From positions 661,740-725,739 of the forward strand of contig NZ_OY776488.1 of the NCBI RefSeq assembly GCF_963675635.1: 64,000 nt of DNA. The letters are read 5' to 3'. How positions within the stretch are numbered: the stretch's first letter is position 1; each line of letters opens with the position of its first letter. A model generated the notes under the pieces. It was not told where the DNA came from. It made no database searches and saw nothing but the letters and a program-made list of their open reading frames with translations. The DNA comes from an uncultured Pseudodesulfovibrio sp. Its GTDB lineage: Bacteria; Desulfobacterota; Desulfovibrionia; Desulfovibrionales; Desulfovibrionaceae. Positions 1 through 64,000 of the stretch are shown here, piece after piece. A program made the position numbers and the translations under genes.

Positions 1-102
1 GAGCGTCCAAAATTCAAGCGTAGCGAAAACATGATTACTTTGCTCTTTGTCGGTATCGGACTGGTCACTTTGGTCCGCTTTCTGTTTTTGAGCATTAACT
101 AG
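1..102 (+). CDS. frdC: Fumarate reductase/succinate dehydrogenase cytochrome b subunit, C-terminal end only
   Basis: Only the last 33 codons lie in the window, read in the first frame and ending with TAG at 100-102. They encode one hydrophobic helix (MITLLFVGIGLVTLVRFLF) after a basic stretch, as expected for the last membrane span of the diheme cytochrome b anchor of a Wolinella-type quinol:fumarate reductase. The flavoprotein gene begins 11 bases later and the iron-sulfur gene follows, which is the C-A-B order of epsilon- and deltaproteobacterial frd operons. The identification rests mainly on this context, because the remaining fragment has no haem ligands. Confidence 0.6.
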   Translation, partial: ERPKFKRSENMITLLFVGIGLVTLVRFLFLSIN

Positions 103-113
103 GAGAAATTGCC

Positions 114-1948
114 ATGCAGACTATCTACACCGATTTTCTTGTTGTCGGCGCAGGTCTGGCGGGCGAGCGCGCTGCCGTTGAGGCGGCTGACGCCGGTTTC
201 TCCGCCATCTGTTTGAGCCTTGTACCGGCTCGTCGTTCTCATTCTTCCGCCGCACAGGGCGGCATGCAGGCCTCTCTAGGCAACTCCGTCATGGGTGAGG
301 GAGACTGTCCAGACGTTCATTTTGCAGATACCGTCAAGGGGTCCGACTGGGGTTGTGACCAGGAAGTAGCCCGTTTGTTTGCGGACGCGGCCCCTATTGA
401 AATGCGTCGTCTGGCCCATTGGGGTGTGCCATGGAACCGTGTTGTTCCTGGTAAGTCCATTTACTACAAGGGCGGCAAGCAGTTTGAAAAAATTGAGGCC
501 GAGGATAAGGAAGGCCTGATTATGGCACGTTCCTTCGGCGGCACTGCAAATGGCGTACCTGTTATACTTCGGACGGCACAGGCCACGCGGTTATGTGCAC
601 CATGGACAACCGATGCGCTCAGATGGGCGTTGAGGTCCACGACAAAACAGAAGCCATTGCCCTGATTCAGGATGGCGACACCTGCTACGGCGTCGTAGCC
701 CGTTGCCTGCGTACGGGAGAGTTGCGGACGTATCTTTCCAAGGCAACCATGATCGCGGCCGGCGGTTTCGGACGCATTTATCCGAATACGACCAATGCAG
801 TCATTTGTGACGGTGGGGCGCACACCATGTGCGTGGATACCGGGGTGGTTCCCATGGGGAACATGGAAGCTGTCCAGTTCCATCCAACAGGCATCGTACC
901 GACAGATATTCTCGTCACCGAAGGCTGTCGCGGTGACGGTGGAACGCTCCTTGATGTTAATGAAAAACGCTTCATGCACGAATATGAACCAGAGAAAGCC
1001 GAACTCGCCTCTCGCGACGTGGTCTCCCGTTGGATGACCCATCATATGCGTGAAGGTCACGGTGTCAAATCGCCCTATGGTGAACACCTCTGGCTTGATA
1101 TTCGCCATCTTGGTGAAGAACACATTACCGGAAAACTCCGTGAAGTGTACGAAATATGTACGTCTTTCCTGGGTGTTGATCCGATTTATCAGTTGATTCC
1201 TGTTCGTCCTACTCAGCATTATTCAATGGGTGGTGTCCGTACTAACAAGGATGGCGCAGCCTACGGCCTTAAAGGCTTGTTCGCAGCCGGTGAAGCAGCA
1301 TGTTGGGATATGCACGGTTTCAATCGGCTGGGTGGCAACTCCCTGGCCGAAACAGTTGTTGCTGGTGGTATTATCGGTCGCAAGATCGGCGAATACCTTC
1401 AGGGGTGCGAGACTGAATTCAAGACTTCGCTCATCAACGACACGGTCAAGAAACAACAGTCTCGCATTGATGATCTCATCAAATGTACCAATGGCTCCGA
1501 GAACGTTTACAAGGTTCGGGCAGCCATGCAGGATGCCTTGCATAAGGGTGCCAACATCTTCCGTACTCAGGATGGGTTGGAAACCTGTGTTGCATCTCTT
1601 CAGGAAGCACTGGCACGGGCGCGGAACGTTGGTCTGCGGTCCGACGGCAAAGGTGTCAATCCGGAGCTTGCCGCTGCACTCAAGCTTGAAGGGCAGGTCA
1701 AGATGGCCCTGATGGTTGCTTATGGTGCACTTATGCGTACAGAGTCCCGTGGTTCTCATAACCGCGAAGACTTCACCGCGCGCAACGACCGTGATTGGCT
1801 CAACCGCACACTGGCTTATTGGAAGAACGAGGGCGATACATTGCCGACGCTTGAATATGAAGCTGCGACCGAGATCGTTGAAATCCCTCCGGGAGACCGC
1901 GGCTACGGAAAGTCCGAAATAATCAGCGCTGACGACAAAAAGGAATAA
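114..1948 (+). pseudogene. frdA: Fumarate reductase flavoprotein subunit, interrupted by a -1 frameshift
   Basis: FrdA carries FAD and reduces fumarate (or oxidises succinate) on the cytoplasmic face of the FrdABC complex. The N-terminal half (from ATG 114, after an AGGAGA site) has the FAD dinucleotide motif (VVGAGLAG, residues 10-17) and His43 in RRSHSSAAQGG, the position that covalently binds FAD in Wolinella. The frame is lost at codon 146: GGC ACT GCA AAT GGC at 540-554 should read GCA AAA TGG (GTAKWRTCYTSDGTGH in homologues). One A is therefore missing from the A-run at 548-550. From 551 the other frame continues with normal FrdA sequence (HPTGIVP, RPTQHYSMGG, GEAACWDMHGFNRLGG) to TAA at 1946-1948. 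Corrected length is about 611 residues, the usual size. All downstream motifs are intact, so a sequencing or assembly error in a short A-run is as likely as a real mutation. Confidence 0.85.
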
Positions 1949-1951
1949 ACC

Positions 1952-2689
1952 ATGTCCAGATTACTGAAATTCAATATATTCCGGTATAATCCCGAGGACG
2001 AGCAGTCGACGCCGCACATGCAGGAGTTCGTGCTGGAAGAAACCGATTCCATGACGCTGTTCATTGCGCTCAATCGAATTCGTGAAGAGCAGGATTCATC
2101 CTTGCAGTTCGATTTTTGCTGCCGTGCAGGTATCTGTGGCTCCTGCGGCATGGTCATCAATGGTCGTCCAGGTCTTGCCTGTCATACCAAAACCAAGGAT
2201 CTGCCCGGTGAGATAACCTTGCTGCCGCTTCCAGTCTTCAAGCTGGTGGGTGATCTGTCCGTGGATACTGGTTCCTGGTTCCGTGAAATGTATACCAAGA
2301 CCGAGTCCTGGATTCATACGGAGAAAGAGTTTGATCCTGTCGCTCTTGAGGAGCGCATGGATAATAAGCAGGCTGTTGATATCTACGAACTGGAACGTTG
2401 TGTGGAATGCGGTTGCTGCATTTCGGCATGCGGCACGGCGCGTCTGCGTGAGGATTTCATGGGGGCCGCTGCACTGAATCGTGTTGCCCGGTTCCTCATC
2501 GATCCGCGCGATAACCGCACTGAGAACGATTATTACGAAATCATCGGTAATGATATGGGGATCTTCGGCTGCATGGGCCTGCTGGCTTGCGAGGACGTTT
2601 GTCCCAAGCATCTGCCGTTGCAAAATCAGCTTGGCTTCCTCCGCAGGAAGATGGGTATTACTTCATTGAAGAGAATCTTCAAGAAATAG
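1952..2689 (+). CDS. frdB: Fumarate reductase/succinate dehydrogenase iron-sulfur subunit
   Basis: FrdB (245 residues) passes electrons between the cytochrome b anchor and the FAD of FrdA through three iron-sulfur clusters. The N-terminal ferredoxin fold has the [2Fe-2S] ligands Cys57, Cys62, Cys65 and Cys77 (CRAGICGSCG ... GLAC). The C-terminal half has CVECGCCISAC (Cys150, 153, 156, 160) and CMGLLACEDVC (Cys207, 213, 217), which supply the [4Fe-4S] and [3Fe-4S] clusters. Spacing and length agree with Wolinella and E. coli FrdB. The start codon is 4 bases after the frdA stop, with GGA just inside the frdA end, so the two genes should be translationally coupled. Confidence 0.95.
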   Translation: MSRLLKFNIFRYNPEDEQSTPHMQEFVLEETDSMTLFIALNRIREEQDSSLQFDFCCRAGICGSCGMVINGRPGLACHTKTKDLPGEITLLPLPVFKLVGDLSVDTGSWFREMYTKTESWIHTEKEFDPVALEERMDNKQAVDIYELERCVECGCCISACGTARLREDFMGAAALNRVARFLIDPRDNRTENDYYEIIGNDMGIFGCMGLLACEDVCPKHLPLQNQLGFLRRKMGITSLKRIFKK

Positions 2690-2705
2690 AGATGTTCCCT
2701 CTGTT

Positions 2706-2736
2706 CGGGGGAAAGGGAAAAGATCCTCTTCCCCCG
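2706..2736 (+). terminator. Hairpin after frdB, possible weak terminator
   Basis: CGGGGGAA (2706-2713) and TTCCCCCG (2729-2736) form an 8-bp GC-rich stem around a 15-base loop. No U-tract follows, so it may slow or stabilise the frd transcript rather than end it. Confidence 0.35.
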
Positions 2737-2873
2737 GACAATTATCCGTTACTTCTCACAAAATTTTGTGTTGCGGAGATGGTGTGGGAGCAGGACGTAA
2801 TCTGATTATATTTCGAAAGTTCACCTAACGCGCTTGCATGACTTTGAGCGAAGCGAGCGATAAAAGTTTTGGA

Positions 2874-2911
2874 GCGGGCAGCGAACCTTTTCCAAAAGGT
2901 TCGCTGCCCGC
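2874..2911. repeat. Perfect 18-bp palindrome (REP-like) ahead of the fumarase ribosome site
   Basis: GCGGGCAGCGAACCTTTT at 2874-2891 is followed by CC and then its exact reverse complement at 2894-2911. The hairpin ends directly against the Shine-Dalgarno sequence CCGGAGG (2911-2917) of the fumarase alpha gene. From memory, elements with an AAAAGGTT-type core followed by CCGCCGGAGG recur between genes in Desulfovibrio genomes, so I read it as a dispersed intergenic palindrome. It may also act as a processing or translation-control hairpin here. Confidence 0.7.
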
Positions 2912-2924
2912 CGGAGGCAATCTT

Positions 2925-3764
2925 ATGAGAGAAATTCAGGCAGCGGACATTGTTGAAGCTGTGGCCACGATGTGCATCAAGGCCAACACGGAGCTTCCAC
3001 AGGATGTTCGTAACAAATTAGAGCAGGCCATGGCTGAGGAGACCTCTTCTTCGGCCAAGGAAGTCCTGCGTCAGTTGCTGGAAAACGCGGACCTGTCCAT
3101 GAAGACCAAGTTGCCTTTGTGTCAGGACTGCGGTCTGGCAGTTTTTTATGTTGAAGTGGGTGATGACTGTAAAGTCGTCGGCGGCAATCTGCGTGACCTC
3201 ATTAATGAGGGAACACGCAAAGGATACGACGAAGGATACCTTCGCAAGTCAGCCTGTGATCCGCTGTCCCGTGCCAACACTGGTGACGGCACACCGGCGA
3301 TCATACATTTTGACATGGTGCCCGGTGACAAACTGAAGATTTCCTATATGGCCAAGGGTGGTGGCGCCGAGAATATGTCTCGTGTCACCATGCTGTCTCC
3401 GGCACAGGGATGGGAAGGTATCAAGAAGTTTGTCATCAATCGTGTTGCGGAAGCTGGACCGAACCCGTGTCCGCCGACCGTCATCGGTATCGGTATCGGT
3501 GGGACTTTCGAGCACGCTGCCAAAATCGCGAAAAGTTCACTTTTGCGTAAACTGGATGATACGCATTCCGACCCGAGGGTCGCGGAAATGGAAAAAGAAT
3601 TGGAAGAGGCTCTCAACGACCTCGGTATCGGTCCGATGGGGTTGGGTGGGAAAACCACCGTACTTGGTGTGAAAATCACTATGGAACCGTGTCATCTGGC
3701 GAGCCTGCCGCTGGCAGTCAATGTTCAATGTCACTCCCAGCGTCATGAGGAGGTTGTTCTGTAA
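2925..3764 (+). CDS. fumA: Fumarate hydratase class I, alpha (N-terminal) subunit
   Basis: This is the iron-sulfur half of a two-subunit class I fumarase (fumarate + water to malate), 279 residues. The cluster ligands are Cys66 (PLCQDCG), Cys182 (AGPNPCPP) and Cys255 (MEPCHLASLP), the three conserved cysteines of the class I fumarase/TtdA family. The glycine-rich IGIGIGG follows the second. I start at ATG 2925 because CCGGAGG lies 8 bases upstream; the frame stays open to 2838 but that extension runs through the palindrome and has no family similarity. The stop overlaps the beta-subunit ATG by one base. Position behind frd points to fumarase rather than L-tartrate dehydratase, which shares the fold. 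Confidence 0.92.
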   Translation: MREIQAADIVEAVATMCIKANTELPQDVRNKLEQAMAEETSSSAKEVLRQLLENADLSMKTKLPLCQDCGLAVFYVEVGDDCKVVGGNLRDLINEGTRKGYDEGYLRKSACDPLSRANTGDGTPAIIHFDMVPGDKLKISYMAKGGGAENMSRVTMLSPAQGWEGIKKFVINRVAEAGPNPCPPTVIGIGIGGTFEHAAKIAKSSLLRKLDDTHSDPRVAEMEKELEEALNDLGIGPMGLGGKTTVLGVKITMEPCHLASLPLAVNVQCHSQRHEEVVL

Positions 3765-4315
3765 TGGCTGAATATACGTTGAATACTCCGTTGACGGATG
3801 AGGACATGATGCAGCTCCAGGCTGGTGATGTCGTCTTTTTGAGCGGGACAATTTATTCCGCACGAGATGCGGCTCATAAAAAATTGTTCGAGCTGCTGGA
3901 TTCCGGCGAGGATCTGCCGTTTGATCTGGAAGGTTCCGCTATCTATTATGTCGGCCCTTCACCGGCTCCTCCGGGTCGTCCCATTGGTTCAGCAGGACCG
4001 ACTACCAGCTATCGCATGGACACATATGCCCCGAGGCTGCATTCTCTTGGCATGAAGGCATCCATCGGCAAGGGAAAACGTTCTGACGAGGTCAAGGCGG
4101 CCATGCAGGAATACAAGGGCGTCTATTTCGGAGCCACTGGTGGAGCAGGAGCTTTACTGTCCAACTCCATTGTGGAATCCACGGTTATCGCTTTCGACGA
4201 ACTTGGCCCCGAGGCTATCCGTGCCATGAAAGTGAAGGATTTTCCGTTGTTGGTCATTAACGACTGTCACGGCGGGGAATTGTATGTCAAACCCAAGCTT
4301 GACAGCACAGAGTAA
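3764..4315 (+). CDS. fumB: Fumarate hydratase class I, beta (C-terminal) subunit
   Basis: This 183-residue protein matches the C-terminal domain of class I fumarases (TtdB-like). It has GPTTSYRMDTYAPRL near residue 75, the GATGGAGALL loop around 127-136 and a VINDCHGGELY end. It pairs with the upstream alpha subunit to form the active site for interconverting fumarate and malate, beside the fumarate reductase that consumes fumarate. Its ATG shares a base with the alpha stop codon (TAATG), so translation should be coupled. Confidence 0.92.
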   Translation: MAEYTLNTPLTDEDMMQLQAGDVVFLSGTIYSARDAAHKKLFELLDSGEDLPFDLEGSAIYYVGPSPAPPGRPIGSAGPTTSYRMDTYAPRLHSLGMKASIGKGKRSDEVKAAMQEYKGVYFGATGGAGALLSNSIVESTVIAFDELGPEAIRAMKVKDFPLLVINDCHGGELYVKPKLDSTE

Positions 4316-4321
4316 TTCATT

Positions 4322-4370
4322 CACAGAGGGGCTGGACGCGGTGGTGTCCACGTCCCTGTGAGATAGTTTT
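4322..4370 (+). terminator. Probable terminator of the frd-fum operon
   Basis: CACAG...CTGTG (4322-4326 with 4356-4360) brackets inner GGAC/GTCC pairing, and a TTTT follows at 4367-4370. The stem is imperfect and the T-run short. Confidence 0.4.
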
Positions 4371-4407
4371 GTCTCGACAGAAAAGATTATGATATCAGAG
4401 GTTTGTC

Positions 4408-4578
4408 ATGGAAAAATCATATTTTGAAAATATCGATTGTCACGAGAACGACAATAAGGACGAGAAGACATACACCCCTTATCCCGGTGCGGATGAGAAG
4501 TATGACGATGGCTCCGATTGGCGTCTTTACAACCCTGACAAATACCGTGACCCCAATTGGTCTCCTGATAAGGAATAA
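4408..4578 (+). CDS. Small acidic hypothetical protein, 56 residues
   Basis: An ATG at 4408 opens a 56-codon frame ending TAA at 4576-4578, directly before a strong terminator. The product is rich in Asp, Glu, Lys, Tyr and Pro, with no signal peptide or membrane span. Two similar Trp-containing segments occur near the C-terminus (DWRLYNPDKYRDP and NWSPDKE). The ribosome site is weak (GAGG at 4398-4401). The tight fit between start and terminator argues for a real gene, but I do not recognise the family and suggest no function. Confidence 0.6.
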   Translation: MEKSYFENIDCHENDNKDEKTYTPYPGADEKYDDGSDWRLYNPDKYRDPNWSPDKE

Positions 4579-4585
4579 AGAAAAT

Positions 4586-4610
4586 GGGGCCGAATGGCCC
4601 CTTTTTTTTT
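4586..4610. terminator. Rho-independent terminator, probably bidirectional
   Basis: GGGGCC (4586-4591), loop GAAT, GGCCCC (4596-4601), then nine T. On the opposite strand the stem is followed by ATTTTCTTT, so it can also end the convergent gene that stops at 4625. Confidence 0.9.
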
Positions 4611-4624
4611 GTCTTTTGAACCGG

Positions 4625-5422
4625 CTACATCTGTTTTTTGATGCTGCCGGTTTTTTGATGCCGCATTTCTTCTGCAAGGAGTTTGTCGAATTGACTCAAA
4701 CCGCCTGCACCAGTGGCCTTGAGATTTTTGAGCTCTTTATTCAGCTTGTTGATGAGCGCGTCATCCGTGTCTTTGCTGAAGGCGAAGTAGAGTGGCTGTT
4801 CATCGAAAGTGTAGCAGATCGTGTAGTCGCTTTGCGCCATTCCCAGCCCATCCATGAGGTAGGGAGCTCCTTTTTCCGTAAAGGCGAAAAGGTCAACCTC
4901 ACCGTTATCCAGTTTGCGGAGAGCTTGAACATGGGCGGGGCTGCGGTACAGTTCATTCGGATTCATGCCGCCAGCCAGCAGGGCCTTTTCCGGTCTGCTC
5001 CATCGTACAGTCGCAATGCGATATCCTTTCAAATCTGATTTTGTGTTGATGAAGAGCTTGTCTTTTTTTCGGCCGATAAGGACAACCTTGCTTGTGGCTA
5101 TAGGGCCGACCCATTTATAGAGTTGTTCTGTCTTGGGTGTCCGAAGGGCGTTGAGGATAATCCGCTGTGGAGTACGGGCGGTGCATTCGTAGGCATATGC
5201 CCACGGTGCCAGCTTAATTTCCCGGTTACTGATGGGGGTGCCGCACCGCTGCATGATAGTCATCAGTGTGGTGACGGATATGCCTTTTACTTGTAGGCCT
5301 TTACTGACACTATATGGTGGATATGGGGCTGCCATAGCAAGAAACTGTTCCGCCTGAGCGACAGGGATGAAACTGAACAGGAAACCCAGAAAACACACGA
5401 GGAAAAGCTGGATGTAATGCAT
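4625..5422 (-). CDS. Periplasmic solute-binding protein, family 3 (amino-acid type)
   Basis: About 265 residues with a signal peptide (hydrophobic IQLFLVCFLGFLFSFIPVAQA, cleavage expected after AQA). The body fits the bacterial extracellular solute-binding family 3 fold: an N-terminal PYPPYS segment, KVVLIGRKKD, a DLKGYRIATVRWSRPE hinge region, and a C-terminal half ending in LNKELKNLKATG. No permease or ATPase gene is adjacent, so it is an orphan; many such proteins in deltaproteobacteria act as stand-alone sensors or have distant transport partners. I use ATG 5422; an in-frame TTG at 5431 is the alternative. The ligand is unknown. Confidence 0.75.
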   Translation of the reverse strand: MHYIQLFLVCFLGFLFSFIPVAQAEQFLAMAAPYPPYSVSKGLQVKGISVTTLMTIMQRCGTPISNREIKLAPWAYAYECTARTPQRIILNALRTPKTEQLYKWVGPIATSKVVLIGRKKDKLFINTKSDLKGYRIATVRWSRPEKALLAGGMNPNELYRSPAHVQALRKLDNGEVDLFAFTEKGAPYLMDGLGMAQSDYTICYTFDEQPLYFAFSKDTDDALINKLNKELKNLKATGAGGLSQFDKLLAEEMRHQKTGSIKKQM

Positions 5423-5431
5423 GGCTCTCAA

Positions 5432-5804
5432 TATGTGTAAAGGTGCATAAAATCAACTTTGTGAAAGCAAATATCGTACCGGAAAATCCTGCCTTTTTAT
5501 TGCAGATGCAGGTCTGTAATTTGACGTTTTTCTGATATCGATTGATGAAAAAAAAGACGATTCCTATCGTTAACGCGAGGCGATTATGTGTTTGCTTTAG
5601 GCTGCATCTGGTTTTTGGCGGAACCCTCAATCGTATTTAGAACAATATTTTTTTCATTTTTTTGACAGTAAGAGACTGTTGCCAGCTACCTCGCATCATT
5701 TAGTGTGCGGAAACCTTCAATTTTGTTTTGCCTTTATTCGCCATGCGGTCTTGCAAGGTCAGGGTTTTCCGAGTATTTGACTCTCCTGAAAGGAGATATA
5801 AGAT
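5432..5804. other. Divergent intergenic region, 370 bases
   Basis: It separates the solute-binding gene (-) from the aminotransferase gene (+), so it must hold both promoters. It is A/T-rich with T-runs and a TTGACA at 5662-5667, but I see no -10 at good spacing. GAAAGGAGATATA at 5788-5800 is the ribosome site of the aminotransferase. No hairpin, operator or RNA gene is convincing. Confidence 0.4.
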
Positions 5805-6980
5805 ATGTCTAAAAAATTCGCTCGGAGAATGCAGACGGTTCATCGTTCATTCATTCGAGAAATCTTGAAAGTTACTGCTGATCCCGAAATCATATCATTT
5901 GCTGGCGGGTTGCCTAATCCTGAACTGTTCCCCGTAGAAGCCATGGGCAAGGCCTCTCAGGAAGTCTTTGCCAATATAGGGTCTTCCGCCTTGCAGTATT
6001 CCACTACTGAAGGTGATGCAGGCCTCAGAGCAATCATTGCCAAGAGATACGCCAATCGTGGCTTGACTGTAGACCCGGATTCCATTCTCGTGACTTCGGG
6101 TTCGCAGCAGATTCTTGATATCTGTGCCAAAGTGTTTCTGGATAAGGGAGACAAGGTTGTTATCGAGCGGCCAGGTTATCTTGGAGCCATTCAGGCTTTT
6201 TCCATCTTTGAACCTGAGTTCGTGACCGTATCTCTTGAAGATGATGGCCCGAATCTTGAGGAGTTGGAAGCTGCCTTCAAGGACGGAGCAAAGTGTTTTT
6301 ACGCTGTTCCGAACTTCCAGAATCCTTCAGGTGTCAGCTATAGTCTGGAAAAGCGTAAGGCTGTGGCGGAATTGACGGACAGGTATGACGTGCTCTTTGT
6401 GGAAGATGATCCTTACGGCGAACTTCGCTTTCTGGGCGAGGACATGCCGAGTGTCTATTCCTTCAGCAAGAATCCCGGCATCCTGTGCGGTTCCTTCTCC
6501 AAGATTGCAGCACCGGGCTTCCGTATCGGTTGGGTCGTTGCCGAGAAGGCAGTCTACGACAAGCTGGTCATTGCCAAACAGGCATCTGATCTGCATACCT
6601 CCACGCTCGCTCAGGCCATAATGCGGCGGTATCTGGAGACCAACGATATTGAGACGCATGTGGAACTCATCAAGGATTGCTACGGACGTCAACGTGCGTG
6701 CATGGTCGAGATGATTGGAAAGTACTTCCCGAGTGAAGTTTCCATCACTCGGCCTGAGGGCGGCATGTTCCTGTGGGCAACCATGCCTGATGGCTTTTCG
6801 AGCATGGATCTCTTTGATGCAGCCATCAAGGAGAAGGTCGCGTTCGTTCCCGGAAGACCTTTCTATGTCGATGGTTCGGGCGAGAATACCCTGCGTCTCA
6901 ACTTCTCCAATTCCGACGAAGCGCGGATTGAGGAAGGCATCAAACGATTGGGTCTGAGCATCGATTCATTCTTGAAGTAA
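5805..6980 (+). CDS. PLP-dependent aminotransferase, class I/II (LysN/MocR-type catalytic domain)
   Basis: A 391-residue fold type I aminotransferase. Signature elements in order: SFAGGLPNPELFP (31-43), TSGSQQILD (97-105), ERPGYLGAIQAF (121-132), PNFQNPSG (169-176), the DDPYGEL cofactor segment (201-207) and SFSKIAAPGFRIGW with the PLP-binding Lys233. These are typical of the 2-aminoadipate/aromatic aminotransferase subgroup and of MocR regulators, but the DNA-binding domain of MocR proteins is absent. A strong AAGGAGATATA site precedes the ATG. The next gene is 51 bases downstream on the same strand. The amino acid substrate cannot be fixed from sequence. Confidence 0.88.
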   Translation: MSKKFARRMQTVHRSFIREILKVTADPEIISFAGGLPNPELFPVEAMGKASQEVFANIGSSALQYSTTEGDAGLRAIIAKRYANRGLTVDPDSILVTSGSQQILDICAKVFLDKGDKVVIERPGYLGAIQAFSIFEPEFVTVSLEDDGPNLEELEAAFKDGAKCFYAVPNFQNPSGVSYSLEKRKAVAELTDRYDVLFVEDDPYGELRFLGEDMPSVYSFSKNPGILCGSFSKIAAPGFRIGWVVAEKAVYDKLVIAKQASDLHTSTLAQAIMRRYLETNDIETHVELIKDCYGRQRACMVEMIGKYFPSEVSITRPEGGMFLWATMPDGFSSMDLFDAAIKEKVAFVPGRPFYVDGSGENTLRLNFSNSDEARIEEGIKRLGLSIDSFLK

Positions 6981-7031
6981 CGACTTTGGTCATGAGGGAC
7001 GACCAGAGCGCAATCGTATAGGTGGAGCATC

Positions 7032-8741
7032 ATGTCTCAACATATTGTTGTTATAGGCGGTGTGGCCCTTGGCCCCAAGGCTGCCTGCCGTTTTAAACGG
7101 CTTGAACCGGAATCAACGGTGACCATGATCGACCAGAGTGCTCTCATCTCCTACGGGGGGTGTGGCATTCCGTATTATGTTTCCGGAGATGTTTCTGACG
7201 CGGTGGAATTATCCCAGACAAGCTTTCACATGATCCGTGACCCGAAGTTCTTCAAGGAAGTCAAAGGGGTCGATGTCCGCATCCTGACGAAGGCTACGAG
7301 TATCAATCGGGAGAAGAAGTGTGTCGAGGTCGAGAATGTAACGACCGGAGAGAAGGCAAGTATTGATTATGACAAGCTGGTCATCGCTACAGGTGCTTCC
7401 CCTCGAAAGCTGAATCTGCCCGGTGATGATCTTGAAGGCGTCAATTACGTATGTAACCCTGATGACGCTACATGTATCCGTGAATCCATTTCCAAAGGGA
7501 AAGTGAGTAACGCTGTCATTATTGGTGCAGGTTTTATCGGTCTGGAAATGGCTGAAGCCTTTGCTGACATGTGGGGCGTGGAAACGTCTGTTGTGGAAAT
7601 CACTGATCAGATATTACCACGTTTAGTCAGTCCTGCGCTCGCAACCATGGGCCAGAAGCACATGGAAGAGGGCGGGGTAAACTTCTACTTTGGCGAAACC
7701 GTCACAGCTATTGAAGGCGAGAACGGCAAGGTCGTGCGTGTCGTGACCAACAAGCGGACCCTTGATGCCGAAGCCGTGATTATCGCCGCAGGCGTGGTTC
7801 CGAACTCCGATATAGCCAAGGAAGCCGGTCTGCATGTGCATGAGCGGGGCGGTGTTTTCGTTGACGAGTTCATGCGGACCAACGACCCGGATATCTATGC
7901 TGGCGGCGACTGCTGTCTCGTCAAGAATCTCATTACCGATCAGCCGGCCTATCTGCCGCTCGGCTCCATGGCCAACCGCCAGGGACGTGTCATCGGTTCA
8001 AATCTCGCCGGTAGCGAAAGCCGGTTTGATGGAGTTCTCGGTTCTTTTGTGGTCAAGTTGTTTGAGACATCCATGGCCGGGACCGGCATGAGTCTTGATT
8101 CTGCTCAGGCTGTCGGATTCGATGCCATGAGCGTGCTGCTTATTCAGCTCGATCGTGCGCATTTTTATCCTACAAAAGAGCTCATGACACTTGAAATGGT
8201 CGTGGAGAAATCCACACGACGTGTGCTTGGCGTGCAGGGATTCGGTAGCTCCGGTGACGCTATGGTTGGCCGTATCAATACTGTGGCCGCCATTCTCAAG
8301 TCCAAGCCGACTATCGATGAAATCTCCAACCTTGAAATGGCCTACTCCCCGCCGTTTGCTGCAGCCATGGACATTCTCAATACCTTGGCCAATCTGGCTG
8401 ACAACGCATTGCGTGGTATTAATCGTGGTGTTGGTCCCGATGGGTTCAAAGAACTCTGGGACAATCGTGAGTCTTGTGACTGTTACTTCCTTGACTGTCG
8501 TGAGAATGCTGATGCGCAGCCGGTCATGGACCGCAATCCAGACCAGTGGCATAACGTGCCCCAGGGCGAGATCTACAATCGTCTGGACGAGATTCCCAAG
8601 GACAAGCCCGTAGTGCTTGTGTGCAATACCGGCGCACGGTCGTACGAAGCGCAAATCATGCTCGATGCCAAAGGCTATAAGAATGTTACCAACATTCATG
8701 GCGGCATGGCTTCTATCAAGAAGTATGGAGTTGATATCTAG
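7032..8741 (+). CDS. FAD-dependent pyridine nucleotide-disulfide oxidoreductase with C-terminal rhodanese domain (CoA-disulfide reductase-like)
   Basis: 569 residues. The N-terminal FAD site is VVIGGVALGPKAA (6-18), and a single redox Cys44 sits in SYGGCGIPYY, the motif of CoA-disulfide reductase and Npsr-type enzymes. The NAD(P)H site is IIGAGFIGLEMAEAF near 160-174. A dimerisation domain follows. The last 110 residues are a rhodanese domain with catalytic Cys531 in VCNTGARS. This CoADR-Rhd architecture is known from enzymes that reduce CoA persulfide, polysulfide or sulfur with NAD(P)H, which suits a sulfur-metabolising anaerobe. It is likely cytoplasmic and ends at a strong terminator. The exact substrate is inferred. 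Confidence 0.88.
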   Translation: MSQHIVVIGGVALGPKAACRFKRLEPESTVTMIDQSALISYGGCGIPYYVSGDVSDAVELSQTSFHMIRDPKFFKEVKGVDVRILTKATSINREKKCVEVENVTTGEKASIDYDKLVIATGASPRKLNLPGDDLEGVNYVCNPDDATCIRESISKGKVSNAVIIGAGFIGLEMAEAFADMWGVETSVVEITDQILPRLVSPALATMGQKHMEEGGVNFYFGETVTAIEGENGKVVRVVTNKRTLDAEAVIIAAGVVPNSDIAKEAGLHVHERGGVFVDEFMRTNDPDIYAGGDCCLVKNLITDQPAYLPLGSMANRQGRVIGSNLAGSESRFDGVLGSFVVKLFETSMAGTGMSLDSAQAVGFDAMSVLLIQLDRAHFYPTKELMTLEMVVEKSTRRVLGVQGFGSSGDAMVGRINTVAAILKSKPTIDEISNLEMAYSPPFAAAMDILNTLANLADNALRGINRGVGPDGFKELWDNRESCDCYFLDCRENADAQPVMDRNPDQWHNVPQGEIYNRLDEIPKDKPVVLVCNTGARSYEAQIMLDAKGYKNVTNIHGGMASIKKYGVDI

Positions 8742-8800
8742 CTGAGTGGAGTGATTGCCACGGTTGAGCAGGTACTGTTTAAACCAGAAAACCCGATTAT

Positions 8801-8839
8801 ACGGCGTGCCATGATTATACATGGTGCGTCGTTTTTTTT
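8801..8839 (+). terminator. Rho-independent terminator after the CoADR-rhodanese gene
   Basis: A 13-bp stem with three G-U pairs (8801-8813 with 8820-8832) and an ATTATA loop is followed by a run of eight T. Confidence 0.85.
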
Positions 8840-8956
8840 GATTAAGACAGCGGTCTGGTGTGGATACCTATGCAAACGAAAAGAATTTCTTTGAGGTCTA
8901 CATGCGTGAATCGCGCTCACAAAATATTTTGTAAAAAAGAGAAGATGGAGACTCAG

Positions 8957-9000
8957 TGAAGGGAGAGAAAGAACTTAATAAATGTTTTTCTCTCCCTTCA
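8957..9000. terminator. Hairpin at the end of the dpp operon
   Basis: TGAAGGGAGAGAAA (8957-8970) pairs perfectly with TTTCTCTCCCTTCA (8987-9000). It lies 23 bases beyond the stop of the last dpp gene. No clear U-run follows in either direction, so it may protect or partly terminate the transcript. Confidence 0.55.
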
Positions 9001-9022
9001 ATCCGTCGCCGCAGACAGCCAC

Positions 9023-10030
9023 TTAGAGGCGACCTTCTTCGACGGCGTGGCAGGCAACGATAACCTCGTTTGCCAGAACTTCCTGTTTGGGGATTTCCCG
9101 CATACACCGTTCATTGGCGTGTGGGCAACGTCCGTTGAACACGCATCCTGTGGGCAGGTTGATCGGTGTAGGCACATCTCCGGACAATTTGACGTGTCCG
9201 CCTGCTGTCCCGCCAATTCTTGGAATGGCAGAAAGCAAGGCTTGTGTATAGGGATGTCTCGGGTTGGAGAATAGTTCCTTGGAGGGAGCCAGCTCACACA
9301 CACAGCCAAGATACATGACAGCAACGCGAGTGGAGATGTGTTCAACGACGCTTAGGTCATGACTGATGAACAGATATGTCAGACCGCGTTGGTCCTGAGC
9401 GTCCATAAGCAGGTTCAGGATCTGTGCCTGGATGGACACATCAAGGGCTGCGATAGGTTCATCGGCAGCAATGAATTCGGGGTCAACGACTAGAGCTCGT
9501 GCAATGGAGATACGTTGACGCTGTCCTCCGGAGAATTCGTGCGGGTAGTTTGTGGCCCAAACCGGGTCGACACCGACCTGCAGCATGACTTCGGCAACCT
9601 TGTCCTTGACCTCGGCGCGAGACATGCCCGGGTTGTGAAATCTGACGGGCTCTTCAAGAATCTGACAGACGGTCATACGCGGGTTCAGCGATGCGTAAGG
9701 GTCCTGAAAGACCATTTGCATCTTAGTACGGTAAGGTCGCATCTGGTGCGAACTGAGGTTGTCGATCCGGGCGCCCTTGTAATGGATTTCACCTTTGTTG
9801 GGGCGATAGAGTCCCATGACTGTACGGGCCAAGGTCGACTTGCCGCAGCCGGATTCACCGACAACACTCAGGGTTTCACCGGGCTGAACGGAAAGGGTGA
9901 CGTTGTTGACGGCTTTGACCCAAGTCTGCTTACGGTTAAACTTACCGTCAGAGAATTTTATCTGATCGATTATGGAGCCTGATATGTCGAAATGCTTGTC
10001 TATGTCGCGGACTTCAAGGATTGCACTCAT
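9023..10030 (-). CDS. dppF: Dipeptide/oligopeptide ABC transporter ATP-binding protein DppF
   Basis: A 335-residue ABC ATPase that powers peptide import with DppD. Walker A is GESGCGKST (58-66), the signature is FSGGQRQRIS, Walker B is FIAADEPIAALD and the switch histidine is in LFISHDLS. The C-terminal oligopeptide-transporter extension contains CVFNGRCPHANERC, a Cys cluster typical of this subfamily. I start at ATG 10030 because GGAGGAAAGTAACC immediately precedes it; an upstream in-frame start at 10060 would run into dppD. Its start follows the dppD stop by 2 bases. Confidence 0.93.
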   Translation of the reverse strand: MSAILEVRDIDKHFDISGSIIDQIKFSDGKFNRKQTWVKAVNNVTLSVQPGETLSVVGESGCGKSTLARTVMGLYRPNKGEIHYKGARIDNLSSHQMRPYRTKMQMVFQDPYASLNPRMTVCQILEEPVRFHNPGMSRAEVKDKVAEVMLQVGVDPVWATNYPHEFSGGQRQRISIARALVVDPEFIAADEPIAALDVSIQAQILNLLMDAQDQRGLTYLFISHDLSVVEHISTRVAVMYLGCVCELAPSKELFSNPRHPYTQALLSAIPRIGGTAGGHVKLSGDVPTPINLPTGCVFNGRCPHANERCMREIPKQEVLANEVIVACHAVEEGRL

Positions 10031-10032
10031 GG

Positions 10033-11004
10033 TTACTTTCCTCCTTCGCGAGCGAAACAAGCCACTTGTGTTCCGTTGTCAAGCGTGGTGAGCGTCGGGA
10101 TTTGTGTCTTACATTTTACCATTCGTTCGGTACAGCGTGGCTCGAAAGGACAGCCGGCAGGCATGTCACGGAGCGACGGCATCATGCCCGGAATCTGGTT
10201 GAGACGCTGTTCGCCACCAGCCATCTGTGGCAGAGCCTGAAGCAATCCCTGTGTGTAAGGGTGCTGTGGGTTGCTGATGATTTGTTCCGTTTTACCAAGT
10301 TCTGCTATTTTGCCTGCGTAGAGAACGGCGATGCGCTGAGTGACTTCCGAGACAACGGCCAGATCGTGAGTGATGAGGATCAGCCCCATATTTTCTGTCT
10401 TGCAGAGCTCTAGCAGCAAATCCATGATCTCGGCCTGAATTGTTACGTCGAGTGCCGTCGTCGGTTCATCGGCGATTATCAACTGCGGGCTGGTCAACAG
10501 TGAAATGGCAATGACAATACGTTGGCGCATGCCACCGGAAAACTCATGCGGATACTGTTTCAGCCGCTTTTCCGGGGAAGGAATGTAGACTTTTTGCAGT
10601 TTATCAAGACAGATTGCTTCCGCCTCTTTGTCAGTAACGTCCATGTGCGCCAGGATGGTTTCCTTCATCTGGGTGCCGATTGTGAGCACCGGATTAAGGG
10701 TCATCATGGGGTCCTGAAAGATCATCGAGATGTCATTTCCCCGGATTTTGCGCATTTGATCGTATTCAAATTTGGCGATGTCCTGCCCATTGAAGATGAT
10801 CTCACCAGCGGAGATTCTGCCGGGTTTGGAAATGAGGTTGATGATCGAAAAACCAAGCACGGATTTACCGGCGCCGGATTCGCCCACAATGCCGAGGCGT
10901 TCGCCTTTGTTGATGGTCAGGCTGACATCGCGTACGGCCCGGACTTTGCCGGAGCGTAATTCGAAGTCAACGCGAAGGTTCTTAATGTCTATGAGAGGTT
11001 CCAC
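10033..11004 (-). CDS. dppD: Dipeptide/oligopeptide ABC transporter ATP-binding protein DppD
   Basis: A 323-residue ABC ATPase with Walker A GESGAGKS (41-48), signature FSGGMRQRI, Walker B LIIADEPTTALD and H-loop LILITHDLAVV. The Cys-containing tail (GCPFEPRCTERMVKCKTQ) is that of the peptide-transporter ATPase family. It should pair with DppF under the DppB/DppC membrane pair. The upstream dppC stop is 3 bases away, so the genes are tightly coupled. Confidence 0.93.
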   Translation of the reverse strand: MEPLIDIKNLRVDFELRSGKVRAVRDVSLTINKGERLGIVGESGAGKSVLGFSIINLISKPGRISAGEIIFNGQDIAKFEYDQMRKIRGNDISMIFQDPMMTLNPVLTIGTQMKETILAHMDVTDKEAEAICLDKLQKVYIPSPEKRLKQYPHEFSGGMRQRIVIAISLLTSPQLIIADEPTTALDVTIQAEIMDLLLELCKTENMGLILITHDLAVVSEVTQRIAVLYAGKIAELGKTEQIISNPQHPYTQGLLQALPQMAGGEQRLNQIPGMMPSLRDMPAGCPFEPRCTERMVKCKTQIPTLTTLDNGTQVACFAREGGK

Positions 11005-11007
11005 GCC

Positions 11008-11925
11008 TTACCCCTTGTACAGTTTGGGGTTGAGGAAATCCCGGACCCAGTCGCCAAGCAGGTTGATGACGAGAATCAGGGTAACGAGCAGAATGCCGGG
11101 GAAAATGGTGATCCACCATGAGCCAGAGAAGATGTATTCGAATCCGGCGGTAATCAGTGATCCCAGGGACGGTTTGTTGACGGGCATACCCAGTCCGAGG
11201 AAGGAAAGGGCCGCTTCGGACATGATGGCGTTCGCCACCTGAACGGTGGAGATGACCAACACAGGGGAAAGCGTGTTGGGCAGGATGTGACGCCACATGA
11301 TGCGTACTTTTGACAGGCCGATGATGCGGGCTGCTTCTACATATTCCTTCCGTCTTTCAGCCAGAACCGAAGCGCGCACGGTACGAGCGTACTGGGGCCA
11401 CTCAGCCAGACCAATGATAACAATGATTAATGGTACGGCTACTTTGTCGTATCCAGCTACACCGAAAGCGGTCTGAACGATGGCGCCGATGAAGATGGCT
11501 ACCATGTACGTTGAGAATGAGAGCTGCACATCGGCTATTCGCATGAGGATGTTATCAAGTCGTTTGATATATCCGGAAAGCAGACCAACCACGATACCGA
11601 TAAAGGCTTGCAGGCAGACCGCGCCAACACCAATGATGATGGACACACGCATACCATAGAGCATGGTTGATAGAATATCACGGCCCTGAGCATCAGTGCC
11701 CAGCAGGAATTTTGTATCGCCACCAACTTCCCATGACGGGGGAACCTGGGCGTCCATGATGTCGATAGTGGTCGAATCATATGGATTGTGTGGCGCAATG
11801 ATGGGTGCGGCAAAAGCTGAGAAGAAAAGAACAGCCAGGATGATGAAGCTGGTCAGAGCGACAGGATCCCGAAGGAAGTTGTGGAGCATGTATGAGTCTT
11901 TGAATCGTTGCCATTTGGTTCGCAT
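11008..11925 (-). CDS. dppC: Dipeptide/oligopeptide ABC transporter permease DppC
   Basis: A 305-residue inner-membrane permease of the binding-protein-dependent family. A short cytoplasmic N-terminus with an OppC-type helix (LTSFIILAVLFFSAFAAPIIAPH) leads to a periplasmic loop with LGTDAQGRDILSTMLYGMR, the hallmark of DppC/OppC. The EAA-like coupling segment is EYVEAARIIGLSKVRIMWRHILPN. It lies between dppB (1 base away) and dppD in the standard dppBCDF order. Confidence 0.93.
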   Translation of the reverse strand: MRTKWQRFKDSYMLHNFLRDPVALTSFIILAVLFFSAFAAPIIAPHNPYDSTTIDIMDAQVPPSWEVGGDTKFLLGTDAQGRDILSTMLYGMRVSIIIGVGAVCLQAFIGIVVGLLSGYIKRLDNILMRIADVQLSFSTYMVAIFIGAIVQTAFGVAGYDKVAVPLIIVIIGLAEWPQYARTVRASVLAERRKEYVEAARIIGLSKVRIMWRHILPNTLSPVLVISTVQVANAIMSEAALSFLGLGMPVNKPSLGSLITAGFEYIFSGSWWITIFPGILLVTLILVINLLGDWVRDFLNPKLYKG

Positions 11926-11926
11926 G

Positions 11927-12904
11927 CTACTTCCTCCCTGCCACGCGCACCGTGGGATTGACGAGGCCGTAGATGATGTCGACCAATGTGTTGACCAGAA
12001 CGAATATGATGCCGACGAATACGAGATAGGCGACCATCAGTGAGGTGTCGGAGCGTTCAACCGATTCGATGAACATGGAGCCCATGCCCTGCCACTGAAA
12101 AACGGTTTCTGTCAGAATGGTGAAGGCCACCATTATGCCGAGTTGGACACCGCCGACGGTGATAACCGGGAGCAGGGTGTTCTTGAAGGCATGAACCAGC
12201 CAGACGCGGCGTGGCATGATTCCCTTGGCCCAGGCGTACTTGACGTATTCTGTTTCCAGTACTTCCATCATCTCGGATCGTATGAGGCGGATAAAAAGCG
12301 GGAGCATGATGGAGGAAAGGGCGATAGATGGCATAATCAGATGTTTCAGGCCATCCCAGGTCAGCAAGCCTGTATCCCACCATCCAAATACTTGAACCGT
12401 TTCTCCTCGACCAAATGAAGGTAGCCAGTGCAGTTCAACCGAAAAAATATAGATGAGGAGAATGGCGGTGAGAAAGACCGGCATTGATACCCCGACGATT
12501 GAAGTGCCCATGACGAATCGGCTGAACCAGCTTTTGGGCTTGATGGCAGCGTAAATGCCCAGTGGAACGGAAAGGAACACGATGAGCAGTGCTGCACAGA
12601 AAACCAGTTCCAGTGTAGCGGGGGCTTTTTTGATGATGACTTCTGCTGCGGGCTTTTTGAAGAAGTAGCTCTGACCGAGATCGCCGTGCATGGCGTTGCC
12701 CAGAAAGCGGACATACTGGACCATGAAGGGATCGTTCAGGCCGAGTTTCTCGCGCATTTCAGCTCGCTCGGCAGGGGTGACCCGTTCGCCCACGAGATCG
12801 CGGACAGGGTCGCCGAAATTGTGTTTGATGGCGAATCCGATAAAGCTGATGATCAACATGACCATCACTGCTTGAAGGATTCGTTTAACAGTGAATGCAA
12901 ACAT
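11927..12904 (-). CDS. dppB: Dipeptide/oligopeptide ABC transporter permease DppB
   Basis: A 325-residue permease with an N-terminal MFAFTVKRILQAVMVMLIISFIG membrane segment, the DPVRDLVGERVTPAERAEMREKLGLNDP periplasmic region characteristic of DppB/OppB, and the EAA-type loop EYVKYAWAKGIMPRRVWLVHAFKN. It forms the transmembrane channel with DppC. I chose ATG 12904; a GTG 30 bases upstream is in frame but adds residues without family similarity. A hairpin between dppA and this gene probably lowers its expression relative to the binding protein. Confidence 0.9.
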   Translation of the reverse strand: MFAFTVKRILQAVMVMLIISFIGFAIKHNFGDPVRDLVGERVTPAERAEMREKLGLNDPFMVQYVRFLGNAMHGDLGQSYFFKKPAAEVIIKKAPATLELVFCAALLIVFLSVPLGIYAAIKPKSWFSRFVMGTSIVGVSMPVFLTAILLIYIFSVELHWLPSFGRGETVQVFGWWDTGLLTWDGLKHLIMPSIALSSIMLPLFIRLIRSEMMEVLETEYVKYAWAKGIMPRRVWLVHAFKNTLLPVITVGGVQLGIMVAFTILTETVFQWQGMGSMFIESVERSDTSLMVAYLVFVGIIFVLVNTLVDIIYGLVNPTVRVAGRK

Positions 12905-13002
12905 GTCTACTCGATTGCCGTCAGTTTCCTGCACATGGGATTATGTGGCAGGTTAATGTCATTGGTTTTTTTTAGGGCGTTCCAATGATCGCCAACTGTG
13001 TG

Positions 13003-13037
13003 AAGGGGAACCCTGACTCAAGGCCGGGGTTCCCCTT
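13003..13037 (-). terminator. Intercistronic hairpin between dppA and dppB
   Basis: AAGGGGAACCC (13003-13013) pairs exactly with GGGTTCCCCTT (13027-13037). No strong U-run follows on the minus strand. Such hairpins after a binding-protein gene usually act as partial terminators or 3' stabilisers. Confidence 0.6.
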
Positions 13038-13075
13038 TAATTTTCTTTCCGATCTATTGCAAGTGCTGATTTACA

Positions 13076-14701
13076 TTACTTGACAATCAGGTCGCCAAAG
13101 TACGGGAAGTTCATGACGTTGACAATCTTCGGAGTGTCCATGGTGGACTTGGAAGCCCAGGACAGATTCTGCCAGTGCAGGGGGATGAAGCCAGCTTCGT
13201 CATACTGAATCTTTTCAGCTTCCTGGCACATTGCAGCGCGCTTGGCCATGTCAGTTTCAGTCTGGGCGGCGAGGGTCAGTTCGTCGACTCTGGCGTTGCA
13301 GTAGTTACCGGAGTTGTACTGGCCGTAGCCGGTTTCAGAGTTACGGCACATGGACAGGAACTCGTAGAAGTTGCCGGAGTCTTCGGTGTCAGAGTGCCAG
13401 CCGATCATCTGGATGTCGGCTACCTGAGCATCGAACTGATCCCAGTACTGGGCCTTGGGCATGGTCTTCAAGGAAACCATGATGCCGATCTTGGACATCA
13501 TGGAAACGAATGCCTCAGAGATCTTTTCGTCGTTTACGTAACGGTTGTTCGGAGCGATCATGGTTGCTTCGAAACCATTGGGGAAGCCAGATTCGGCCAT
13601 CAGAGCCTTGGCTTTTTCCAGGTCAAAGCGGGGAGCCAACTCTTCAAGGTGACCAACGTAGCCCCTCGGGGACATCTGGCCGGCGGCGGTGGCAAAGCCC
13701 TTCATGATTTTATCGACAACACCGTTGTTGTCATATGCGTAAGCCATGGCCTGGCGGACTTTGGGGTCAGCCAAGGCGGGGTTGCGCTTGCCGTTCAACT
13801 GGAAAGTGATGAGGCGGGAGCCGGACATGGTCACAAGCTGCAGGCCGTCAGTGGAATTGATGCGTTCGAGATCCTGCGGAGGCACAGGCATGATGAAGTC
13901 GACATCACCGGACAGCAGTGCTGCAACACGGGTAGCGTCGTTCTTGATCGGGGTGAGGACAATTGTCTCGACGTTGCCGGTGTTGTCCCAGTAATCGGCG
14001 AAACGGGTGAAGACCATCTTCACGCCCTGTTCGCGCTCAGTAACAACATACGGACCGGTGCCGGATTCGTTGACATTGGCAAAGGAGTAGTCCGTCTTGA
14101 GGATCAGATCCTTGGGCTTACCTTTGTCATCCGTGCCTGTGTAGAACTTTTGATCCATGGGGAAGATGTAGGTAGCCATGTTGAGCACCAGGCCGTAAGG
14201 CTGCTTGGTGATCAAGTCCACGGTGTGTGCATCCACAACCTTGGCGCCTTCGAAAGGCTCGAACAGACCCTTGAAATCTTCGGATCTTTTCAGGCGTTCC
14301 AGAGAGAAGACAACATCTTCAGCGGTGAAGTCGTTGCCGGAGTGGAATTTGACACCTTCACGCAGGTAGAAGCGCATGGTCAAATCGTCGATACGTTCCC
14401 ACTTGGTGGCCAGGCGGGGGATGAAATTCATGTCCTGATCGTAACGGACGAGAGAGTCGAAGACCATGTGAGAGAATTGAAGCATACCACCGGACAGCTG
14501 GACCTGGGGGTCCAGGGAAACCGGATCGGCATCCATGGCAAGTTTCAGAGTGACTTTAGCGGGGGCTGCAGATTCGGCTTTCTCGGCTGCATCTTCTTTC
14601 TTCTCTTCACCTGCGCAACCGACCAGTAACATGGCGGATACGATGATGGTGAGAAGAAGCAGCGAGAATTTGCCGGCGGATTTGAACGTCGACAGTTTCA
14701 T
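13076..14701 (-). CDS. dppA: Dipeptide/oligopeptide-binding lipoprotein DppA (solute-binding family 5)
   Basis: A 541-residue family 5 binding protein and first gene of the dpp operon. The N-terminus is a lipoprotein signal with lipobox LVGC (LLLLTIIVSAMLLVGCAGEE), followed by a Glu/Lys/Ala linker, so it should be membrane-tethered. Family segments include DPVSLDPQVQLSGGMLQFSHM, VFSLERLK, and the ligand-pocket region LITFQLNGKRNPALADPKVRQAMAYA. GGAGG lies 8 bases before the ATG. The four genes downstream complete the importer. The peptide preference cannot be read from sequence. Confidence 0.92.
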   Translation of the reverse strand: MKLSTFKSAGKFSLLLLTIIVSAMLLVGCAGEEKKEDAAEKAESAAPAKVTLKLAMDADPVSLDPQVQLSGGMLQFSHMVFDSLVRYDQDMNFIPRLATKWERIDDLTMRFYLREGVKFHSGNDFTAEDVVFSLERLKRSEDFKGLFEPFEGAKVVDAHTVDLITKQPYGLVLNMATYIFPMDQKFYTGTDDKGKPKDLILKTDYSFANVNESGTGPYVVTEREQGVKMVFTRFADYWDNTGNVETIVLTPIKNDATRVAALLSGDVDFIMPVPPQDLERINSTDGLQLVTMSGSRLITFQLNGKRNPALADPKVRQAMAYAYDNNGVVDKIMKGFATAAGQMSPRGYVGHLEELAPRFDLEKAKALMAESGFPNGFEATMIAPNNRYVNDEKISEAFVSMMSKIGIMVSLKTMPKAQYWDQFDAQVADIQMIGWHSDTEDSGNFYEFLSMCRNSETGYGQYNSGNYCNARVDELTLAAQTETDMAKRAAMCQEAEKIQYDEAGFIPLHWQNLSWASKSTMDTPKIVNVMNFPYFGDLIVK

Positions 14702-14933
14702 GTGTTATTCCTCCATAAATTTAAGCTGTTACGCCATTATACGGCGCTACCATACCTCTCCTGTGTCCAGAGGACACTATCCGCCTTTCCCGGGCCAGTG
14801 TAACGGAAGGGGTTGCTTCCATTGCAGAACTCGGCATAAATGGGTTAGGCAGAAATCTGTTCACTCATACACTTTTAACCAGACTTTCACAATAGCGTTT
14901 TTCCCATGAAGACGATGTTGAGGTAAAATATAA

Positions 14934-15350
14934 ATGCTAAGAAAAATCAATGGGTTTTCTGTTGCTGTGGTGTGTGTTTTTATGCTGGCAGGGTGCTTCG
15001 GCTCTTCTTCTCTTGAAACGGGATTGAGTCCCGCGGAACATATAGAAATTGATGATGATTATTCAACAGAAGTGACGTTGGAGCGGGGGGATGTGCTGGC
15101 AGTGGATATGCTTAATCCTTTGGCTAAGGGATATAGGATATCAGGAGCTTCCTTTGACCCGTCAATGCTCCGTATGGAACGGTTTTTCGAGTATACGGAA
15201 GACGGTGAGAGTCGGGCACGGTATCTGTTTACGGCGCTTATGGACGGTTCCAGTGATATCCTGATAAAAATGAAACCATTACAGGGCGGCACTGAAGAAG
15301 TGTACCGGCAGGTAACTGTCGGTACAGGTGAGAATGACGGGCTTTTCTAG
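14934..15350 (+). CDS. Small lipoprotein with a possible chagasin-like (I42 inhibitor) fold
   Basis: 138 residues with a lipoprotein signal ending in the lipobox LAGC (hydrophobic GFSVAVVCVFMLAGC). The mature part contains NPLAKGYRI followed by SRARYLFTALMDGSSDILIKM. This resembles the NPxTGY loop and the G-x-R-x-F/Y...G-x-x-x-I strands of chagasin/I42 cysteine-protease inhibitors, but the TG of the first loop is replaced and similarity is weak. GAGG lies 11 bases before the ATG. It converges on the radical SAM gene with no clear terminator between. The function is open; the fold suggestion is inference. Confidence 0.55.
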   Translation: MLRKINGFSVAVVCVFMLAGCFGSSSLETGLSPAEHIEIDDDYSTEVTLERGDVLAVDMLNPLAKGYRISGASFDPSMLRMERFFEYTEDGESRARYLFTALMDGSSDILIKMKPLQGGTEEVYRQVTVGTGENDGLF

Positions 15351-15372
15351 TCCGTCGTTGATGTGAGGATTT

Positions 15373-17904
15373 TTACTTCTCGTCGAATCGCTGGGCGGTT
15401 TTTGTCAAAGTGAAATCAAGCTGACTTGCGTCTTCCATGATAGCCATGCTCAGGGCCAGTGGGCTCATGTAGAGCTCTCGCCAGTCCATGACCAGGGTCA
15501 GGCCGGAGTCACTGTCGGTCATCTCTTTGATGATGGGACGAATGTTTACTGGCTTCATGCCGCCTTTTTTGGTTCGTTTTTCAACGATGAATTCATCGGC
15601 GTTGATGAAGTCGTGCCATTGCGCCAGACGTTTTTCCACATCCTTTGCAAATCGAATTTCAAAGGCTTCTTCAACGGATTGCGGTTGCTTTTTGCCCATG
15701 GACAAACGGTCCGCCTTGATGGGAGCAAGCCCTTCGGGCATATTTGGTATTAGTCGCTTGATGACTTCTGTCGGTTCAAAATCCTGTCGTAGAAAGACAT
15801 TGATCCATTCGGCATTACTGGAAACACCTACTGGCAGAGCCTTGCCGAAAGAAAGCTTCGGCATAGGGTGGAACCCGGCTGAAAATGCCATGGGTAATCC
15901 AGCACGACGGAAGGCGCGTTCAAATACCGCCTGCAATTCCAGTTGGCTAAGATATGCGGCTGGTCCATTTTTTTCATACCAGAGTCGAAAGTGGGCTTCC
16001 TTTATGGTCAGGTCCGGCTTTTCCACGGTGTACGGAGGCTGTTCTCCTTCCTGATCGCGTTGCGGAAAAACGAGCCTCGGGCGAATGTCCTTGTTCTCGG
16101 CCTGTGTTGTCAGGGTGGACTTGCGTCCATCAAATTCACAGACACCACAATTGCGACATGCACCATATCGACAATCATCGGTGATTTTTTCGGCCAGTGC
16201 GCGTTCCCGTTCCTTGAGCAGAAAATTCTTGGTCAGCCCGCTGGATATATGGTCCCATGGCAGCGGGCCTTCCGGATCACGGGGGCCTGTGTATTCATCC
16301 CAGTCCAGCCCGGCTTCCTCCATGGCTTCCTTGTATGGCTGTAAACGAAGATGGTCTTTCCAACTGGAGAAAAGCGCTCCTTTTGCATAGGCACGTTCCA
16401 CTACTTCGGCCAATCGACGGTCGCCACGGGAAAACACGCCTTCAAGGGATGTCATTTCCGGTTCGTGGTATTTGATGCTGATGCGTTTGTGCTGCCTGAA
16501 CTTGTCCCGCAGGTAGTGAACTCGTCGGAATATTTCCTCGTAAGAAATTTGTGGTTCCCATTGGAACGGGGTCTGCGGCTTGGGCACGAAGGGGGAGACA
16601 GCCGCCGAGACCTGTAACCGTTTGATGTGCCGTCCGGCTGCATCGCGTACTTTGAGGCACAGATCCAGAATGGCGTCCAGATCTTCATCGGTTTCTGTGG
16701 GCAGACCGATCATGAAATACAGTTTGACGCCCTGCCAGCCGTTGTCGAAGAGCATGCGGACGTGTTCAAGGAGTCCTTCTTCATCGACTCCCTTATTGAT
16801 GACATCGCGCATGCGCTGACTGCCGGCCTCCGGGGCCAGCGTCGCGCCGGTCCGACGGATGGAGGAAATGCGTTCCATGATCGGGGCGGACAGAGATCCT
16901 ACACGGAGAGACGGTAGGGAAATGGAAATTTGTTCTGACGCACATTTGTCGAAACTGCGGGTAAACAATGTGTCCAGACCGGAAAAATCGCCGGTAGATA
17001 AAGACAGCATGGATGTTTCTTCGTAGCCGGTTTCTGCAAGTCCATCAGTCAGGATGCGGTCCAGCTCATCCAGTGAGCGTTCGCGCACAGGACGGTAGAT
17101 CATGCCTGCCTGACAGAAGCGGCAGCCGCGAGTGCAGCCTCGGGCAATTTCCATGGTCAGTCGGTCATGGATGGCGTCAAAGGGTATGGTCTGGCCCGTG
17201 GGAAATGGTGTGTTGTTGAGATCTTCAACAACAGCCTTTTCAACGGTTTCATATCCATCCAGCAACGGCTTGATTGGTAGCCCCGGTCCCTGGTCTTCAA
17301 AGAAGGACGGAATGTATATGCCGGGGATTTTCGTCAGATTTTTCAGGAGATCGGCGCGTGAAATATCATCTGCTTTAGCCTGCTCGATGCAGGATAGAAC
17401 CGCAGGCATGGTTTCTTCTCCATCGCCGATTACCATGGCGTCGAAGAATGGTGCTACTGGTTCCGCGTTGAAGGTGGCACCACCACCGGCAATGATGAGC
17501 GGGTGCGAGCCGTCTCTGTCTGCCGTGCGGAAGGGGATGCCTGCCAGATCAAGCATATAGAGAATGTTAGTATAGCATAACTCGTGCGTCAGGCTGAATC
17601 CGATGGCATCCATATCCTTGAGAGGGGTGTCCGATTCAAGGGTCGCGAGCAGGATATTGTGTTCGCGCAGTATTGCAGAGGTTTCGACGCACGGTGTGTA
17701 CACACGTTCCGCCCAGAATTGTGGATAGGCGTTGATGGCTTGCGAAAGAATCTTCTGTCCAAGGTAGGACATGCCGACCTCGTACATGTCAGGAAAGGCG
17801 AGGGCGCATCGAACAGTGACAGTGTTCGGATCTTTTGACGTGGTTCCCCACTCGCTTCCAAGATAACGGGACGGACGGGGGAGGATGGGCAGTAATTCTT
17901 TCAT
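15373..17904 (-). CDS. B12-binding-type radical SAM protein fused to DUF2344 (TIGR03960/TIGR03936 type)
   Basis: 843 residues. Residues 1-240 form a cobalamin-domain-like N-terminus. The radical SAM cluster motif is ARGCTRGCRFCQAG with Cys257, Cys261 and Cys264. A Cys-rich linker (CRYGACRNCGVC, near 600) leads to a C-terminal DUF2344 domain starting at about 640 (FRLWYEKNGPAAYLSQLEL ... AGFHPMPKLSFG). This two-part architecture is found as a single gene in many anaerobes, often near ribosome or tRNA genes, and its reaction is not established. It stands alone here, with its stop facing the lipoprotein gene. Confidence 0.88.
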   Translation of the reverse strand: MKELLPILPRPSRYLGSEWGTTSKDPNTVTVRCALAFPDMYEVGMSYLGQKILSQAINAYPQFWAERVYTPCVETSAILREHNILLATLESDTPLKDMDAIGFSLTHELCYTNILYMLDLAGIPFRTADRDGSHPLIIAGGGATFNAEPVAPFFDAMVIGDGEETMPAVLSCIEQAKADDISRADLLKNLTKIPGIYIPSFFEDQGPGLPIKPLLDGYETVEKAVVEDLNNTPFPTGQTIPFDAIHDRLTMEIARGCTRGCRFCQAGMIYRPVRERSLDELDRILTDGLAETGYEETSMLSLSTGDFSGLDTLFTRSFDKCASEQISISLPSLRVGSLSAPIMERISSIRRTGATLAPEAGSQRMRDVINKGVDEEGLLEHVRMLFDNGWQGVKLYFMIGLPTETDEDLDAILDLCLKVRDAAGRHIKRLQVSAAVSPFVPKPQTPFQWEPQISYEEIFRRVHYLRDKFRQHKRISIKYHEPEMTSLEGVFSRGDRRLAEVVERAYAKGALFSSWKDHLRLQPYKEAMEEAGLDWDEYTGPRDPEGPLPWDHISSGLTKNFLLKERERALAEKITDDCRYGACRNCGVCEFDGRKSTLTTQAENKDIRPRLVFPQRDQEGEQPPYTVEKPDLTIKEAHFRLWYEKNGPAAYLSQLELQAVFERAFRRAGLPMAFSAGFHPMPKLSFGKALPVGVSSNAEWINVFLRQDFEPTEVIKRLIPNMPEGLAPIKADRLSMGKKQPQSVEEAFEIRFAKDVEKRLAQWHDFINADEFIVEKRTKKGGMKPVNIRPIIKEMTDSDSGLTLVMDWRELYMSPLALSMAIMEDASQLDFTLTKTAQRFDEK

Positions 17905-17929
17905 GCTTATCGTTGGTTAAAGGACGGAA

Positions 17930-17963
17930 AAACGGGGTTGGCTCTGGTGAGCCAGCCCCGTTT
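17930..17963 (-). terminator. Rho-independent terminator after the Lsm-like gene
   Basis: A 15-bp stem (17930-17944 with 17949-17963, one wobble) and a TGGT loop. On the minus strand it is followed by TTTTT. It separates the small gene at 17990-18322 from the radical SAM gene. Confidence 0.8.
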
Positions 17964-17989
17964 GAAATACCATTTTTTGTCGGTATCGG

Positions 17990-18322
17990 CTAGCCGAGAT
18001 CAAGTCCGCCGCCAGTTGTGCCGCCGCTGAGGTCGAGGCCGCCACTGGACAGGGAAATGTTGGTCAGTGCTTCGATGTATTTTGTCTTCAGTTCTTCCGG
18101 GCAGTTCTTGTACTCGAAAAGAACGTGGTCAAAAGAAATCTCACCATGCATTTCCTGATCAAAGGGGTAGCCGTACGGCAGCAGAACCATCTGGGTGCCG
18201 GTCTGTGTGGGCATGGCCTGGATGGTTGCGGGATCTTCGTATTTGCGTGCGACACCGTCGTATTTTCCGACGACCATTTCGCCGCTGACCAGTTTAACCA
18301 GTCGAATATCGTAATTGCTCAT
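17990..18322 (-). CDS. Small hypothetical protein with Lsm/Sm-like N-terminus
   Basis: 110 residues. The N-terminal IRLVKLVSGEMVVGKYDG resembles the first Sm1 strands of Lsm-like proteins that occur as short uncharacterised proteins in many bacteria. The C-terminus is a low-complexity Ser/Gly/Leu tail (SSGGLDLSGGTTGGGLDLG). A GGAGTCATTTC site (AAGGAGT) precedes the ATG. It is a single-gene unit with its own terminator. I cannot assign a function; RNA binding would be a guess from the fold only. Confidence 0.6.
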   Translation of the reverse strand: MSNYDIRLVKLVSGEMVVGKYDGVARKYEDPATIQAMPTQTGTQMVLLPYGYPFDQEMHGEISFDHVLFEYKNCPEELKTKYIEALTNISLSSGGLDLSGGTTGGGLDLG

Positions 18323-18435
18323 GAAATGACTCCTTGGTGGTTTGGTGCCTCTAAGTATGTACCGGCTTCGGCGCTGTCAAGTCCCGGCTTGCGATAGCGG
18401 CGCATCTGCGCCACGTTCCTGCCGCTGATAGCATC

Positions 18436-19686
18436 CTAGATTCGCTTTGGCGGCTGGATATTGTATGTCAGGACCGCTCCAACGAGACAGAGGACGCCGC
18501 AGATGGTGAAGGCCATGGGGAAGTTGCCCATATCGCCCAGCATTCCGCCGAGGATGGGGCCGAAAATGCCACCCACGCCGTAGGCAAGAAAAACAAATGG
18601 GTAGTTCTGACCAACACTTTTTGCGCCGAATGTGTCGGCTGTCATGGTGGGGAACAGGGCGAAGTTGCCACCGAAGTTGAATCCGATGAATGTCGCACCC
18701 ACGTAAAGGATGAGTTCGTTGGTGGCCATGGTCGGAAATCCTATGACACAAATTCCCTGTGTGGCTGTCATGATGACAATGGCGGCTTTGCGACCCATGA
18801 GATCACTCATCATGCCCCAGGCGATGCGGCCGATGCCGTTTGCAAGACTGAAGAAGATTGCCATGGCCGTGCCTGCGATGGCGCTGGCCTCGCTGGCGCT
18901 GTACCCTGCGCTTTGCAAAGCCTCCATGGGATAGAGCTTCATCAGGCCGATGGACATGAGACCGGCACCTGCGCTGAAAACGAAGGTCAGGAAAATATAA
19001 TAGAACTGTCGTGTGGCGAGCATTTCGCCGGAGGTGAATCCGCCATTCGTGCCGTTTAATGTGTCCGTGGTTTCAGGCGGAGTGTACCCAATGGGTAGCC
19101 AGCCCTCGGGCGGGAAGACCATCCACAGGCCGCCGGTGATGACCAATGCGGCAAAGGCGGCGCCATAGATGATGAAGGTGGTGGACAGACCGAGGGTGGC
19201 GATCAGGTGTCCCCATGATCCTGCGAGCTTGACCCATCCCATGGCCCCGAAGCCGAAACCTGCCACGGCCAGACCTGTGATCATGCCTTTCTTGTCAGGA
19301 AACCAGCGCATCCCCACCGCGATGGGGACGACATATCCGATGCCTATACCCGAGCCACCTATGACGCCGACGAACAGAAGCAGAAGCCAGAAATTCGTAC
19401 CGCCGAACAGGCCGGCCAAAGCATAACCGGAACCAAGTACCAGGCCGCTGATTACGGTCAGTTTGCGCGGACCCCATGCAGGCAGTTTCCTGCCGGCCCA
19501 GAGCATGATGATGGCAAAACAGGCGAGACCAACGGCAAAGACGATCTGAGTCTGCATTTTTGACCAGCCGACGGCTTTCAAGGCCGGAGTGAAGACGGAC
19601 CACGCGTATATCGCGCCGAGACTCAACTGAATGAGGATGGCTCCAACGACGACGAGCCAACGGTTCATGACTTTGGTTTCAGGCAT
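18436..19686 (-). CDS. MFS transporter, oxalate/formate antiporter (OFA) family
   Basis: 416 residues with 12 predicted membrane helices. The first helix region RWLVVVGAILIQLSLGAIYAWSVFTPAL and the loop MRWFPDKKGMITGLAVAGFGFG are typical of OFA-family major facilitator proteins, which exchange small carboxylates such as oxalate, formate or lactate. I start at ATG 19686, 8 bases after AAGGAA; another ATG 21 bases upstream is in frame but lacks a ribosome site. The gene follows the acetate symporter but a terminator lies between them. Substrate is inferred as a monocarboxylate at best. Confidence 0.82.
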   Translation of the reverse strand: MPETKVMNRWLVVVGAILIQLSLGAIYAWSVFTPALKAVGWSKMQTQIVFAVGLACFAIIMLWAGRKLPAWGPRKLTVISGLVLGSGYALAGLFGGTNFWLLLLFVGVIGGSGIGIGYVVPIAVGMRWFPDKKGMITGLAVAGFGFGAMGWVKLAGSWGHLIATLGLSTTFIIYGAAFAALVITGGLWMVFPPEGWLPIGYTPPETTDTLNGTNGGFTSGEMLATRQFYYIFLTFVFSAGAGLMSIGLMKLYPMEALQSAGYSASEASAIAGTAMAIFFSLANGIGRIAWGMMSDLMGRKAAIVIMTATQGICVIGFPTMATNELILYVGATFIGFNFGGNFALFPTMTADTFGAKSVGQNYPFVFLAYGVGGIFGPILGGMLGDMGNFPMAFTICGVLCLVGAVLTYNIQPPKRI

Positions 19687-19754
19687 TGATGGTTTCCTTG
19701 TGAGCATGAGGTTCAGGTTACTAGTAAGAGCAGGGAGTCGCTATCAAGTCAACA

Positions 19755-19793
19755 GAAAGGGACGGGACTGCTTTGAGTCAGCCCCGCCCCTTT
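19755..19793 (-). terminator. Terminator after the acetate-type symporter gene
   Basis: A 12-bp GC-rich stem with wobble pairs (19759-19770 with 19779-19790), read on the minus strand and followed by TTTCTGTT. Confidence 0.65.
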
Positions 19794-19814
19794 CGGAGAG
19801 GTAGGAAGGTTGTT

Positions 19815-21389
19815 TTATGCTTTTTCAGGGCCGTGGAGGATAACCATAACTTCTGCCGTATCTGGAGGCAGGGCATCTTCGCCTTTGGATGCATATTCCA
19901 TCTTCGAGATTGAATAGATGGCGATGAAGGTCAGGATCATGACGAATCCGCCAGGGTTTTTGAACTGCAGGAATTCTGGGAGGAGGCCTTTGCCGAGGAT
20001 CATGAAGAATGATCCCACAATACCTGTGATCAGTCCCGCGCAGGCACCGTTCTTGGTCATCTTGGGCCACCACACGCCCATGACGAGGACCGGGAAGAAG
20101 GTGGAGGCAGCGATAGCAAAAGCCAGCCCGACCAGGACGGCGATCTGCATGGATTCAGCCCAGAAACCGAGCGGGATGCCGAGCAGGCCGACGATGACAG
20201 AGGCAATGCGGGCCACCTTGACGCGGGAGCGTTCCGGCATGTTTGGGTTGAACACGTTGACCACGAGATCATGGCCTATGGCTCCGGCGCAGGCGATGAT
20301 CAGACCGGCAACCGTGGACAGGATGGCGGCGAATGCGCCTGCCACAACGATGCCGAGCAGGATCTGTCCGCCGAAGTATGAACCAGCCACCGGGACGGCC
20401 AGGTTTTTACCATTGTCAGCCAGCCATTGCAGCAGGTGGGGTGAAACGCCCATGCTTTCACCTTGCAGGAAGGCGTAGCGGATCACATGGCCGACGTATG
20501 GACTCAGGATGTAGAACATGCCGATCAGAAACAAGACGTAAATAACTGTTTTGCGTGCGGCCTTGCCATCAGGGGCGGTATAAAAACGCACGAGGATGTG
20601 AGGCAGACCGGCGGTACCGAACATCAGAGCCAGCAGCAGGGACAAAGTATCTTTCAAGTTGGTCAGCCAATATGCGGGACTGGTGTACGCCGCGCCGTCG
20701 AACATCTTTCCTGTGATCGGTTCCGCACCTTTGAAGTCACTGATGAATTTGACTACGTCGGTGTATGTATAGCCCTTGACCATGAAAGGAATGAAGGCGA
20801 GCAGGAACATGGCGCCAAACAGAATCCAGAATTGGACCAACTGGTTGACGGTGGTCGCTTTCATGCCGCCCACAGTGACGTAAAAGGTGATGATGCAGGC
20901 AATGATGATGATGGAGGTTTCATATTCCAGATTCAGGAGCAGGCCCATGACCTTGCCCGCGCCGAGCATCTGCGGTGCCATGTAGAAGAGTGACACGAAC
21001 AGAACACCAATGACGCCGAGCACGCGTGCCCGCTTTGAGTGGAAACGTTCCGAAACAAAGTCGGGCACGGTGTAACGGCCGAATTTCCTGAGCGGTGAAG
21101 CCAAGAACAGCAACAGGGCGATATAGCCCACGAAGAACCCCAGCGCGTAGATGATGCCATCGAATCCGAACAGGAACGCGACACCGGCAACGCCGAGAAA
21201 TGAGGCTGCTGAAAGGTAGTCCGAGGAAATGGCTGACGCATTGATGAAAGAATTGACCTTGCGTCCGGCCAGATAATAGTCGGCAGATGTTTTCTGCTTG
21301 CGGAACATGAACGTGGTGACGATGGTGAAAGCCAACATGCACCCGATCAGGAACAGCGCTGTGAAGGGTATTTGGTATCCGGCTTCCAT
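19815..21389 (-). CDS. actP: Sodium:solute symporter, acetate permease ActP-like
   Basis: 524 residues with about 13 membrane helices, of the SSS family. Landmarks are FMFRKQKTSADYYLAGRKV near residue 35, SISSDYLSAASFLGVAG-like FINASAISSDYLSAASFLG, GGMKATTVNQLVQFWILFGAM and ILSTVAGLIIACAGAIGHDLVVNVF, all typical of acetate/short-chain acid symporters (ActP, MctC). Its ribosome site GGAGGAGAAT lies inside the end of the upstream small gene, so the two are coupled. Together they should import acetate or a related acid with Na+. Confidence 0.88.
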   Translation of the reverse strand: MEAGYQIPFTALFLIGCMLAFTIVTTFMFRKQKTSADYYLAGRKVNSFINASAISSDYLSAASFLGVAGVAFLFGFDGIIYALGFFVGYIALLLFLASPLRKFGRYTVPDFVSERFHSKRARVLGVIGVLFVSLFYMAPQMLGAGKVMGLLLNLEYETSIIIIACIITFYVTVGGMKATTVNQLVQFWILFGAMFLLAFIPFMVKGYTYTDVVKFISDFKGAEPITGKMFDGAAYTSPAYWLTNLKDTLSLLLALMFGTAGLPHILVRFYTAPDGKAARKTVIYVLFLIGMFYILSPYVGHVIRYAFLQGESMGVSPHLLQWLADNGKNLAVPVAGSYFGGQILLGIVVAGAFAAILSTVAGLIIACAGAIGHDLVVNVFNPNMPERSRVKVARIASVIVGLLGIPLGFWAESMQIAVLVGLAFAIAASTFFPVLVMGVWWPKMTKNGACAGLITGIVGSFFMILGKGLLPEFLQFKNPGGFVMILTFIAIYSISKMEYASKGEDALPPDTAEVMVILHGPEKA

Positions 21390-21390
21390 C

Positions 21391-21657
21391 TTATTCTCCT
21401 CCGACCGTTTCTGCTATTTCGTCTTCAATTGCGTTCGCTTTGCCCACGTACCAAATGAAGAGTGCCCAAGTGATGGGGTAGATGGCGATGGCTACCAGCC
21501 AGTAATGAAGAGGGAATCCCATGATGCTGATGCGTGTTACCGCTTCGCTCGCCAGATAGACGACCAGAAAAATGCTGATGACGAAGGCGAAATACGGAAT
21601 GCCCACGCCCAGTGCAAACTTAAGTTGCCTTTTGCGAATTCTTTCGATTTGGTCCAT
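21391..21657 (-). CDS. Small membrane protein, partner of the SSS symporter (DUF485/DUF4212-like)
   Basis: 88 residues with two membrane helices (YFAFVISIFLVVYLASEAV and YWLVAIAIYPITWALFIWYV) separated by FPLHYW, and charged ends. Such a two-helix protein normally precedes actP-type symporters. The stop codon is one base from the symporter ATG, and the symporter ribosome site overlaps its last codons. AGGGGG lies before its own ATG. Whether it belongs to DUF485 or DUF4212 I cannot decide by eye. Confidence 0.75.
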   Translation of the reverse strand: MDQIERIRKRQLKFALGVGIPYFAFVISIFLVVYLASEAVTRISIMGFPLHYWLVAIAIYPITWALFIWYVGKANAIEDEIAETVGGE

Positions 21658-21845
21658 GATTTACCCCCTGTACGGTTGTGGTGTTTGCCGTTGCACTTCT
21701 TTTACAGTAGTGGGAATACTGAGAGCATTTCATTTCAGGTAAACGGTCAAACTCGCTCGGTCGCAGGTTTTGCTTGTTTGAAACAGACGGCTAACGGACA
21801 AATTCCCTCGGTCAACGGTTGGTTTTTCATCCATGGAGATTACCG

Positions 21846-22922
21846 GTGAATATGGATTCTGGTAAAAAACGGACGGTAAACGGCAGTGCTAAACGGAATC
21901 TAGGGGTTCCCGATGGGCTTGATGCCGAATTGTTGACCATGGCCCGTGAAGGGAAACTGATCGGTATCCGCCGGACCCGTCTTGAACTTGTGCAGGATTG
22001 GCTTGATTTTGGCCTGTCTGCCGAGGAGACTTGCAAACGGCTTTCCCGATTCAACAGGGGTGTTATTCTCGCTGTGCTTGAAGCCCACGCCGAGGAATAC
22101 CCGTGGCTCCGGGAATGTACATTTCTCGAATTCGGTTCCGGAGGTCGAGAGGAGCAGGTACTTGGATCGGATCAGGATAACGGTCTACTTATGGGTGTAT
22201 CGCCGGATGCGGATGAATTGGATGACTGTACGCAATCCATCGTCATTGCTCTAGACGGTGCGGGGCTGACCCTGTGCGAAGGTGGAGTCATGATCAGTAA
22301 CGAGGAATGGCGGGGGGATTTTGATTCCTGGTTGGCACGATTGACTCGGTGGCTGTCCAATCCTGCGGAGAAAGGGCCATGGCAATCCGGTCTCATTCTC
22401 GATTTCATGGCGATTTTCGGTTCCGAGGACGATGTTCGCCTGTTGCGTGATCGGCTCTGGGAATATGTTCGGACCAAACCCATAGCGGTTTCCCTTCTCA
22501 TTCAGGAACTCACTGACTATCGACTTCCCCTGACGTTTTACGGGGCGTTCATTACCGAAAAAGACGGGTTGTGGCAGGGACATCTCAATATCAAGAACAG
22601 TGTGCTCGCTCATTTGACCAACAGCGCGAGGATCTTGGCGCTTAAATATAACCTGACACCGTCGAATACCTGTGATCGTCTTCGTGCCTTGATCGAGGCC
22701 GGGCATGTGTCGGCCAAACATGGGTACCGTTTGTTGGAGGCGTGGGAGTATTTGCAGCGAAAGCGGCTTGAGATCGGTCTGGAGTGTGACCGAGAATCCA
22801 TTCCGCCACATAACTATGTGAATCCAGTGCTTCTCAATATTGAGGAAAAGAGGCAACTCAAAATAGCCATTCAGGCTGTGGAAAAAATGGTCAGGTTGGT
22901 TCAGGCCGGTTCCGGGCTATGA
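21846..22922 (+). CDS. DUF294 nucleotidyltransferase-like protein (GlnD-related)
   Basis: 358 residues. The segment FLEFGSGGREEQVLGSDQDNGLLM contains the GS-x-x-R-x-E ... D-x-D-N pattern of DUF294 putative nucleotidyltransferases, followed by a DUF294 C-terminal helical region (LTNSARILALKYNLTPSNTCDRLRAL). The usual full-length members begin with cyclic-nucleotide and CBS domains; here only about 85 residues precede the DUF294 core, so those sensors are missing. It is divergent from the symporter pair, an association seen in many bacteria. GGAG sits 7 bases before GTG 21846; ATG 21852 is the alternative start. A role in regulating acetate uptake is inferred from context. Confidence 0.78.
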   Translation: MNMDSGKKRTVNGSAKRNLGVPDGLDAELLTMAREGKLIGIRRTRLELVQDWLDFGLSAEETCKRLSRFNRGVILAVLEAHAEEYPWLRECTFLEFGSGGREEQVLGSDQDNGLLMGVSPDADELDDCTQSIVIALDGAGLTLCEGGVMISNEEWRGDFDSWLARLTRWLSNPAEKGPWQSGLILDFMAIFGSEDDVRLLRDRLWEYVRTKPIAVSLLIQELTDYRLPLTFYGAFITEKDGLWQGHLNIKNSVLAHLTNSARILALKYNLTPSNTCDRLRALIEAGHVSAKHGYRLLEAWEYLQRKRLEIGLECDRESIPPHNYVNPVLLNIEEKRQLKIAIQAVEKMVRLVQAGSGL

Positions 22923-22997
22923 TCTCGGCTTTAATCTTGCAATTCTTCGTCAGTCTGACAAAAATCCGACAGATGTTTGTATATAAGGATAGTGTGC

Positions 22998-24548
22998 GTG
23001 AATGTTCTGATAATTAATCTGACCCGTTTCGGAGATATCATCCAGACGCAACCCGTAATTTCGGGCTTCAAGAGTCAGGGACATCTGGTGGGCGTGGTTT
23101 GTTTGGAAAATTTTGTATCTGCAACGACGCTGCTTGACGGTGTTGATCGTGTCTTTCCCTTCCCGGGAGCGGGCCTGTTGGCGGGAGTAGACAACGATTG
23201 GCGATTGGCTGTCAGAGATGCTGTTGCGTTCAAGCGGAACATCCTTGAGACATTTCAACCGGATCGTATTGTTAATTTGACGCCTTCAGTCTCATCTCGT
23301 CTGTTGACCTATGATCTGACACGAGATGGCGGTAAGGCTGTGGGTTTTACCGTTGATGAATTCGGCTTCAATGCCGATACGACTTCCTGGGCTGCATTTC
23401 TTCAGATGGCCGGGGCTAATCGTGGAGCCAGCCCTTTTAATATCTGTGATGTTTTTCGGCGTACCGCTGGATTGGACCGGGAGGGTAATTCTCTCGAACT
23501 GGCTGCTCCAGACCAAGACGCTCTGACGATCGCCGAGAAGCTTTTGTGCGAAGCGTCAGAGGGGGGCAAAGGGTTTGTGGCATTGCAGATGGGGGCTAGT
23601 GAGAACCGTCGCCGGTGGCCTGTGGCCTATTTCATTCAAACTGCGCAGATGCTCTGGGAGCAGGATGGTTTGATTCCTGTATTGCTTGGAACCAAGGATG
23701 AAATTGGTTTGGGTGATCGGTTTTTTGAGCAGGTGCAGTTCCCATTTGTCAACTGCATAGGGCGGACGTCTCTTACTGAATTGGCAGGTGTGTTATCTCG
23801 TTGCGTCATGTTGCTGACCAATGATACTGGTACCATGCATCTTGCTGCCGGGCTTGGCGTGCCTTTATGCGCCGTATTTCTGGCGACGGCCCAACCGTGG
23901 GATACAGGACCATATCGAGCGGGTAATATCTGTCTGGAACCAGACATTGACTGTCATCCTTGCGAATTCGGCGTGGATTGCCCGCATGATGAAACGTGCC
24001 GTAAGGCAGTGACGCCGGAAGCAATGTATGATTATGCGAAATTTTTGCAGTCAGGTTGTGAGACACATGGCGTTTCCGGTGTTAGGGCATGGCGCACTCG
24101 TATCGGTTGTGACGGATTCATGGAGCTGGAATCCTTGTCCGGGCATGATGTTTCGGACAGAGCTGCATGGATTGCACTTCAGCGCTTTTATTTCCTGAGT
24201 TTTCTGGATGGGATCAACCTGACGGGAAAAACAGGACTGGCTGAGAATATTCATTGTGAGATGCACGAGGATATATCCAAAACTTTGACGAGCGCGGTGG
24301 ACATGCTTTTCCTGCTTTCCCAACAGGGCATGTTGTTGCAGAAAAATCCCCGCCCTGCGGCAAAGACCAAGTTCATGACTTCATGGCAACGACTGCAGAA
24401 TATTCTGTCTTCGTGCCAACATCTCAATATAATTGCTTTATTGTGGATGTTTGAGACGCAACAAAATGGGAATGATCTCAGCTCACTTCTTGATTTAGCT
24501 GAGCGATATCGGGCGTTACTGACCTCTCTGCGTGATGAATTTGTCTAG
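22998..24548 (+). CDS. Glycosyltransferase family 9 (heptosyltransferase-like)
   Basis: 516 residues; start chosen at GTG 22998, 8 bases after AAGGA. The N-terminal LIINLTRFGDIIQTQPVISGFK and the C-terminal-domain motifs LQMGASENRRRWPVAYFIQ and LLTNDTGTMHLAAGLGVPLCAVF (residues about 195-300) are those of GT9 enzymes, which transfer heptose or similar sugars from ADP- or related donors. About 150 extra C-terminal residues follow the GT9 core and are unlike other domains I know. Two small acidic genes follow on the same strand, outside the main glycan locus, so a flagellar or dedicated glycosylation role is possible. Confidence 0.8.
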   Translation: MNVLIINLTRFGDIIQTQPVISGFKSQGHLVGVVCLENFVSATTLLDGVDRVFPFPGAGLLAGVDNDWRLAVRDAVAFKRNILETFQPDRIVNLTPSVSSRLLTYDLTRDGGKAVGFTVDEFGFNADTTSWAAFLQMAGANRGASPFNICDVFRRTAGLDREGNSLELAAPDQDALTIAEKLLCEASEGGKGFVALQMGASENRRRWPVAYFIQTAQMLWEQDGLIPVLLGTKDEIGLGDRFFEQVQFPFVNCIGRTSLTELAGVLSRCVMLLTNDTGTMHLAAGLGVPLCAVFLATAQPWDTGPYRAGNICLEPDIDCHPCEFGVDCPHDETCRKAVTPEAMYDYAKFLQSGCETHGVSGVRAWRTRIGCDGFMELESLSGHDVSDRAAWIALQRFYFLSFLDGINLTGKTGLAENIHCEMHEDISKTLTSAVDMLFLLSQQGMLLQKNPRPAAKTKFMTSWQRLQNILSSCQHLNIIALLWMFETQQNGNDLSSLLDLAERYRALLTSLRDEFV

Positions 24549-24628
24549 TCGGCATGGATTTTGAATGGCTTTTGGAGAGCCGGCTTAAACGGCAAATTTT
24601 ATCATACCCTTTCGAGAAGGAGATCATC

Positions 24629-25231
24629 ATGATCATTATTGACGGCAAACAGTATGACATCGGTTCAAACAATTTCGAGAACCTGGAACAGGTTTTCAAT
24701 AAGGTGGTCGAAGACGGTCATCTTGAAGATAGAGTCGTGACAGATGTGCGGGTCAACGAAGAATCGTTTTCCGAAATTTATCCGCATCAGGCTGAAGACA
24801 TCGAGATGTCAGAAATTGAGTCCGTGGAAATTGTGACCATGGCGACCAATGAGATGGCTGTGGAAATAACTCTGGAGCTTTACAAGGTTGTCAACCTCAT
24901 GTCTGAGGGTGGCAAACGCGTTGCCGAACTTTTCCGACAGGCTGACGATGCCGAGGCCCTTGAAACCTATCAGGATCTCATTGACGTTATTCGTAATTTC
25001 CTGAATATGATCGGCATTCTGCGTGATGAATACTCTCTCAAGGATCACCCCGAGTACGTGTCCAGTGCAGAAGAAATGAACGATATGTTCACCGAAATGG
25101 GTAACGTTCTGGAAAATGAAGACTGGATTCTTTTGGCTGATTTGCTTGAATATGAATTTCTTCCGGCGGTGGAAAAATGGAAAAAAGTCATCAAGAACCT
25201 GCGCGACGACATTCGGGTCACAACGAGGTAG
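24629..25231 (+). CDS. Hypothetical acidic helical protein, 200 residues
   Basis: Start at ATG 24629, 6 bases after AAGGAG. The first 40 residues (MIIIDGKQYDIGSNNFENLEQVFNKVV) look like a small alpha/beta domain; the rest is strongly acidic and helical. The stretch VNEESFSEIYPHQAEDIEMSEIESVEIVT links them. It lies between the GT9 gene and a small gene starting 2 bases after its stop. I do not recognise the family; helical acidic proteins of this type can be secretion or flagellar chaperones, but that is only a suggestion. Confidence 0.7.
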   Translation: MIIIDGKQYDIGSNNFENLEQVFNKVVEDGHLEDRVVTDVRVNEESFSEIYPHQAEDIEMSEIESVEIVTMATNEMAVEITLELYKVVNLMSEGGKRVAELFRQADDAEALETYQDLIDVIRNFLNMIGILRDEYSLKDHPEYVSSAEEMNDMFTEMGNVLENEDWILLADLLEYEFLPAVEKWKKVIKNLRDDIRVTTR

Positions 25232-25233
25232 AT

Positions 25234-25590
25234 ATGACTGCCCGTAGCCAAATGCTGGACAAAGCCTTGTCCATCGGGCGACTTGAGCTCGGTTGTTTAT
25301 CTGAAGGTGACGTTTATGGTGCGGAGAAACATGCCCATGATCGGGAACGGATTCTTGACGAAGCCATTGGCGGTTTGTCCATAGACAATCTCAAAACCTT
25401 GGCGGACAAACTGGTCGAGATGAAGTCTCTTCACGATGAAATAACGGATGAAGCTCGAAGGCTCCACCAATCCATCAAGCAGGATTTGACCAGTATGAAA
25501 CGGCAGAATCGCCGAATTGCCGGATATAGCTTTGGTTCCGGCAACATGCCGAGGCTGGCGAAAGAGCGGTTTTTGAGTAAGAAGAGTTAG
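25234..25590 (+). CDS. Hypothetical helical protein, possible FlgN/FliT-like
   Basis: 118 residues starting at ATG 25234, with CGAGG just upstream. The whole protein is predicted helical with charged heptads (SIGRLELGCLSEGDVYGAEKHAHDRERILDEAI ... KSLHDEITDEARRLHQSIKQ) and ends in a basic tail. Size and pattern resemble flagellar export chaperones of the FlgN/FliT type, but there is no diagnostic motif. It ends the GT9 operon ahead of a strong bidirectional terminator. Confidence 0.65.
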   Translation: MTARSQMLDKALSIGRLELGCLSEGDVYGAEKHAHDRERILDEAIGGLSIDNLKTLADKLVEMKSLHDEITDEARRLHQSIKQDLTSMKRQNRRIAGYSFGSGNMPRLAKERFLSKKS

Positions 25591-25612
25591 CATCTCGAAA
25601 GGTGATGAATTG

Positions 25613-25648
25613 AAAAAGCCCCGACCGAAAGGTCGGGGCTTTTCTTTG
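25613..25648. terminator. Bidirectional rho-independent terminator
   Basis: AAAAGCCCCGACC (25614-25626), loop GAAA, GGTCGGGGCTTTT (25631-25643), then CTTT. A-rich flanks give a T-run on both strands, so it serves both convergent genes. Confidence 0.9.
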
Positions 25649-25657
25649 TGTGTGGGA

Positions 25658-26584
25658 TCAGCGAGTGGTCCAGTTGAGGCGACCGGTGGAGGGGTCGGGA
25701 GTTGCGGTAGATGTGAATTCTATACCCATGCGAGTGAACCCGGGACGGCCTTCTTCCAGGGAACGGATGGTTCCTGCATACCAATAGGGTTTGAAGGTTT
25801 TTTCCCTGAAGTTGAACATGAACAGGTTGATCACTACAGGTGAATTTTGGCTGCAGGTTTCTGGTACGAGGCGGTCGAGAATGCTCAGACCGATACCACC
25901 GTTGGAAATGTTGACCACACCGTTGGAGTTCTGTTCTGGATTGTCGGATGCAAAGGAGTTCACGCCTATGTGGGGCATGGCGTCCTGATAGGATGTGTCT
26001 GAGAATATTGGGTCTTCGAACCAGAGTTTGACACGGATAAACTGTTGGTCAGCGACTTTTTTTCGGGCGTGCTTGCGCCGAGGGACAAGAGTATATTCGT
26101 TTGGAGCAGAAAGCACCATGAGGTTTGCGGTACGGGTTGAGTGTCCAAGTTTGAGAAGGGTGGTGGAAAATGAATTGAATTTCCCCTTCTGAGTTTTTGT
26201 TGGGGCGAAAATACAGAATAGTTGACGGTTTTTTCCGGTCTTCAAAGGCTCAAGCCGTTCAATGATTTCACAGGTGATTTTATTGGATTTGATTGAGGTG
26301 AAAACGACTCGTAGGGAAATATTTTCATCATCAGGTCCGGTCAGAATGTCCACGATTGTTCCCTGTTCCTTCAGGGTATGCGGGATGCTCGTTGCGGAAG
26401 ACGTGTTTTTCTTTTTTGGGCGACGTAAAAGCAAAAGGCCGAGCAGTAAAAAGACGAAGGCCAAGATACCGAGCAGTATCGCTCCTGTGTGACGTATGAT
26501 GCCTTCGGGCAGTCCGGGGAAGAGGGCTTGTCCCAGTTCGGTTAATTGCCGGGTCAGGTCGAGTGCAGTTGTCTGTATATTCAT
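25658..26584 (-). CDS. Membrane-anchored PilZ-domain protein (c-di-GMP receptor)
   Basis: 308 residues. One membrane helix (TGAILLGILAFVFLLLGLLLL, 33-53) is followed by a basic stop and a cytoplasmic domain. It contains both halves of the PilZ c-di-GMP site: RRKHAR (R170-x3-R174) and NISNGG (N225-x-S227-x2-G230). Between them and before is a YcgR-N-like region. It probably couples c-di-GMP level to motility or envelope functions. It is separated by 12 bases from the transglycosylase gene upstream on the same strand and they may be cotranscribed. Confidence 0.82.
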   Translation of the reverse strand: MNIQTTALDLTRQLTELGQALFPGLPEGIIRHTGAILLGILAFVFLLLGLLLLRRPKKKNTSSATSIPHTLKEQGTIVDILTGPDDENISLRVVFTSIKSNKITCEIIERLEPLKTGKNRQLFCIFAPTKTQKGKFNSFSTTLLKLGHSTRTANLMVLSAPNEYTLVPRRKHARKKVADQQFIRVKLWFEDPIFSDTSYQDAMPHIGVNSFASDNPEQNSNGVVNISNGGIGLSILDRLVPETCSQNSPVVINLFMFNFREKTFKPYWYAGTIRSLEEGRPGFTRMGIEFTSTATPDPSTGRLNWTTR

Positions 26585-26596
26585 TGTGTGTGATGC

Positions 26597-27754
26597 CTAG
26601 AAGTTGATGAATTGTTTCTTGGCTTCAAGGACCTTGCCAAGGTAACGGCGTGTTTCCGCATAGGGCGTATCTGTTCGAAGAGTTGAGTATACTTTGCCGG
26701 GTGACAGTCTATTGATGGTTTGTGCCGCTTTTTTCCTATCTTTGTCAAAGGTTCTGAATACGGTGCCGGCACCGCCGTTATAACCGGCGATCATGCAATA
26801 TTCTCGTGAAACCGGGTTGGAGATGTCTTTGAAGAATCTGGTTCCCAACAGGTGAAGATAGCCGGTTCCGTATGTGATATTGGTGGATGCGATAAATAGA
26901 TCCTTGTCGGTTGGTTGTCCTGCCTTGCCATGGAGATATCTGTATACGTCGCTTCCCGCCGTTGTTGGTACGACTTGCATCAGACCGACTGCCATCGCCG
27001 AACTTATTGCAAACGGGTTGAAGTCGGATTCCACTTTCATGATTGCATAGATAAGATTCGGGCTGACTTTGAACCGTTTGGCAGCGGATGTGACCAGTTG
27101 TCTGTATTTTTTCGCTCGTACATCAAGGTGGTCTTTGATCATCGGAATGGTCACGAAGTGGACGGTTTTGCCAGCTACAATTCTTTTTTCAAGTGAATTT
27201 CTCATGAGGGTATCGGCAAATCGGTCGGCACGCCATTTCCAGCGGATATCTTTGGAATCATTATCCTTGACCTCTCCCAGCAGGAAAGGAGTATCGCCCA
27301 GTTTTATGGTTCTGGCTGAGTACAGATCAACGGCGCGTGGATCGTTGGGAGTCAGTAGGGTGGTGACAATGGCGTTGTGCAGACTCGTTTGCGGATTCTC
27401 GGTGTCGACTGTTTCCACGGTAATCAAGCCTGTATCAAAATCCACACTGGCGCGAGATAGATAGTTCTGGGTGTATTTAACGTATTCTTTGGGGCCGGGC
27501 ATGCGCACGTCTTTATCTCCCCATACCGAGGTCACAGCGTGGATAAAGTCGTCGATGAGTTCTTGAAAGTTCTTGATGTCAGTACCGATGGCTGCCGGAT
27601 TAGTGGCGTACCCGATGGCTTTATCTCGGGCCAAGGCCTCGGCCGCAGTTGCCGGATTGCCGGTGGCCGCGGCACGGGCAATCCTTATGGCGTCATATCG
27701 GGAGCATCCAACCAAAAACATCATGAAAAGGATGAGGATGAGTCTTTGTGTCAT
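26597..27754 (-). CDS. mltC: Membrane-bound lytic murein transglycosylase C-like lipoprotein
   Basis: 385 residues. A lipoprotein signal with lipobox LVGC (Cys17) is followed by an MltC-type N-terminal domain and a C-terminal SLT domain (IYAIMKVESDFNPFAISSAMAVGLMQVVP, catalytic Glu in KVESDFNP; later AGYNGG). It should cleave peptidoglycan at the outer-membrane face, releasing 1,6-anhydro muropeptides. I start at ATG 27754 because the lipoprotein signal begins there; no ribosome site directly precedes it, see the small upstream frame at 27751-27783. Confidence 0.85.
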   Translation of the reverse strand: MTQRLILILFMMFLVGCSRYDAIRIARAAATGNPATAAEALARDKAIGYATNPAAIGTDIKNFQELIDDFIHAVTSVWGDKDVRMPGPKEYVKYTQNYLSRASVDFDTGLITVETVDTENPQTSLHNAIVTTLLTPNDPRAVDLYSARTIKLGDTPFLLGEVKDNDSKDIRWKWRADRFADTLMRNSLEKRIVAGKTVHFVTIPMIKDHLDVRAKKYRQLVTSAAKRFKVSPNLIYAIMKVESDFNPFAISSAMAVGLMQVVPTTAGSDVYRYLHGKAGQPTDKDLFIASTNITYGTGYLHLLGTRFFKDISNPVSREYCMIAGYNGGAGTVFRTFDKDRKKAAQTINRLSPGKVYSTLRTDTPYAETRRYLGKVLEAKKQFINF

Positions 27755-27783
27755 ATTATTGTAAAGAGTATAAAATTTGACAA
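27751..27783 (-). CDS. Possible 10-residue translational-coupling leader before mltC
   Basis: AAGGAG at 27791-27796 is 7 bases before a TTG that opens a 10-codon frame. Its TGA overlaps the mltC start as ATGA. The mltC ATG itself has no Shine-Dalgarno site, so reinitiation after this short frame would explain its translation. Short and rare-start, hence low confidence. Confidence 0.3.
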   Translation of the reverse strand: MSNFILFTII

Positions 27784-27876
27784 GGTACAACTCCTTGTTA
27801 GTTTCCCGCACCAGAATAGAGGCCTTTCCTGTTATATTCAAGCCCGTGCATTCCCCTGCACAAAGAGTACTTCGTT

Positions 27877-28185
27877 ATGCCTGATTCTCCTATTGTCGAA
27901 CGCATTGATCCTGATCTCGAAGAATTGCTGCCACGGTTTTTTGAGGTTTCAATGAAGGATTTGGAAAGTATGCAGACAGCCTTGGGTGAAGGTGATTTCG
28001 AGACCCTGAACCGCTTGGGCCACACTTCCAGGGGGACCGGGTGCGGCTATGGTTTCAAGGGCATGGGGGAAATCGCTCATGCGATTGAGCGCGCAGCAAA
28101 GGCTGGTGATGTTGAAAGTGGACGTGAGCACATTCAAAGACTTTTTCAATATTTTGAACGTGTGCAGGTCGTATTTGGGAAATAA
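27877..28185 (+). CDS. HPt (histidine phosphotransfer) domain protein
   Basis: A stand-alone 102-residue HPt protein. The phosphorylatable histidine is His49 in RLGHTSRGTGCGYGF, matching the H-x2-(K/R)-G-x-(S/G) pattern of HPt domains, inside a predicted four-helix bundle. It would relay phosphate between a hybrid kinase and a response regulator; no such partner is adjacent. It is divergent from mltC and ends 55 bases before the convergent ADH synthase gene. Confidence 0.82.
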   Translation: MPDSPIVERIDPDLEELLPRFFEVSMKDLESMQTALGEGDFETLNRLGHTSRGTGCGYGFKGMGEIAHAIERAAKAGDVESGREHIQRLFQYFERVQVVFGK

Positions 28186-28240
28186 GCTGGATCGGTGGAC
28201 GGACATGATTGCCCGCCCACGATCTGGGGCACCAATTTTT

Positions 28241-29032
28241 TTACAGCAGCTTCATGGCTGCATCCACATCCCAGTTTTCATGAACGACCTTGTTTAGTGC
28301 GGCCACGATTTTGGCTGGATTCTTGTGTTGGAAAATATTTCTGCCAACGGAAAGCCCTGCGCCGCCGGCCTGAATGGAATCATAGACCATCTGCACGAGA
28401 TCACGGTCACTTTCCAGTTTTGGTCCGCCTGCAATAACCACAGGTACGCAACACCCTTCTACAACAGCTTTGAAAGATTCAGGGTCGCCGGTATAGTTCA
28501 CTTTGACGATGTCTGCACCAAGCTCCACGCCGACTCTGGCGCAATGGGCTACTACCTGCGGGTCATATTCGTTGTCGATTTTTGGTCCGCGTGCGTACAT
28601 CATCGCAAGGACGGGCATGCCCCATTCATTGGCTTCTGAACACAGTGCGCCGAGGTCGGCTAACATTTGTGATTCGGTTTCATCACCCAGGTTGACGTGA
28701 ACGGACACGGCATCTGCTCCGAGTTTGAGGGCGTCAGAGACTGTGCCTACCATGGTTTTGGCGTTGGGGTGTGGTGATAGTGAAGTTGATGCGGAAAGGT
28801 GGATTATCAGGCCGATGTCTTTGCCCCCTGCACGGTGAGAGCATCTGGGAATTCCCTTGTGCATGAGCATGGCGTTCGCTCCGCCCTCTGCTACCTGATT
28901 AACTGTGTCGCGCAGATCTACCAGCCCGTAGATGGGGCCGACGGTTACGCCGTGGTCCAGAGGCACGACGATAGTGCGTCCGTTGTTGCGATTCATGATA
29001 CGTTCCATGCGAATGGCTTTTCCGAGATGCAT
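28241..29032 (-). CDS. aroA': 2-amino-3,7-dideoxy-D-threo-hept-6-ulosonate (ADH) synthase, DhnA/MJ0400 type
   Basis: 263 residues, close throughout to the Methanocaldococcus MJ0400 enzyme: [82 protein letters not shown] (Schiff-base Lys), AGGPK and VGRNIFQH. In archaea and Desulfovibrio this aldolase condenses aspartate semialdehyde with a deoxyketose phosphate to start 3-dehydroquinate synthesis, replacing DAHP synthase. Class I fructose-bisphosphate aldolase is the related alternative. I start at ATG 29032 after AAGGAGAGTCC. The usual partner dehydroquinate synthase II is not adjacent. The 5' leader carries a Phe-rich peptide and an attenuator (29069-29241). Confidence 0.9.
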
Positions 29033-29068
29033 AGGACTCTCCTTCTTTTTTGACCGACGGTGCGACCC

Positions 29069-29104
29069 CAAAAAAAGAGGCCGCGGTTTTTGCCGCGGCC
29101 TCTT
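29069..29104 (-). terminator. Attenuator terminator in the leader of the ADH synthase gene
   Basis: A perfect 12-bp stem on the minus strand, AAGAGGCCGCGG (29104-29093) with CCGCGGCCTCTT (29086-29075) and a CAAAAA loop, continues into a run of seven T (29076-29070). It lies 37 bases before the gene start, leaving no room for another promoter, so it must act on transcripts that enter the gene. It may also stop read-through from ridA. Confidence 0.88.
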
Positions 29105-29147
29105 GGGTGATTCTGTAGACGTCAATACTAATGTACACCAAGACCGC
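29095..29147 (-). promoter_or_regulatory. Antiterminator pairing competing with the attenuator
   Basis: On the minus strand GCGGTCTTGGTG (29147-29136) can pair with CACCCAAGAGGCCGC (29109-29095): four, six and two base pairs separated by small bulges. The second element contains most of the 5' arm of the terminator, so the two structures exclude each other. The first element lies between the last leader Phe codon (29158-29160) and the leader stop (29128-29130). This is where a ribosome finishing the peptide would cover it and one stalled at the Phe codons would not. Confidence 0.65.
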
Positions 29148-29205
29148 AGGCGTTTCTGAAATAAAAGCTAAAAAAGAAAAAGAAACGTGTGGTGATGTTG
29201 TGCAT
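29128..29205 (-). CDS. Phenylalanine-rich leader peptide (25 residues) of the ADH synthase attenuator
   Basis: ATG at 29205 opens 25 codons ending TAG at 29128-29130. Codons 8-16 read FFFFFSFYF: seven Phe and one Tyr in nine residues, a composition like the E. coli pheA and pheST leader peptides. Ribosome stalling at uncharged tRNA-Phe would free the antiterminator and allow transcription of the aromatic-pathway gene. No Shine-Dalgarno site precedes the ATG. The predicted -10 box ends only about 9 bases upstream, so the leader may be translated from a nearly leaderless transcript. The peptide itself probably has no other function. Confidence 0.75.
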
Positions 29206-29213
29206 TAATAATG

Positions 29214-29241
29214 GTTATCTGTTTAGTCTGTCCTGTGTCAA
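29214..29241 (-). promoter_or_regulatory. Candidate sigma-70 promoter of the ADH synthase leader
   Basis: On the minus strand TTGACA (29241-29236) and GATAAC (29219-29214) are 16 bases apart. The -35 box is a perfect consensus and the -10 matches four of six. Transcription should begin near 29206-29208, at the leader-peptide ATG. Confidence 0.5.
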
Positions 29242-29277
29242 GTAGAGTTTCAGTAACGAGGTAGCGGCGGAGCTTCC

Positions 29278-29661
29278 TTAGTCCACCAAAGCGATGCACT
29301 TGAACTCAACCAAACCTCCCAGAGGCAGACCGGCAACCTGAATGGCAGCCCGAGCCGGTTTGTGGTTAGGGAAATATTGAGAGTAGATGGTGTTCAGGTC
29401 GGCGAATTTGCCCATGTCCATGACGAATACGTCCACAGCCATGACTTTGTTCAGAGAAGAACCGGCTTCTTCAAGAATGGCTTTCATGTTTTCGAGAGCC
29501 TGTTTGGTCTGCGCTTCAAATCCTTCGGCAAGTTTGCCTTCGCCGGGAATGATGCCGAGTTGGCCGGAGACGAACAGCATGCCGTTGACTGTGGTGGCTT
29601 GAGAATAGGGGCCTACGGCGGCCGGTGCTTTGTCTGTATGGATCAGCGTGATGTCGGACAT
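29278..29661 (-). CDS. ridA: RidA/YjgF-family enamine/imine deaminase
   Basis: 127 residues matching the Rid family from end to end: KAPAAVGPYSQATTVNGMLFVSGQLG near the N-terminus, QTKQALENMKAILEEAGSSLNKV in the middle and PARAAIQVAGLPLGGLVEFKCIAL at the C-terminus. The conserved substrate-binding Arg in PARAAIQVAGLP is present. It hydrolyses reactive 2-aminoacrylate and related enamines made by PLP enzymes. The ATG follows GGAGACAG closely and lies 11 bases after the stop of the Gate-domain gene, so the two are likely cotranscribed. Confidence 0.92.
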   Translation of the reverse strand: MSDITLIHTDKAPAAVGPYSQATTVNGMLFVSGQLGIIPGEGKLAEGFEAQTKQALENMKAILEEAGSSLNKVMAVDVFVMDMGKFADLNTIYSQYFPNHKPARAAIQVAGLPLGGLVEFKCIALVD

Positions 29662-29672
29662 GTCTGTCTCCT

Positions 29673-30650
29673 TTAATCTGTGGTTTGTTTTTGGGGGCCC
29701 CAGAGATATCTGTCACAAAAAGATTGAGAAAGTCTGCGTGTAATCTGGACCAGAATAGCCATTGTCACAAGTCCGAAGAGTAATCGTCCCCAGAATATGC
29801 CGCTCAGATGCGCTCCTATAAGTACCATCAGCAGGGTGTCCTCAATCATGGAGTGGCACAATCCCATGAGTGTGAGGGAGTAGAAAACATCTTTGCGGTC
29901 AATGCGTCCAGATTGCGATTCGTTGATGATCAATCCTCCACCATACGCCAGTCCGAGGGTGAAGCCGATGATGGTGATAGTGGATGCCTTGGGGCCTATG
30001 CCGATGAGCTTGAGGATCGGACGTAAAAGTGCATTCATTAGGTCAACAGCGCGAATGGCCGATAGAATGCGCATCATGAGCATGAGACCGAGTACGATGC
30101 CAAAGATCGAGAGCAGGTTCTTTGTTTCCCCCCATGCCCACTGGAGCAGGGTGGGGTCGGTAGGGCCGGAACTTTGAAAGAGAATCACGGCCGGTTCCTG
30201 GAGTGTCCCACTGGTTGAATATGTCCAGTGTAATATCAAACCGAGTGCGAACGCTCCAAAGAGCCTGGTGAGAATCTGAAAGACGAATTTTGCGCCGGAT
30301 CGCTGGGCAATGGCTCCTTCAACGAGGAATCCGTGACCGATAAGGAGGAGTACGGCAAAAATCGTAACCTGTTCGGTATTCAGGGTCATGTCGCGAGCAA
30401 GAGAAAGAAAAACAATAAGACCTGCATACATGGAGTTGACCATGGCTGTTGCCCAGGCCAGTCCGAGTTCCGCCGGAAGGCCGAGCAGACCCATGATCGG
30501 CTTGAGCGGCATGGCAACGTACTGAATGAGTTCGAATTCCTGCAACAGTTTGACGCCGATGATGACCGGAATCATAATCTTGAATAGTTCGAAACAGGCG
30601 GAAAAAGCATCCCGTATGAGCTCGTGAGCGAGAGTGAGTATTTTGTTCAT
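29673..30650 (-). CDS. Nucleoside recognition (Gate) domain membrane protein
   Basis: 325 residues with about eight membrane helices and two Gate-like blocks (FELFKIMIPVIIGVKLLQEF near residue 20, then VDLMNALLRPILKLIGIGPKASTITIIGFTLGLAYGGGLI near 200). Gate domains also form the membrane part of FeoB, which is encoded just upstream, but here the GTPase is absent. A terminator separates feoB from this gene. It may be an independent transporter; no substrate is indicated. Confidence 0.75.
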   Translation of the reverse strand: MNKILTLAHELIRDAFSACFELFKIMIPVIIGVKLLQEFELIQYVAMPLKPIMGLLGLPAELGLAWATAMVNSMYAGLIVFLSLARDMTLNTEQVTIFAVLLLIGHGFLVEGAIAQRSGAKFVFQILTRLFGAFALGLILHWTYSTSGTLQEPAVILFQSSGPTDPTLLQWAWGETKNLLSIFGIVLGLMLMMRILSAIRAVDLMNALLRPILKLIGIGPKASTITIIGFTLGLAYGGGLIINESQSGRIDRKDVFYSLTLMGLCHSMIEDTLLMVLIGAHLSGIFWGRLLFGLVTMAILVQITRRLSQSFCDRYLWGPQKQTTD

Positions 30651-30689
30651 ACTGCTCCTTTAATCGGAGCGACCATAGAGTATCTTTTA

Positions 30690-30722
30690 TAAAAAGAAAA
30701 GGGAGTCCCGAAGGACTCCCTT
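30690..30722 (-). terminator. Terminator after feoB
   Basis: GGGAGTCC (30701-30708), loop CGAA, GGACTCCC (30713-30720). On the minus strand the stem is followed by TTTTCTTTTT. Confidence 0.88.
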
Positions 30723-30745
30723 GATTGTCTTACTGATTCAAGGCG

Positions 30746-32881
30746 TTAGAGGAATGACTTCGCTATCTGGTAGACGACGACCGCCATACCGAAAGCAAGG
30801 GTTGTTGACCCAACCACGCTGAAGGCCGCCCATTTCCAGCTCGATTCGCGAGCCATGGTGACCACGGTCACGAAGCAGGGGGCGTAGAGCATTGTAAAGA
30901 TGATAAGGGCAAGAGCCGAGGCTTTTGTGAATAGAGGGTCTGCCACCAATCTGTCAGACAGTGGTTGGGCTTCTTCGGCGTCCACTTCGCCCAGCGAGTA
31001 AGCTGTTCCAAGCGCGGAAACGATGACTTCCTTGGCTGCGAAGCCGCCGGTCAAGGCGATATTGACGCGCCAGTTGAATCCAGCAAGTTCAGAAATGGGC
31101 TCAAGCGCAGTGCCGATGCGTCCGGCAAAGGTGTTTCTGACTGCTTCCTCGGCTTCGGTGTTGTTGATTTGTACGATAGTTTCTTCAGCCTGTGTTGCTG
31201 AACGCATGGATTCGTAGTGGGCGAGACGCTCTTCCGGAAGTTGCGGGAAGGTCATCATGGCCCAGAGCAGAATGGAGATGCCGAGAATGACGGTACCCGC
31301 TTTCTTGGCGTATTCCCATGTGCGTTCCCATGTGTGGATGAGTACGCCGCGCAGCGTGGGCATGCGATAGGGCGGCAGTTCCATGACGAACGGGGTGGAG
31401 GCTCCCCTGATAACAGTGGAGCGCAATACACGAGCAACGATAAGAGCCATTGCCCAGGCGCACAGGGTAATCATAAGCATGACAGTTGCTGCATTGTGGG
31501 GGAAAAAGGCAGCGGTCAGCATGAGAAAGACAGGAACCTTTGCACCGCAGGTCATGTATGGAGCAACGAACAGGGTGGCTAGTTTCTCCTTGGGACTTCT
31601 CAATGTGCGGGCGGCCATGACACCGGGGACAGCGCAGCCACCGGCAATACCGCCGGAAACGATGAAGGGCAGCACAGATGTACCGTGCAGACCGAATATT
31701 TTGAATATACGGTCAAGCATGTATGCCATGCGGGCAATATAGCCGGAGTCTTCCAGAGCAGAAATCATCAGGAACATGAACATGATGAGCGGGACAAAGC
31801 CAAGAACTCCTCCAACGCCGTCGATGATGCCGGAAACAACCAGCGAGCGAAAGTGACCTTCAGGCAGGATGGTGTAAGCGGTGTCGCCCATCCAGCCGAA
31901 GAGCATTTCCAGCCAACCCATGGGTATTTCGCCTACGGTGAAGGTTATTTTATAGATAAGATACACAATGCCGAGCATGATGGCCGGGCCGAGAAATCGG
32001 TGGGTGAGGACTCTGTCCATCTGGTCTGATCGGCTAATCCGGTCCTCGTCGAGTACAGGATAGGATACGACGTCTTTTATCATACCGGCAATGTAGCCGT
32101 AGCGATGGTCGGCAATGAGTGCGTCAGGGCGGGCATTGAGTGTCTTTTCCGTGTGGTCGGCAACTTCGCGCGCCATTGCTTCGAGCTTATCGGAAAGGGC
32201 AGTGTTGATCATGCGGCCCTTGATGACCACATCTTCGTCCCGTTCGAGGTATTTGATTCCGGTCCAGCGCGCCGGAACTTTTTCGGTGAGGAAATCTTCG
32301 GCTTCGATGAGTTTGACCATGTCATCCAAAACAGGGTCCAGATCAGGGCCATAGGTAATATTCAAGGGTTTCCATGCCCCGTCTTGTTCTTTGGCGAGTT
32401 TCAATGTGGCATTCAACAGTTCTTGTGTCCCTTGGTCGCTTCTAGCCACGGTTTCCACCACGGCGCAACCGGAGAGCTTGGCAAGTCGTTCACTGTTGAT
32501 CTGTTTACCGCTACTGCGGACTTCGTCCATCATATTCAGTCCGAGTACCAGAGGGACACCCAATTCCATGATCTGCACAGCCAGATAGAGGTTACGCTCC
32601 AAGGCATCTGCATTCATGATATCGATGACGACTTCAGGGCGTTCATCAACCAGGAAATTCCGGGAAACCAATTCTTCTTGAGTATACGCTGTCAGTGAGT
32701 AGGTGCCGGGCAGGTCAACCAGTTCGATGGAGTCACCGTTGGTGTGGATATGCCCTATTTTCTTTTCAACGGTAACTCCTGGCCAGTTGGCGACGTGCTG
32801 TCGTGCTCCGGTCAGTGCGTTGAACATGGTGGTTTTTCCGCAGTTGGGGTTGCCCGCGATACCAATGGTGTATTGAGCCAT
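30746..32881 (-). CDS. feoB: Ferrous iron transport protein B
   Basis: A 711-residue Fe(II) transporter. The N-terminal G domain has G1 GNPNCGKT (10-17), G3 DLPGTYSL and G4 GLNMMDE. A helical spacer leads to the membrane part with two Gate blocks, including FVPLIMFMFLMISALEDSGYIARMAYMLDRIF and the Cys-containing GGCAVPGVMAARTL and PYMTCGAKVPVF. Length is typical. It is the third gene of a Cys-rich-protein-feoA-feoB operon whose leader has a Fur-box-like site, so iron repression is expected. The feoA stop is 3 bases before its start. Confidence 0.95.
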   Translation of the reverse strand: MAQYTIGIAGNPNCGKTTMFNALTGARQHVANWPGVTVEKKIGHIHTNGDSIELVDLPGTYSLTAYTQEELVSRNFLVDERPEVVIDIMNADALERNLYLAVQIMELGVPLVLGLNMMDEVRSSGKQINSERLAKLSGCAVVETVARSDQGTQELLNATLKLAKEQDGAWKPLNITYGPDLDPVLDDMVKLIEAEDFLTEKVPARWTGIKYLERDEDVVIKGRMINTALSDKLEAMAREVADHTEKTLNARPDALIADHRYGYIAGMIKDVVSYPVLDEDRISRSDQMDRVLTHRFLGPAIMLGIVYLIYKITFTVGEIPMGWLEMLFGWMGDTAYTILPEGHFRSLVVSGIIDGVGGVLGFVPLIMFMFLMISALEDSGYIARMAYMLDRIFKIFGLHGTSVLPFIVSGGIAGGCAVPGVMAARTLRSPKEKLATLFVAPYMTCGAKVPVFLMLTAAFFPHNAATVMLMITLCAWAMALIVARVLRSTVIRGASTPFVMELPPYRMPTLRGVLIHTWERTWEYAKKAGTVILGISILLWAMMTFPQLPEERLAHYESMRSATQAEETIVQINNTEAEEAVRNTFAGRIGTALEPISELAGFNWRVNIALTGGFAAKEVIVSALGTAYSLGEVDAEEAQPLSDRLVADPLFTKASALALIIFTMLYAPCFVTVVTMARESSWKWAAFSVVGSTTLAFGMAVVVYQIAKSFL

Positions 32882-32884
32882 CGC

Positions 32885-33127
32885 CTAGTCCTCCAACAGC
32901 GTAACGGTGATATGGTCGGCTTCGCTGTTGCGCAGGGTCAAGGTGAAATCCTTGAGTCGTAACGCTACAGGGTCCTTGAGCGGAGCCTTGCCGATGACGT
33001 GAACTTCCGTGCCGGAGATGAGACCCATGTCACGAATCCGTCTGCCGAGTTCTCCTTCGGCCGCAACGGTTTTGATCTTGAGCTTCTGATTGACTTTGGC
33101 GTTTCTCAAACAAAAATCTTGAGACAT
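32885..33127 (-). CDS. feoA: Ferrous iron transport protein A
   Basis: An 80-residue SH3-like FeoA protein with ELGRRIRDMGLISGTEVHVIGKAPLKDPVALRLKDFTLTLR, the standard core of the family. FeoA is a small cytoplasmic partner needed for FeoB activity. AAGGAATATATA precedes the ATG. It lies between the Cys-rich gene and feoB. Confidence 0.93.
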   Translation of the reverse strand: MSQDFCLRNAKVNQKLKIKTVAAEGELGRRIRDMGLISGTEVHVIGKAPLKDPVALRLKDFTLTLRNSEADHITVTLLED

Positions 33128-33160
33128 TATATATTCCTTGAAATTTGATTGTTGTTGATA

Positions 33161-33176
33161 TGCTCAACGTTGAGCA
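33161..33176. promoter_or_regulatory. Perfect 16-bp palindrome upstream of feoA, possible operator
   Basis: TGCTCAACGTTGAGCA reads the same on both strands. It lies between the Cys-rich gene and feoA and has no U-run on either side, so it looks more like a protein-binding site than a terminator. The regulator is unknown; it does not match the Fur pattern. Confidence 0.4.
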
Positions 33177-33181
33177 AAAAA

Positions 33182-33364
33182 TTAATGTGACCGATGACAA
33201 CTGTCATTGTTTGGGCTGTCCTGTATGCCGGAGCACGACCCAGACTTCCCGCATCCTGAACAACTGCAGGAGGCTTCCTTTGATTTGAATTGCTTTATGA
33301 GCCTGCGTCCAACGAATAGTGCGGCAATAATGACTATGCCTGCAACCAGTACTGTATCGAACAT
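33182..33364 (-). CDS. FeoB-associated Cys-rich membrane protein
   Basis: 60 residues: one membrane helix (VLVAGIVIIAALFVGRRL) followed by a basic stretch and a Cys-rich tail CSCSGCGKSGSC plus a final Cys and two His. This is the layout of the small Cys-rich proteins found with feo genes in anaerobes. It is first in the feo operon and presumably helps FeoB function or maturation, though its biochemical role is not established. Confidence 0.85.
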   Translation of the reverse strand: MFDTVLVAGIVIIAALFVGRRLIKQFKSKEASCSCSGCGKSGSCSGIQDSPNNDSCHRSH

Positions 33365-33423
33365 TATGAACCCCTCAAAGTTAAGACCTGAATTCCAGGC
33401 CGGACATGAGAGTAGTAGTGATG

Positions 33424-33440
33424 TTGAGAATCAGTGTCAA
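33424..33440 (-). promoter_or_regulatory. Fur-box-like operator overlapping the feo promoter
   Basis: TTGAGAATCAGTGTCAA matches 14 of 17 positions of the symmetric TTGAAAATCATTTTCAA pattern that I associate with Fur sites. A TTGACA -35 box (minus strand, 33440-33435) lies within it; the -10 is not clear. The first feo gene starts 60 bases downstream. Confidence 0.6.
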
Positions 33441-33592
33441 GTCGTTACTGAAAAAAATCATACCTCAGAAGAGGGAGATGTGTCCTTGTGTAGCTTGTGT
33501 TCGACACGGTTTTGTGCTGATATGCGTGTCCCTGATGAGGGTGCAAAATGGATTATTAACGTTATCACAACAGGTTGATTAAGGAGCGAGCA

Positions 33593-33796
33593 ATGGACGA
33601 CGATTCCAGAGACTTTATGAAATGGGTAGATGCCCTTGCCAAAGGAATTATCGCAGGTGCAGCTATCGGCTATCTATTTAGTCTTACTGATATGATGGCT
33701 CCTGGTAAAGCGGTGGTTCTCGGCGGTCTCGCCGGCTGTCTTGCTGCCATAACCTTCAAGAATCGTCAGGACGACAAAGAAAAAGAAAAGAAATAG
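33593..33796 (+). CDS. Small membrane protein, 67 residues
   Basis: ATG 33593 follows AAGGAGCGAGCA. The product has an acidic N-terminus, one or two short hydrophobic segments (GIIAGAAIGYLFSLTDMMAPG and AVVLGGLAGCLAAITF) and a very charged Lys/Glu/Asp tail. The glycine-rich helices resemble short YtxH-like proteins, but the match is not specific. It is a single gene between the feo promoter and the end of the glycan locus. Confidence 0.65.
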   Translation: MDDDSRDFMKWVDALAKGIIAGAAIGYLFSLTDMMAPGKAVVLGGLAGCLAAITFKNRQDDKEKEKK

Positions 33797-33802
33797 TTAG
33801 TT

Positions 33803-35149
33803 CTACTTTTCCGGCTCAATCAGGAAGGTGTTTAGGCATAGTTGCGTGACTGAAACTTCCGGTAGAGTAGGTTCGATTTCGCGGAGAGCGAAGAGTTTTT
33901 TCTCAACGTTCTCTTTTTTGAGTCTTGAAAATTTGTTGAGTGCATAACGAACTTTTCGACCATTCCTGCCAGGTTGTTTTGCTCTGAGCAGCTTACTGAT
34001 GTATTTTCGCCAACATTTCATATTTTCCCAAAAACTCATAGGCTTTGGTGTCCACTTATCGTGTTCGGTCGCATAGTCTGCTGCGAGTTGGGCGATAGTT
34101 TTTGCAGCATTCTTGTTGATGTTTTCAAGATATGGGGCAAGTCTAAGAAGAAGGGTGCGTTGAGATTCTTTTGGTAAGCTCCCTTTTTCGATATATTGAA
34201 GTACTTCGTCCGCTGTCGTGGTTCGGTGACCAATGGTCGTCATAAGCGCCGCCGAGTTCTCTATGTCCTTGTATGGTGCATACTGAAGAACCATTTTCCC
34301 CATGAGGGTGGCTTCCATTCCTGTGGTACAGTCGTGATGAATGATTGTTGCAGCAGATGATATCCACTCTCTGGCTGTTCCTTCTTTTATCACGAAAATA
34401 CCTGGATCTTCGGATGTCTTTTCATCGTAATACATCGCATTTTCAGCAGGGTGTGGCCGTATGATGATATGCCGGTCAGGATAGGATTTGGTCAATTCTT
34501 TGGCGAGATCAATCATTGAAAGTGCTGTCTTTTCTTGAAATGCACAGCGCCTTTTAAGGACTTGTATATGTTCAGGGCTACCATATACTTTCCATTCACT
34601 CATTTTACTGAGCATTTTGATATAATAATCAAAGCCCATTTCATGGTTAAACATTCCAAAACTGGTATTTATAAGGATGTAATCATCACCATGCTCTCGG
34701 AGAATACTTTGATCGGCAAAGTATGGAGTAAAGGGCGGCGAAATCAGATCGAAAGAAGGGTGTCCAGTGACGATAATGTCCCCATGTCGAGATTCTGGAA
34801 TTAACCCTTTGAGTATCTCTGCCTGCTTTTCTCCCCACAGACAAACTGCAGTTGAAGAGTCGATGACTTGGGCGAAATTGCGCTGCATTTCAAGTGGATC
34901 ATCGACAAATCCTTGTCCTTCCGAGTTTAAGTTTAAGACTATTCCGCCATTATTTAAGATATGTCTGTTTGTTGGCTCGTGTTGATCACTATCGAAGTAT
35001 ATGAGTGGTGCGTTAGTTGATCGCACGATTTCATTAACCATACGATCACCTACCAACGAGGGTAAGCCCTTGTCTGCCAAATGCAGAGCCTGATAGAGTA
35101 CGCCGTCGAGTTCGCGTATTATGATTTCGACCTGAAAGGCGCACAGCAT
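33803..35149 (-). CDS. Surface carbohydrate biosynthesis protein (CDP-glycerol transferase-like)
   Basis: 448 residues, last gene of the glycan locus. It begins with VEIIIRELDGVLYQALHLADKGL and has IIVTGHPSFDLI, YILINTSFGMFNH, IIIRPHPAENAMYY and TIIHHDCTTGMEATLMGKMVLQY. The RPHP-E motif and H-x4-T-x2-E-A loop are those of CDP-glycerol glycerophosphotransferase-like and Kdo-type capsule transferases. I expect a GT-B type transferase acting on the surface glycan. The A/T-rich base composition matches its upstream neighbours rather than the feo genes. Confidence 0.75.
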   Translation of the reverse strand: MLCAFQVEIIIRELDGVLYQALHLADKGLPSLVGDRMVNEIVRSTNAPLIYFDSDQHEPTNRHILNNGGIVLNLNSEGQGFVDDPLEMQRNFAQVIDSSTAVCLWGEKQAEILKGLIPESRHGDIIVTGHPSFDLISPPFTPYFADQSILREHGDDYILINTSFGMFNHEMGFDYYIKMLSKMSEWKVYGSPEHIQVLKRRCAFQEKTALSMIDLAKELTKSYPDRHIIIRPHPAENAMYYDEKTSEDPGIFVIKEGTAREWISSAATIIHHDCTTGMEATLMGKMVLQYAPYKDIENSAALMTTIGHRTTTADEVLQYIEKGSLPKESQRTLLLRLAPYLENINKNAAKTIAQLAADYATEHDKWTPKPMSFWENMKCWRKYISKLLRAKQPGRNGRKVRYALNKFSRLKKENVEKKLFALREIEPTLPEVSVTQLCLNTFLIEPEK

Positions 35150-35161
35150 GGTGATTTACCC

Positions 35162-36376
35162 TTACAGATTCTCTACCCTGTGTTTGAGTTTCCATTCGCC
35201 ATTGATTTTTTCCCAAAGGTGGGGAGAGCGATTCCGTTCAACCAGTTCGTGGAAGTGGTTTGGCGTTATGTCGAGATATTCCATAATTTCATTGAAGTAG
35301 ACATCTGGGAATTCTCCGTCATACTTATGAACTAAAGCGACACCTTCTTCGCGGGTAAGGTGTTTATTCCTGATTTCCTGAGAAGCGTCGTAAGTCGTGC
35401 GACCAATACCAAATTTGATATACGTCGTATAATAGTGCAGGTCGTCGATTTTGTCGTCAATGCTATTATACTTGCTGTAAGTACCTTGTGTACGGAAAGG
35501 GCGGGCCTTGAAGCCTGTGTTTTCCACGGCGTAATAATAGGCTTCTTGAGGAGTCCAGGGAACATAATAGCCAAGGTAGTGGACTTCAATGTTTGATTTT
35601 TCCAGGCGGTCCGCTTCAGCTGGGAAATATGTTGCTAATTCATTAAGGCGTAGCCCGTGAACATCCATGAGCTCCTTGATGGAGACACCACCAAGAAAGA
35701 GGTCATCTATGTTTTTCATGCTATAGTAGGACTTGTCCCTCAGTGAAGACGAAGTCTCTGCAATGGGATTACCATATTCAGCTTCTGGCTCACCATAAAA
35801 AATGAGCGGGATATTATATTCCAATGCAATTTTTGGTGCGAGATTCTTTTGTCCAAGAATGAATGTCTGAAACGGGTGAAAAAGATTCTCAATGGCCAGT
35901 TTGGTTAGCAGTTTGTGAGCCCGACCATTTTGGTTGAAAGTGATGTTGTCAAAACCACCGACCTCGATCCAGTTGCGGAAATTCTTATACCCGTAGTCCG
36001 TGTACATGATCGGTGGCCATGTCACGGTGAGTGGGTTCATACCGTATTTGTACTTTAGCGTATGCGCTGCAAGACAACTGTCCTTGCCACCGCTGCCGGG
36101 GACGATGCAATCGTAGCCACCGTCATTTTTGCGGTGCTTGTCGCACAATTGCATGAGTTGATCTTCACGAACCTTCCAGTCGATTTCGTCTTTTTTTTGC
36201 TCGTTGTAGCGGCATGCGTCGCAAACACCGTCTTCATCAATGTGGAGTGTAGGCGTTATCCGATCTTTTGTATGTTTGAATTCTGGGTAAGAAGACGGAC
36301 GCTGATTGGACATGACACACTTTTTACAAAAGCGGACTTCCTTTGGCAGACCGAATAAGGTTTTTTGTTGGGTCAT
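35162..36376 (-). CDS. wbpG: N-acetyl sugar amidotransferase, WbpG/PseA/PtmG type
   Basis: 404 residues. An N-terminal zinc-ribbon-like set (FCKKCVMSNQRPS with Cys17 and Cys20, CDACRYNEQK with Cys52 and Cys55) precedes the ATP PP-loop GSGGKDS (94-100). This family converts an N-acetyl group on a sugar into an acetamidino group using ammonia, as WbpG does in Pseudomonas B-band O-antigen and PseA/PtmG do for Campylobacter nonulosonic acids. The HisH and HisF-like proteins immediately upstream should deliver the ammonia. One base separates it from hisH. Next to the legionaminic genes, the likely product is an acetamidino-legionaminic acid. Confidence 0.85.
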   Translation of the reverse strand: MTQQKTLFGLPKEVRFCKKCVMSNQRPSSYPEFKHTKDRITPTLHIDEDGVCDACRYNEQKKDEIDWKVREDQLMQLCDKHRKNDGGYDCIVPGSGGKDSCLAAHTLKYKYGMNPLTVTWPPIMYTDYGYKNFRNWIEVGGFDNITFNQNGRAHKLLTKLAIENLFHPFQTFILGQKNLAPKIALEYNIPLIFYGEPEAEYGNPIAETSSSLRDKSYYSMKNIDDLFLGGVSIKELMDVHGLRLNELATYFPAEADRLEKSNIEVHYLGYYVPWTPQEAYYYAVENTGFKARPFRTQGTYSKYNSIDDKIDDLHYYTTYIKFGIGRTTYDASQEIRNKHLTREEGVALVHKYDGEFPDVYFNEIMEYLDITPNHFHELVERNRSPHLWEKINGEWKLKHRVENL

Positions 36377-37048
36377 CTATTTTGCCTCCGAAGAGCGTAT
36401 GAGTTGAGCAAAATTTTTATAGACAATAAGTCCATCGGCACCGCTTCGTTCCGGGTGGAACTGGAAAGCTGTTATTTTATTGAGGTGGCTGCCCGAAGAA
36501 AATTCAATGTTACCATATTTAGTCATTGTCAGAACACTGTCACCATCGTCTGGAATGACATAACAGGAGTGAACGAAATACATGTTGGCTCCGGGTGTCA
36601 CTCCATGAAGGAGTGTCCCGTCCCAAGCATGAGGATTGTCGGCGGGCGGATTGATGGAATTCCAACCCACTTGGGGAACTTTGAAAGTTCTTTCTTCAAT
36701 TGTTTGGACAGGGAAGTACTGAACTGTACCAGGAATCAAGTCAAGCCCTTTGTGTGCCCCGAATTCTGCACTTTCAGAGTAAAGGAGTTGTTGTCCCAAG
36801 CAAATACCTAACAACGGAGTGCCGCTTGTAGCTACATCTTTAATGGGAGCTATCAAATCAAGTCTGTTAAGCGCGTTCATTGCGTCGCCGAATGCACCGA
36901 CACCAGGAAGAATAACGGATCGAGCTGAGAGAATTTCGTCAGCTTTGTCGGTTATCTGAACAGATAAACCGACGTATTCACAAGCGTGCTTGATTGAAAA
37001 AAGGTTGCCGAGTCCGTAGTCAATAATAGCAACATCAATATTAATCAT
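36377..37048 (-). CDS. hisH: HisH-type glutamine amidotransferase (glycan-associated)
   Basis: 223 residues with the class I glutaminase triad: Cys83 in GICLGQQLLYS, His198 and Glu200 in QFHPERSG. GVGAFGDAMNAL provides the oxyanion-side strand. In histidine synthesis HisH feeds ammonia to HisF; the copies paired with WbpG serve sugar amidination. The location between hisF-like and wbpG genes, with no other his genes, supports the latter. The start overlaps the hisF-like stop by 8 bases. Confidence 0.88.
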   Translation of the reverse strand: MINIDVAIIDYGLGNLFSIKHACEYVGLSVQITDKADEILSARSVILPGVGAFGDAMNALNRLDLIAPIKDVATSGTPLLGICLGQQLLYSESAEFGAHKGLDLIPGTVQYFPVQTIEERTFKVPQVGWNSINPPADNPHAWDGTLLHGVTPGANMYFVHSCYVIPDDGDSVLTMTKYGNIEFSSGSHLNKITAFQFHPERSGADGLIVYKNFAQLIRSSEAK

Positions 37049-37910
37049 GATTCACACTCATGCGACACGGTAAGTTATGTTGCTGTAAGGCTACCTTGAT
37101 GTCTTCTATGGAGCACGGAGTGACCTTGGTGAATCCGTGTCCAGTTTTCAGGAATTCGATGTTCCCTTCAAGGTCGTATTCATGCGACGTGGACTTTTTC
37201 ATTAAAGCATCCATAGTTTTGTAATGTAAAGCTGAGGCCATGGATACAGCGTCGGCTTTTCCCTCAATAATCACTTGCGCAACATCTTGCGGGTTGCCGC
37301 ATCCTCCACCGGCAATGACGGGTATGGAAACACTGGTGGCAATGGCCTTAACCAATTCTAAGTCATACCCTTTGCCTGTCCCTTCCTGGTCGATGCTTGT
37401 GACCATCAATTCGCCTGCGCCGAGTTCTTCGGCTATTTTGGCCCATTTCAACGCATTAACTTGCGTGGTTTCACGGCCATATTCAATAAGCGCTTCCCAA
37501 CTGCCGTTGTTTCTCTTGATTGCTTCAATGGAAACCACGATAGTTGAAGAGCCGAAAGCAACAGATGCTTCTTGAATGAATTCAGGTCGTTTTATGGCTT
37601 CAGTGTTAATCGAAACCTTATCGGCACCAGCCCGTAACACTTCTCTAATGTCAGCAACATTACGGAGTCCGCCACCAACACAAAGTGGAATAAAAATTTG
37701 TGAGGATGTTTTTTTGATTATGTCATGAAGGCTGTTGCGATCATATAAAGAAGCAACAGCATCTTGGAAGAAAAGTTCGTCAGCACCGTTTTCATAGTAG
37801 TGCAATGCAAAGTCTTCTGGCTTTCCTAAAACGCGTAAGCCTTCGAAATTAATACCTTTAACAAGGTTTGGCCCTTTGATGTCAAGTCGGGGGATAATAC
37901 GAAAATTCAT
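37041..37910 (-). CDS. hisF: HisF-like subunit of the sugar amidotransferase
   Basis: 289 residues, a (beta/alpha)8 barrel of the HisA/HisF family starting at MNFRIIPRLDIKG. The phosphate-binding and barrel motifs are recognisable (LCVGGGLRNVADI, GADKVSINTEA, VIAGGGCGNPQDV). Asp10 corresponds to the first catalytic Asp of HisF, but the second (Asp130 of the Thermotoga enzyme) is replaced by Glu129 in VVSIEAIKRN. The protein is also about 35 residues longer than HisF. This fits a role as ammonia-channel partner for the amidotransferase rather than imidazole glycerol phosphate cyclase. ATG 37910 is chosen on family similarity. Confidence 0.85.
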   Translation of the reverse strand: MNFRIIPRLDIKGPNLVKGINFEGLRVLGKPEDFALHYYENGADELFFQDAVASLYDRNSLHDIIKKTSSQIFIPLCVGGGLRNVADIREVLRAGADKVSINTEAIKRPEFIQEASVAFGSSTIVVSIEAIKRNNGSWEALIEYGRETTQVNALKWAKIAEELGAGELMVTSIDQEGTGKGYDLELVKAIATSVSIPVIAGGGCGNPQDVAQVIIEGKADAVSMASALHYKTMDALMKKSTSHEYDLEGNIEFLKTGHGFTKVTPCSIEDIKVALQQHNLPCRMSVNHD

Positions 37911-37921
37911 GGTGATCTCGC

Positions 37922-38725
37922 TTACCAAGTGGTCCAGCCGCCGTCAACCAGCAGGTTTTGGCCTGTTACGTAGGCGGACAGATCGCTAGCGAGGTAGAGG
38001 AGAGCGCCTTTCATGTCTTCTTCTGTCCCCATGCGTTTCATGGGAGTCCGTGCCTTGTAGCGTTCGACGAATTTTTCGTCCTGACCTCGGGCGATACCGC
38101 CGGGGCTGATGCAGTTGACACGGATGTCCGGGGCGAGGGTAGTGGCAAGCCATCGGGTAAGTTGGGTCAGGCCGCCCTTGGAGGCTGCGTAAGCTGCGGG
38201 GTTGCCCATGGCTGTGCCTTCGTAGAGGGACATGTCCGGACCGACAACGCCGTAGGTGGAGCCTATGTTGATTACCGAGCCGTGGCCGGATTCACGCAGG
38301 AACGGAGTTGCTGCCTGAATGAGGGCGAAGCAGGCTGTCAGATTGGTTTCCAGTGCTGCCCGCCATGTGTCCACACTTTGTTCTTCGAAAGGGGTGACCC
38401 AGCCGGACAGGCCTGATGTTCCTACAAAGGCGGCACAGTTGACGACGATATCCAGTGAACCGAGTGTTTCCTTGACCTGTGCCGGTGCTGCGACAACAGC
38501 GGCCTCGTCTGACAGGTTAACGGTTAATCCCATGGTTTTGACTGAGTATATCTCAGCCAGTTTTGACGCTGTGGCATGGACGCGATCCTCGGCTATGTCG
38601 AGTACGGCTATGTTGGCCCCGACTTCGGCTAAAGCTTCGCAAAATGCCGTGCCTATGTATCCGGCGCCGCCGGTAATCAGGGCAGTACGGCCTGTCAGAT
38701 CCATGAGTTGGTGTATGCTTTTCAT
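37922..38725 (-). CDS. ptmA: Short-chain dehydrogenase/reductase, PtmA-like
   Basis: 267 residues with a Rossmann motif TGGAGYIG (18-25), NAA-type motif NCAAF, and catalytic Ser156, Tyr179 and Lys183 (YAASK). The order NeuB-NeuC-PtmE-oxidoreductase-CMP-synthetase-SDR is the one I recall for the Campylobacter jejuni ptm genes, where PtmA helps provide glucosamine phosphate for legionaminic acid. Its start overlaps the previous stop by 4 bases. The exact reaction is not known from sequence. Confidence 0.78.
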   Translation of the reverse strand: MKSIHQLMDLTGRTALITGGAGYIGTAFCEALAEVGANIAVLDIAEDRVHATASKLAEIYSVKTMGLTVNLSDEAAVVAAPAQVKETLGSLDIVVNCAAFVGTSGLSGWVTPFEEQSVDTWRAALETNLTACFALIQAATPFLRESGHGSVINIGSTYGVVGPDMSLYEGTAMGNPAAYAASKGGLTQLTRWLATTLAPDIRVNCISPGGIARGQDEKFVERYKARTPMKRMGTEEDMKGALLYLASDLSAYVTGQNLLVDGGWTTW

Positions 38726-39402
38726 GAGTTTCGCTCCATAAGGAATTCGGCAAAGGCAAAGTCGAGTTCCGTGTCAATATCAATGGCACGCTCGGGCGGG
38801 ATCTCCACCATCTTCACTGAGCCTTGAAAGACCCCATCTTTTTGGCGGATGAAGTCCGGTGTAGTAACGTAACAGACTGTGGTCATGTCAAAGACCGCAG
38901 GAGCATCCTGACGGCGGGTGATGTCTTTGTCTGTGGGCATGGCGATAACCGCGTAACCGGCGGCATCCAGAGTAATCATGTTGAAAGAAGGGTGCCGTTC
39001 GGCTTCACGCGCTGTGATTACCACATCACATTCTTCAGCTTCGAATGTATCGATACAGCGGCGCACGTCGTCCCCGTTGCGCATTGGAGCGGTGCAGGGC
39101 AGAGAAACGAACAGGTCGAAGTCATCCACTGCATTCACGGCATGTCGCCATGCCAGCCATTCCGGGCTGGTGTCCTGCGCCAGTTCGGCGGGACGCATGA
39201 ATGGAACTTCCGCGCCGAGTTGTCGGGCTGTTTCTGCAATGGCTTGGTCATCGGTGGACACAATGATCCGGTCAAGCATGCCGGAATCCTGTCCGGCCTT
39301 GATCGCGTGTCCGATCAGCGGGATACCACCAAGCGGCCGAATGTTTTTTCCTGGTACCCCCTTGGAGCCGCCTCTGGCAAAAATAAATCCGTATCGCTTC
39401 AT
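38722..39402 (-). CDS. ptmB: CMP-nonulosonate (legionaminate) cytidylyltransferase
   Basis: 226 residues of the NeuA/PseF/LegF family. The CTP-binding motif is FIFARGGSKGVPGKNIRPLGG at the N-terminus, followed by LIGHAI, ISTDDQAIAE and LPCTAPMRN. The enzyme activates the finished nonulosonic acid as its CMP derivative for transfer. It starts at ATG 39402, overlapping the previous stop (ATGA); an in-frame ATG 15 bases earlier is less likely. Substrate (legionaminic rather than neuraminic or pseudaminic acid) is inferred from the neighbouring genes. Confidence 0.85.
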   Translation of the reverse strand: MKRYGFIFARGGSKGVPGKNIRPLGGIPLIGHAIKAGQDSGMLDRIIVSTDDQAIAETARQLGAEVPFMRPAELAQDTSPEWLAWRHAVNAVDDFDLFVSLPCTAPMRNGDDVRRCIDTFEAEECDVVITAREAERHPSFNMITLDAAGYAVIAMPTDKDITRRQDAPAVFDMTTVCYVTTPDFIRQKDGVFQGSVKMVEIPPERAIDIDTELDFAFAEFLMERNS

Positions 39403-40307
39403 CGAGCTGTAACCCATGTATTGTTGCTTGCACTATCTTCAACGGCCTGAATCAGGTGGACGATGTCCATACCCTGCTCAAAGGTGCACAGGCGCGGATC
39501 GTCAATCATCATGGCTCTGAGTTGATTTTCATATGTGGTATTTCGGTCAGTGGGGAAGTTTTCCACAGTGGACCCGACTGTGAGCGTTCGCGCAATGAAG
39601 TCGGCTTTAATGCAGAACTCCTGCGTAGTGATGACGAATCCTCGACGCGTGGTCCGGCTCAGGTAGTCCATGTGGATGGAAACAGCGGGACAACAAGCGG
39701 TTTCCATGAGAATGGAAAATTCATCGTCAGAGTCTATCCTGAGATCGCTGAAATGTCCTCCAATGGCTGTGACACGTTTCCAACATCCCAAAAGGAAACA
39801 GGAAAGATCAAGTTCATGTGAAAGGTCGCGCAATACACCGCCACCTTTTGCGCGACTCGCTGAATAACTGGTTGTGTAGTCAGTCCCCGGTCGCCAGTCA
39901 GGCAGGTATTGACCGACATGAAATTGTGCGTTGAGAATTGTTTGACCCGTGAGCAGCTCGCGTGTTCGTGTGATCAACGGGTGGAATCGAAGGTTGTAGG
40001 CCACTCGAACCGTATCGCGTGGAGGAACAAGTGCATACGGCTCATTAAACAAGGGTTTTTCCACGAGAACGAGGCCGGAAAAACCTGTATCCAAAAGCGA
40101 TGTCAGGTTTGAAAGATGTTCGACCGTGGTACTGGATATAATGGTCAAGGATGGAGATGTGGCTTGAACGGCTTCAGGAATATCGGGAAAGACCGGGTAG
40201 GGGCAACTGGGATTACCAGTCACACATGCCAGGGAGTATCCCAATGAATCGAGGAGTTGTGCGTGTCGTGCGCCAATGGAGCCGTAGCCTATGATCAATG
40301 CTTTCAT
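39399..40307 (-). CDS. Gfo/Idh/MocA-like oxidoreductase in the PtmF position
   Basis: 302 residues. The N-terminal NAD(P) motif IGYGSIGARHAQLL and the VEKPLF segment (Glu-Lys-Pro of the family) identify a Gfo/Idh/MocA fold, although the C-terminal domain is short and divergent. It lies between ptmE and the CMP-sugar synthetase gene, the position of PtmF in Campylobacter as I remember it. Its substrate is unknown; a role in making the amino-sugar precursor is inferred. The start is one base after the ptmE stop region. Confidence 0.7.
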   Translation of the reverse strand: MKALIIGYGSIGARHAQLLDSLGYSLACVTGNPSCPYPVFPDIPEAVQATSPSLTIISSTTVEHLSNLTSLLDTGFSGLVLVEKPLFNEPYALVPPRDTVRVAYNLRFHPLITRTRELLTGQTILNAQFHVGQYLPDWRPGTDYTTSYSASRAKGGGVLRDLSHELDLSCFLLGCWKRVTAIGGHFSDLRIDSDDEFSILMETACCPAVSIHMDYLSRTTRRGFVITTQEFCIKADFIARTLTVGSTVENFPTDRNTTYENQLRAMMIDDPRLCTFEQGMDIVHLIQAVEDSASNNTWVTAR

Positions 40308-40308
40308 G

Positions 40309-41373
40309 CTAGCATTCTTCCTTCATGCGAAAGTGCACGTCGTAGTCGAAGTTGGCCTGGTCAAAATCCTGTTTACGGCCGATGTCCATCCAGTATTCGT
40401 GGATTGGGAAGGCGGCTGTGGTCTCACCTTTGGCCATAAGTTGGCTGAACAGGGTGGGCATATCCAGATATTCATCTTTGGGGATGCCGGCAACGATATC
40501 CGGGTCCAGAATATAAATGCCCGCGTTAACGAAAAATTTGTGTGTCGGTTTTTCTTCAAGGTGCGTGATGATATTGTTTTCCACATTCACCACGCCGTAA
40601 GGAACCTGTATGTCAAATCTGCGGACGGCCATTGTTGCCCGCGATTTTTGTTCTTTATGAAAGGCCAGCATACCGGGAAAGTCCACTCGGGTCAGCAGAT
40701 CGCCATTCATGACAAAGATTGGTTTGTCCACTTCTTCAGGCATGAGTCCGACAGCTCCGGCTGTGCCGAGCTGTTTGTCTTCGCGCAGATAGCGAATCTT
40801 TACGCCGTATCTTGAGCCGTCGCCAAAGTAATCTTCAACCATTTCAGCGCGGTAGTTGACAGATATGTAGAAGTTCCTGAAGCCGTGTTCAACAAACTGG
40901 TCCACAATGGTTTTCAGCAGAGGTTTGCCGCCAACTGTCAACAACGGCTTGGGACAGTCTTCGGTGAGTGGGCGGAGACGTTGTCCCAGACCTCCAGCCA
41001 TGAGTACAACCCAGTTGTCCATTTGGGGAGGGGCAACCATGTCCATGAGCGTTCGCAGGCCGACGATGCGGTTGTCGTCATCCAGAAGTGGAACCTGTCG
41101 GTATTCCTTCTCCTTCATGGTAGCCAATAACGCGGCCTGATCTTCATGCTCGCTGGCTGAGAAGAAGTTTGTTTCCATAATTTCCGCTGCCGGGGACTCC
41201 AGGTTCTTGCCCACCAGAAGGCCGCGTCGGATATCGCCATCGGTTATGACGCCTTTCAACCTGCCTTGTTCATCCGCGACCAATGCAATCTGTGTCGATG
41301 ATTTATCCAATGCTTCAACGGCGCTACGGATTGTAGCTGTAGGGGATATGAGGGCTTTCTTCCAGTCAGTCAT
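40309..41373 (-). CDS. ptmE: Glucosamine-1-phosphate guanylyltransferase-like, CBS + nucleotidyltransferase (PtmE)
   Basis: 354 residues in two parts. Residues 1-120 are a CBS-domain pair (GVITDGDIRRGLL). The rest is a sugar nucleotidyltransferase with VVLMAGGLGQRLRPLTEDCPKPLL, PIFVMNGDLLTRVDF (metal-binding NGD) and EEKPTHKFFVNAGIY. CBS-NTP transferase fusions in nonulosonic-acid loci are PtmE proteins, which make GDP-glucosamine and commit the pathway to GDP-linked legionaminic acid precursors. The CBS domains suggest nucleotide control. Gene order supports this call. Confidence 0.83.
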   Translation of the reverse strand: MTDWKKALISPTATIRSAVEALDKSSTQIALVADEQGRLKGVITDGDIRRGLLVGKNLESPAAEIMETNFFSASEHEDQAALLATMKEKEYRQVPLLDDDNRIVGLRTLMDMVAPPQMDNWVVLMAGGLGQRLRPLTEDCPKPLLTVGGKPLLKTIVDQFVEHGFRNFYISVNYRAEMVEDYFGDGSRYGVKIRYLREDKQLGTAGAVGLMPEEVDKPIFVMNGDLLTRVDFPGMLAFHKEQKSRATMAVRRFDIQVPYGVVNVENNIITHLEEKPTHKFFVNAGIYILDPDIVAGIPKDEYLDMPTLFSQLMAKGETTAAFPIHEYWMDIGRKQDFDQANFDYDVHFRMKEEC

Positions 41374-41376
41374 GGG

Positions 41377-42558
41377 TTATTCCTTGCCCGCGGACAGAGT
41401 GCGCGTGATGTCATAAAACGGTTTGGCGACCTGTAGTGCGGCTCGTTTGATTTCGTTCAGAATGTGCAGGCTGGTCCCTTCTTTTTCATACGGGTTCACG
41501 ACCTCTTTGACAACTCGGGTTTGGGCGGCTTCCAACGCGCGGCGGGTTCTTCGGATAAGAACCGCTGATTCTGCCGGCGAGTTGAACACAGACTTGGCCC
41601 GTTCACGTCCTTTTTGGCGATTGCCCACGTCTATGGTGGGAATCCTGAAGCTTGGAGCTTCCAGGATGCCGGAAGATGAGTTGCCCATTACTGCTCCACA
41701 ATATTTCATGGCGGACAGATATCGAACAAGGCCGAGAGATGCAGAAACATACACCTGACGAGGGAAGGCTTGCGCAAGCTGTTTGGCCTTTGTGTCAATG
41801 GCTATTCCGCCGGGGTCAGCATTGGCTCCGGTGATAATTGCAGTCATGGTCGGATCATCCTTGAGCAATGTCTCAAGGGCAGAGAAAAAGTCGTTCAACT
41901 GGGTTTCTTCGTCTTCTTCCTGAGTCACCGGATGGTATGTCGTTAGTAGGCACTTGTCTCCCATGGAAAAACCGAGGTCGGCTTCCAGCTCTTCTTTGCT
42001 CATCAGGGGGTGGGTCATGATGTTTTCCACACCGAGAGCCCCTACATTGAAGACTGTATCCGGGTGTTCACCCAACTGGATAACTCTTTCCCGGTATGCC
42101 TCGCAGGAGGTAAAGTGCAGGTGCGACATTTTGGTGATGGAGTGCCGATAGTAGTCATCCATGGCCCCTTCGGTGACTTCGCCGCCATGAATGTGCGCAA
42201 TGGGGTATCCCAGAATGGAAGCCGCAGTGGCGCAGGCAAAACATTCGTATCGGTCGCCCAGAAGTACGAGCAGGTCGGGTTTGATTTCCTCAAGAGCACG
42301 AGCACAGCCCGTGATGGCTTCTCCCATGGCGGTGGCGACTCCGAGACGGGTGTCGTCGTTGAGTGGAAGCGGCACCTGTGCTTTGATCGTGAACCCATCC
42401 GCAAGGATGGCATCGACTGTATGTCCGTGTCGGTCAGATAAATGCGACCCTGAGACCAGAAGCTGGAGTTCGGTGTCAGGGTCCTGTTCAATCCGTTTGA
42501 GGAGTGGGAGCAGCAGCCCGTATTCGGCGCGTGTCCCGGTAAAAACACAGATATTCAT
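41377..42558 (-). CDS. legG: Hydrolysing NDP-sugar 2-epimerase (NeuC/LegG)
   Basis: 393 residues of the UDP-GlcNAc 2-epimerase fold, hydrolysing branch: FTGTRAEYGLLLPLL at the N-terminus, LLGDRYECFACATAA, IAHIHGGEVTEGAMDDYYRH and MGNSSSGILEAPSFRIPTIDVGNRQ, all close to NeuC. In the legionaminic pathway it releases 2,4-diacetamido-2,4,6-trideoxymannose from its nucleotide. It overlaps the neuB-type stop by 4 bases (ATGA). The nucleotide preference (GDP versus UDP) is inferred from PtmE. Confidence 0.88.
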   Translation of the reverse strand: MNICVFTGTRAEYGLLLPLLKRIEQDPDTELQLLVSGSHLSDRHGHTVDAILADGFTIKAQVPLPLNDDTRLGVATAMGEAITGCARALEEIKPDLLVLLGDRYECFACATAASILGYPIAHIHGGEVTEGAMDDYYRHSITKMSHLHFTSCEAYRERVIQLGEHPDTVFNVGALGVENIMTHPLMSKEELEADLGFSMGDKCLLTTYHPVTQEEDEETQLNDFFSALETLLKDDPTMTAIITGANADPGGIAIDTKAKQLAQAFPRQVYVSASLGLVRYLSAMKYCGAVMGNSSSGILEAPSFRIPTIDVGNRQKGRERAKSVFNSPAESAVLIRRTRRALEAAQTRVVKEVVNPYEKEGTSLHILNEIKRAALQVAKPFYDITRTLSAGKE

Positions 42559-43571
42559 AGCTCAATGACCTCCCCCGGATGAAAATCCTTGGGTGATTTT
42601 TTTTGCATGATTTCGTCCCAACGCATGGGAGAAATGCCCCCTCGACCAGTCCGTTTGGCGGCCACGTTGTGCTCGGTAAACGGTTCGCCGGAAGCAATGG
42701 GAGTTGCCGCTACCAAAAAACGTCGGGCGATATTTATATTTTCCAGTTCGCTTGGACTGGGCTGTTTCGTGCCGTCCCCCAGAGCTTTTTCGATGTCTCT
42801 AATGCCGGAAACCATGGCAGTCAATTCTTCGGGATCGAGAGAGGCCGCATGGTCCGGGCCTTCCATGGTCTTGTCGAGAGTGAAATGCTTTTCAATGACT
42901 GATGCCCCCATGGCTGCGGCAGCTATGGGGCAGGAGATGCCGGGAGTATGGTCGGAGTAGCCTACGGAGCAGTCGGGAAATGCGAGGGCGAGTGTTTTCA
43001 TAGCCCTGAGATTGGCGTCAACCAGCGGGGTCGGATATTGAGTGTTGCAGTGGAGCAGAGTAATGTCTGCGGCAGGAGTCCCTGATTTTACGAGGATTGC
43101 CACTGCGGCTTCCACTTCCTGCAACGTCGTCATGCCCGTGGACATGATGATAGGAATTCCTTTGCTGCCTGCGTGGCGCAGGTAGGGGAGATTGGTGATT
43201 TCGCCGGAGGGAACTTTGATGGTGGAAATGCCAAGTTCCAGCAGCATATCGAGGCTGTCCGCATCAAACGGGGTCGACAGAAATTCGATATTGTATTTTC
43301 GGGCGTGAGCAATAAGGTCCGTATGCGCCACGGTGTCCAGTTCCAATTTTTTCAACATGGAATACTGGGATTCATCAGCACCCGAAGTCTTCTTCTGGTA
43401 GGCTGCTTTCTGAGTCTGCGCTGTGACGAGTTCCTTCGCTTTGAAGGTCTGGAATTTTACCGCGTCCGCGCCAGCTTCGGCGGCGACTTCAATCAGTCGG
43501 TGGGCAAGTTCCATATCCCCGTTATGGTTAACGCCTGCTTCGGCTATAATGAAAATTGAATTCCGGTTCAT
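42555..43571 (-). CDS. legI: N-acylneuraminate/legionaminate synthase (NeuB/LegI)
   Basis: 338 residues. The barrel begins IFIIAEAGVNHNGDMELAHRLI, with KFQTFKAKELVT, KVPSGEITNLPYLR, STGMTTLQEVE, LHCNTQYPTP and EKHFTLDKTMEGPDHAASLDP, and ends in a SAF (antifreeze-like) domain. It condenses phosphoenolpyruvate with the 6-carbon sugar to give the nine-carbon legionaminic acid. I choose ATG 43571 (GGAGG 7 bases upstream) over ATG 43577, which lies too close to the site. Confidence 0.9.
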   Translation of the reverse strand: MNRNSIFIIAEAGVNHNGDMELAHRLIEVAAEAGADAVKFQTFKAKELVTAQTQKAAYQKKTSGADESQYSMLKKLELDTVAHTDLIAHARKYNIEFLSTPFDADSLDMLLELGISTIKVPSGEITNLPYLRHAGSKGIPIIMSTGMTTLQEVEAAVAILVKSGTPAADITLLHCNTQYPTPLVDANLRAMKTLALAFPDCSVGYSDHTPGISCPIAAAAMGASVIEKHFTLDKTMEGPDHAASLDPEELTAMVSGIRDIEKALGDGTKQPSPSELENINIARRFLVAATPIASGEPFTEHNVAAKRTGRGGISPMRWDEIMQKKSPKDFHPGEVIEL

Positions 43572-44695
43572 TGACATTCCTCCGCACGGGGACTGCTTGG
43601 CAGATTGACGACGCGAGCCGCCAGATATCTGGCGTTTTTCAGTCCATCATTGAGGTTGTTCACATACATGGGGAGGTCTGTCATCAAAGTCCACAGGGGA
43701 CGGGTCATGATACCTGCGTCATTGCTTTCAGTCAGGAACGTATCTCGTTGGTCCTGTGATTTGAATCGTATGGTGTTCAGCCAGTAGTTAGCCGTGCACC
43801 CTTTCGGCGCATCAATGTATGTGGCCTCGGTGCTCTGTTCAAAGAAAGCCTTATAAGCCGAGGCTATGAGTCGCTTGTCCTTGAGGATAACGTCCAGTTT
43901 TTCCATCTGCGCACAACCGAGAGCTGCGTTGATGTTCGGCATACGGTAGTTCCAGCCGATCTCGTCATGGCGAAATTCCCATTTGTGCGGGATTTTTGCT
44001 GTGGTGGTCATGTGCTTGGCATGTGCGCCGAGTTCGGCGTCTTTTGACAGGATCATGCCGCCACCACCTGTGGTGATGGTTTTATTGCCGTTGAAACTGA
44101 GTACTCCGAAAGTACCGAAAGTGCCAAGGTGCTGCCCGTCGTAGCTGCTTCCGAGGACTTCGGCGGCGTCTTCGACCACAGGGATGCCGTATTGTTCGCA
44201 GATGTCGCAGATTTCGCGAATACGGCAGGCGTGGCCTAAAATATGAACAGGTACACAGGCTGCGATGTGTCCCTTCGTTGACTCGTGCGTTTCCAGGAAC
44301 GTTCTCAGGGCGTCAGGACTCATGCCTAGACTGTCTTTGTCCGAGTCAAGAAAAACAGGCGTGGCTCCTGTGTGACTGATAGCGTTGGCTGAGGCCACAA
44401 AGGTCAATGCCTGGGTCAGAACCAGGTCACCGGGTTTTACACCGACCATGCCGAGAGCGGCTGTCAGGCCACAAGTCCCGTTGACCACGGCAACGGCACG
44501 GGCTGCCCCTGTGATGTCGCAGACCATATCTTCAAACTGATCGACATATTTCCCTACACTGGAGACAAAAGTGGAGTCGATGCAATCGCACAAATATTCC
44601 TTTTCGCGCCCTGTGAAAATTGGCGCGTGCAGAGGAATGAAACCCGTGGGTTTCCGATAGAGCCGTCTGATGAATGAGAGTATGTCGTCGAACAT
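43568..44695 (-). CDS. legC: LegC-type PLP aminotransferase (4-amino sugar)
   Basis: 375 residues of the DegT/DnrJ/EryC1 family. The cofactor residues are Asp176 in IPVVEDAAEVLGS and the Schiff-base Lys205 in FNGNKTITTGGGG. The ALTFVASANAI segment supports a sugar aminotransferase. Beside LegB it should convert the 4-keto-6-deoxy sugar nucleotide into the 4-amino sugar. It overlaps neuB-type gene by 4 bases and follows legB by 9. Confidence 0.87.
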   Translation of the reverse strand: MFDDILSFIRRLYRKPTGFIPLHAPIFTGREKEYLCDCIDSTFVSSVGKYVDQFEDMVCDITGAARAVAVVNGTCGLTAALGMVGVKPGDLVLTQALTFVASANAISHTGATPVFLDSDKDSLGMSPDALRTFLETHESTKGHIAACVPVHILGHACRIREICDICEQYGIPVVEDAAEVLGSSYDGQHLGTFGTFGVLSFNGNKTITTGGGGMILSKDAELGAHAKHMTTTAKIPHKWEFRHDEIGWNYRMPNINAALGCAQMEKLDVILKDKRLIASAYKAFFEQSTEATYIDAPKGCTANYWLNTIRFKSQDQRDTFLTESNDAGIMTRPLWTLMTDLPMYVNNLNDGLKNARYLAARVVNLPSSPRAEECQ

Positions 44696-44704
44696 TGAGC
44701 TGTC

Positions 44705-45715
44705 CTAGATATTATATATGTCAGCTTTGTAGCGTTTGAGGTTTTCGTCGTCGGCAAACCATCTGGCTGTTAATTCAAGGCCGCGTTTGAATCCGTCCAA
44801 CCCTCCGAATTCAGGCTCCCAGCCGCAAAGCCTTTTGATTTTTTCGTTTCCGGCAAACAATCGTTCCACTTCACTGTTTTTGGGACGGATTCGTTCTTTG
44901 TCGCACACTATTTTTATGTTCGCTCCCATCACGTCTGCAATGGCCTGAGCCGTATCGCCGATGGATACTTCAAAGCCGCTGCCTACGTTGACCACTTCAC
45001 CCACGCAGGCATCGGATGCCGCCACGGCTTCAAAGCCGCGCACTGTGTCGGATACAAAGTTGAAGTCGCGGGTGGGGGTGAGCGCACCCAACTTTATGGT
45101 ATCCGCGCCATTGGCTATCTGCGTGATGACAGTCGGTATGACGGCGCGAGCACTTTGGCGAGGGCCATATGTGTTGAACGGGCGGATAATGGATACCGGA
45201 GTCTCAAAGGCATTGTAGAAACTCATGGCAATTTGATCTGCACCAATCTTGGTAGCCGAGTAGGGAGACTGACCTTGAAGGGGATGGTCTTCGGTGATGG
45301 GTACAAACTGTGCCGTGCCGTAAACTTCGCTGGTTGAGGTTACGATCACTCGTTCCACTCCGAGATCCTTGGCGGCCTGGACTATGTTCAGTGTGCCTTT
45401 GACGTTGGTGTCAACATAGGTGTCCGGAGAGTGGTAAGAGTAAGGGATAGCTATGAGTGCAGCCAAATGCATGACTACGTCACATCCCTTCATGGCTTCG
45501 CGGACGCCATTGGGGTCGCGTATGTCTCCAGAGAAAATTTCCAGATTGTCCTTGATTTCCTTAGGGCTTTCGTCAAGCCACCCCCAGGAATTGAAGGAGT
45601 TATAAAGGACAAATGCTCGGACAGAATACCCTTGACGAACCAAATACTCTACCAGATGGGAACCGATAAATCCGTCCGAACCAGTAACAAGAATTTTTTT
45701 TCCATTAAGAATCAT
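44705..45715 (-). CDS. legB: LegB-type NDP-GlcNAc 4,6-dehydratase
   Basis: 336 residues of the extended SDR family: NAD motif TGSDGFIGSHL, TSTSEVYGTA, catalytic Tyr-x3-Lys in SPYSATKIGAD, and RPFNTYGPRQSARAVIPTVI. It matches the LegB/PglF-like dehydratases that start legionaminic acid synthesis by making the 4-keto-6-deoxy intermediate. First gene of block 1; 115 bases without a gene separate it from block 2, so a promoter may lie there. No acetyltransferase (LegH) is found beside it. Confidence 0.87.
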   Translation of the reverse strand: MILNGKKILVTGSDGFIGSHLVEYLVRQGYSVRAFVLYNSFNSWGWLDESPKEIKDNLEIFSGDIRDPNGVREAMKGCDVVMHLAALIAIPYSYHSPDTYVDTNVKGTLNIVQAAKDLGVERVIVTSTSEVYGTAQFVPITEDHPLQGQSPYSATKIGADQIAMSFYNAFETPVSIIRPFNTYGPRQSARAVIPTVITQIANGADTIKLGALTPTRDFNFVSDTVRGFEAVAASDACVGEVVNVGSGFEVSIGDTAQAIADVMGANIKIVCDKERIRPKNSEVERLFAGNEKIKRLCGWEPEFGGLDGFKRGLELTARWFADDENLKRYKADIYNI

Positions 45716-45830
45716 AATACTATCACTTTAATGACTTGAAGATTTGTATCAATCTGGGAAAGAATACATATATTGATGGGGGTCTGGCAAGGTTGAGAAT
45801 ACGGTCTGTTGAAAGACGATTGCCAGATGG

Positions 45831-47057
45831 TCAATGGATAGCGAGGTGGGAAATGGCGGTGACGAATTTGCAGCCCCATTCCGACACATAGGAGTGTTGT
45901 TCCATAATTTCATTCTGGATATTCCATGGGAGTATGAGAATGAAATCAGGGCGTTGTTCTTTGAGTTCGTCAGGATGTAAAACCGGGATATGACTTCCGG
46001 GAAGAAACAGGTTCTGCTTGTGTGGTGACGCGTCCACGCAAAAAGAAATCAAATCGGTTTTGACACCGCAGTAGTTGAGAAGTGTATTCCCCTTGGCCGC
46101 AGCACCGTATGCAGCGACTGTTTTTCCTGCTCGTTTCTGTCTAATCAGAAACTCCAGAAGATCTGCCTTGACAGTGTCAGCCTTGCTTTGGAAATTCCTG
46201 TAAAAGTCGAGACCTGTCATGCCAGCGTTTGTTTCCTTGGTGAGCACTCCTTTGACGCTTTCAGTGACGGGACGGGTATGGTCGGTCGTATGACGGGCGA
46301 AGATTCGCAGGGAACCACCGTGGGTCGGGAGTTCCTCCACGTCAAAAATGGTCAGACCATGGCTGGCGAAAACTTCTGAGACCGATACAAGCGACAGATA
46401 AGAAAAGTGTTCATGATATATGGTGTCGAATTGGTTCTGGCTCACTAACTGCATGAGGTGCGGAAATTCCATGGTAATGGTGCCACCTTGTTTCAGCGCG
46501 ATGGCCAAGCCTTCAACAAAGTCGTTGATGTCTGGGACGTGAGCAAGCACATTGTTGCCGAGAAGCAAGTCAGGCTGTCGGCCTTCCTTGACGATCTGTC
46601 GAGCCAAAGTTGTTCCGAAGAATTCACGGCGGGTCGGAACACCTATTCCTTCCGCTGCATCCGCGGTGCCACCTGTTGGTTCGATGCCAAGACAGGGGAT
46701 TCCCTTTTTTATGAACCATTGCAGGAGATAGCCGTCATTGGAGGCGATTTCCATGACCATGGATTCGGCGTCGAGGGAGAAACGCTGTTCGGCCATGTCC
46801 ACATATCGTTTGGCGTGTTCTACCCAGGAACTGGAAAAGGAAGAGAAGTACACGTAATCATCAGAGAATATTTCCTGTGAGTTCTTGTACTCGTCAATCT
46901 GGACCAGAAAACAATCTGGACACACAAAGAGTTTCAGCGGGAAGTATGTCTCAGGTTCGTCAAGTTGTTCCTTTTTGAGGAAGGAATTGGACGGTGGCTG
47001 ATTCACCAGGTCGATGAATATATCTTTAAGCGGTGTATGGCAGTGGCGGCAATTCAT
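45831..47057 (-). CDS. NDP-sugar C-methyltransferase (NovU/TylCIII type)
   Basis: 408 residues. An N-terminal zinc-binding domain (CRHCHTPL ... CPDCFLVQ) is followed by a SAM-binding domain (VMEIASNDGYLLQWF, GIEPTGG, NNVLAHVPDINDFV) and a C-terminal region with HEHFSYLSL and GGSLRIFARH. This three-part plan is that of C-3/C-5 methyltransferases acting on 4-keto-6-deoxy sugars, where the zinc domain, the His-Glu-His-Phe motif and GGS are conserved. It should make a branched-chain sugar from the CDP-4-keto-6-deoxyglucose produced by the RfbG protein. I start at ATG 47057, where family similarity begins. Confidence 0.82.
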   Translation of the reverse strand: MNCRHCHTPLKDIFIDLVNQPPSNSFLKKEQLDEPETYFPLKLFVCPDCFLVQIDEYKNSQEIFSDDYVYFSSFSSSWVEHAKRYVDMAEQRFSLDAESMVMEIASNDGYLLQWFIKKGIPCLGIEPTGGTADAAEGIGVPTRREFFGTTLARQIVKEGRQPDLLLGNNVLAHVPDINDFVEGLAIALKQGGTITMEFPHLMQLVSQNQFDTIYHEHFSYLSLVSVSEVFASHGLTIFDVEELPTHGGSLRIFARHTTDHTRPVTESVKGVLTKETNAGMTGLDFYRNFQSKADTVKADLLEFLIRQKRAGKTVAAYGAAAKGNTLLNYCGVKTDLISFCVDASPHKQNLFLPGSHIPVLHPDELKEQRPDFILILPWNIQNEIMEQHSYVSEWGCKFVTAISHLAIH

Positions 47058-47067
47058 AGTTAATGCT

Positions 47068-47850
47068 TTATTCGGTGATACCGATGAGTGAGAAGTCGAC
47101 ATCTTTGTAGTACGATGCCATTTTAATTATTTTTTGACGCTGGATGTCTGTTAGTTGAGTTTTTCCTCGACCTTGGACACCAACGTTTCTATTAGATCTT
47201 TTTTTGTTGTTTTCAACAGTTGCAATGGCGTTTCGTATGCTTTCAGGATTGTGCTCCACGGAGTAAAAATCGCAGATGTTAGCCACGGTGGTTTCTTTGT
47301 CGTCAATCAATTGTTCATACGTTAGCCAGTAAGTGTTGAGCAAATTTTGTTGCTGTGCTTTGTACCAGGACACATAAAACGATATGAACCAAGGGATACA
47401 CATGTCGACGACCATATCCTGTTGCTCTTCGGGGGGCATGGAGGCGAAGGTGTTATCGACATAGGCCATAGAGAAGAGTGGGCTATGATTTGCTAAATGG
47501 TCTTTCATGCTGACAGCTGTGTCAAATATGTTTCTGACGAGGACGACAGGGGTAATTCCGGCAGATTTCATGATGCCAATATTATGTTCCCGTGCCCACA
47601 TGTGCATGTGGTTGACCACGGGTGTAAATGCGTGGTCGATGACGGTCGGTAAATACAGGTCCTGTTCATTTCTGTCGTAGCCGACACAAAGTTCTTCTGT
47701 GGCGTATCCCGATATTCCTGAAATGACGTTTCGCAAAAATGTCGAAGCGCTTTTAGGAAAGCAGGCAATGATAATCCGTTTGGATGATTGAGGCGAAATC
47801 ATTTTGGTTACTGCATGGGCACGTTTGAGAAAACTGAGTGTTGGATGCAT
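47068..47850 (-). CDS. Sulfotransferase-family protein
   Basis: 260 residues. IIIACFPKSASTFLRNVISG (residues about 24-43) matches the PAPS-binding P-loop of sulfotransferases (PKSGTT-type), and PVVLVRNIFDTAVSMKDHL fits the 3'-phosphate-binding R-x-P-x-D/R-x-x-S region. Other motifs are weaker. It is embedded in the CDP-sugar block, so sulfation of the surface glycan is a reasonable inference. Base composition is A/T-rich compared with rfbG. Confidence 0.7.
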   Translation of the reverse strand: MHPTLSFLKRAHAVTKMISPQSSKRIIIACFPKSASTFLRNVISGISGYATEELCVGYDRNEQDLYLPTVIDHAFTPVVNHMHMWAREHNIGIMKSAGITPVVLVRNIFDTAVSMKDHLANHSPLFSMAYVDNTFASMPPEEQQDMVVDMCIPWFISFYVSWYKAQQQNLLNTYWLTYEQLIDDKETTVANICDFYSVEHNPESIRNAIATVENNKKRSNRNVGVQGRGKTQLTDIQRQKIIKMASYYKDVDFSLIGITE

Positions 47851-47856
47851 CCTGTA

Positions 47857-48381
47857 TCAAATCCTTTTGTGTTTTTTATCTTTTTCTGAGATATCCGTAG
47901 GCGGCAAGGGCCATTGTATTCCTATGGCGGGGTCGTCAAATCCTACGCCGTCTTCGGATCCTTGTGTGTAGAACTCCGTATGCAGATAGAGCAGTTCCGT
48001 ATCCGGTTCCATGGCTTGGAAACCGTGGGCAAATCCTTCGGGGATGTACATGGCGCGATTGTTCGACTCAGTCAATATCTCTCCATGCCATTGCAGATAT
48101 GTATTTGAATCCTTTCGCATATCCACGGCTACATCAAAGCAGGCACCTCGAATACAGCGAACTATCTTGATCTCTGCGTGGGGCGGAAGCTGAAAGTGCA
48201 TTCCTCGAATCGCCCCTTTGGTCCGGGTTACCGAATGATTTATCTGCACAATAGGTTTATCCAGGCCGATCTCTTCGAGTTCCCGGACACAGAAAAGCCG
48301 GGCAAACTGTCCCCGGTGGTCTTTGAATGGCTCTGTTTCTATAAGATGCAAGCCTTTGAGTTTGAGAGGGGTCTTTATCAA
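47857..48381 (-). CDS. rfbC: dTDP-4-dehydrorhamnose 3,5-epimerase-like (RmlC/RfbC family)
   Basis: 174 residues of the cupin family: DHRGQFARLFC, NHSVTRTKGAIRGMHFQ (catalytic His in RGMHFQ), KIVRCIRGACFDVAVDMR, YIPEGFAHGFQ. Such enzymes epimerise C3 and/or C5 of 4-keto-6-deoxy sugar nucleotides. With RfbF and RfbG upstream, the substrate here is more likely a CDP-sugar than dTDP. It overlaps the rfbG stop by 4 bases. Confidence 0.87.
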   Translation of the reverse strand: MIKTPLKLKGLHLIETEPFKDHRGQFARLFCVRELEEIGLDKPIVQINHSVTRTKGAIRGMHFQLPPHAEIKIVRCIRGACFDVAVDMRKDSNTYLQWHGEILTESNNRAMYIPEGFAHGFQAMEPDTELLYLHTEFYTQGSEDGVGFDDPAIGIQWPLPPTDISEKDKKHKRI

Positions 48382-49433
48382 GGCAATTCCTCAAACTCTT
48401 TAATTTGATCAAGAGTCATTTTAGTACAGTCTCGTCCTTCGGACCACCCTTTGTACCACGAGATTGTCCAGTCAAGAGCAATGGAAAAATTACTTTTTGG
48501 CTGCCAGTTAAGGAACTGTTTCGCTTTGGAACAATCGAGTTTGAGCAGGTTTGCCTCGTGAGGATGATTGCTCTGATCGAGTTCATGTCGAGCGTCTTCT
48601 CCCCATTTCCCGCTAAATGTGGTCACCACTTCGCCAACTGTGCGGGTGGATTCATCGGACGGGCCGAAGTTCCAGCCACCTTCAAAGGGGTGTCCTTTTT
48701 CGAAGAGTTTTTTTGCGAGTATCAGGTAGCCGTGGAGTGGCTCCAACACATGCTGCCAGGGACGGGTTGCATGAGGCGAACGGATTCTGACGGTTTCTCC
48801 TGTCGAAAAGGCGCGTACCAGATCAGGAATGAGTCGGTCCTTGGCAAAATCTCCGCCACCGATGACATTGCCAGCCCTGACCGAGGCTACGGCAGTATCA
48901 CCTTCGCTGAAAAAACTCTTGATGTAGGAAGCGGTAACGAGTTCAGCACATCCTTTGCTGGCAGAGTAAGGATCATGTCCACCCATGGGCTCGCTTTCGC
49001 GATACCCCCATATCCATTCCTTGTTGTCGTAACACTTGTCACTGGTGACGTTGATTACCGCGTGTACAGACTTCGTTTTGCGAGCGGCATCCAGAACGTT
49101 GGCCGTACCCATGACGTTGGTGTCGAAGGTCTCAAGCGGGAATTCATAAGAAGGTCGAACCAGTGATTGTGCGGCCATATGGATTACGATGTCTGGTTGG
49201 AACTCCTGCATGGCCTGAGCCAGAGGGGCGGATTGGCGAATATCTCCGCCAAGGCGTTGAACGATTGACGAAACTTCGGCTAGTTCGTGCAGAGACGGCT
49301 CTGTGTGCGGTGCCAGAGAAAACGTACCGACATTTGCACCCAGATGCGTAAGCCACAGGGCGAGCCAAGCTCCTTTGAATCCGGTATCTCCGGTCAAAAA
49401 GATGCGTTTGTCAGCGTAGAATCCATCAAACAT
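48378..49433 (-). CDS. rfbG: CDP-glucose 4,6-dehydratase
   Basis: 351 residues of the extended SDR family matching RfbG: FLTGDTGFKGAWLALWL at the N-terminus, HMAAQSLVRPSYEFPLETFDTNVMGT, NVTSDKCYDNKEWIWGYRE and DPYSASKGCAELVT with catalytic Tyr and Lys, then GGGDFAKDRLIPD. It converts CDP-glucose to CDP-4-keto-6-deoxyglucose with NAD. It is 6 bases downstream of rfbF. Confidence 0.92.
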   Translation of the reverse strand: MFDGFYADKRIFLTGDTGFKGAWLALWLTHLGANVGTFSLAPHTEPSLHELAEVSSIVQRLGGDIRQSAPLAQAMQEFQPDIVIHMAAQSLVRPSYEFPLETFDTNVMGTANVLDAARKTKSVHAVINVTSDKCYDNKEWIWGYRESEPMGGHDPYSASKGCAELVTASYIKSFFSEGDTAVASVRAGNVIGGGDFAKDRLIPDLVRAFSTGETVRIRSPHATRPWQHVLEPLHGYLILAKKLFEKGHPFEGGWNFGPSDESTRTVGEVVTTFSGKWGEDARHELDQSNHPHEANLLKLDCSKAKQFLNWQPKSNFSIALDWTISWYKGWSEGRDCTKMTLDQIKEFEELP

Positions 49434-49439
49434 GCCGTG

Positions 49440-50219
49440 TTACCAGACCTTCCATTCTGCATTGCCTTGATCCCACAATTTGTTCAAGTGCTCGGTGTCG
49501 CGGAGTGTATCCATGCACCCCCAGAATCCTCCATGACGGTAAACCATGAGTTCTCCATCTGCGGCAATTTTTTCCAGAGGGCCGTATTCAAGGTCGCACC
49601 CTTCGTCCGTTGTCAGATGATCGAATATTGTTCGATTTAAGACAAAGTATCCGCCGTTTATCAATTCACTGGTGGTATGAACGGGTTTCTCTTGGAAGGC
49701 GAGGACCTGATCTCCATCGGTTTTGAGTTCGCCGAATCTCTGGGCCGGGTTGACACCGGAAACAGTGACCATCTTGCCATGAGAATTATGGAAATCGATG
49801 AGGGATGGGATGTCGATGTTGGCGACTCCATCACCGTAAGTGAGCATGAATGAGTCGCCCTTAACGTACTTTTCCATCCGTTTAATTCGTGCTCCTTTCA
49901 ATGTACTCTGGCCGGTGTCGGACATGGTGATGCGCCAGTCAGCTTCTTCATGGCAGTCATGCATGCAGAGGTTTTCCGGCTTGCCGAGTTCAAGGGTGAT
50001 ATCGTTGTTCATCCATTCGTAGTTTACGAAGTAGTCGCGGATCATTTCACCCTTGTAACCCAGAGGAAGGAGGAAGTCGGTATGACCGTAGTGGGCGTAG
50101 GTTTTCATGATGTGCCAGAGAATCGGTCTGGATCCAATGTTGACCATGGGTTTAGGGCGAAACTCGGTTTCTTCCCTCAGTCTGGTACCAAGGCCTCCGC
50201 AAAGTATGATTACTTCCAT
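49440..50219 (-). CDS. rfbF: Glucose-1-phosphate cytidylyltransferase
   Basis: 259 residues. The nucleotide-binding N-terminus is ILCGGLGTRLREETEFRPKPM, followed by WHIMKTYAHYG, TYGDGVANID (metal site) and GGFWGCMDTLRDTEHLN at the C-terminus, all diagnostic of RfbF. It makes CDP-glucose for the following dehydratase. AAGGAT lies 8 bases before the ATG. Confidence 0.93.
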   Translation of the reverse strand: MEVIILCGGLGTRLREETEFRPKPMVNIGSRPILWHIMKTYAHYGHTDFLLPLGYKGEMIRDYFVNYEWMNNDITLELGKPENLCMHDCHEEADWRITMSDTGQSTLKGARIKRMEKYVKGDSFMLTYGDGVANIDIPSLIDFHNSHGKMVTVSGVNPAQRFGELKTDGDQVLAFQEKPVHTTSELINGGYFVLNRTIFDHLTTDEGCDLEYGPLEKIAADGELMVYRHGGFWGCMDTLRDTEHLNKLWDQGNAEWKVW

Positions 50220-50232
50220 CGGGAGTATCCTT

Positions 50233-50970
50233 TTAATCTTTGAGGCATTTGAGGTAGCCGCCTGGAGCCATGCTTATCAGCAGCTTCTTGTCAATGGAAT
50301 CAACGATTGTAAACCTGTCTGATTCAGTCAAGAAAGTGTCAACCGCAGTTTTGGGATTATTGCCCACGGACCAGGGACGATCAGCATTAAGATCGTCGGG
50401 AGCGAATTCTACACTGGTGTCGAAAACGACAAGGTAGCTGTTCTTTGTGACAAAGGGTGCGTAGAGATGTAATTCTTCCAATACGTGGTCGTGGGTATGG
50501 TTTGAATCCAGAGTAACGAGGATTCTGTTTTTCCCATCTGCATGTTTGGCAACTTCAGCGACAACACTCTTGTCGATAGAAGATCCCTGAATCATCTCGA
50601 TTCGATTGAAGGTTTGATGAGCCTCGATTTCAGTTCGATTATGGTCGCGTATATCAATATCAACGCCAAGAACATAGGCATCTTTCCCAATCAGCTCAAG
50701 AAGAGATGCGTAGTAAATCAGGGAGCCTCCGTGGGCGATACCTGTTTCAATTATTAGGTCAGGTTGAACTTCCCAGATTAGTTCCTGCATGGCAATCATG
50801 TCTTGTGGATACTGAATGATGGGTCTGCCCATCCATGAAAAATTATAAGAATATTGACTGCGCATGGACTGTGCGGTGAAGTCCAGTCCTGTTTTTTTGA
50901 TCTGGACATTCTCACCTTGTCGAGTGATTCTGGCTTTTCGATCTTCTTGGAATTCTTTGATAGGATCCAT
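50233..50970 (-). CDS. CmcI/cephalosporin-hydroxylase-family methyltransferase
   Basis: 245 residues; start at ATG 50970, 8 bases after AGGA. The SAM-binding region is PDLIIETGIAHGGSLIYYASLLELI, then YVLGVDIDIRDHNR and LVTLDSNHTHDHVLEELHLYAPFV. These match the CmcI-type class I methyltransferases common in O-antigen loci, where they O-methylate sugars. It precedes rfbF and so belongs to the CDP-sugar block. The acceptor is unknown. Confidence 0.8.
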   Translation of the reverse strand: MDPIKEFQEDRKARITRQGENVQIKKTGLDFTAQSMRSQYSYNFSWMGRPIIQYPQDMIAMQELIWEVQPDLIIETGIAHGGSLIYYASLLELIGKDAYVLGVDIDIRDHNRTEIEAHQTFNRIEMIQGSSIDKSVVAEVAKHADGKNRILVTLDSNHTHDHVLEELHLYAPFVTKNSYLVVFDTSVEFAPDDLNADRPWSVGNNPKTAVDTFLTESDRFTIVDSIDKKLLISMAPGGYLKCLKD

Positions 50971-51030
50971 TATTACATTCCTGATATGGTTTTGTTGTCC
51001 GGTTGTTTGATGCCGCAACTTCAAATATTA

Positions 51031-51870
51031 TTAAACGATTTTTTGGAGTTTTGTTGGGTTTCCCCAAAACTTGAAAGGTTCGTAATTCGGATAGGAATAA
51101 TATCCAAGATTGAGATCAATCTTTGCATTCCTATTTTTTAAATATTCTTCGACAAGTTCCTGTATTGTTCTTTTCTTGCCACTACACACATTGATAATTC
51201 CGGTTGTTTCCTTTTGCAAGACAATTGCAATCAGCAACTTAACCAATTCTTCGATAGGTAGATAATCCCTGATTTGCTGCCCACCAGACATGTTGAATGT
51301 TTTACTGCCGTTGTCAATTGCGGCTTGAAGTTGGGCAAAGAGTGAGTTCGGGTTTTGTCCTTTCCCGTAAGTATAAAAAAGCCTGGCCCATTGTAGGATG
51401 GCACCATGCTTTTCAGCCAGAAGCTGTAACCGTTCCTGAAGTTGTACCTTGGCCTGACCGTAAGCTGTGTCTGGGGCAGTTTGCATGATCTCTGACAACT
51501 CACCTTCCTGCATACCGTATTCAAAGCAGGTGCCGGTGACAAGTAGGTGGTGCAACCCGCCCTCAAACATTTGTTGCAGAAACAGTGTGTCGGCCGGGAG
51601 ATTCGTGTCCAAGTGGAATGAATCTTTGTAATTCGGTAAACCGTGCCATGCCAAGTGAATCATGCGATCTGGCGATCCCAGGGCTTCAAATGGATTTTCC
51701 GGGGGAGAGAATATATCGAGACGGTGCCATTCAACTGCATCGGCCCAAGAGACGGCTTGCATAGATGACTTGGTCCGGTAGGTTGCAATAACTTCGATAT
51801 TTCTTTCAAGGAGGGTTGAAACGAGATGGTTCCCAATAAAACCGGTTGCCCCTGTTACAAGTATACGCAC
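51031..51870 (-). CDS. NAD-dependent sugar-nucleotide reductase/epimerase (SDR)
   Basis: 279 residues: TGATGFIGNHLV nucleotide site, MIHLAWHGLPNY, VTGTCFEYG, catalytic Tyr-x3-Lys in AYGQAKVQLQ, and ARLFYTYGKGQNP. Its size and motifs fit the small 4-ketoreductases of CDP-6-deoxy sugar pathways (RfbJ/abequose-synthase-like) better than dehydratases. It should carry out the last reduction on the methylated keto sugar. It is the first gene of block 2, 7 bases beyond the CmcI-like open frame. Confidence 0.78.
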   Translation of the reverse strand: MRILVTGATGFIGNHLVSTLLERNIEVIATYRTKSSMQAVSWADAVEWHRLDIFSPPENPFEALGSPDRMIHLAWHGLPNYKDSFHLDTNLPADTLFLQQMFEGGLHHLLVTGTCFEYGMQEGELSEIMQTAPDTAYGQAKVQLQERLQLLAEKHGAILQWARLFYTYGKGQNPNSLFAQLQAAIDNGSKTFNMSGGQQIRDYLPIEELVKLLIAIVLQKETTGIINVCSGKKRTIQELVEEYLKNRNAKIDLNLGYYSYPNYEPFKFWGNPTKLQKIV

Positions 51871-51882
51871 TGGTGCTTTCTC

Positions 51883-52917
51883 CTAGGATTCCTGTACTCG
51901 TTTCATGAGTGATTCGTATTCCCGGCGTCCCTCTTCCCCGATGAGCTCAAAACTTTCTTTTGTGAATTTTTCTTGTTCTTTTAAAGCGAGAGCCTGTTTT
52001 TCTACTTTGCGTTGTTTGTACTGTTTTTTTCTGACGGTTTTGTTGAGAAAATTATTCCACTCGATGCGGACTCTATCCTTGAAACTCTTAATTGGTTTGT
52101 CTTGCAGCCAGTATAAGGCGAGAGATCCATCGACATACAACTTGGCGCGAGTCTCCGAGATGCCCGAACGTTCGCAGAGGTAATTCATGGCAACTTTTTT
52201 GACGGCTTGAACTTCCTTTGCATAGCGAGCATCGGTAGCGAGCTTGAAAGGGCTGCAGTGGTACTTGGGATTTTTCTCATTGATCGAGGGACCTGCCTCT
52301 GTGGCAGAATACATGATTGGCAGTTTTATACGTTTGCCGTGAATGAGTGCCATCATGACAATGTAGGTTTCCATAAGATAGTAATTGACTATTTCCGACG
52401 GTAGCCTTTGAAGTGTGTTTTTCCAACAATCGGTTTTGACAACGGAGTAGAACAGGGTGTCAAATCGCGTGAAATTTTGTAGAAGACGTTCTTCAGCCCT
52501 GTCCGAGTCGACAGGGAGTGAAAACTCATCAAAATTGTTGGCGTCAACTCTGTTTTTATTGTTGTGGTGACATTGAAACAAAATCCCGAGTGCCGATGAA
52601 TAATCCGGGTTGCTGTCCATGAATTCAATACACGTATTCACGCTTTTCATCGAATGGAGAGTGTCGTCCGCATTCATAACCATGTACGGTGTATGGACTC
52701 GTTCGAGGACGGGCTTTTTCAACTTGTGGGGGATCGGTTCTCCGGGACAATGGACATAGTCGATTGCCGGGTTATCTATCGAAGCCTGATGCGGTTTGAT
52801 ACTTGAGTCAATGATGAGAATCTGAGCGTCAAATTGAAGGTAATACGGGAGAACACGTGTTTCCAGTAGCTGATGTCGTTCATGTGTTGGAATAACTATA
52901 GTGACTTTATCTTTCAT
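51883..52917 (-). CDS. Glycosyltransferase family 2-type protein
   Basis: 344 residues. VTIVIPTHERHQLLETRVLPYY and PYMVMNADDTLH (D-x-D-like ADD) form a GT-A domain over the first 200 residues; the basic helical C-terminus (RKKQYKQRKVEKQALALKEQ) is unusual and may contact membranes or partners. ATG 52917 is used; it lies 8 bases inside the end of the upstream gene. Donor and acceptor are unknown. Confidence 0.75.
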   Translation of the reverse strand: MKDKVTIVIPTHERHQLLETRVLPYYLQFDAQILIIDSSIKPHQASIDNPAIDYVHCPGEPIPHKLKKPVLERVHTPYMVMNADDTLHSMKSVNTCIEFMDSNPDYSSALGILFQCHHNNKNRVDANNFDEFSLPVDSDRAEERLLQNFTRFDTLFYSVVKTDCWKNTLQRLPSEIVNYYLMETYIVMMALIHGKRIKLPIMYSATEAGPSINEKNPKYHCSPFKLATDARYAKEVQAVKKVAMNYLCERSGISETRAKLYVDGSLALYWLQDKPIKSFKDRVRIEWNNFLNKTVRKKQYKQRKVEKQALALKEQEKFTKESFELIGEEGRREYESLMKRVQES

Positions 52918-52924
52918 GGTGCTG

Positions 52925-53980
52925 TCAACCTGTGATTGTTTTTTCAAGCGAAGGTAATTTGATCTTAATGAGTCTTAAGGCTTCATCAATGCATTCTTCA
53001 GGATAAAATTCTTCCAGACACTCGCGTGTTTCACACTGATTTTTGTTGCAGGAACGGCAGGGTAACCCCTTGTCCAAGCTGACATGTTCATCAGAAGGGA
53101 ACCGCCAACCGAAGCCTGTTGCACCGTGAATGGTCAGGGTGGGAGTGTTGACTGCTACGGCAAAGTGTCGGGGTGACGAACAATTGCCGATATGCAGTGC
53201 GGCCATGGATTGGACTGCTGCCATTTCTCGTAAGCTCAGCATGGAATCCGAAATGACGGCTCCATCCCCCGTGAGTCTGGCAACCTCTTTTGCCACAGGC
53301 AGTTCGTCTGGGCCGTAGAGGATGAAAGCCTTCAGGTTGGTGTGTTGTGTACGTATGAGCTTGATGAGGCCGGCAAAGTGACGTTCCGGCCATTTGCGAG
53401 TGATACGCCGATGACTAGGGTCAACTGTTACGAATCGGTAAGGTTCCATGCCTTGAGAGAGTATGAAGCTTTCGGCCCATTTGTGTTCTTCATCAGTAAA
53501 AAACAATTCAGGCGGTTCACCATTCCACTCTATTCCCAGAGGGCGCAGCACTCCGGCCTTGCATTTTGCGGCATAACCATTCAGCGGGGTACTCCAGTGA
53601 GTGTATAGATGACGATTGTACCAAGGAGGAGTGAAAGACAGACGCACCGGAGCATTAGAGAATCTTATCACCCATTTGCAACGGGGGAGTTGCTGGAAGT
53701 CCACGATGAGATCATAGTCGCTCTTTCCAATCTCTCTGTAGTATTTCAACGCTTTCAGTGGGTTCTTGAGCGCGTTCTTGTCAATGGTCCATACGTGGTT
53801 AATATGTGGATTATTTTCCAGAACTGAAGCGCACTTCTTTTCAGTCAGGACATCCAGTTTCGCGTTCGGAAATTTTTCTTTGAGCAGGCGAAAAGATGGA
53901 GTCGCCAGAACAACATCACCGATTTGGCGAAGTTGGCAGGCGAGAATTTTCTTTGGTTGGATATTTAAAATGTCTTTCAT
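52925..53980 (-). CDS. Glycosyltransferase family 9 (heptosyltransferase-like)
   Basis: 351 residues from ATG 53980: ILACQLRQIGDVVLATPSFRLLKEKFP, VDPSHRRITRKWPERHFAGLI, and IGNCSSPRHFAVAVNTPTLTIHG correspond to the N-terminal and donor-binding motifs of GT9. The C-terminus has a Cys-rich tail (CRSCNKNQCETREC). It likely adds a core or repeat sugar. The upstream membrane protein gene ends 7 bases earlier. Confidence 0.82.
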   Translation of the reverse strand: MKDILNIQPKKILACQLRQIGDVVLATPSFRLLKEKFPNAKLDVLTEKKCASVLENNPHINHVWTIDKNALKNPLKALKYYREIGKSDYDLIVDFQQLPRCKWVIRFSNAPVRLSFTPPWYNRHLYTHWSTPLNGYAAKCKAGVLRPLGIEWNGEPPELFFTDEEHKWAESFILSQGMEPYRFVTVDPSHRRITRKWPERHFAGLIKLIRTQHTNLKAFILYGPDELPVAKEVARLTGDGAVISDSMLSLREMAAVQSMAALHIGNCSSPRHFAVAVNTPTLTIHGATGFGWRFPSDEHVSLDKGLPCRSCNKNQCETRECLEEFYPEECIDEALRLIKIKLPSLEKTITG

Positions 53981-53987
53981 TACCGTT

Positions 53988-55484
53988 CTATTGATTGCTG
54001 TCCGGGAGTGTCGCCGCATGAAGCTTTCTGCCAAATGTGGAGACAGCCGCTGATTTTTCACTTCCCGTGTAAGTTGATGAGGGAAGTATGTATACGTGTT
54101 TTTCTACACGCACAAGTGGAACGGTTTTTACCTGTTCGAAGCGGTGTAAGTCTTCCAGATACAAGGCGGCTATTCTTTGTTGATTGCGTCGCATATCAAG
54201 ATGTATTTCCCGGTCCAGGCGAGAACGTCTTTTCCTTTTTCCTGTGAAGGTTTGTATGAGAATATTTTCGATGAAGTTGGGTTGCCATGGCTCATAAATC
54301 ATCATGATGGGTTTGTCTTCAGCCAGGACGGGGCGTATGAGGTCATAATCGCGGGCCATTTGAGTGACTGAGTTGGTCGGTGGAATCTTCTTCACAGTGA
54401 AAGAGGTGAAGGCAATGAAGAGGATTGCTATCAGAGTGACGCCTGTCCGGGGCTGCTTTTCCTTTATTTTAAATAAATACCAAAGCAGCAGGAGCAGGCC
54501 GTAAGGCGCAGCTTCAGGCCAATAGCGCGAGCCGAAAGGCAAAGCTATTTTTAACGGTGAAATCCCGGAAATCATATACAGGATGAGAACCATATGTCCG
54601 AGATAGAGGGCTGCGATTCCCTTTACCCGGTTATCCTTTTCTCCCAGAGCGAAAGCTCCAGCAATCAATGTCAGAATGGTCACGGGAAGCAGACCTTTGA
54701 GCTTCTTTAACTCAGTGAACTGCATGAGATATTTAGTGAAAGTGATCGGTAGATCCTGATGATTTCCTCGTGTTTCGTTGAGAATACCAAGTCGTCCCAT
54801 GGGGTTACCTGAATCCCACCAGAACCACCCCCATTCGGCGAAACAGAGACCTGCGGATACCGCAGTAAAAAGTACCACGGCTTTGAAATCTTTTGTTGGA
54901 AGCCAGATGAGCAACACAATGCCGGGATACATATAAAGCTCTGTAATTCTGGCTCCCCAGCCCAGAAAGAAGCAAATGCCTGCAAGGGTGAGAATCCATG
55001 CGGCCCGTTTGTCGATCCAAACAAGGACAAGCCATGTCATGATGGCAGTCCAACCCAGTTCGAAAACGCCAGGCCAGAGCTGGCTTCCGGTCAACGTCAT
55101 CAGCGGGAGCAGCGTGGTGAGCATGGACGCTGCAATACCGAGTTTGAGACTGTGGATTTTTTCGCCGATGAGACCGATGCACAGTGAGGCCAGAGATGCC
55201 ATAGTGAATGGCAACAGATATACCAGAGTTGGGTGTGGACCGAATAATTTGATTAATCCGGCCAGCGGAAGATTGATGGCCCAGCGCATGGAGTGGTTAT
55301 ACCAATATGAAACCCCCATACCTTCGGCCAGTCGGTGTGCTTCCATCCATTTTGTGGCATTGTCGCCGCCCAGATCAAGGTATTCAGCCGTTACAAAGCG
55401 TACCACCAAACTGAAGAGAAAAAGAAGGGTGAATAGGAGTGTGCGATTTTCTTCAATCCATGATCGGCTGTTTGAAAGTGACAC
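53988..55484 (-). CDS. Polytopic membrane glycosyltransferase-like protein (GT39/ArnT-type)
   Basis: 498 residues with about ten membrane helices followed by a soluble C-terminal part of roughly 130 residues. The first periplasmic loop carries acidic residues after helix 1 (YLDLGGDNATKWMEAHRLAEG), the region that holds the catalytic Asp/Glu in GT-C enzymes. I recognise no definite family motif, but topology and position in the locus suit a lipid-linked sugar transferase acting at the periplasmic face. Confidence 0.6.
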   Translation of the reverse strand: MSLSNSRSWIEENRTLLFTLLFLFSLVVRFVTAEYLDLGGDNATKWMEAHRLAEGMGVSYWYNHSMRWAINLPLAGLIKLFGPHPTLVYLLPFTMASLASLCIGLIGEKIHSLKLGIAASMLTTLLPLMTLTGSQLWPGVFELGWTAIMTWLVLVWIDKRAAWILTLAGICFFLGWGARITELYMYPGIVLLIWLPTKDFKAVVLFTAVSAGLCFAEWGWFWWDSGNPMGRLGILNETRGNHQDLPITFTKYLMQFTELKKLKGLLPVTILTLIAGAFALGEKDNRVKGIAALYLGHMVLILYMISGISPLKIALPFGSRYWPEAAPYGLLLLLWYLFKIKEKQPRTGVTLIAILFIAFTSFTVKKIPPTNSVTQMARDYDLIRPVLAEDKPIMMIYEPWQPNFIENILIQTFTGKRKRRSRLDREIHLDMRRNQQRIAALYLEDLHRFEQVKTVPLVRVEKHVYILPSSTYTGSEKSAAVSTFGRKLHAATLPDSNQ

Positions 55485-55494
55485 GTGCTGTTCC

Positions 55495-56922
55495 TTACCT
55501 GCGGAAGAAATTGTTCAGGACGGTCAAACCGCCTTTGACCAACGCCATGAAATCATGAATATTTCGTATTTCGAGCAGTTTCCGAAAAATGTACTTGGGC
55601 CGGAGGTATACCTTGTTGTAAGCCTCTCGATGAATGGCCAGAAGTTCTTTCGCGGTCATCCCTTTAGGTACATAGACCGGAAATTTCGGCATGTTGTATT
55701 CTAGCAGCAGATCCTTTTTGTAGTAATCTGGATCAAAGGTACCGAATTTATGTGCCCGTTTGTAGTCGAGAGTTCCCGGCAGGGGGACGAAGAGAGTGAA
55801 GGAAGCCACAGAAAGGTCGAGGCTTTTGGCGAATTCTATGGTTTGTCGCATTTCTTCTATTGATTCGTCGAGGTGGCCCAGGATGAGATATCCGCGTGTT
55901 TTGATGCCGACTTCATTCGTAGTTTTGATGGTTTCTCGAATCTGCTCTAATGTTACCTGTTTGCACATTTTATCAAGGATACGTTGTGAGCCGGATTCCA
56001 CGCCATATGCGATAAAAGTGCAACCCGCCTTTTTTAAAAGCTCCAGCGTGGGGCGGTCCACATTATCCACACGGGATTCGATGGACCATGTCAGATCGAG
56101 ATCCAGTTCGATAAGTTTATCGCATACTTTGGCGACCATTTCTTTGTTGGCTGCGAAATTATCGTCGAATATCGCAACGTCCTTGGCTCCATACTCATTG
56201 ACCAGCAGCAGGAATTCTTCGATGATTCTTTCTGGAGAGTTGTAGCGAACGTGCTTGCCAAAAAGTTTGTGGACACAAAAACTGCACACGCCGGGACAGC
56301 CTCGTGAGGCTAACAGCATGTGTGATGGCTGGCGGGTGGTGCGGGCAATTGTGGCACTGTATTTGTGCATGGGCAGCAGGTCGCGGGCGGGCAGTGGGAT
56401 GTCGTCGAGATTCTCAATGAGTGGGCGTTTGGGGGTGCGTACTATCTTGCCGTCGAGCATGAAGCAAATGCCTTCGATTTTAACGAACTTTTCTTTTGGT
56501 GTGTCGGCTTCTAGCGCATTTGTCAGATCGAGCATTGTGAGTTCGCCTTCGCCGATGACAACGTAGTCCGTTCCGTCTTCAAGAAACTCATGGGGCATGG
56601 TTGTTGCGTGAACTCCCCCTGCCAAAATCGGTTTGTCGGTCTCAGCCTTGAGCATGCGGATGAGTTCCAGTGCGCGTTTGGCGTGAGCGGTCATGGCGCT
56701 GACACCTATGATGTCAAACTGTTTGGCTCGTTCTACGATTTGAGGAAGAGGCATTTGTTCGGCAACACCATCAATGATGGCGACTTCGTGTCCGTTAGTA
56801 CGAAGAACCGAGGCAATGGTCGCCAACCCGAGAGGCGGCAGGAAGCTTGCGGTCGTCTTGGTGACAATCCCATCGTTTTCGTCAGACATGATGGAGGGAA
56901 GAACTAATAGCACTTTAGCCAT
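55495..56922 (-). CDS. B12-binding-domain radical SAM protein
   Basis: 475 residues. The N-terminal cobalamin-type domain (VLLVLPS ... LGLATIASVLRTNGHEV ... IIGVSAMTAHAKRAL) lacks the D-x-H-x-x-G His ligand (DGVAEQ at 51-56). The radical SAM cluster is SRGCPGVCSFCVHK with Cys209, Cys213 and Cys216, followed by IFDDNFAANKEMV and GYLILGHLDES. This family (class B) contains methylases and ring-forming enzymes often found in polysaccharide and lipid loci. The methylated or rearranged substrate is unknown. ATG 56922 follows AGGTGA. Confidence 0.82.
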   Translation of the reverse strand: MAKVLLVLPSIMSDENDGIVTKTTASFLPPLGLATIASVLRTNGHEVAIIDGVAEQMPLPQIVERAKQFDIIGVSAMTAHAKRALELIRMLKAETDKPILAGGVHATTMPHEFLEDGTDYVVIGEGELTMLDLTNALEADTPKEKFVKIEGICFMLDGKIVRTPKRPLIENLDDIPLPARDLLPMHKYSATIARTTRQPSHMLLASRGCPGVCSFCVHKLFGKHVRYNSPERIIEEFLLLVNEYGAKDVAIFDDNFAANKEMVAKVCDKLIELDLDLTWSIESRVDNVDRPTLELLKKAGCTFIAYGVESGSQRILDKMCKQVTLEQIRETIKTTNEVGIKTRGYLILGHLDESIEEMRQTIEFAKSLDLSVASFTLFVPLPGTLDYKRAHKFGTFDPDYYKKDLLLEYNMPKFPVYVPKGMTAKELLAIHREAYNKVYLRPKYIFRKLLEIRNIHDFMALVKGGLTVLNNFFRR

Positions 56923-56931
56923 ATCAGTCAC

Positions 56932-57708
56932 CTATGAATTGTTTTTTCGAATTGTGATAGCGGCGAACATTGCCAGCTTCGTCCGTAGGGGGGACAACAG
57001 TTTTTCAAGGAAGCGCCATGAAGAAAAACTCCAGCCAGGCGACAGGCTTCGCATGGAGACTCCTCCGGAAGCCAGATAGGAAAACGGCCAGTCAGGAGTG
57101 ATGGATTCTACTCGTAAGTCCGGCAGTAGATCATCCCATATATGAGAATCTCGGCTGCAAATGATCCATGGTAAGGCCCCGTTGGCTCCGGACAGTGGAC
57201 CGCAAGAGGGGAATTCCCATTGCTTGACGTCTGGTTCAAAGGGCTCATGGTGTAAGTGTGTATACACCACTGATGACCAAGGCGTTACCCATGGCTCGAT
57301 GAGAGAAATAACACCCCCGGGTTTGAGGCATCGTGATGCTTCAAGTAGGAATGCCTCGGAGTTCGGTATGTGGTGTAGGACATCAACCATGACTATAGCT
57401 TTCAGGGCTGCGTCCATGAATGGAAGTTGCGTCGCATCGAGAACGGCATCTACCGAACCGAGGAAGAATACTTCGGACGTAATTGTCTCAGGAATGATGT
57501 CCTTGAAGAAACCTGCCCCCGACCCCAACTCCAGCACCATACCGTCCCCAACTGGAATATCATGTGCCAAACGCTTATACCATTCCTGATACAGTTTTGA
57601 TAGAAACGGCTTACTGCGAATGATCTCCCGACGGACAGACGTTGTTAGTGGGTCGTCAATGTCCATATCCTTTGTGAGTGGGTGGGCGAGCAGCTTTGTC
57701 AATGACAT
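56932..57708 (-). CDS. Class I SAM-dependent methyltransferase
   Basis: 258 residues: MVLELGSGAGFFKDII (motif I), ATQLPFMDAALKAIVMVDVLHHIPNSEAFLLEASRCLKPGGVISLIEPW (motifs II-III, Methyltransf_11 type) around residues 58-140. The basic C-terminus suggests membrane proximity. It lies between the radical SAM and the MT-GT2 fusion genes, with 9- and 6-base gaps, so it is part of one transcript. The substrate is probably a sugar or lipid-linked intermediate. Confidence 0.8.
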   Translation of the reverse strand: MSLTKLLAHPLTKDMDIDDPLTTSVRREIIRSKPFLSKLYQEWYKRLAHDIPVGDGMVLELGSGAGFFKDIIPETITSEVFFLGSVDAVLDATQLPFMDAALKAIVMVDVLHHIPNSEAFLLEASRCLKPGGVISLIEPWVTPWSSVVYTHLHHEPFEPDVKQWEFPSCGPLSGANGALPWIICSRDSHIWDDLLPDLRVESITPDWPFSYLASGGVSMRSLSPGWSFSSWRFLEKLLSPLRTKLAMFAAITIRKNNS

Positions 57709-57714
57709 GGTAAT

Positions 57715-59160
57715 TTATTTAAACTTCTTGAATGCAGCCATGCACATACGCAACATAACCATGGCGTTTTTGAGTCGTCCGGTCATCTTGGTCTCACCGT
57801 GAACACGTTCCATGTAGCGAACAGGCAGGTCCTGATGCTTGAGGCCGAGTCGAGCCGCACCGAAGATGAGTTCATAGTCGCCCCAGCGGTCATTGATGCC
57901 CCAGGTACCGAGCAGATCTCGGACACGGAGCCAATCCTTGCGCCACAGGACTTTGGTGCCGCACAGTGTGTCGGTGATTGATTGGCTCAGAATGTGTGAG
58001 AAGAGCATGCTGAACGCCTTGTTGCCGAAGATGTTGGCAAGGCGCATGGCATCGTCGCGCATTGGGTAGACAGACCTGGTCCCGTTGATGAATTCGCCTT
58101 TGCCTGTGGCAAGTGCGTTGTAGAATTTTGGCAAGTCTTCGGGGGGGACTGTCAGATCTCCGTCAAGGATCATCACAATGTCCTGTGTGGCTGCATTGAA
58201 GCCAGTCCAGACGTTTTCTGATTTGCAAATGCCGGGGCCGTTCACCAGTTTGATGTCTTTGTCCGGGTGTTCCTTCTGCATACGTTTGACCACATCCGGG
58301 GTGCCATCGGTCGAGTTGTCATCACAGAATATGAGTTCCGTATGTTTGCCCATCTGCGGTGTGCGCAGAACTGCTGCTTCGATATTGTCAGCTTCGTCTT
58401 TACAGGGAACGATGACTGAAACACCGAATTTTTCTTCATCACGTACAGGAAGCGGACGAGCTACCATGAGGTTCATGAGGCAGAAGTGGTTGATGAGTGG
58501 CAACCCACCGATGTAATTATTAATAAAGTTTGAAAGAACCGGCACCTTGTAGGGGAGCAAAATTTTGCGGGTGTGTGCGGTCTGTTCATATCCTGCAAGG
58601 GTGACGATTTGCTGGATGTGTGCCTTGGAAAGCCAATTTTGTGGTGTACTTGGGCGTTTCATTCCCCATTTTTCAGCGGCTTGGAGCAGAGGCTTCCAAA
58701 AGAAGTTGTACCAGGTAATTATGATTCGGGTATCGTCGTGGCAGGCGGGCCGAAGTTTCTCCAGAGCCATTTGTACGTCGAACATGTCATTTACTGCATC
58801 CACAATGATGATGTAATCAAACTGTTCTTCCGGTTCAAACTCTTCGGGCGCACATACGTTGAAGGTGAATTCAGGGTACGCCTTGCGGGCTACGTCCACC
58901 AATCCAGGCGCGGTTTCGATACCGACGCCATATGATGGTTCTGTCCAGGTCAGATAGTGTCCTGCGTCAGCGTTGACAGCTAGAACTCGTTTGCCTGGTT
59001 TGACGTAGAAGCTGACAAGCTCCCGGAGTTTATCGTAGAAATATCCCTTTGACCCTGAAAAATCAGCTGTGCGTTCATTGGCCCTTGCATCATAGAGATC
59101 GATGTATTCCTGTCGATGGTCGGCTTTGCTCTTTTTATACAGTTCAAAAATATTGGTCAT
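57715..59160 (-). CDS. Fusion of a methyltransferase-like domain and a family 2 glycosyltransferase
   Basis: 481 residues from ATG 59160 (AAGGGGT 6 bases upstream). Residues about 50-210 form a SAM-methyltransferase-like fold (GKRVLAVNADAGHYL, GIETAPGLVDVAR, FDYIIIVDAVNDMFDVQMALEKLRP). Residues about 250-480 are a GT2 domain of the dolichol-phosphate-mannose-synthase type (VSVIVPCKDEADNIEAAV, FCDDNSTDGTPDVV, MILDGDLTVPPEDL with D-x-D, RSVYPMRDDAMR). Motif I is altered (NADAG instead of G-x-G-x-G), so the first domain may bind but not methylate. Such a fusion would couple a glycan-lipid step to modification. Confidence 0.8.
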   Translation of the reverse strand: MTNIFELYKKSKADHRQEYIDLYDARANERTADFSGSKGYFYDKLRELVSFYVKPGKRVLAVNADAGHYLTWTEPSYGVGIETAPGLVDVARKAYPEFTFNVCAPEEFEPEEQFDYIIIVDAVNDMFDVQMALEKLRPACHDDTRIIITWYNFFWKPLLQAAEKWGMKRPSTPQNWLSKAHIQQIVTLAGYEQTAHTRKILLPYKVPVLSNFINNYIGGLPLINHFCLMNLMVARPLPVRDEEKFGVSVIVPCKDEADNIEAAVLRTPQMGKHTELIFCDDNSTDGTPDVVKRMQKEHPDKDIKLVNGPGICKSENVWTGFNAATQDIVMILDGDLTVPPEDLPKFYNALATGKGEFINGTRSVYPMRDDAMRLANIFGNKAFSMLFSHILSQSITDTLCGTKVLWRKDWLRVRDLLGTWGINDRWGDYELIFGAARLGLKHQDLPVRYMERVHGETKMTGRLKNAMVMLRMCMAAFKKFK

Positions 59161-59170
59161 ACCAAACCCC

Positions 59171-60238
59171 TTACTTGGTATCGCGATTCTGCCACCCTGC
59201 GATGACTTCCTTGATGATTGCCTTGATGTCGTATGTGTAGCTCCATTGCGGGTAATGCTCTTGGAATTTGCGAACATCGGAAATGTACCAGATGTGATCA
59301 CCGATACGGTTTTCATCGCTATATGTGTACTGCATTTTTTTGCCGATGAATTCTTCGCTCATTTGGATGGCTTCCAGCATGGAGCAGTTTGAGTGGCGGC
59401 TGCCACCGACGTTGTAGACTTCGCCCGGACGAGGATTCTGGTGAAAATTCCAAAGCATGTTGACCAGGTCGGATGAGTGGATATTGTCGCGCACCTGTTT
59501 GCCCTTATATCCGAAAACTGTGTACGGACGACCTGTCATGCAGCAACGGACAAGGTAGGAAAGAAAACCGTGCAGTTCTGTGCCGGAATGGCCTCCGCCT
59601 GTCAGGCAGCCCCCGCGGAATACGCCTGTATTCATGTTGAAATAGCGACCATACTCCTGCACCAACAGATCCGCTGCTGCTTTCGATACGCCAAACAGGG
59701 AGTGTGTGCAGCTATCGATGCTCATGTGTTCGTCAATGCCGTGTTTGGCATATTCATGGGACGGATCAAGTTCCCAGCGAGTTTGCTGTTCCACCAGCGG
59801 GAGGAAGTTCGGTGTGTCGCCGTAGACCTTGTTGGTGGAAGTAAAAATGAAAGCAGCCTTGGGGCAGTGTTTGCGAGTAGCTTCAAGCATAACGAGTGTG
59901 CCGTTGGCGTTGACTGAAAAGTCGGTAATAGGTTCACGGGCGGCCCAGTCATGTGAAGGTTGGGCTGCGGTGTGAATGATAGCGCTGATATCTGTGTTGT
60001 ATTTGGCGAAAAGAGTATCCACGGCTTTTTCATCGCGGATATCGATGTTTTCATGTGAATAGTTGGAAAAGTCGCTTTCAAGTTTGAGCTGACTCCATTT
60101 GGTGGAAGCCTCTTTTCCAAAGAAATAGGAACGCATGTTGTTGTCTACGCCAACAACGTCAAAACCTTGGGCTATATAAAAACGGACCGTCTCGGCTCCG
60201 ATCAGGCCGCATGAACCTGTTACTATGACTACTGCCAT
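59171..60238 (-). CDS. rfbE: CDP-paratose 2-epimerase-like NAD-dependent epimerase (RfbE family)
   Basis: 355 residues: [81 protein letters not shown] (Tyr replaced in Y-x3-K by the VSK form of this family) and [18 protein letters not shown]. These are the hallmarks of CDP-tyvelose/paratose 2-epimerases. No RfbH or RfbS genes for 3,6-dideoxy sugars are present, so the actual substrate may be a different CDP-sugar. It follows a GAGGAGAG site and a candidate promoter, starting the block 3 transcript. Confidence 0.82.
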
Positions 60239-60363
60239 GAGTTCTCTCTCCTCAATATATTGAGATCTTGTTGTCGAAAATAGTTTGTTTTATAAAAAAA
60301 GCGATGATTAAATTGTTGATTTTACTGTTTTTTCTTTCAAGAAGGAAAGCCCGGTAACAAAAA

Positions 60364-60393
60364 TGTATCGCTCATGAAAAGCGAAATGGTCAA
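60364..60393 (-). promoter_or_regulatory. Candidate promoter upstream of the rfbE-like gene
   Basis: On the minus strand TTGACC (60393-60388) and GATACA (60369-60364) are 18 bases apart in an A/T-rich 180-base gap. It would give a leader of about 120 bases. Read-through from the gene at 60422 is the alternative. Confidence 0.4.
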
Positions 60394-60421
60394 GAGAAAC
60401 CTCTTTTCAGTATTGAAGTCA

Positions 60422-61375
60422 TCAGAATGGGTCTTCTGTTTGTGGTTTTAGGGATTGCAGGCTCATGCCTGAGGTCATGAAAACAGACAGTCCAAGAAGG
60501 GTTGGTGGTAGGAAATTGAAAGCACGGATCGTCAAAGCTATGGCCAGTGCCTCAGTTTTCGGGATGTTGTTCCATGAGAGAATTGCCACGATAGCTCCCT
60601 CGGTCATGCCTATGCCGCCGGGCAGGCCCGGAATGGTCAGGCCAAGGTAGACTGCGGCATATATTGCAAGAATTTGCGCGGCGGTCAGGTGAAGGTCCAT
60701 GAGCCACAAAGGTATCAGGGTGAGATACAAAAAACTAAAAGCCCAGATGAAGACGGTGGACAAAAATGGCTTGAGAATCGTGTTGCCTTTGAGCGTATGG
60801 CCGATGGCAATGGAACTTTTCTTGATGAAATAACGTAGCTTGTCGCTTGGAATGAAAGTAAGCTCGACTCCTTCGGCAGGCATTCGGCGAATCATGATGA
60901 CAAGGAGTCCCCAGCAGATGAGAACTGCGGCCGTCAGCGGAAGTCCGTAAAGTCCCAGGCCGAAAACCATGGCAGTAATCAGTCCTGTGACAGCCAGAAT
61001 ATTGATGTCCAGAAATCGCTCCAGAAAAATGATACCCATTGATTGAGAGAATCCGAGAACAGTCTTTTGTTTGAAATAAATGGCTTTGGCGACTTCACCA
61101 AGACGGGCGGGGAGAATGTTGTTGATACCGAGGGCGAGGAGAGAGCCTCGGATTCCTGTTGGTGTGCTGACGCCTCCATGGGTTAGTTGCTGCAAACGAA
61201 TTCCCATGAGAGCGTATATTGGAATCGTTAAGGCGAGCACTCCAATGATTTTAAACCAGGAATAGAGAGCAAAGGTTCTGCCGAGGTCAGGCCAATTTAT
61301 ACCTATGGAAAGGTAGAAAAAACAGGCTGCCAGGATGACGATCTGCAATGTGATGCTGAGGGCTTTTTGTCTCAT
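60422..61375 (-). CDS. UPF0104/lysylphosphatidylglycerol synthase-like membrane protein
   Basis: 317 residues with about eight membrane helices. LNNILPARLGEVAKAIYFKQ-type sequence (INNILPARLGEVAKAIYF near residue 88) and GLTIPGLPGGIGMTEGAIV near 255 are the two signatures of UPF0104/AglD-like proteins, thought to flip or transfer lipid-linked compounds. It opens the glycan locus. No aminoacyl-transferase domain is attached. The precise substrate is unknown. Confidence 0.78.
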   Translation of the reverse strand: MRQKALSITLQIVILAACFFYLSIGINWPDLGRTFALYSWFKIIGVLALTIPIYALMGIRLQQLTHGGVSTPTGIRGSLLALGINNILPARLGEVAKAIYFKQKTVLGFSQSMGIIFLERFLDINILAVTGLITAMVFGLGLYGLPLTAAVLICWGLLVIMIRRMPAEGVELTFIPSDKLRYFIKKSSIAIGHTLKGNTILKPFLSTVFIWAFSFLYLTLIPLWLMDLHLTAAQILAIYAAVYLGLTIPGLPGGIGMTEGAIVAILSWNNIPKTEALAIALTIRAFNFLPPTLLGLSVFMTSGMSLQSLKPQTEDPF

Positions 61376-61474
61376 TGTTTTCCGGCGGTGAATCGTTGTG
61401 TCCCGATACCCGAACAGTGCGCAGCGGTATCAGTATGCTTTTCAGGGGGATTTTGCAAATGTCATGAGCATAAG

Positions 61475-61500
61475 AAGGGTTGTGGTATACCACAACCCTT
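61475..61500. terminator. Perfect 26-base palindrome between the glycan locus and glnQ
   Basis: AAGGGTTGTGGTA at 61475-61487 is followed directly by its reverse complement at 61488-61500. It lies 30 bases beyond the glnQ stop on the minus strand. The stem suits a terminator or transcript end, but only CTTCTTA follows, so U-run support is weak. Confidence 0.55.
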
Positions 61501-61530
61501 CGAGTCTGAATGTGAAGAACTCCCTGATGC

Positions 61531-62262
61531 TTAGAGAATTTGGCTCAGGAAGAGTTTGGTGCGTTCATGTTCGGGGTTGGTGAAGAAGTGTTCGGGCGTG
61601 CCGACTTCGACTATTTTGCCTTCATCCATGAAGACGACATGGTCAGCCACTTCACGGGCAAACCCCATTTCGTGGGTGACGACGACCATGGTCATGCCTT
61701 CCTTGGCCAACGCTTTCATGACGTCGAGGACTTCTCCGACCATTTCGGGGTCCAGCGCCGAGGTCGGCTCGTCAAAGAGCATCACCTTGGGGTCCATGGC
61801 CAGGGCGCGCGCAATAGCGACGCGTTGCATCTGTCCACCGGAGAGCTGGGCTGGGTAGTTGTCTGCCTTGGCGTGGATGCCGACCTTGTTGAGCAGGGTC
61901 ATGGCCTTTTCTGCAGACTCTGTTTTTTTGCGTTTGCGGACGGATGTTTGTCCTACGGTGACGTTTTCCAGTACGGTCAGGTGTGGAAAGAGGTTGAACG
62001 ACTGGAAGACCATGCCGACCTCCATGCGAACCTTGTTGATATTGGTTTTTGGGTCGAGAACATCCACTCCGTCGATCATGATATGACCTGAATTGGCATG
62101 TTCAAGCCGGTTGAGGCATCTGAGGAACGTGGACTTGCCGGACCCTGAAGGGCCGATAACCACCACCACTTCGCCGGGATTGATGTGGTATGACACATCG
62201 TGCAGAGCCTGGACCTCGTGCGGGACGAAGAATGTTTTATATACGTTTTTGACGTCGATCAT
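61531..62262 (-). CDS. glnQ: Polar amino acid ABC transporter ATP-binding protein
   Basis: 243 residues: Walker [10 protein letters not shown] (37-45), Q-loop [18 protein letters not shown], signature [15 protein letters not shown], Walker [17 protein letters not shown], and H-loop [15 protein letters not shown]. These are typical of the GlnQ/HisP/ArtP group. It energises uptake with the permease immediately upstream, whose stop is 4 bases before its ATG and carries its GGAGG site. Confidence 0.95.
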
Positions 62263-62266
62263 TCTT

Positions 62267-63277
62267 TTAAACCTCCGCTGTCCTTTTTTCGAGATATTGA
62301 ACGAACATGGACAGAGTGAATGTGATCACGAGGTACATGATTCCGCACAAAAACCAGAGTTCGTAAGGCATGAGGCTGGTGGTAACCGCCTCACGCGTCG
62401 CCTTGGTTAATTCGCGAATTGCGATGACGCCGAGCAGGGAGGAGTCTTTGATCAGGCTGATGAACTGACCGGCCAAGGGGGGCAGTATACGTTTGAAAGC
62501 CTGCGGCAGGATGATCTTGCGCATGGCTGTAGCCTTGGTCATGCCAAGTGACCGCGCTGCTTCCATCTGTCCCTTGTGAATGGACTGGATGCCTGCGCGG
62601 ACGATTTCGGCTACGTAGGCACCGGCAAATATGGCGAGTGACGCTACTGCAAACCACATTTCCGGAATTTGGAAGAGGTCGGCTTTGGCCAATAGATTGT
62701 TAATGATTGTTCCGAGTACGAAGTACCAGATCATGATCTGGACGAGCAAGGGAGAGCCTCGTATCAGTTCTATATAGGTAATGGCCCCCCACTTCAGGCA
62801 GGGGTTTGTCGATATCCTTGCAAGGCCCGTGAACAGGCCGAGCATAATGCCGAGAAAGATGGAAACAAGGCTGACTTCGATAGTGACTAACAGGCCATCA
62901 AGAAGCAGTCCCATCCTGCCTTCTTCGTAGACGCCTATGGGGTCACCCATGTAGATGGTGTCGCCAACGGACACGCGGACGTCGGAACCAGGAACCGTAT
63001 AGTATTCAGATTCGCCTCCGCCTTCTATGATGACAACGGAGTCATCACCTTTGTGACTGATGGAGGCCACCTGACCTTCGATTTCGGCCGTAACGTCTAT
63101 GGTTTCGACATAGTAGAAATATCTGGGAAGACGATTCCAACGCCAAATGTAATCAGCTTGCTCTGTGGCCCAGTAAAAGCCGCCGATGACAATGAAGAGC
63201 AGAACGAAATAGACTGCCTTCCAGAAAGTATTTTTGTTGAATCCTTTAGGGGCTCCAACGGTATCAGTATCTGTCAT
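62267..63277 (-). CDS. glnP: Polar amino acid ABC transporter permease with an extra N-terminal domain
   Basis: 336 residues. The C-terminal 220 residues are a standard HisM/GlnP permease ([72 protein letters not shown] coupling loop). The N-terminus adds a membrane helix ([25 protein letters not shown]) and an 80-residue soluble insert with [40 protein letters not shown], probably periplasmic. The normal family lacks this. The transport role is clear; the role of the insert is not. Confidence 0.9.
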
Positions 63278-63305
63278 TGATTAACTCGGTAAGGTAAAGA
63301 ACGGA

Positions 63306-63342
63306 AAAAAAGTCCGGGGATCGCGCATGCACGATCCCCGGA
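63306..63342 (-). terminator. Terminator-like hairpin between the binding-protein and permease genes
   Basis: CCGGGGATCG (63314-63323) pairs with CGATCCCCGG (63332-63341); on the minus strand it is followed by CTTTTTTT. It probably reduces expression of the permease and ATPase relative to the binding protein. Confidence 0.8.
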
Positions 63343-63356
63343 AGATTCTGTGTGGT

Positions 63357-64000
63357 TTACTGAACGTCTTTGAGCCAGTTGTTGGAGCCGAACCACTTAT
63401 TGTAGATTCGGTCATAACGGCCATCGTTCTTCATCTGAACAAGGAAGTTGTTGAGCCAGTTCAGGAAGTCAGGATCACCCTTGTTGATAGCCCAGCCAAG
63501 AGGTTCGTAGGTGAAGGGCTTGTCCAGAAATTTCATGCCAGCGTCTTTACCGCGCTGAGCATAGAAGATGGAGGTCATGGGCAGATCATATACGGTGGCG
63601 GTAGCCTTGCCGTTCAGAGCCTCCAGCATGGCTTGATCTTCCATTTCAAAAGATTTGTATTGCGCTTTAGGGAACGTGCGCTTTGCAGCCTGTTCACCGG
63701 TTGTGCCAAGCTTGGAAGTGATGATGTATTTGGGGTTGTTCAGATCTTTGAAAGTCTTGATTTCGTCAGCCCATTTTTTGTTGATCAGAGCTGTCTGACC
63801 GACAACAAGGTAGGGGTTGGCAAAGTTTACTTTCAGGTTGCGTTCCTGATTAACGGTCATGCCGGAAGCGATGAGGTCATACTTGTTGGACAAAAGACCG
63901 GGGATAATTCCGTCCCAGGCGGTGTTGACGATGGTCAACTTGACGCCCATGGCCTTGGCCATTTCTTTGCACATGTCAATGTCAAAGCCAACGATCTGAC
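63357..64000 (-). CDS. glnH: Periplasmic amino-acid-binding protein, family 3 (N-terminus outside window)
   Basis: 214 codons are visible; the frame runs through the window edge with QIVGFDIDMCKEMAKAMGVKL, the canonical family 3 motif after the first strand (VGFDIDL). VNTAWDGIIPGLLSNKYDLIASGMTV, KFVNAGIQ-type INKKWADEIKTFKDL, and GLGWAINKGDPDFLNWLNNFL-like regions confirm a GlnH/FliY-type binding protein. The signal peptide and start lie beyond the window. With the permease and ATPase it completes a polar amino acid importer. Confidence 0.9.
   Translation of the reverse strand, partial: QIVGFDIDMCKEMAKAMGVKLTIVNTAWDGIIPGLLSNKYDLIASGMTVNQERNLKVNFANPYLVVGQTALINKKWADEIKTFKDLNNPKYIITSKLGTTGEQAAKRTFPKAQYKSFEMEDQAMLEALNGKATATVYDLPMTSIFYAQRGKDAGMKFLDKPFTYEPLGWAINKGDPDFLNWLNNFLVQMKNDGRYDRIYNKWFGSNNWLKDVQ

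Follow-up and report, generated by a model that had tools for sequence, protein, structure and literature searches.

The region in front of a stand-alone gene for an archaeal-type ADH synthase (ADHS) in an uncultured, sulfate-reducing Pseudodesulfovibrio very probably acts as a ribosome-mediated transcription attenuator of the trp/phe type, one that would switch the gene on when charged tRNA-Phe is scarce. It lies within a 64,000-nucleotide stretch of DNA, referred to here as the window, and consists of a short open reading frame rich in Phe codons followed by two mutually exclusive RNA pairings, one of which forms an intrinsic terminator. An attenuator had been proposed in an initial annotation of the window, and comparison with relatives supports that reading: within the order (Desulfovibrionales), 106 of the 112 ADHS upstream regions compared contain an aromatic-rich leader, as do all 30 loci of the genus, and the 2:3 and 3:4 stems are kept. 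What is proposed is a concrete mechanism with recurrent examples across the order.

The product of the downstream gene scores 405.5 bits against TIGR01949 (cut-off 299.45) and is also above the cut-off of PRK07226, so that two curated models bear out its earlier identification as ADH synthase. The closest named matches are from Pseudodesulfovibrio (97% identity), and no DHQ synthase gene was found in the 1.5 kb downstream of the window copy. The upstream neighbour, ridA (29278-29661), ends just 5' of the promoter-like site. The elements of the leader are collected in Table 1.

Table 1. Features of the ADHS leader region in the window and of a second leader in the same genome
Feature	Position	Strand	Basis or remark
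ADH synthase (2-amino-3,7-dideoxy-D-threo-hept-6-ulosonate synthase), stand-alone copy	28241..29032	-	TIGR01949, PRK07226
-35 hexamer TTGACA	29236..29241	-	leader promoter, read from sequence
-10 hexamer GATAAC	29214..29219	-	ends 8 nt 5' of leader ATG
Leader peptide ORF, 25 codons	29128..29205	-	ATG at 29205, TAG ends 29128
Regulatory codons 8-16, FFFFFSFYF	29158..29184	-	translation of leader ORF
Region 1, 5' arm of 1:2 (pause/protector) hairpin	29181..29205	-	fold, counted from ATG
Region 2, 3' arm of 1:2 and 5' arm of antiterminator	29126..29157	-	fold and duplexes
Region 3, 3' arm of antiterminator and 5' arm of terminator	29093..29109	-	duplex scoring
3:4 intrinsic terminator, 12 pairs, loop of 6	29075..29104	-	sequence and terminator search
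U tract, 7 T	29070..29076	-	first two also paired within terminator stem
Second Phe leader and terminator	G000:C1:1020129-1020295 (L003 about 8120-8300)	minus	DNA search of own genome

The promoter hexamers and the Phe-rich 25-codon frame described in the initial annotation were confirmed at their positions on the minus strand, and the terminator was recovered both from the sequence and by a terminator search, with 12 pairs, seven U and 37 nt between its T run and the ADHS ATG (29032), as had been claimed. The two hexamers are separated by a 16 nt spacer (GATAAC was missed by the program scan, whose rule required a T at the final position), and the site is located 5' of the leader and not 3' of the terminator. 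When folded, the 151-nt leader (29210-29060) gave a minimum free energy of -48.5 kcal/mol, whereas shuffled sequences averaged -29.0 kcal/mol (z -5.8; 0 of 200 shuffles equal), the computed fold beginning 5 nt 5' of the ATG, probably before the 5' end of the RNA. In this structure the 3:4 terminator is accompanied by a long 1:2 hairpin whose loop and upper part carry the Phe codons. The geometry expected of attenuation is present, with the regulatory codons inside the 1:2 hairpin and the end of the leader ORF, together with its stop codon, within region 2. The alternative pairing put forward earlier also exists: GCGGUCUUGGUG (29147-29136) pairs with a segment starting at 29109 and uses up the 5' arm of the terminator, the duplex scoring -23.8 and -20.8 kcal/mol in two scripts whose segments differed slightly. 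The window 2:3 duplex (-20.8) is not stronger than 3:4 (-24.2 kcal/mol), and most relatives form a stronger one, since one G is missing from region 3 here.

From this arrangement we infer a start site, ribosome stalling, termination, and expression governed by a Phe response that is coupled to charged tRNA-Phe. Transcription would start at or next to the leader ATG, and the leaderless mRNA would be translated behind the polymerase. With ample Phe-tRNA, the ribosome would reach the leader stop codon and cover region 2, upon which the 3:4 hairpin would end transcription some 40 nt upstream of the gene. If Phe-tRNA runs low, the ribosome would instead stall on FFFFFSFYF inside the 1:2 hairpin, leaving region 2 to pair with region 3, so that the terminator would be blocked and ADHS made. 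A like device may guard a second, operon-borne ADHS (with a Phe/Tyr/Trp leader) as well as a sodium:solute symporter and a phenylacetate-CoA ligase (with Phe leaders).

Within the genus, the 30 best-matching ADHS orthologues out of 33 genomes searched were compared (alignment A1). A Phe-rich leader is found at all 30 loci, the weakest being that of L122 (FFCAFIF), which with L138 is the most divergent of the orthologues, and the leader stop codon ends 93–113 nt 5' of the ADHS ATG. A 2:3 duplex is possible at all 30 loci (-22.5 to -31.2 kcal/mol), so that a check for orthologues that had lost the Phe-rich frame or the competing stems found leader and duplex kept throughout. In A1, the terminator has 99.4% of cells paired and four pairs altered on both sides, a number reached by 0 of 500 shuffles, with a number of pair types no higher than in shuffles. 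The antiterminator has 90.5% of cells paired but shows little covariation of its own within the genus: 147 of 500 shuffles match its two-sided pair number and 36 match its percentage paired. Across 29 genus leaders, Phe occupies the five run columns in 23/28, 28/28, 29/29, 29/29 and 28/29 rows, using TTT as well as TTC. Codon diversity in the genus leaders is 0.273 at third positions versus 0.169 and 0.172 at the other two, and 30 of the 32 gaps in the core of the ORF are multiples of 3.

Matches to ADHS were obtained in 287 of 297 genomes searched (E <= 1e-60). The comparison of upstream regions among relatives that had been suggested as a check was made on 112 of them, namely L114-L145 (the 30 genus loci and two paralogues of the own genome) and 80 hand-picked among the matches listed, five of which also belong to the genus. 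In 106 of the 112, a short ORF (10–40 aa) contains an 8-residue stretch in which 5 or more residues are aromatic; the same scan was positive for 5 of 112 reverse complements and for 52 of 2240 dinucleotide shuffles, and when 6 or more were required the numbers were 105/112, 0/112 and 2/2240. Six regions fell under the threshold, including L164, with an ORF one residue over the length limit, and the weak L122; the leader scan found no leader in four of the 112 (L145, L205, L219, L221). Thirty further genomes from 17 genera were added to cover genera missing among the hand-picked loci, and all 30 of their best ADHS matches are preceded by an aromatic leader under a laxer scan (8–70 aa), which also picked up 7 of 30 reverse complements. 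Terminators were located by script in 97 of the 106 leaders, L208 among these being a mis-call, and for two of the nine misses (L139 and L140) the hairpin is visible in A1, followed by a T tail that is interrupted. Folding from the ATG gave a 1:2 hairpin of at least 8 pairs in 41/41 stand-alone and 64/65 operon leaders, a pair count without shuffled control; the folding energy of this hairpin averages 2.1–2.5 SD below shuffles.

The elements of the leader and their conservation can be read from the sequences, and so can the co-variation of regions 2 and 3 across genera. Among 51 non-redundant leaders, region 2 pairs 4.3 kcal/mol better with its own region 3 than with those of others (double-centred; z -9.4; 0 of 20,000 permutations). 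Taking one leader per genus, z was -7.1 in the operon class (n = 28) and -2.2 in the stand-alone class (n = 6), where 455 of 20,000 permutations were as low. Shuffled versions of region 2 pair less well (mean -18.2 kcal/mol, compared with -31.1 for the native ones). In 90 of 96 leaders no more than 1 of 50 shuffles was as good, and the remaining six were not clearly better than their shuffles. L208, with its mis-called terminator, was omitted from both tests and L171, the frame of which ends early, from the per-genus one.

The placement of the promoter bears on how the leader is translated. A TTGACA/TATAAT-like pair (at least 8 of 12 positions) with its -10 ending 4–10 nt 5' of the leader ATG occurs at 99 of 106 leaders, compared with 6.9% of random anchors. 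Much of this score comes from the TTGACA, which is nearly perfect, and less from the weaker -10 matches; where several in-frame ATGs were available the best was taken, a slight advantage over the control. The distances from -10 to ATG are 5–10 nt, 91 of the 99 being within 6–9. Shine-Dalgarno-like 4-mers are found 5' of the leader ATG in 11 of 106 cases, which is the random rate (572/5300, 10.8%), and 5' of the ADHS ATG in 96 of 106. Given this promoter placement and the lack of Shine-Dalgarno enrichment, the mRNA is predicted to be leaderless, with its 5' end at the leader ATG or no more than a few nt away. Transcription of S. meliloti trpL starts at the leader ATG (PMC7298713), and leaderless attenuator peptides starting at the ATG are described for leuL, trpL, ilvL and others of S. 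lividans (PMC8079986); those leaders concern other amino acids and other phyla, while here leaderlessness is a prediction from promoter placement.

A protein search showed that the genome has three ADHS copies. The second heads an operon ADHS - DHQ synthase II - pheA - aroA - tyrA - trpE - trpG (several of the profile matches behind these names are under the model cut-offs, yet name these families), and is preceded by the leader MNSTTASNSSFSNFTFWYWYCHARGLGRGVL, with its own terminator. Within one genome, therefore, a stand-alone leader reading FFFFFSFYF can be set against an operon leader with the core FTFWYWY. At the third copy (L145 / L147 3754-4569) neither a leader nor a DHQ synthase neighbour was detected; this paralogue sits on a long branch in the ADHS tree. 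It had been concluded in the initial annotation that charged tRNA-Phe controls entry into the pathway. The Phe leader of the window ADHS agrees with this, but the claim needs qualifying because only one of three copies is concerned, the operon copy having a Phe/Tyr/Trp leader and the third no leader that could be found.

The same contrast was followed through the other genomes, as leader codon content can be compared with the products of the controlled genes in what amounts to a natural experiment. In the first set, a Trp codon is present in 64/65 leaders of ADHS-DHQS operons and in 0/41 leaders of stand-alone ADHS genes (genus loci were seen for 1.5 kb downstream, and L148 was counted as stand-alone though its contig ends 17 nt after the gene). 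The further 30 genomes, with Trp in 21/29 operon leaders and in one stand-alone leader (L374, a locus with none of six aromatic genes in 12 kb), bring the totals to 85/94 and 1/42, and weaken the simple rule that Trp marks an operon and its absence a stand-alone gene. Part of this scatter appears to depend on whether the operon contains trpE. At loci seen for at least 9 kb, trpE lies downstream of 25/32 leaders with Trp codons (the own operon, 19/20 earlier loci and 5/11 further-genome loci) versus 0/6 without (Fisher 6e-4), although such P values overstate independence because the loci are related. Counted inversely, Trp codons occur in 25/25 operons with trpE and in 7/13 without trpE found; the latter is no frequency estimate, the loci being related and picked by leader type. 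They comprised all eight further operons without Trp, L374, 11/21 with Trp and 20/65 earlier operons, and L359/L382 and L363/L384 were not counted, their contigs stopping at 4.5 and 5.8 kb. The ADHS tree has five changes of context and four of leader type, and only two independent pairs on well-supported branches, both in the expected direction. In nine genomes where both copies have leaders (the own genome, G074, G106, G114, G120, G138, G173, G216 and G269), the stand-alone leader is without Trp and the operon leader with it; in G084, G191 and G227 the stand-alone copy shows no leader. The mean core content of Phe/Tyr/Trp is 6.6/0.5/0 in stand-alone and 3.8/2.7/1.5 in operon leaders. Judged from these comparisons, the leader codon set tends to follow what the controlled genes would make.

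A DNA search of the own genome turned up another leader segment (Table 1), which shares 85% identity with that of the window over some 50 nt. It encodes MNTYQNRFSFFFFFCFRFFRSACGLGVCM*, has its own terminator, and is followed by a small symporter-accessory protein (NF045580) and an SSS-family sodium:solute symporter. The strong synonymous bias in the Phe run of the window (TTC TTT TTC TTT TTT at 29158-29184) is common to the symporter leader. A covariance model built from A1 and run over 36 genus genomes gave three score groups among the matches listed, and of 20 further places examined, 17 precede an SSS symporter, two an operon ADHS and one a phenylacetate-CoA ligase (PaaK; 641.5 bits, just below the cut-off of 646.3). 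The 17 symporters, from 17 genomes, are 67–96% identical to the own copy, every one with a Phe-rich leader. Within the own genome, three matches have E < 1e-4 (the ADHS, symporter and operon leaders) and the other 20, with E from 0.12 to 9, are mostly terminator-sized; the scan is not exhaustive, as the shorter leader of paaK is absent from its matches. Runs of five TTY codons were translated at 11 distinct places in this genome, and only the ADHS and symporter leaders carry the shared tail.

The own paaK has the leader MKNFLVSRSFFFFMCPQ with a terminator, likewise some relatives, and a similar small ORF follows paaK in the own region (L346 about 6100-8095) and in L273 1-1570. In one genome of another family (L339) the paaK leader is a mixture of F, Y and W, FFATYWYFWYGF. 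Sampling the best 30 paaK loci, 8 of the genus and 22 others, under a rule of at least 3 aromatic residues in 5, four of the genus loci pass and four keep the small ORF and terminator with few Phe codons, while six of the others pass, four of them clearly (L324, L336, L337, L339), so the paaK leader is patchy among relatives. A single Phe unit of PaaK and IOR was considered and rejected, there being no aromatic-rich leader ORF in the 400 nt upstream of the own IOR-alpha gene. Taken together, the shared leaders suggest that ADHS, symporter and phenylacetate-CoA ligase form a small Phe regulon. The symporter becomes a candidate importer of Phe or phenylacetate, either of which is a substrate that the regulon would predict for it, and a biosynthetic, Phe-sparing role would be predicted for PaaK. 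Phe can be synthesized from phenylacetate by reductive carboxylation, a subject on which nothing was found among open-licence papers. We lean slightly towards a broader reading in which the alternative aromatic pathway would be run as an attenuation-based isozyme system, with duplicated ADHS genes behind leaderless leaders whose codon sets would reflect what each copy feeds, Phe alone (stand-alone copy) or Phe, Tyr and Trp (operon with trp genes), and with the small Phe regulon of ADHS, symporter and phenylacetate-CoA ligase adding salvage of Phe or phenylacetate. If true, such a system would mirror, at the level of codons, the separately regulated DAHP synthase isozymes of E. coli.

Other readings of the region were weighed. 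Because ridA ends so near, a terminator at this place would be unremarkable, and the element might be an ordinary ridA terminator next to a chance U-rich stretch read as Phe codons, with the ADHS promoter farther downstream. This is hardly credible, since all 30 genus orthologues examined have both the Phe-rich frame and the two competing stems (2:3 and 3:4), since the same architecture stands before ADHS genes across the order, and since the operon leaders rely on Tyr and Trp codons (TAT, TAC, TGG) and not on a U tract. A regulator acting at the RNA level is very improbable as well. Here the leader would bind a ligand or protein (riboswitch-like, Hfq, Rho) and the peptide would be incidental, or would cause arrest through its RNACGLGV tail; the well conserved ACGLG within this tail could speak for arrest, but region 2 accounts for it, as this segment has to base-pair both with region 1 and with region 3 and co-varies with the latter. 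The synonymous bias of the Phe run (mostly TTC TTT TTC TTT TTT) would suit an RNA signal, and so would the lack of any known family, no Rfam covariance model matching in the window at its gathering score; yet the choice of codons (F, or F+Y+W) tends to match the controlled genes, a match that a ligand-binding RNA would not require. At a relaxed threshold, the best Rfam matches at the leaders' own loci were BSnc120 (28.1 bits, gathering 114) and Thr_leader (21.8 bits versus a gathering score of 55), and the leader is itself a candidate RNA family for Rfam.

Closer to the Phe-specific attenuator preferred here is one that senses general translation or aromatic status and not Phe in particular, as there is a Tyr codon in the window run (SFYF), U-rich codons may be decoded slowly, and Tyr is found in the core of 17/41 stand-alone leaders. 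We consider this unlikely, given that the stand-alone cores are dominated by Phe in the mean contents given above, versus the mixed operon cores, and that the conserved codons of the genus leaders are the Phe ones.

The leaders of pheL-pheA and pheST in E. coli have an antiterminator and terminator anatomy. Both systems possess a leader peptide, with expression governed by Phe-charged tRNA (PMC11802643), and the window is like them in having a leader peptide before the controlled gene, but they control chorismate mutase/prephenate dehydratase or a tRNA synthetase, whereas the window leader would control the pathway entry enzyme. The nearest functional parallel appears to be aroR-aroF of C. glutamicum, where a Phe-Tyr-Phe leader precedes the first-step enzyme, DAHP synthase (PMC11802643). 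It belongs to the ordinary shikimate route of an actinobacterium, and one such leader is described in the available text of that source, compared with a paralogue-matched pair here. Also comparable is uORFC-13-1, a predicted Phe-dependent uORF attenuator before aroF, represented by 24 sequences from Acholeplasma and unknown environmental organisms (PMC8632094). It shares with the present leader a first-step enzyme and a downstream terminator, and may include a promoter along with the uORF within the motif, but differs in that the enzyme is DAHP synthase, the uORF has at least one Phe codon, and there is an RBS (PMC8632094). In a transcriptome of D. hydrothermalis, an aromatic gene cluster is reported to change with pressure, and a term search of that text found neither 'attenuation' nor 'leader'. 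The mechanism proposed here is classical, and its target is one for which no description of such control was found in the open-licence literature searched: among these papers, mostly represented by titles and the beginnings of abstracts, none was found on transcriptional control of the archaeal-type ADH synthase branch, and an ADHS attenuator was not found in those on Desulfovibrio or deltaproteobacterial attenuation, proteobacterial aromatic attenuation, DAHP synthase attenuation or the Desulfovibrio shikimate pathway.

A pattern search with the region-2 15-mer (one mismatch) was uninformative: matches came from 112 of 199 genomes, and from many also when the pattern was reversed as a control, and the loci it gave (L004-L033) were left out of all counts. 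Outside the order the picture is more fragmentary. Aromatic leaders and terminators do precede the ADHS operons of Desulfoluna and some other named Desulfobacterota, but the 2:3 duplex, in a simple test at eight such loci, reached no more than -9 to -14 kcal/mol. No aromatic leader or terminator was seen at most of the more distant ADHS loci examined. In Desulfoluna and relatives (L064, L073, L076, L079, L084) a nearly invariant leader, MIRFFSAFYYFYYWYHIGVPRHALNHTHL, stands before ADHS, with a terminator about 95 nt upstream. A separate observation concerns gene spacing: DHQ synthase starts 830–1005 nt after ADHS at L155, L159, L166, L182, L188, L191 and L200 (genera g51, g6, g12 and g52), a gap that could fit a second, tandem ADHS, and adjacent ADHS pairs occur among the matches listed in G076, G142, G251 and G285.
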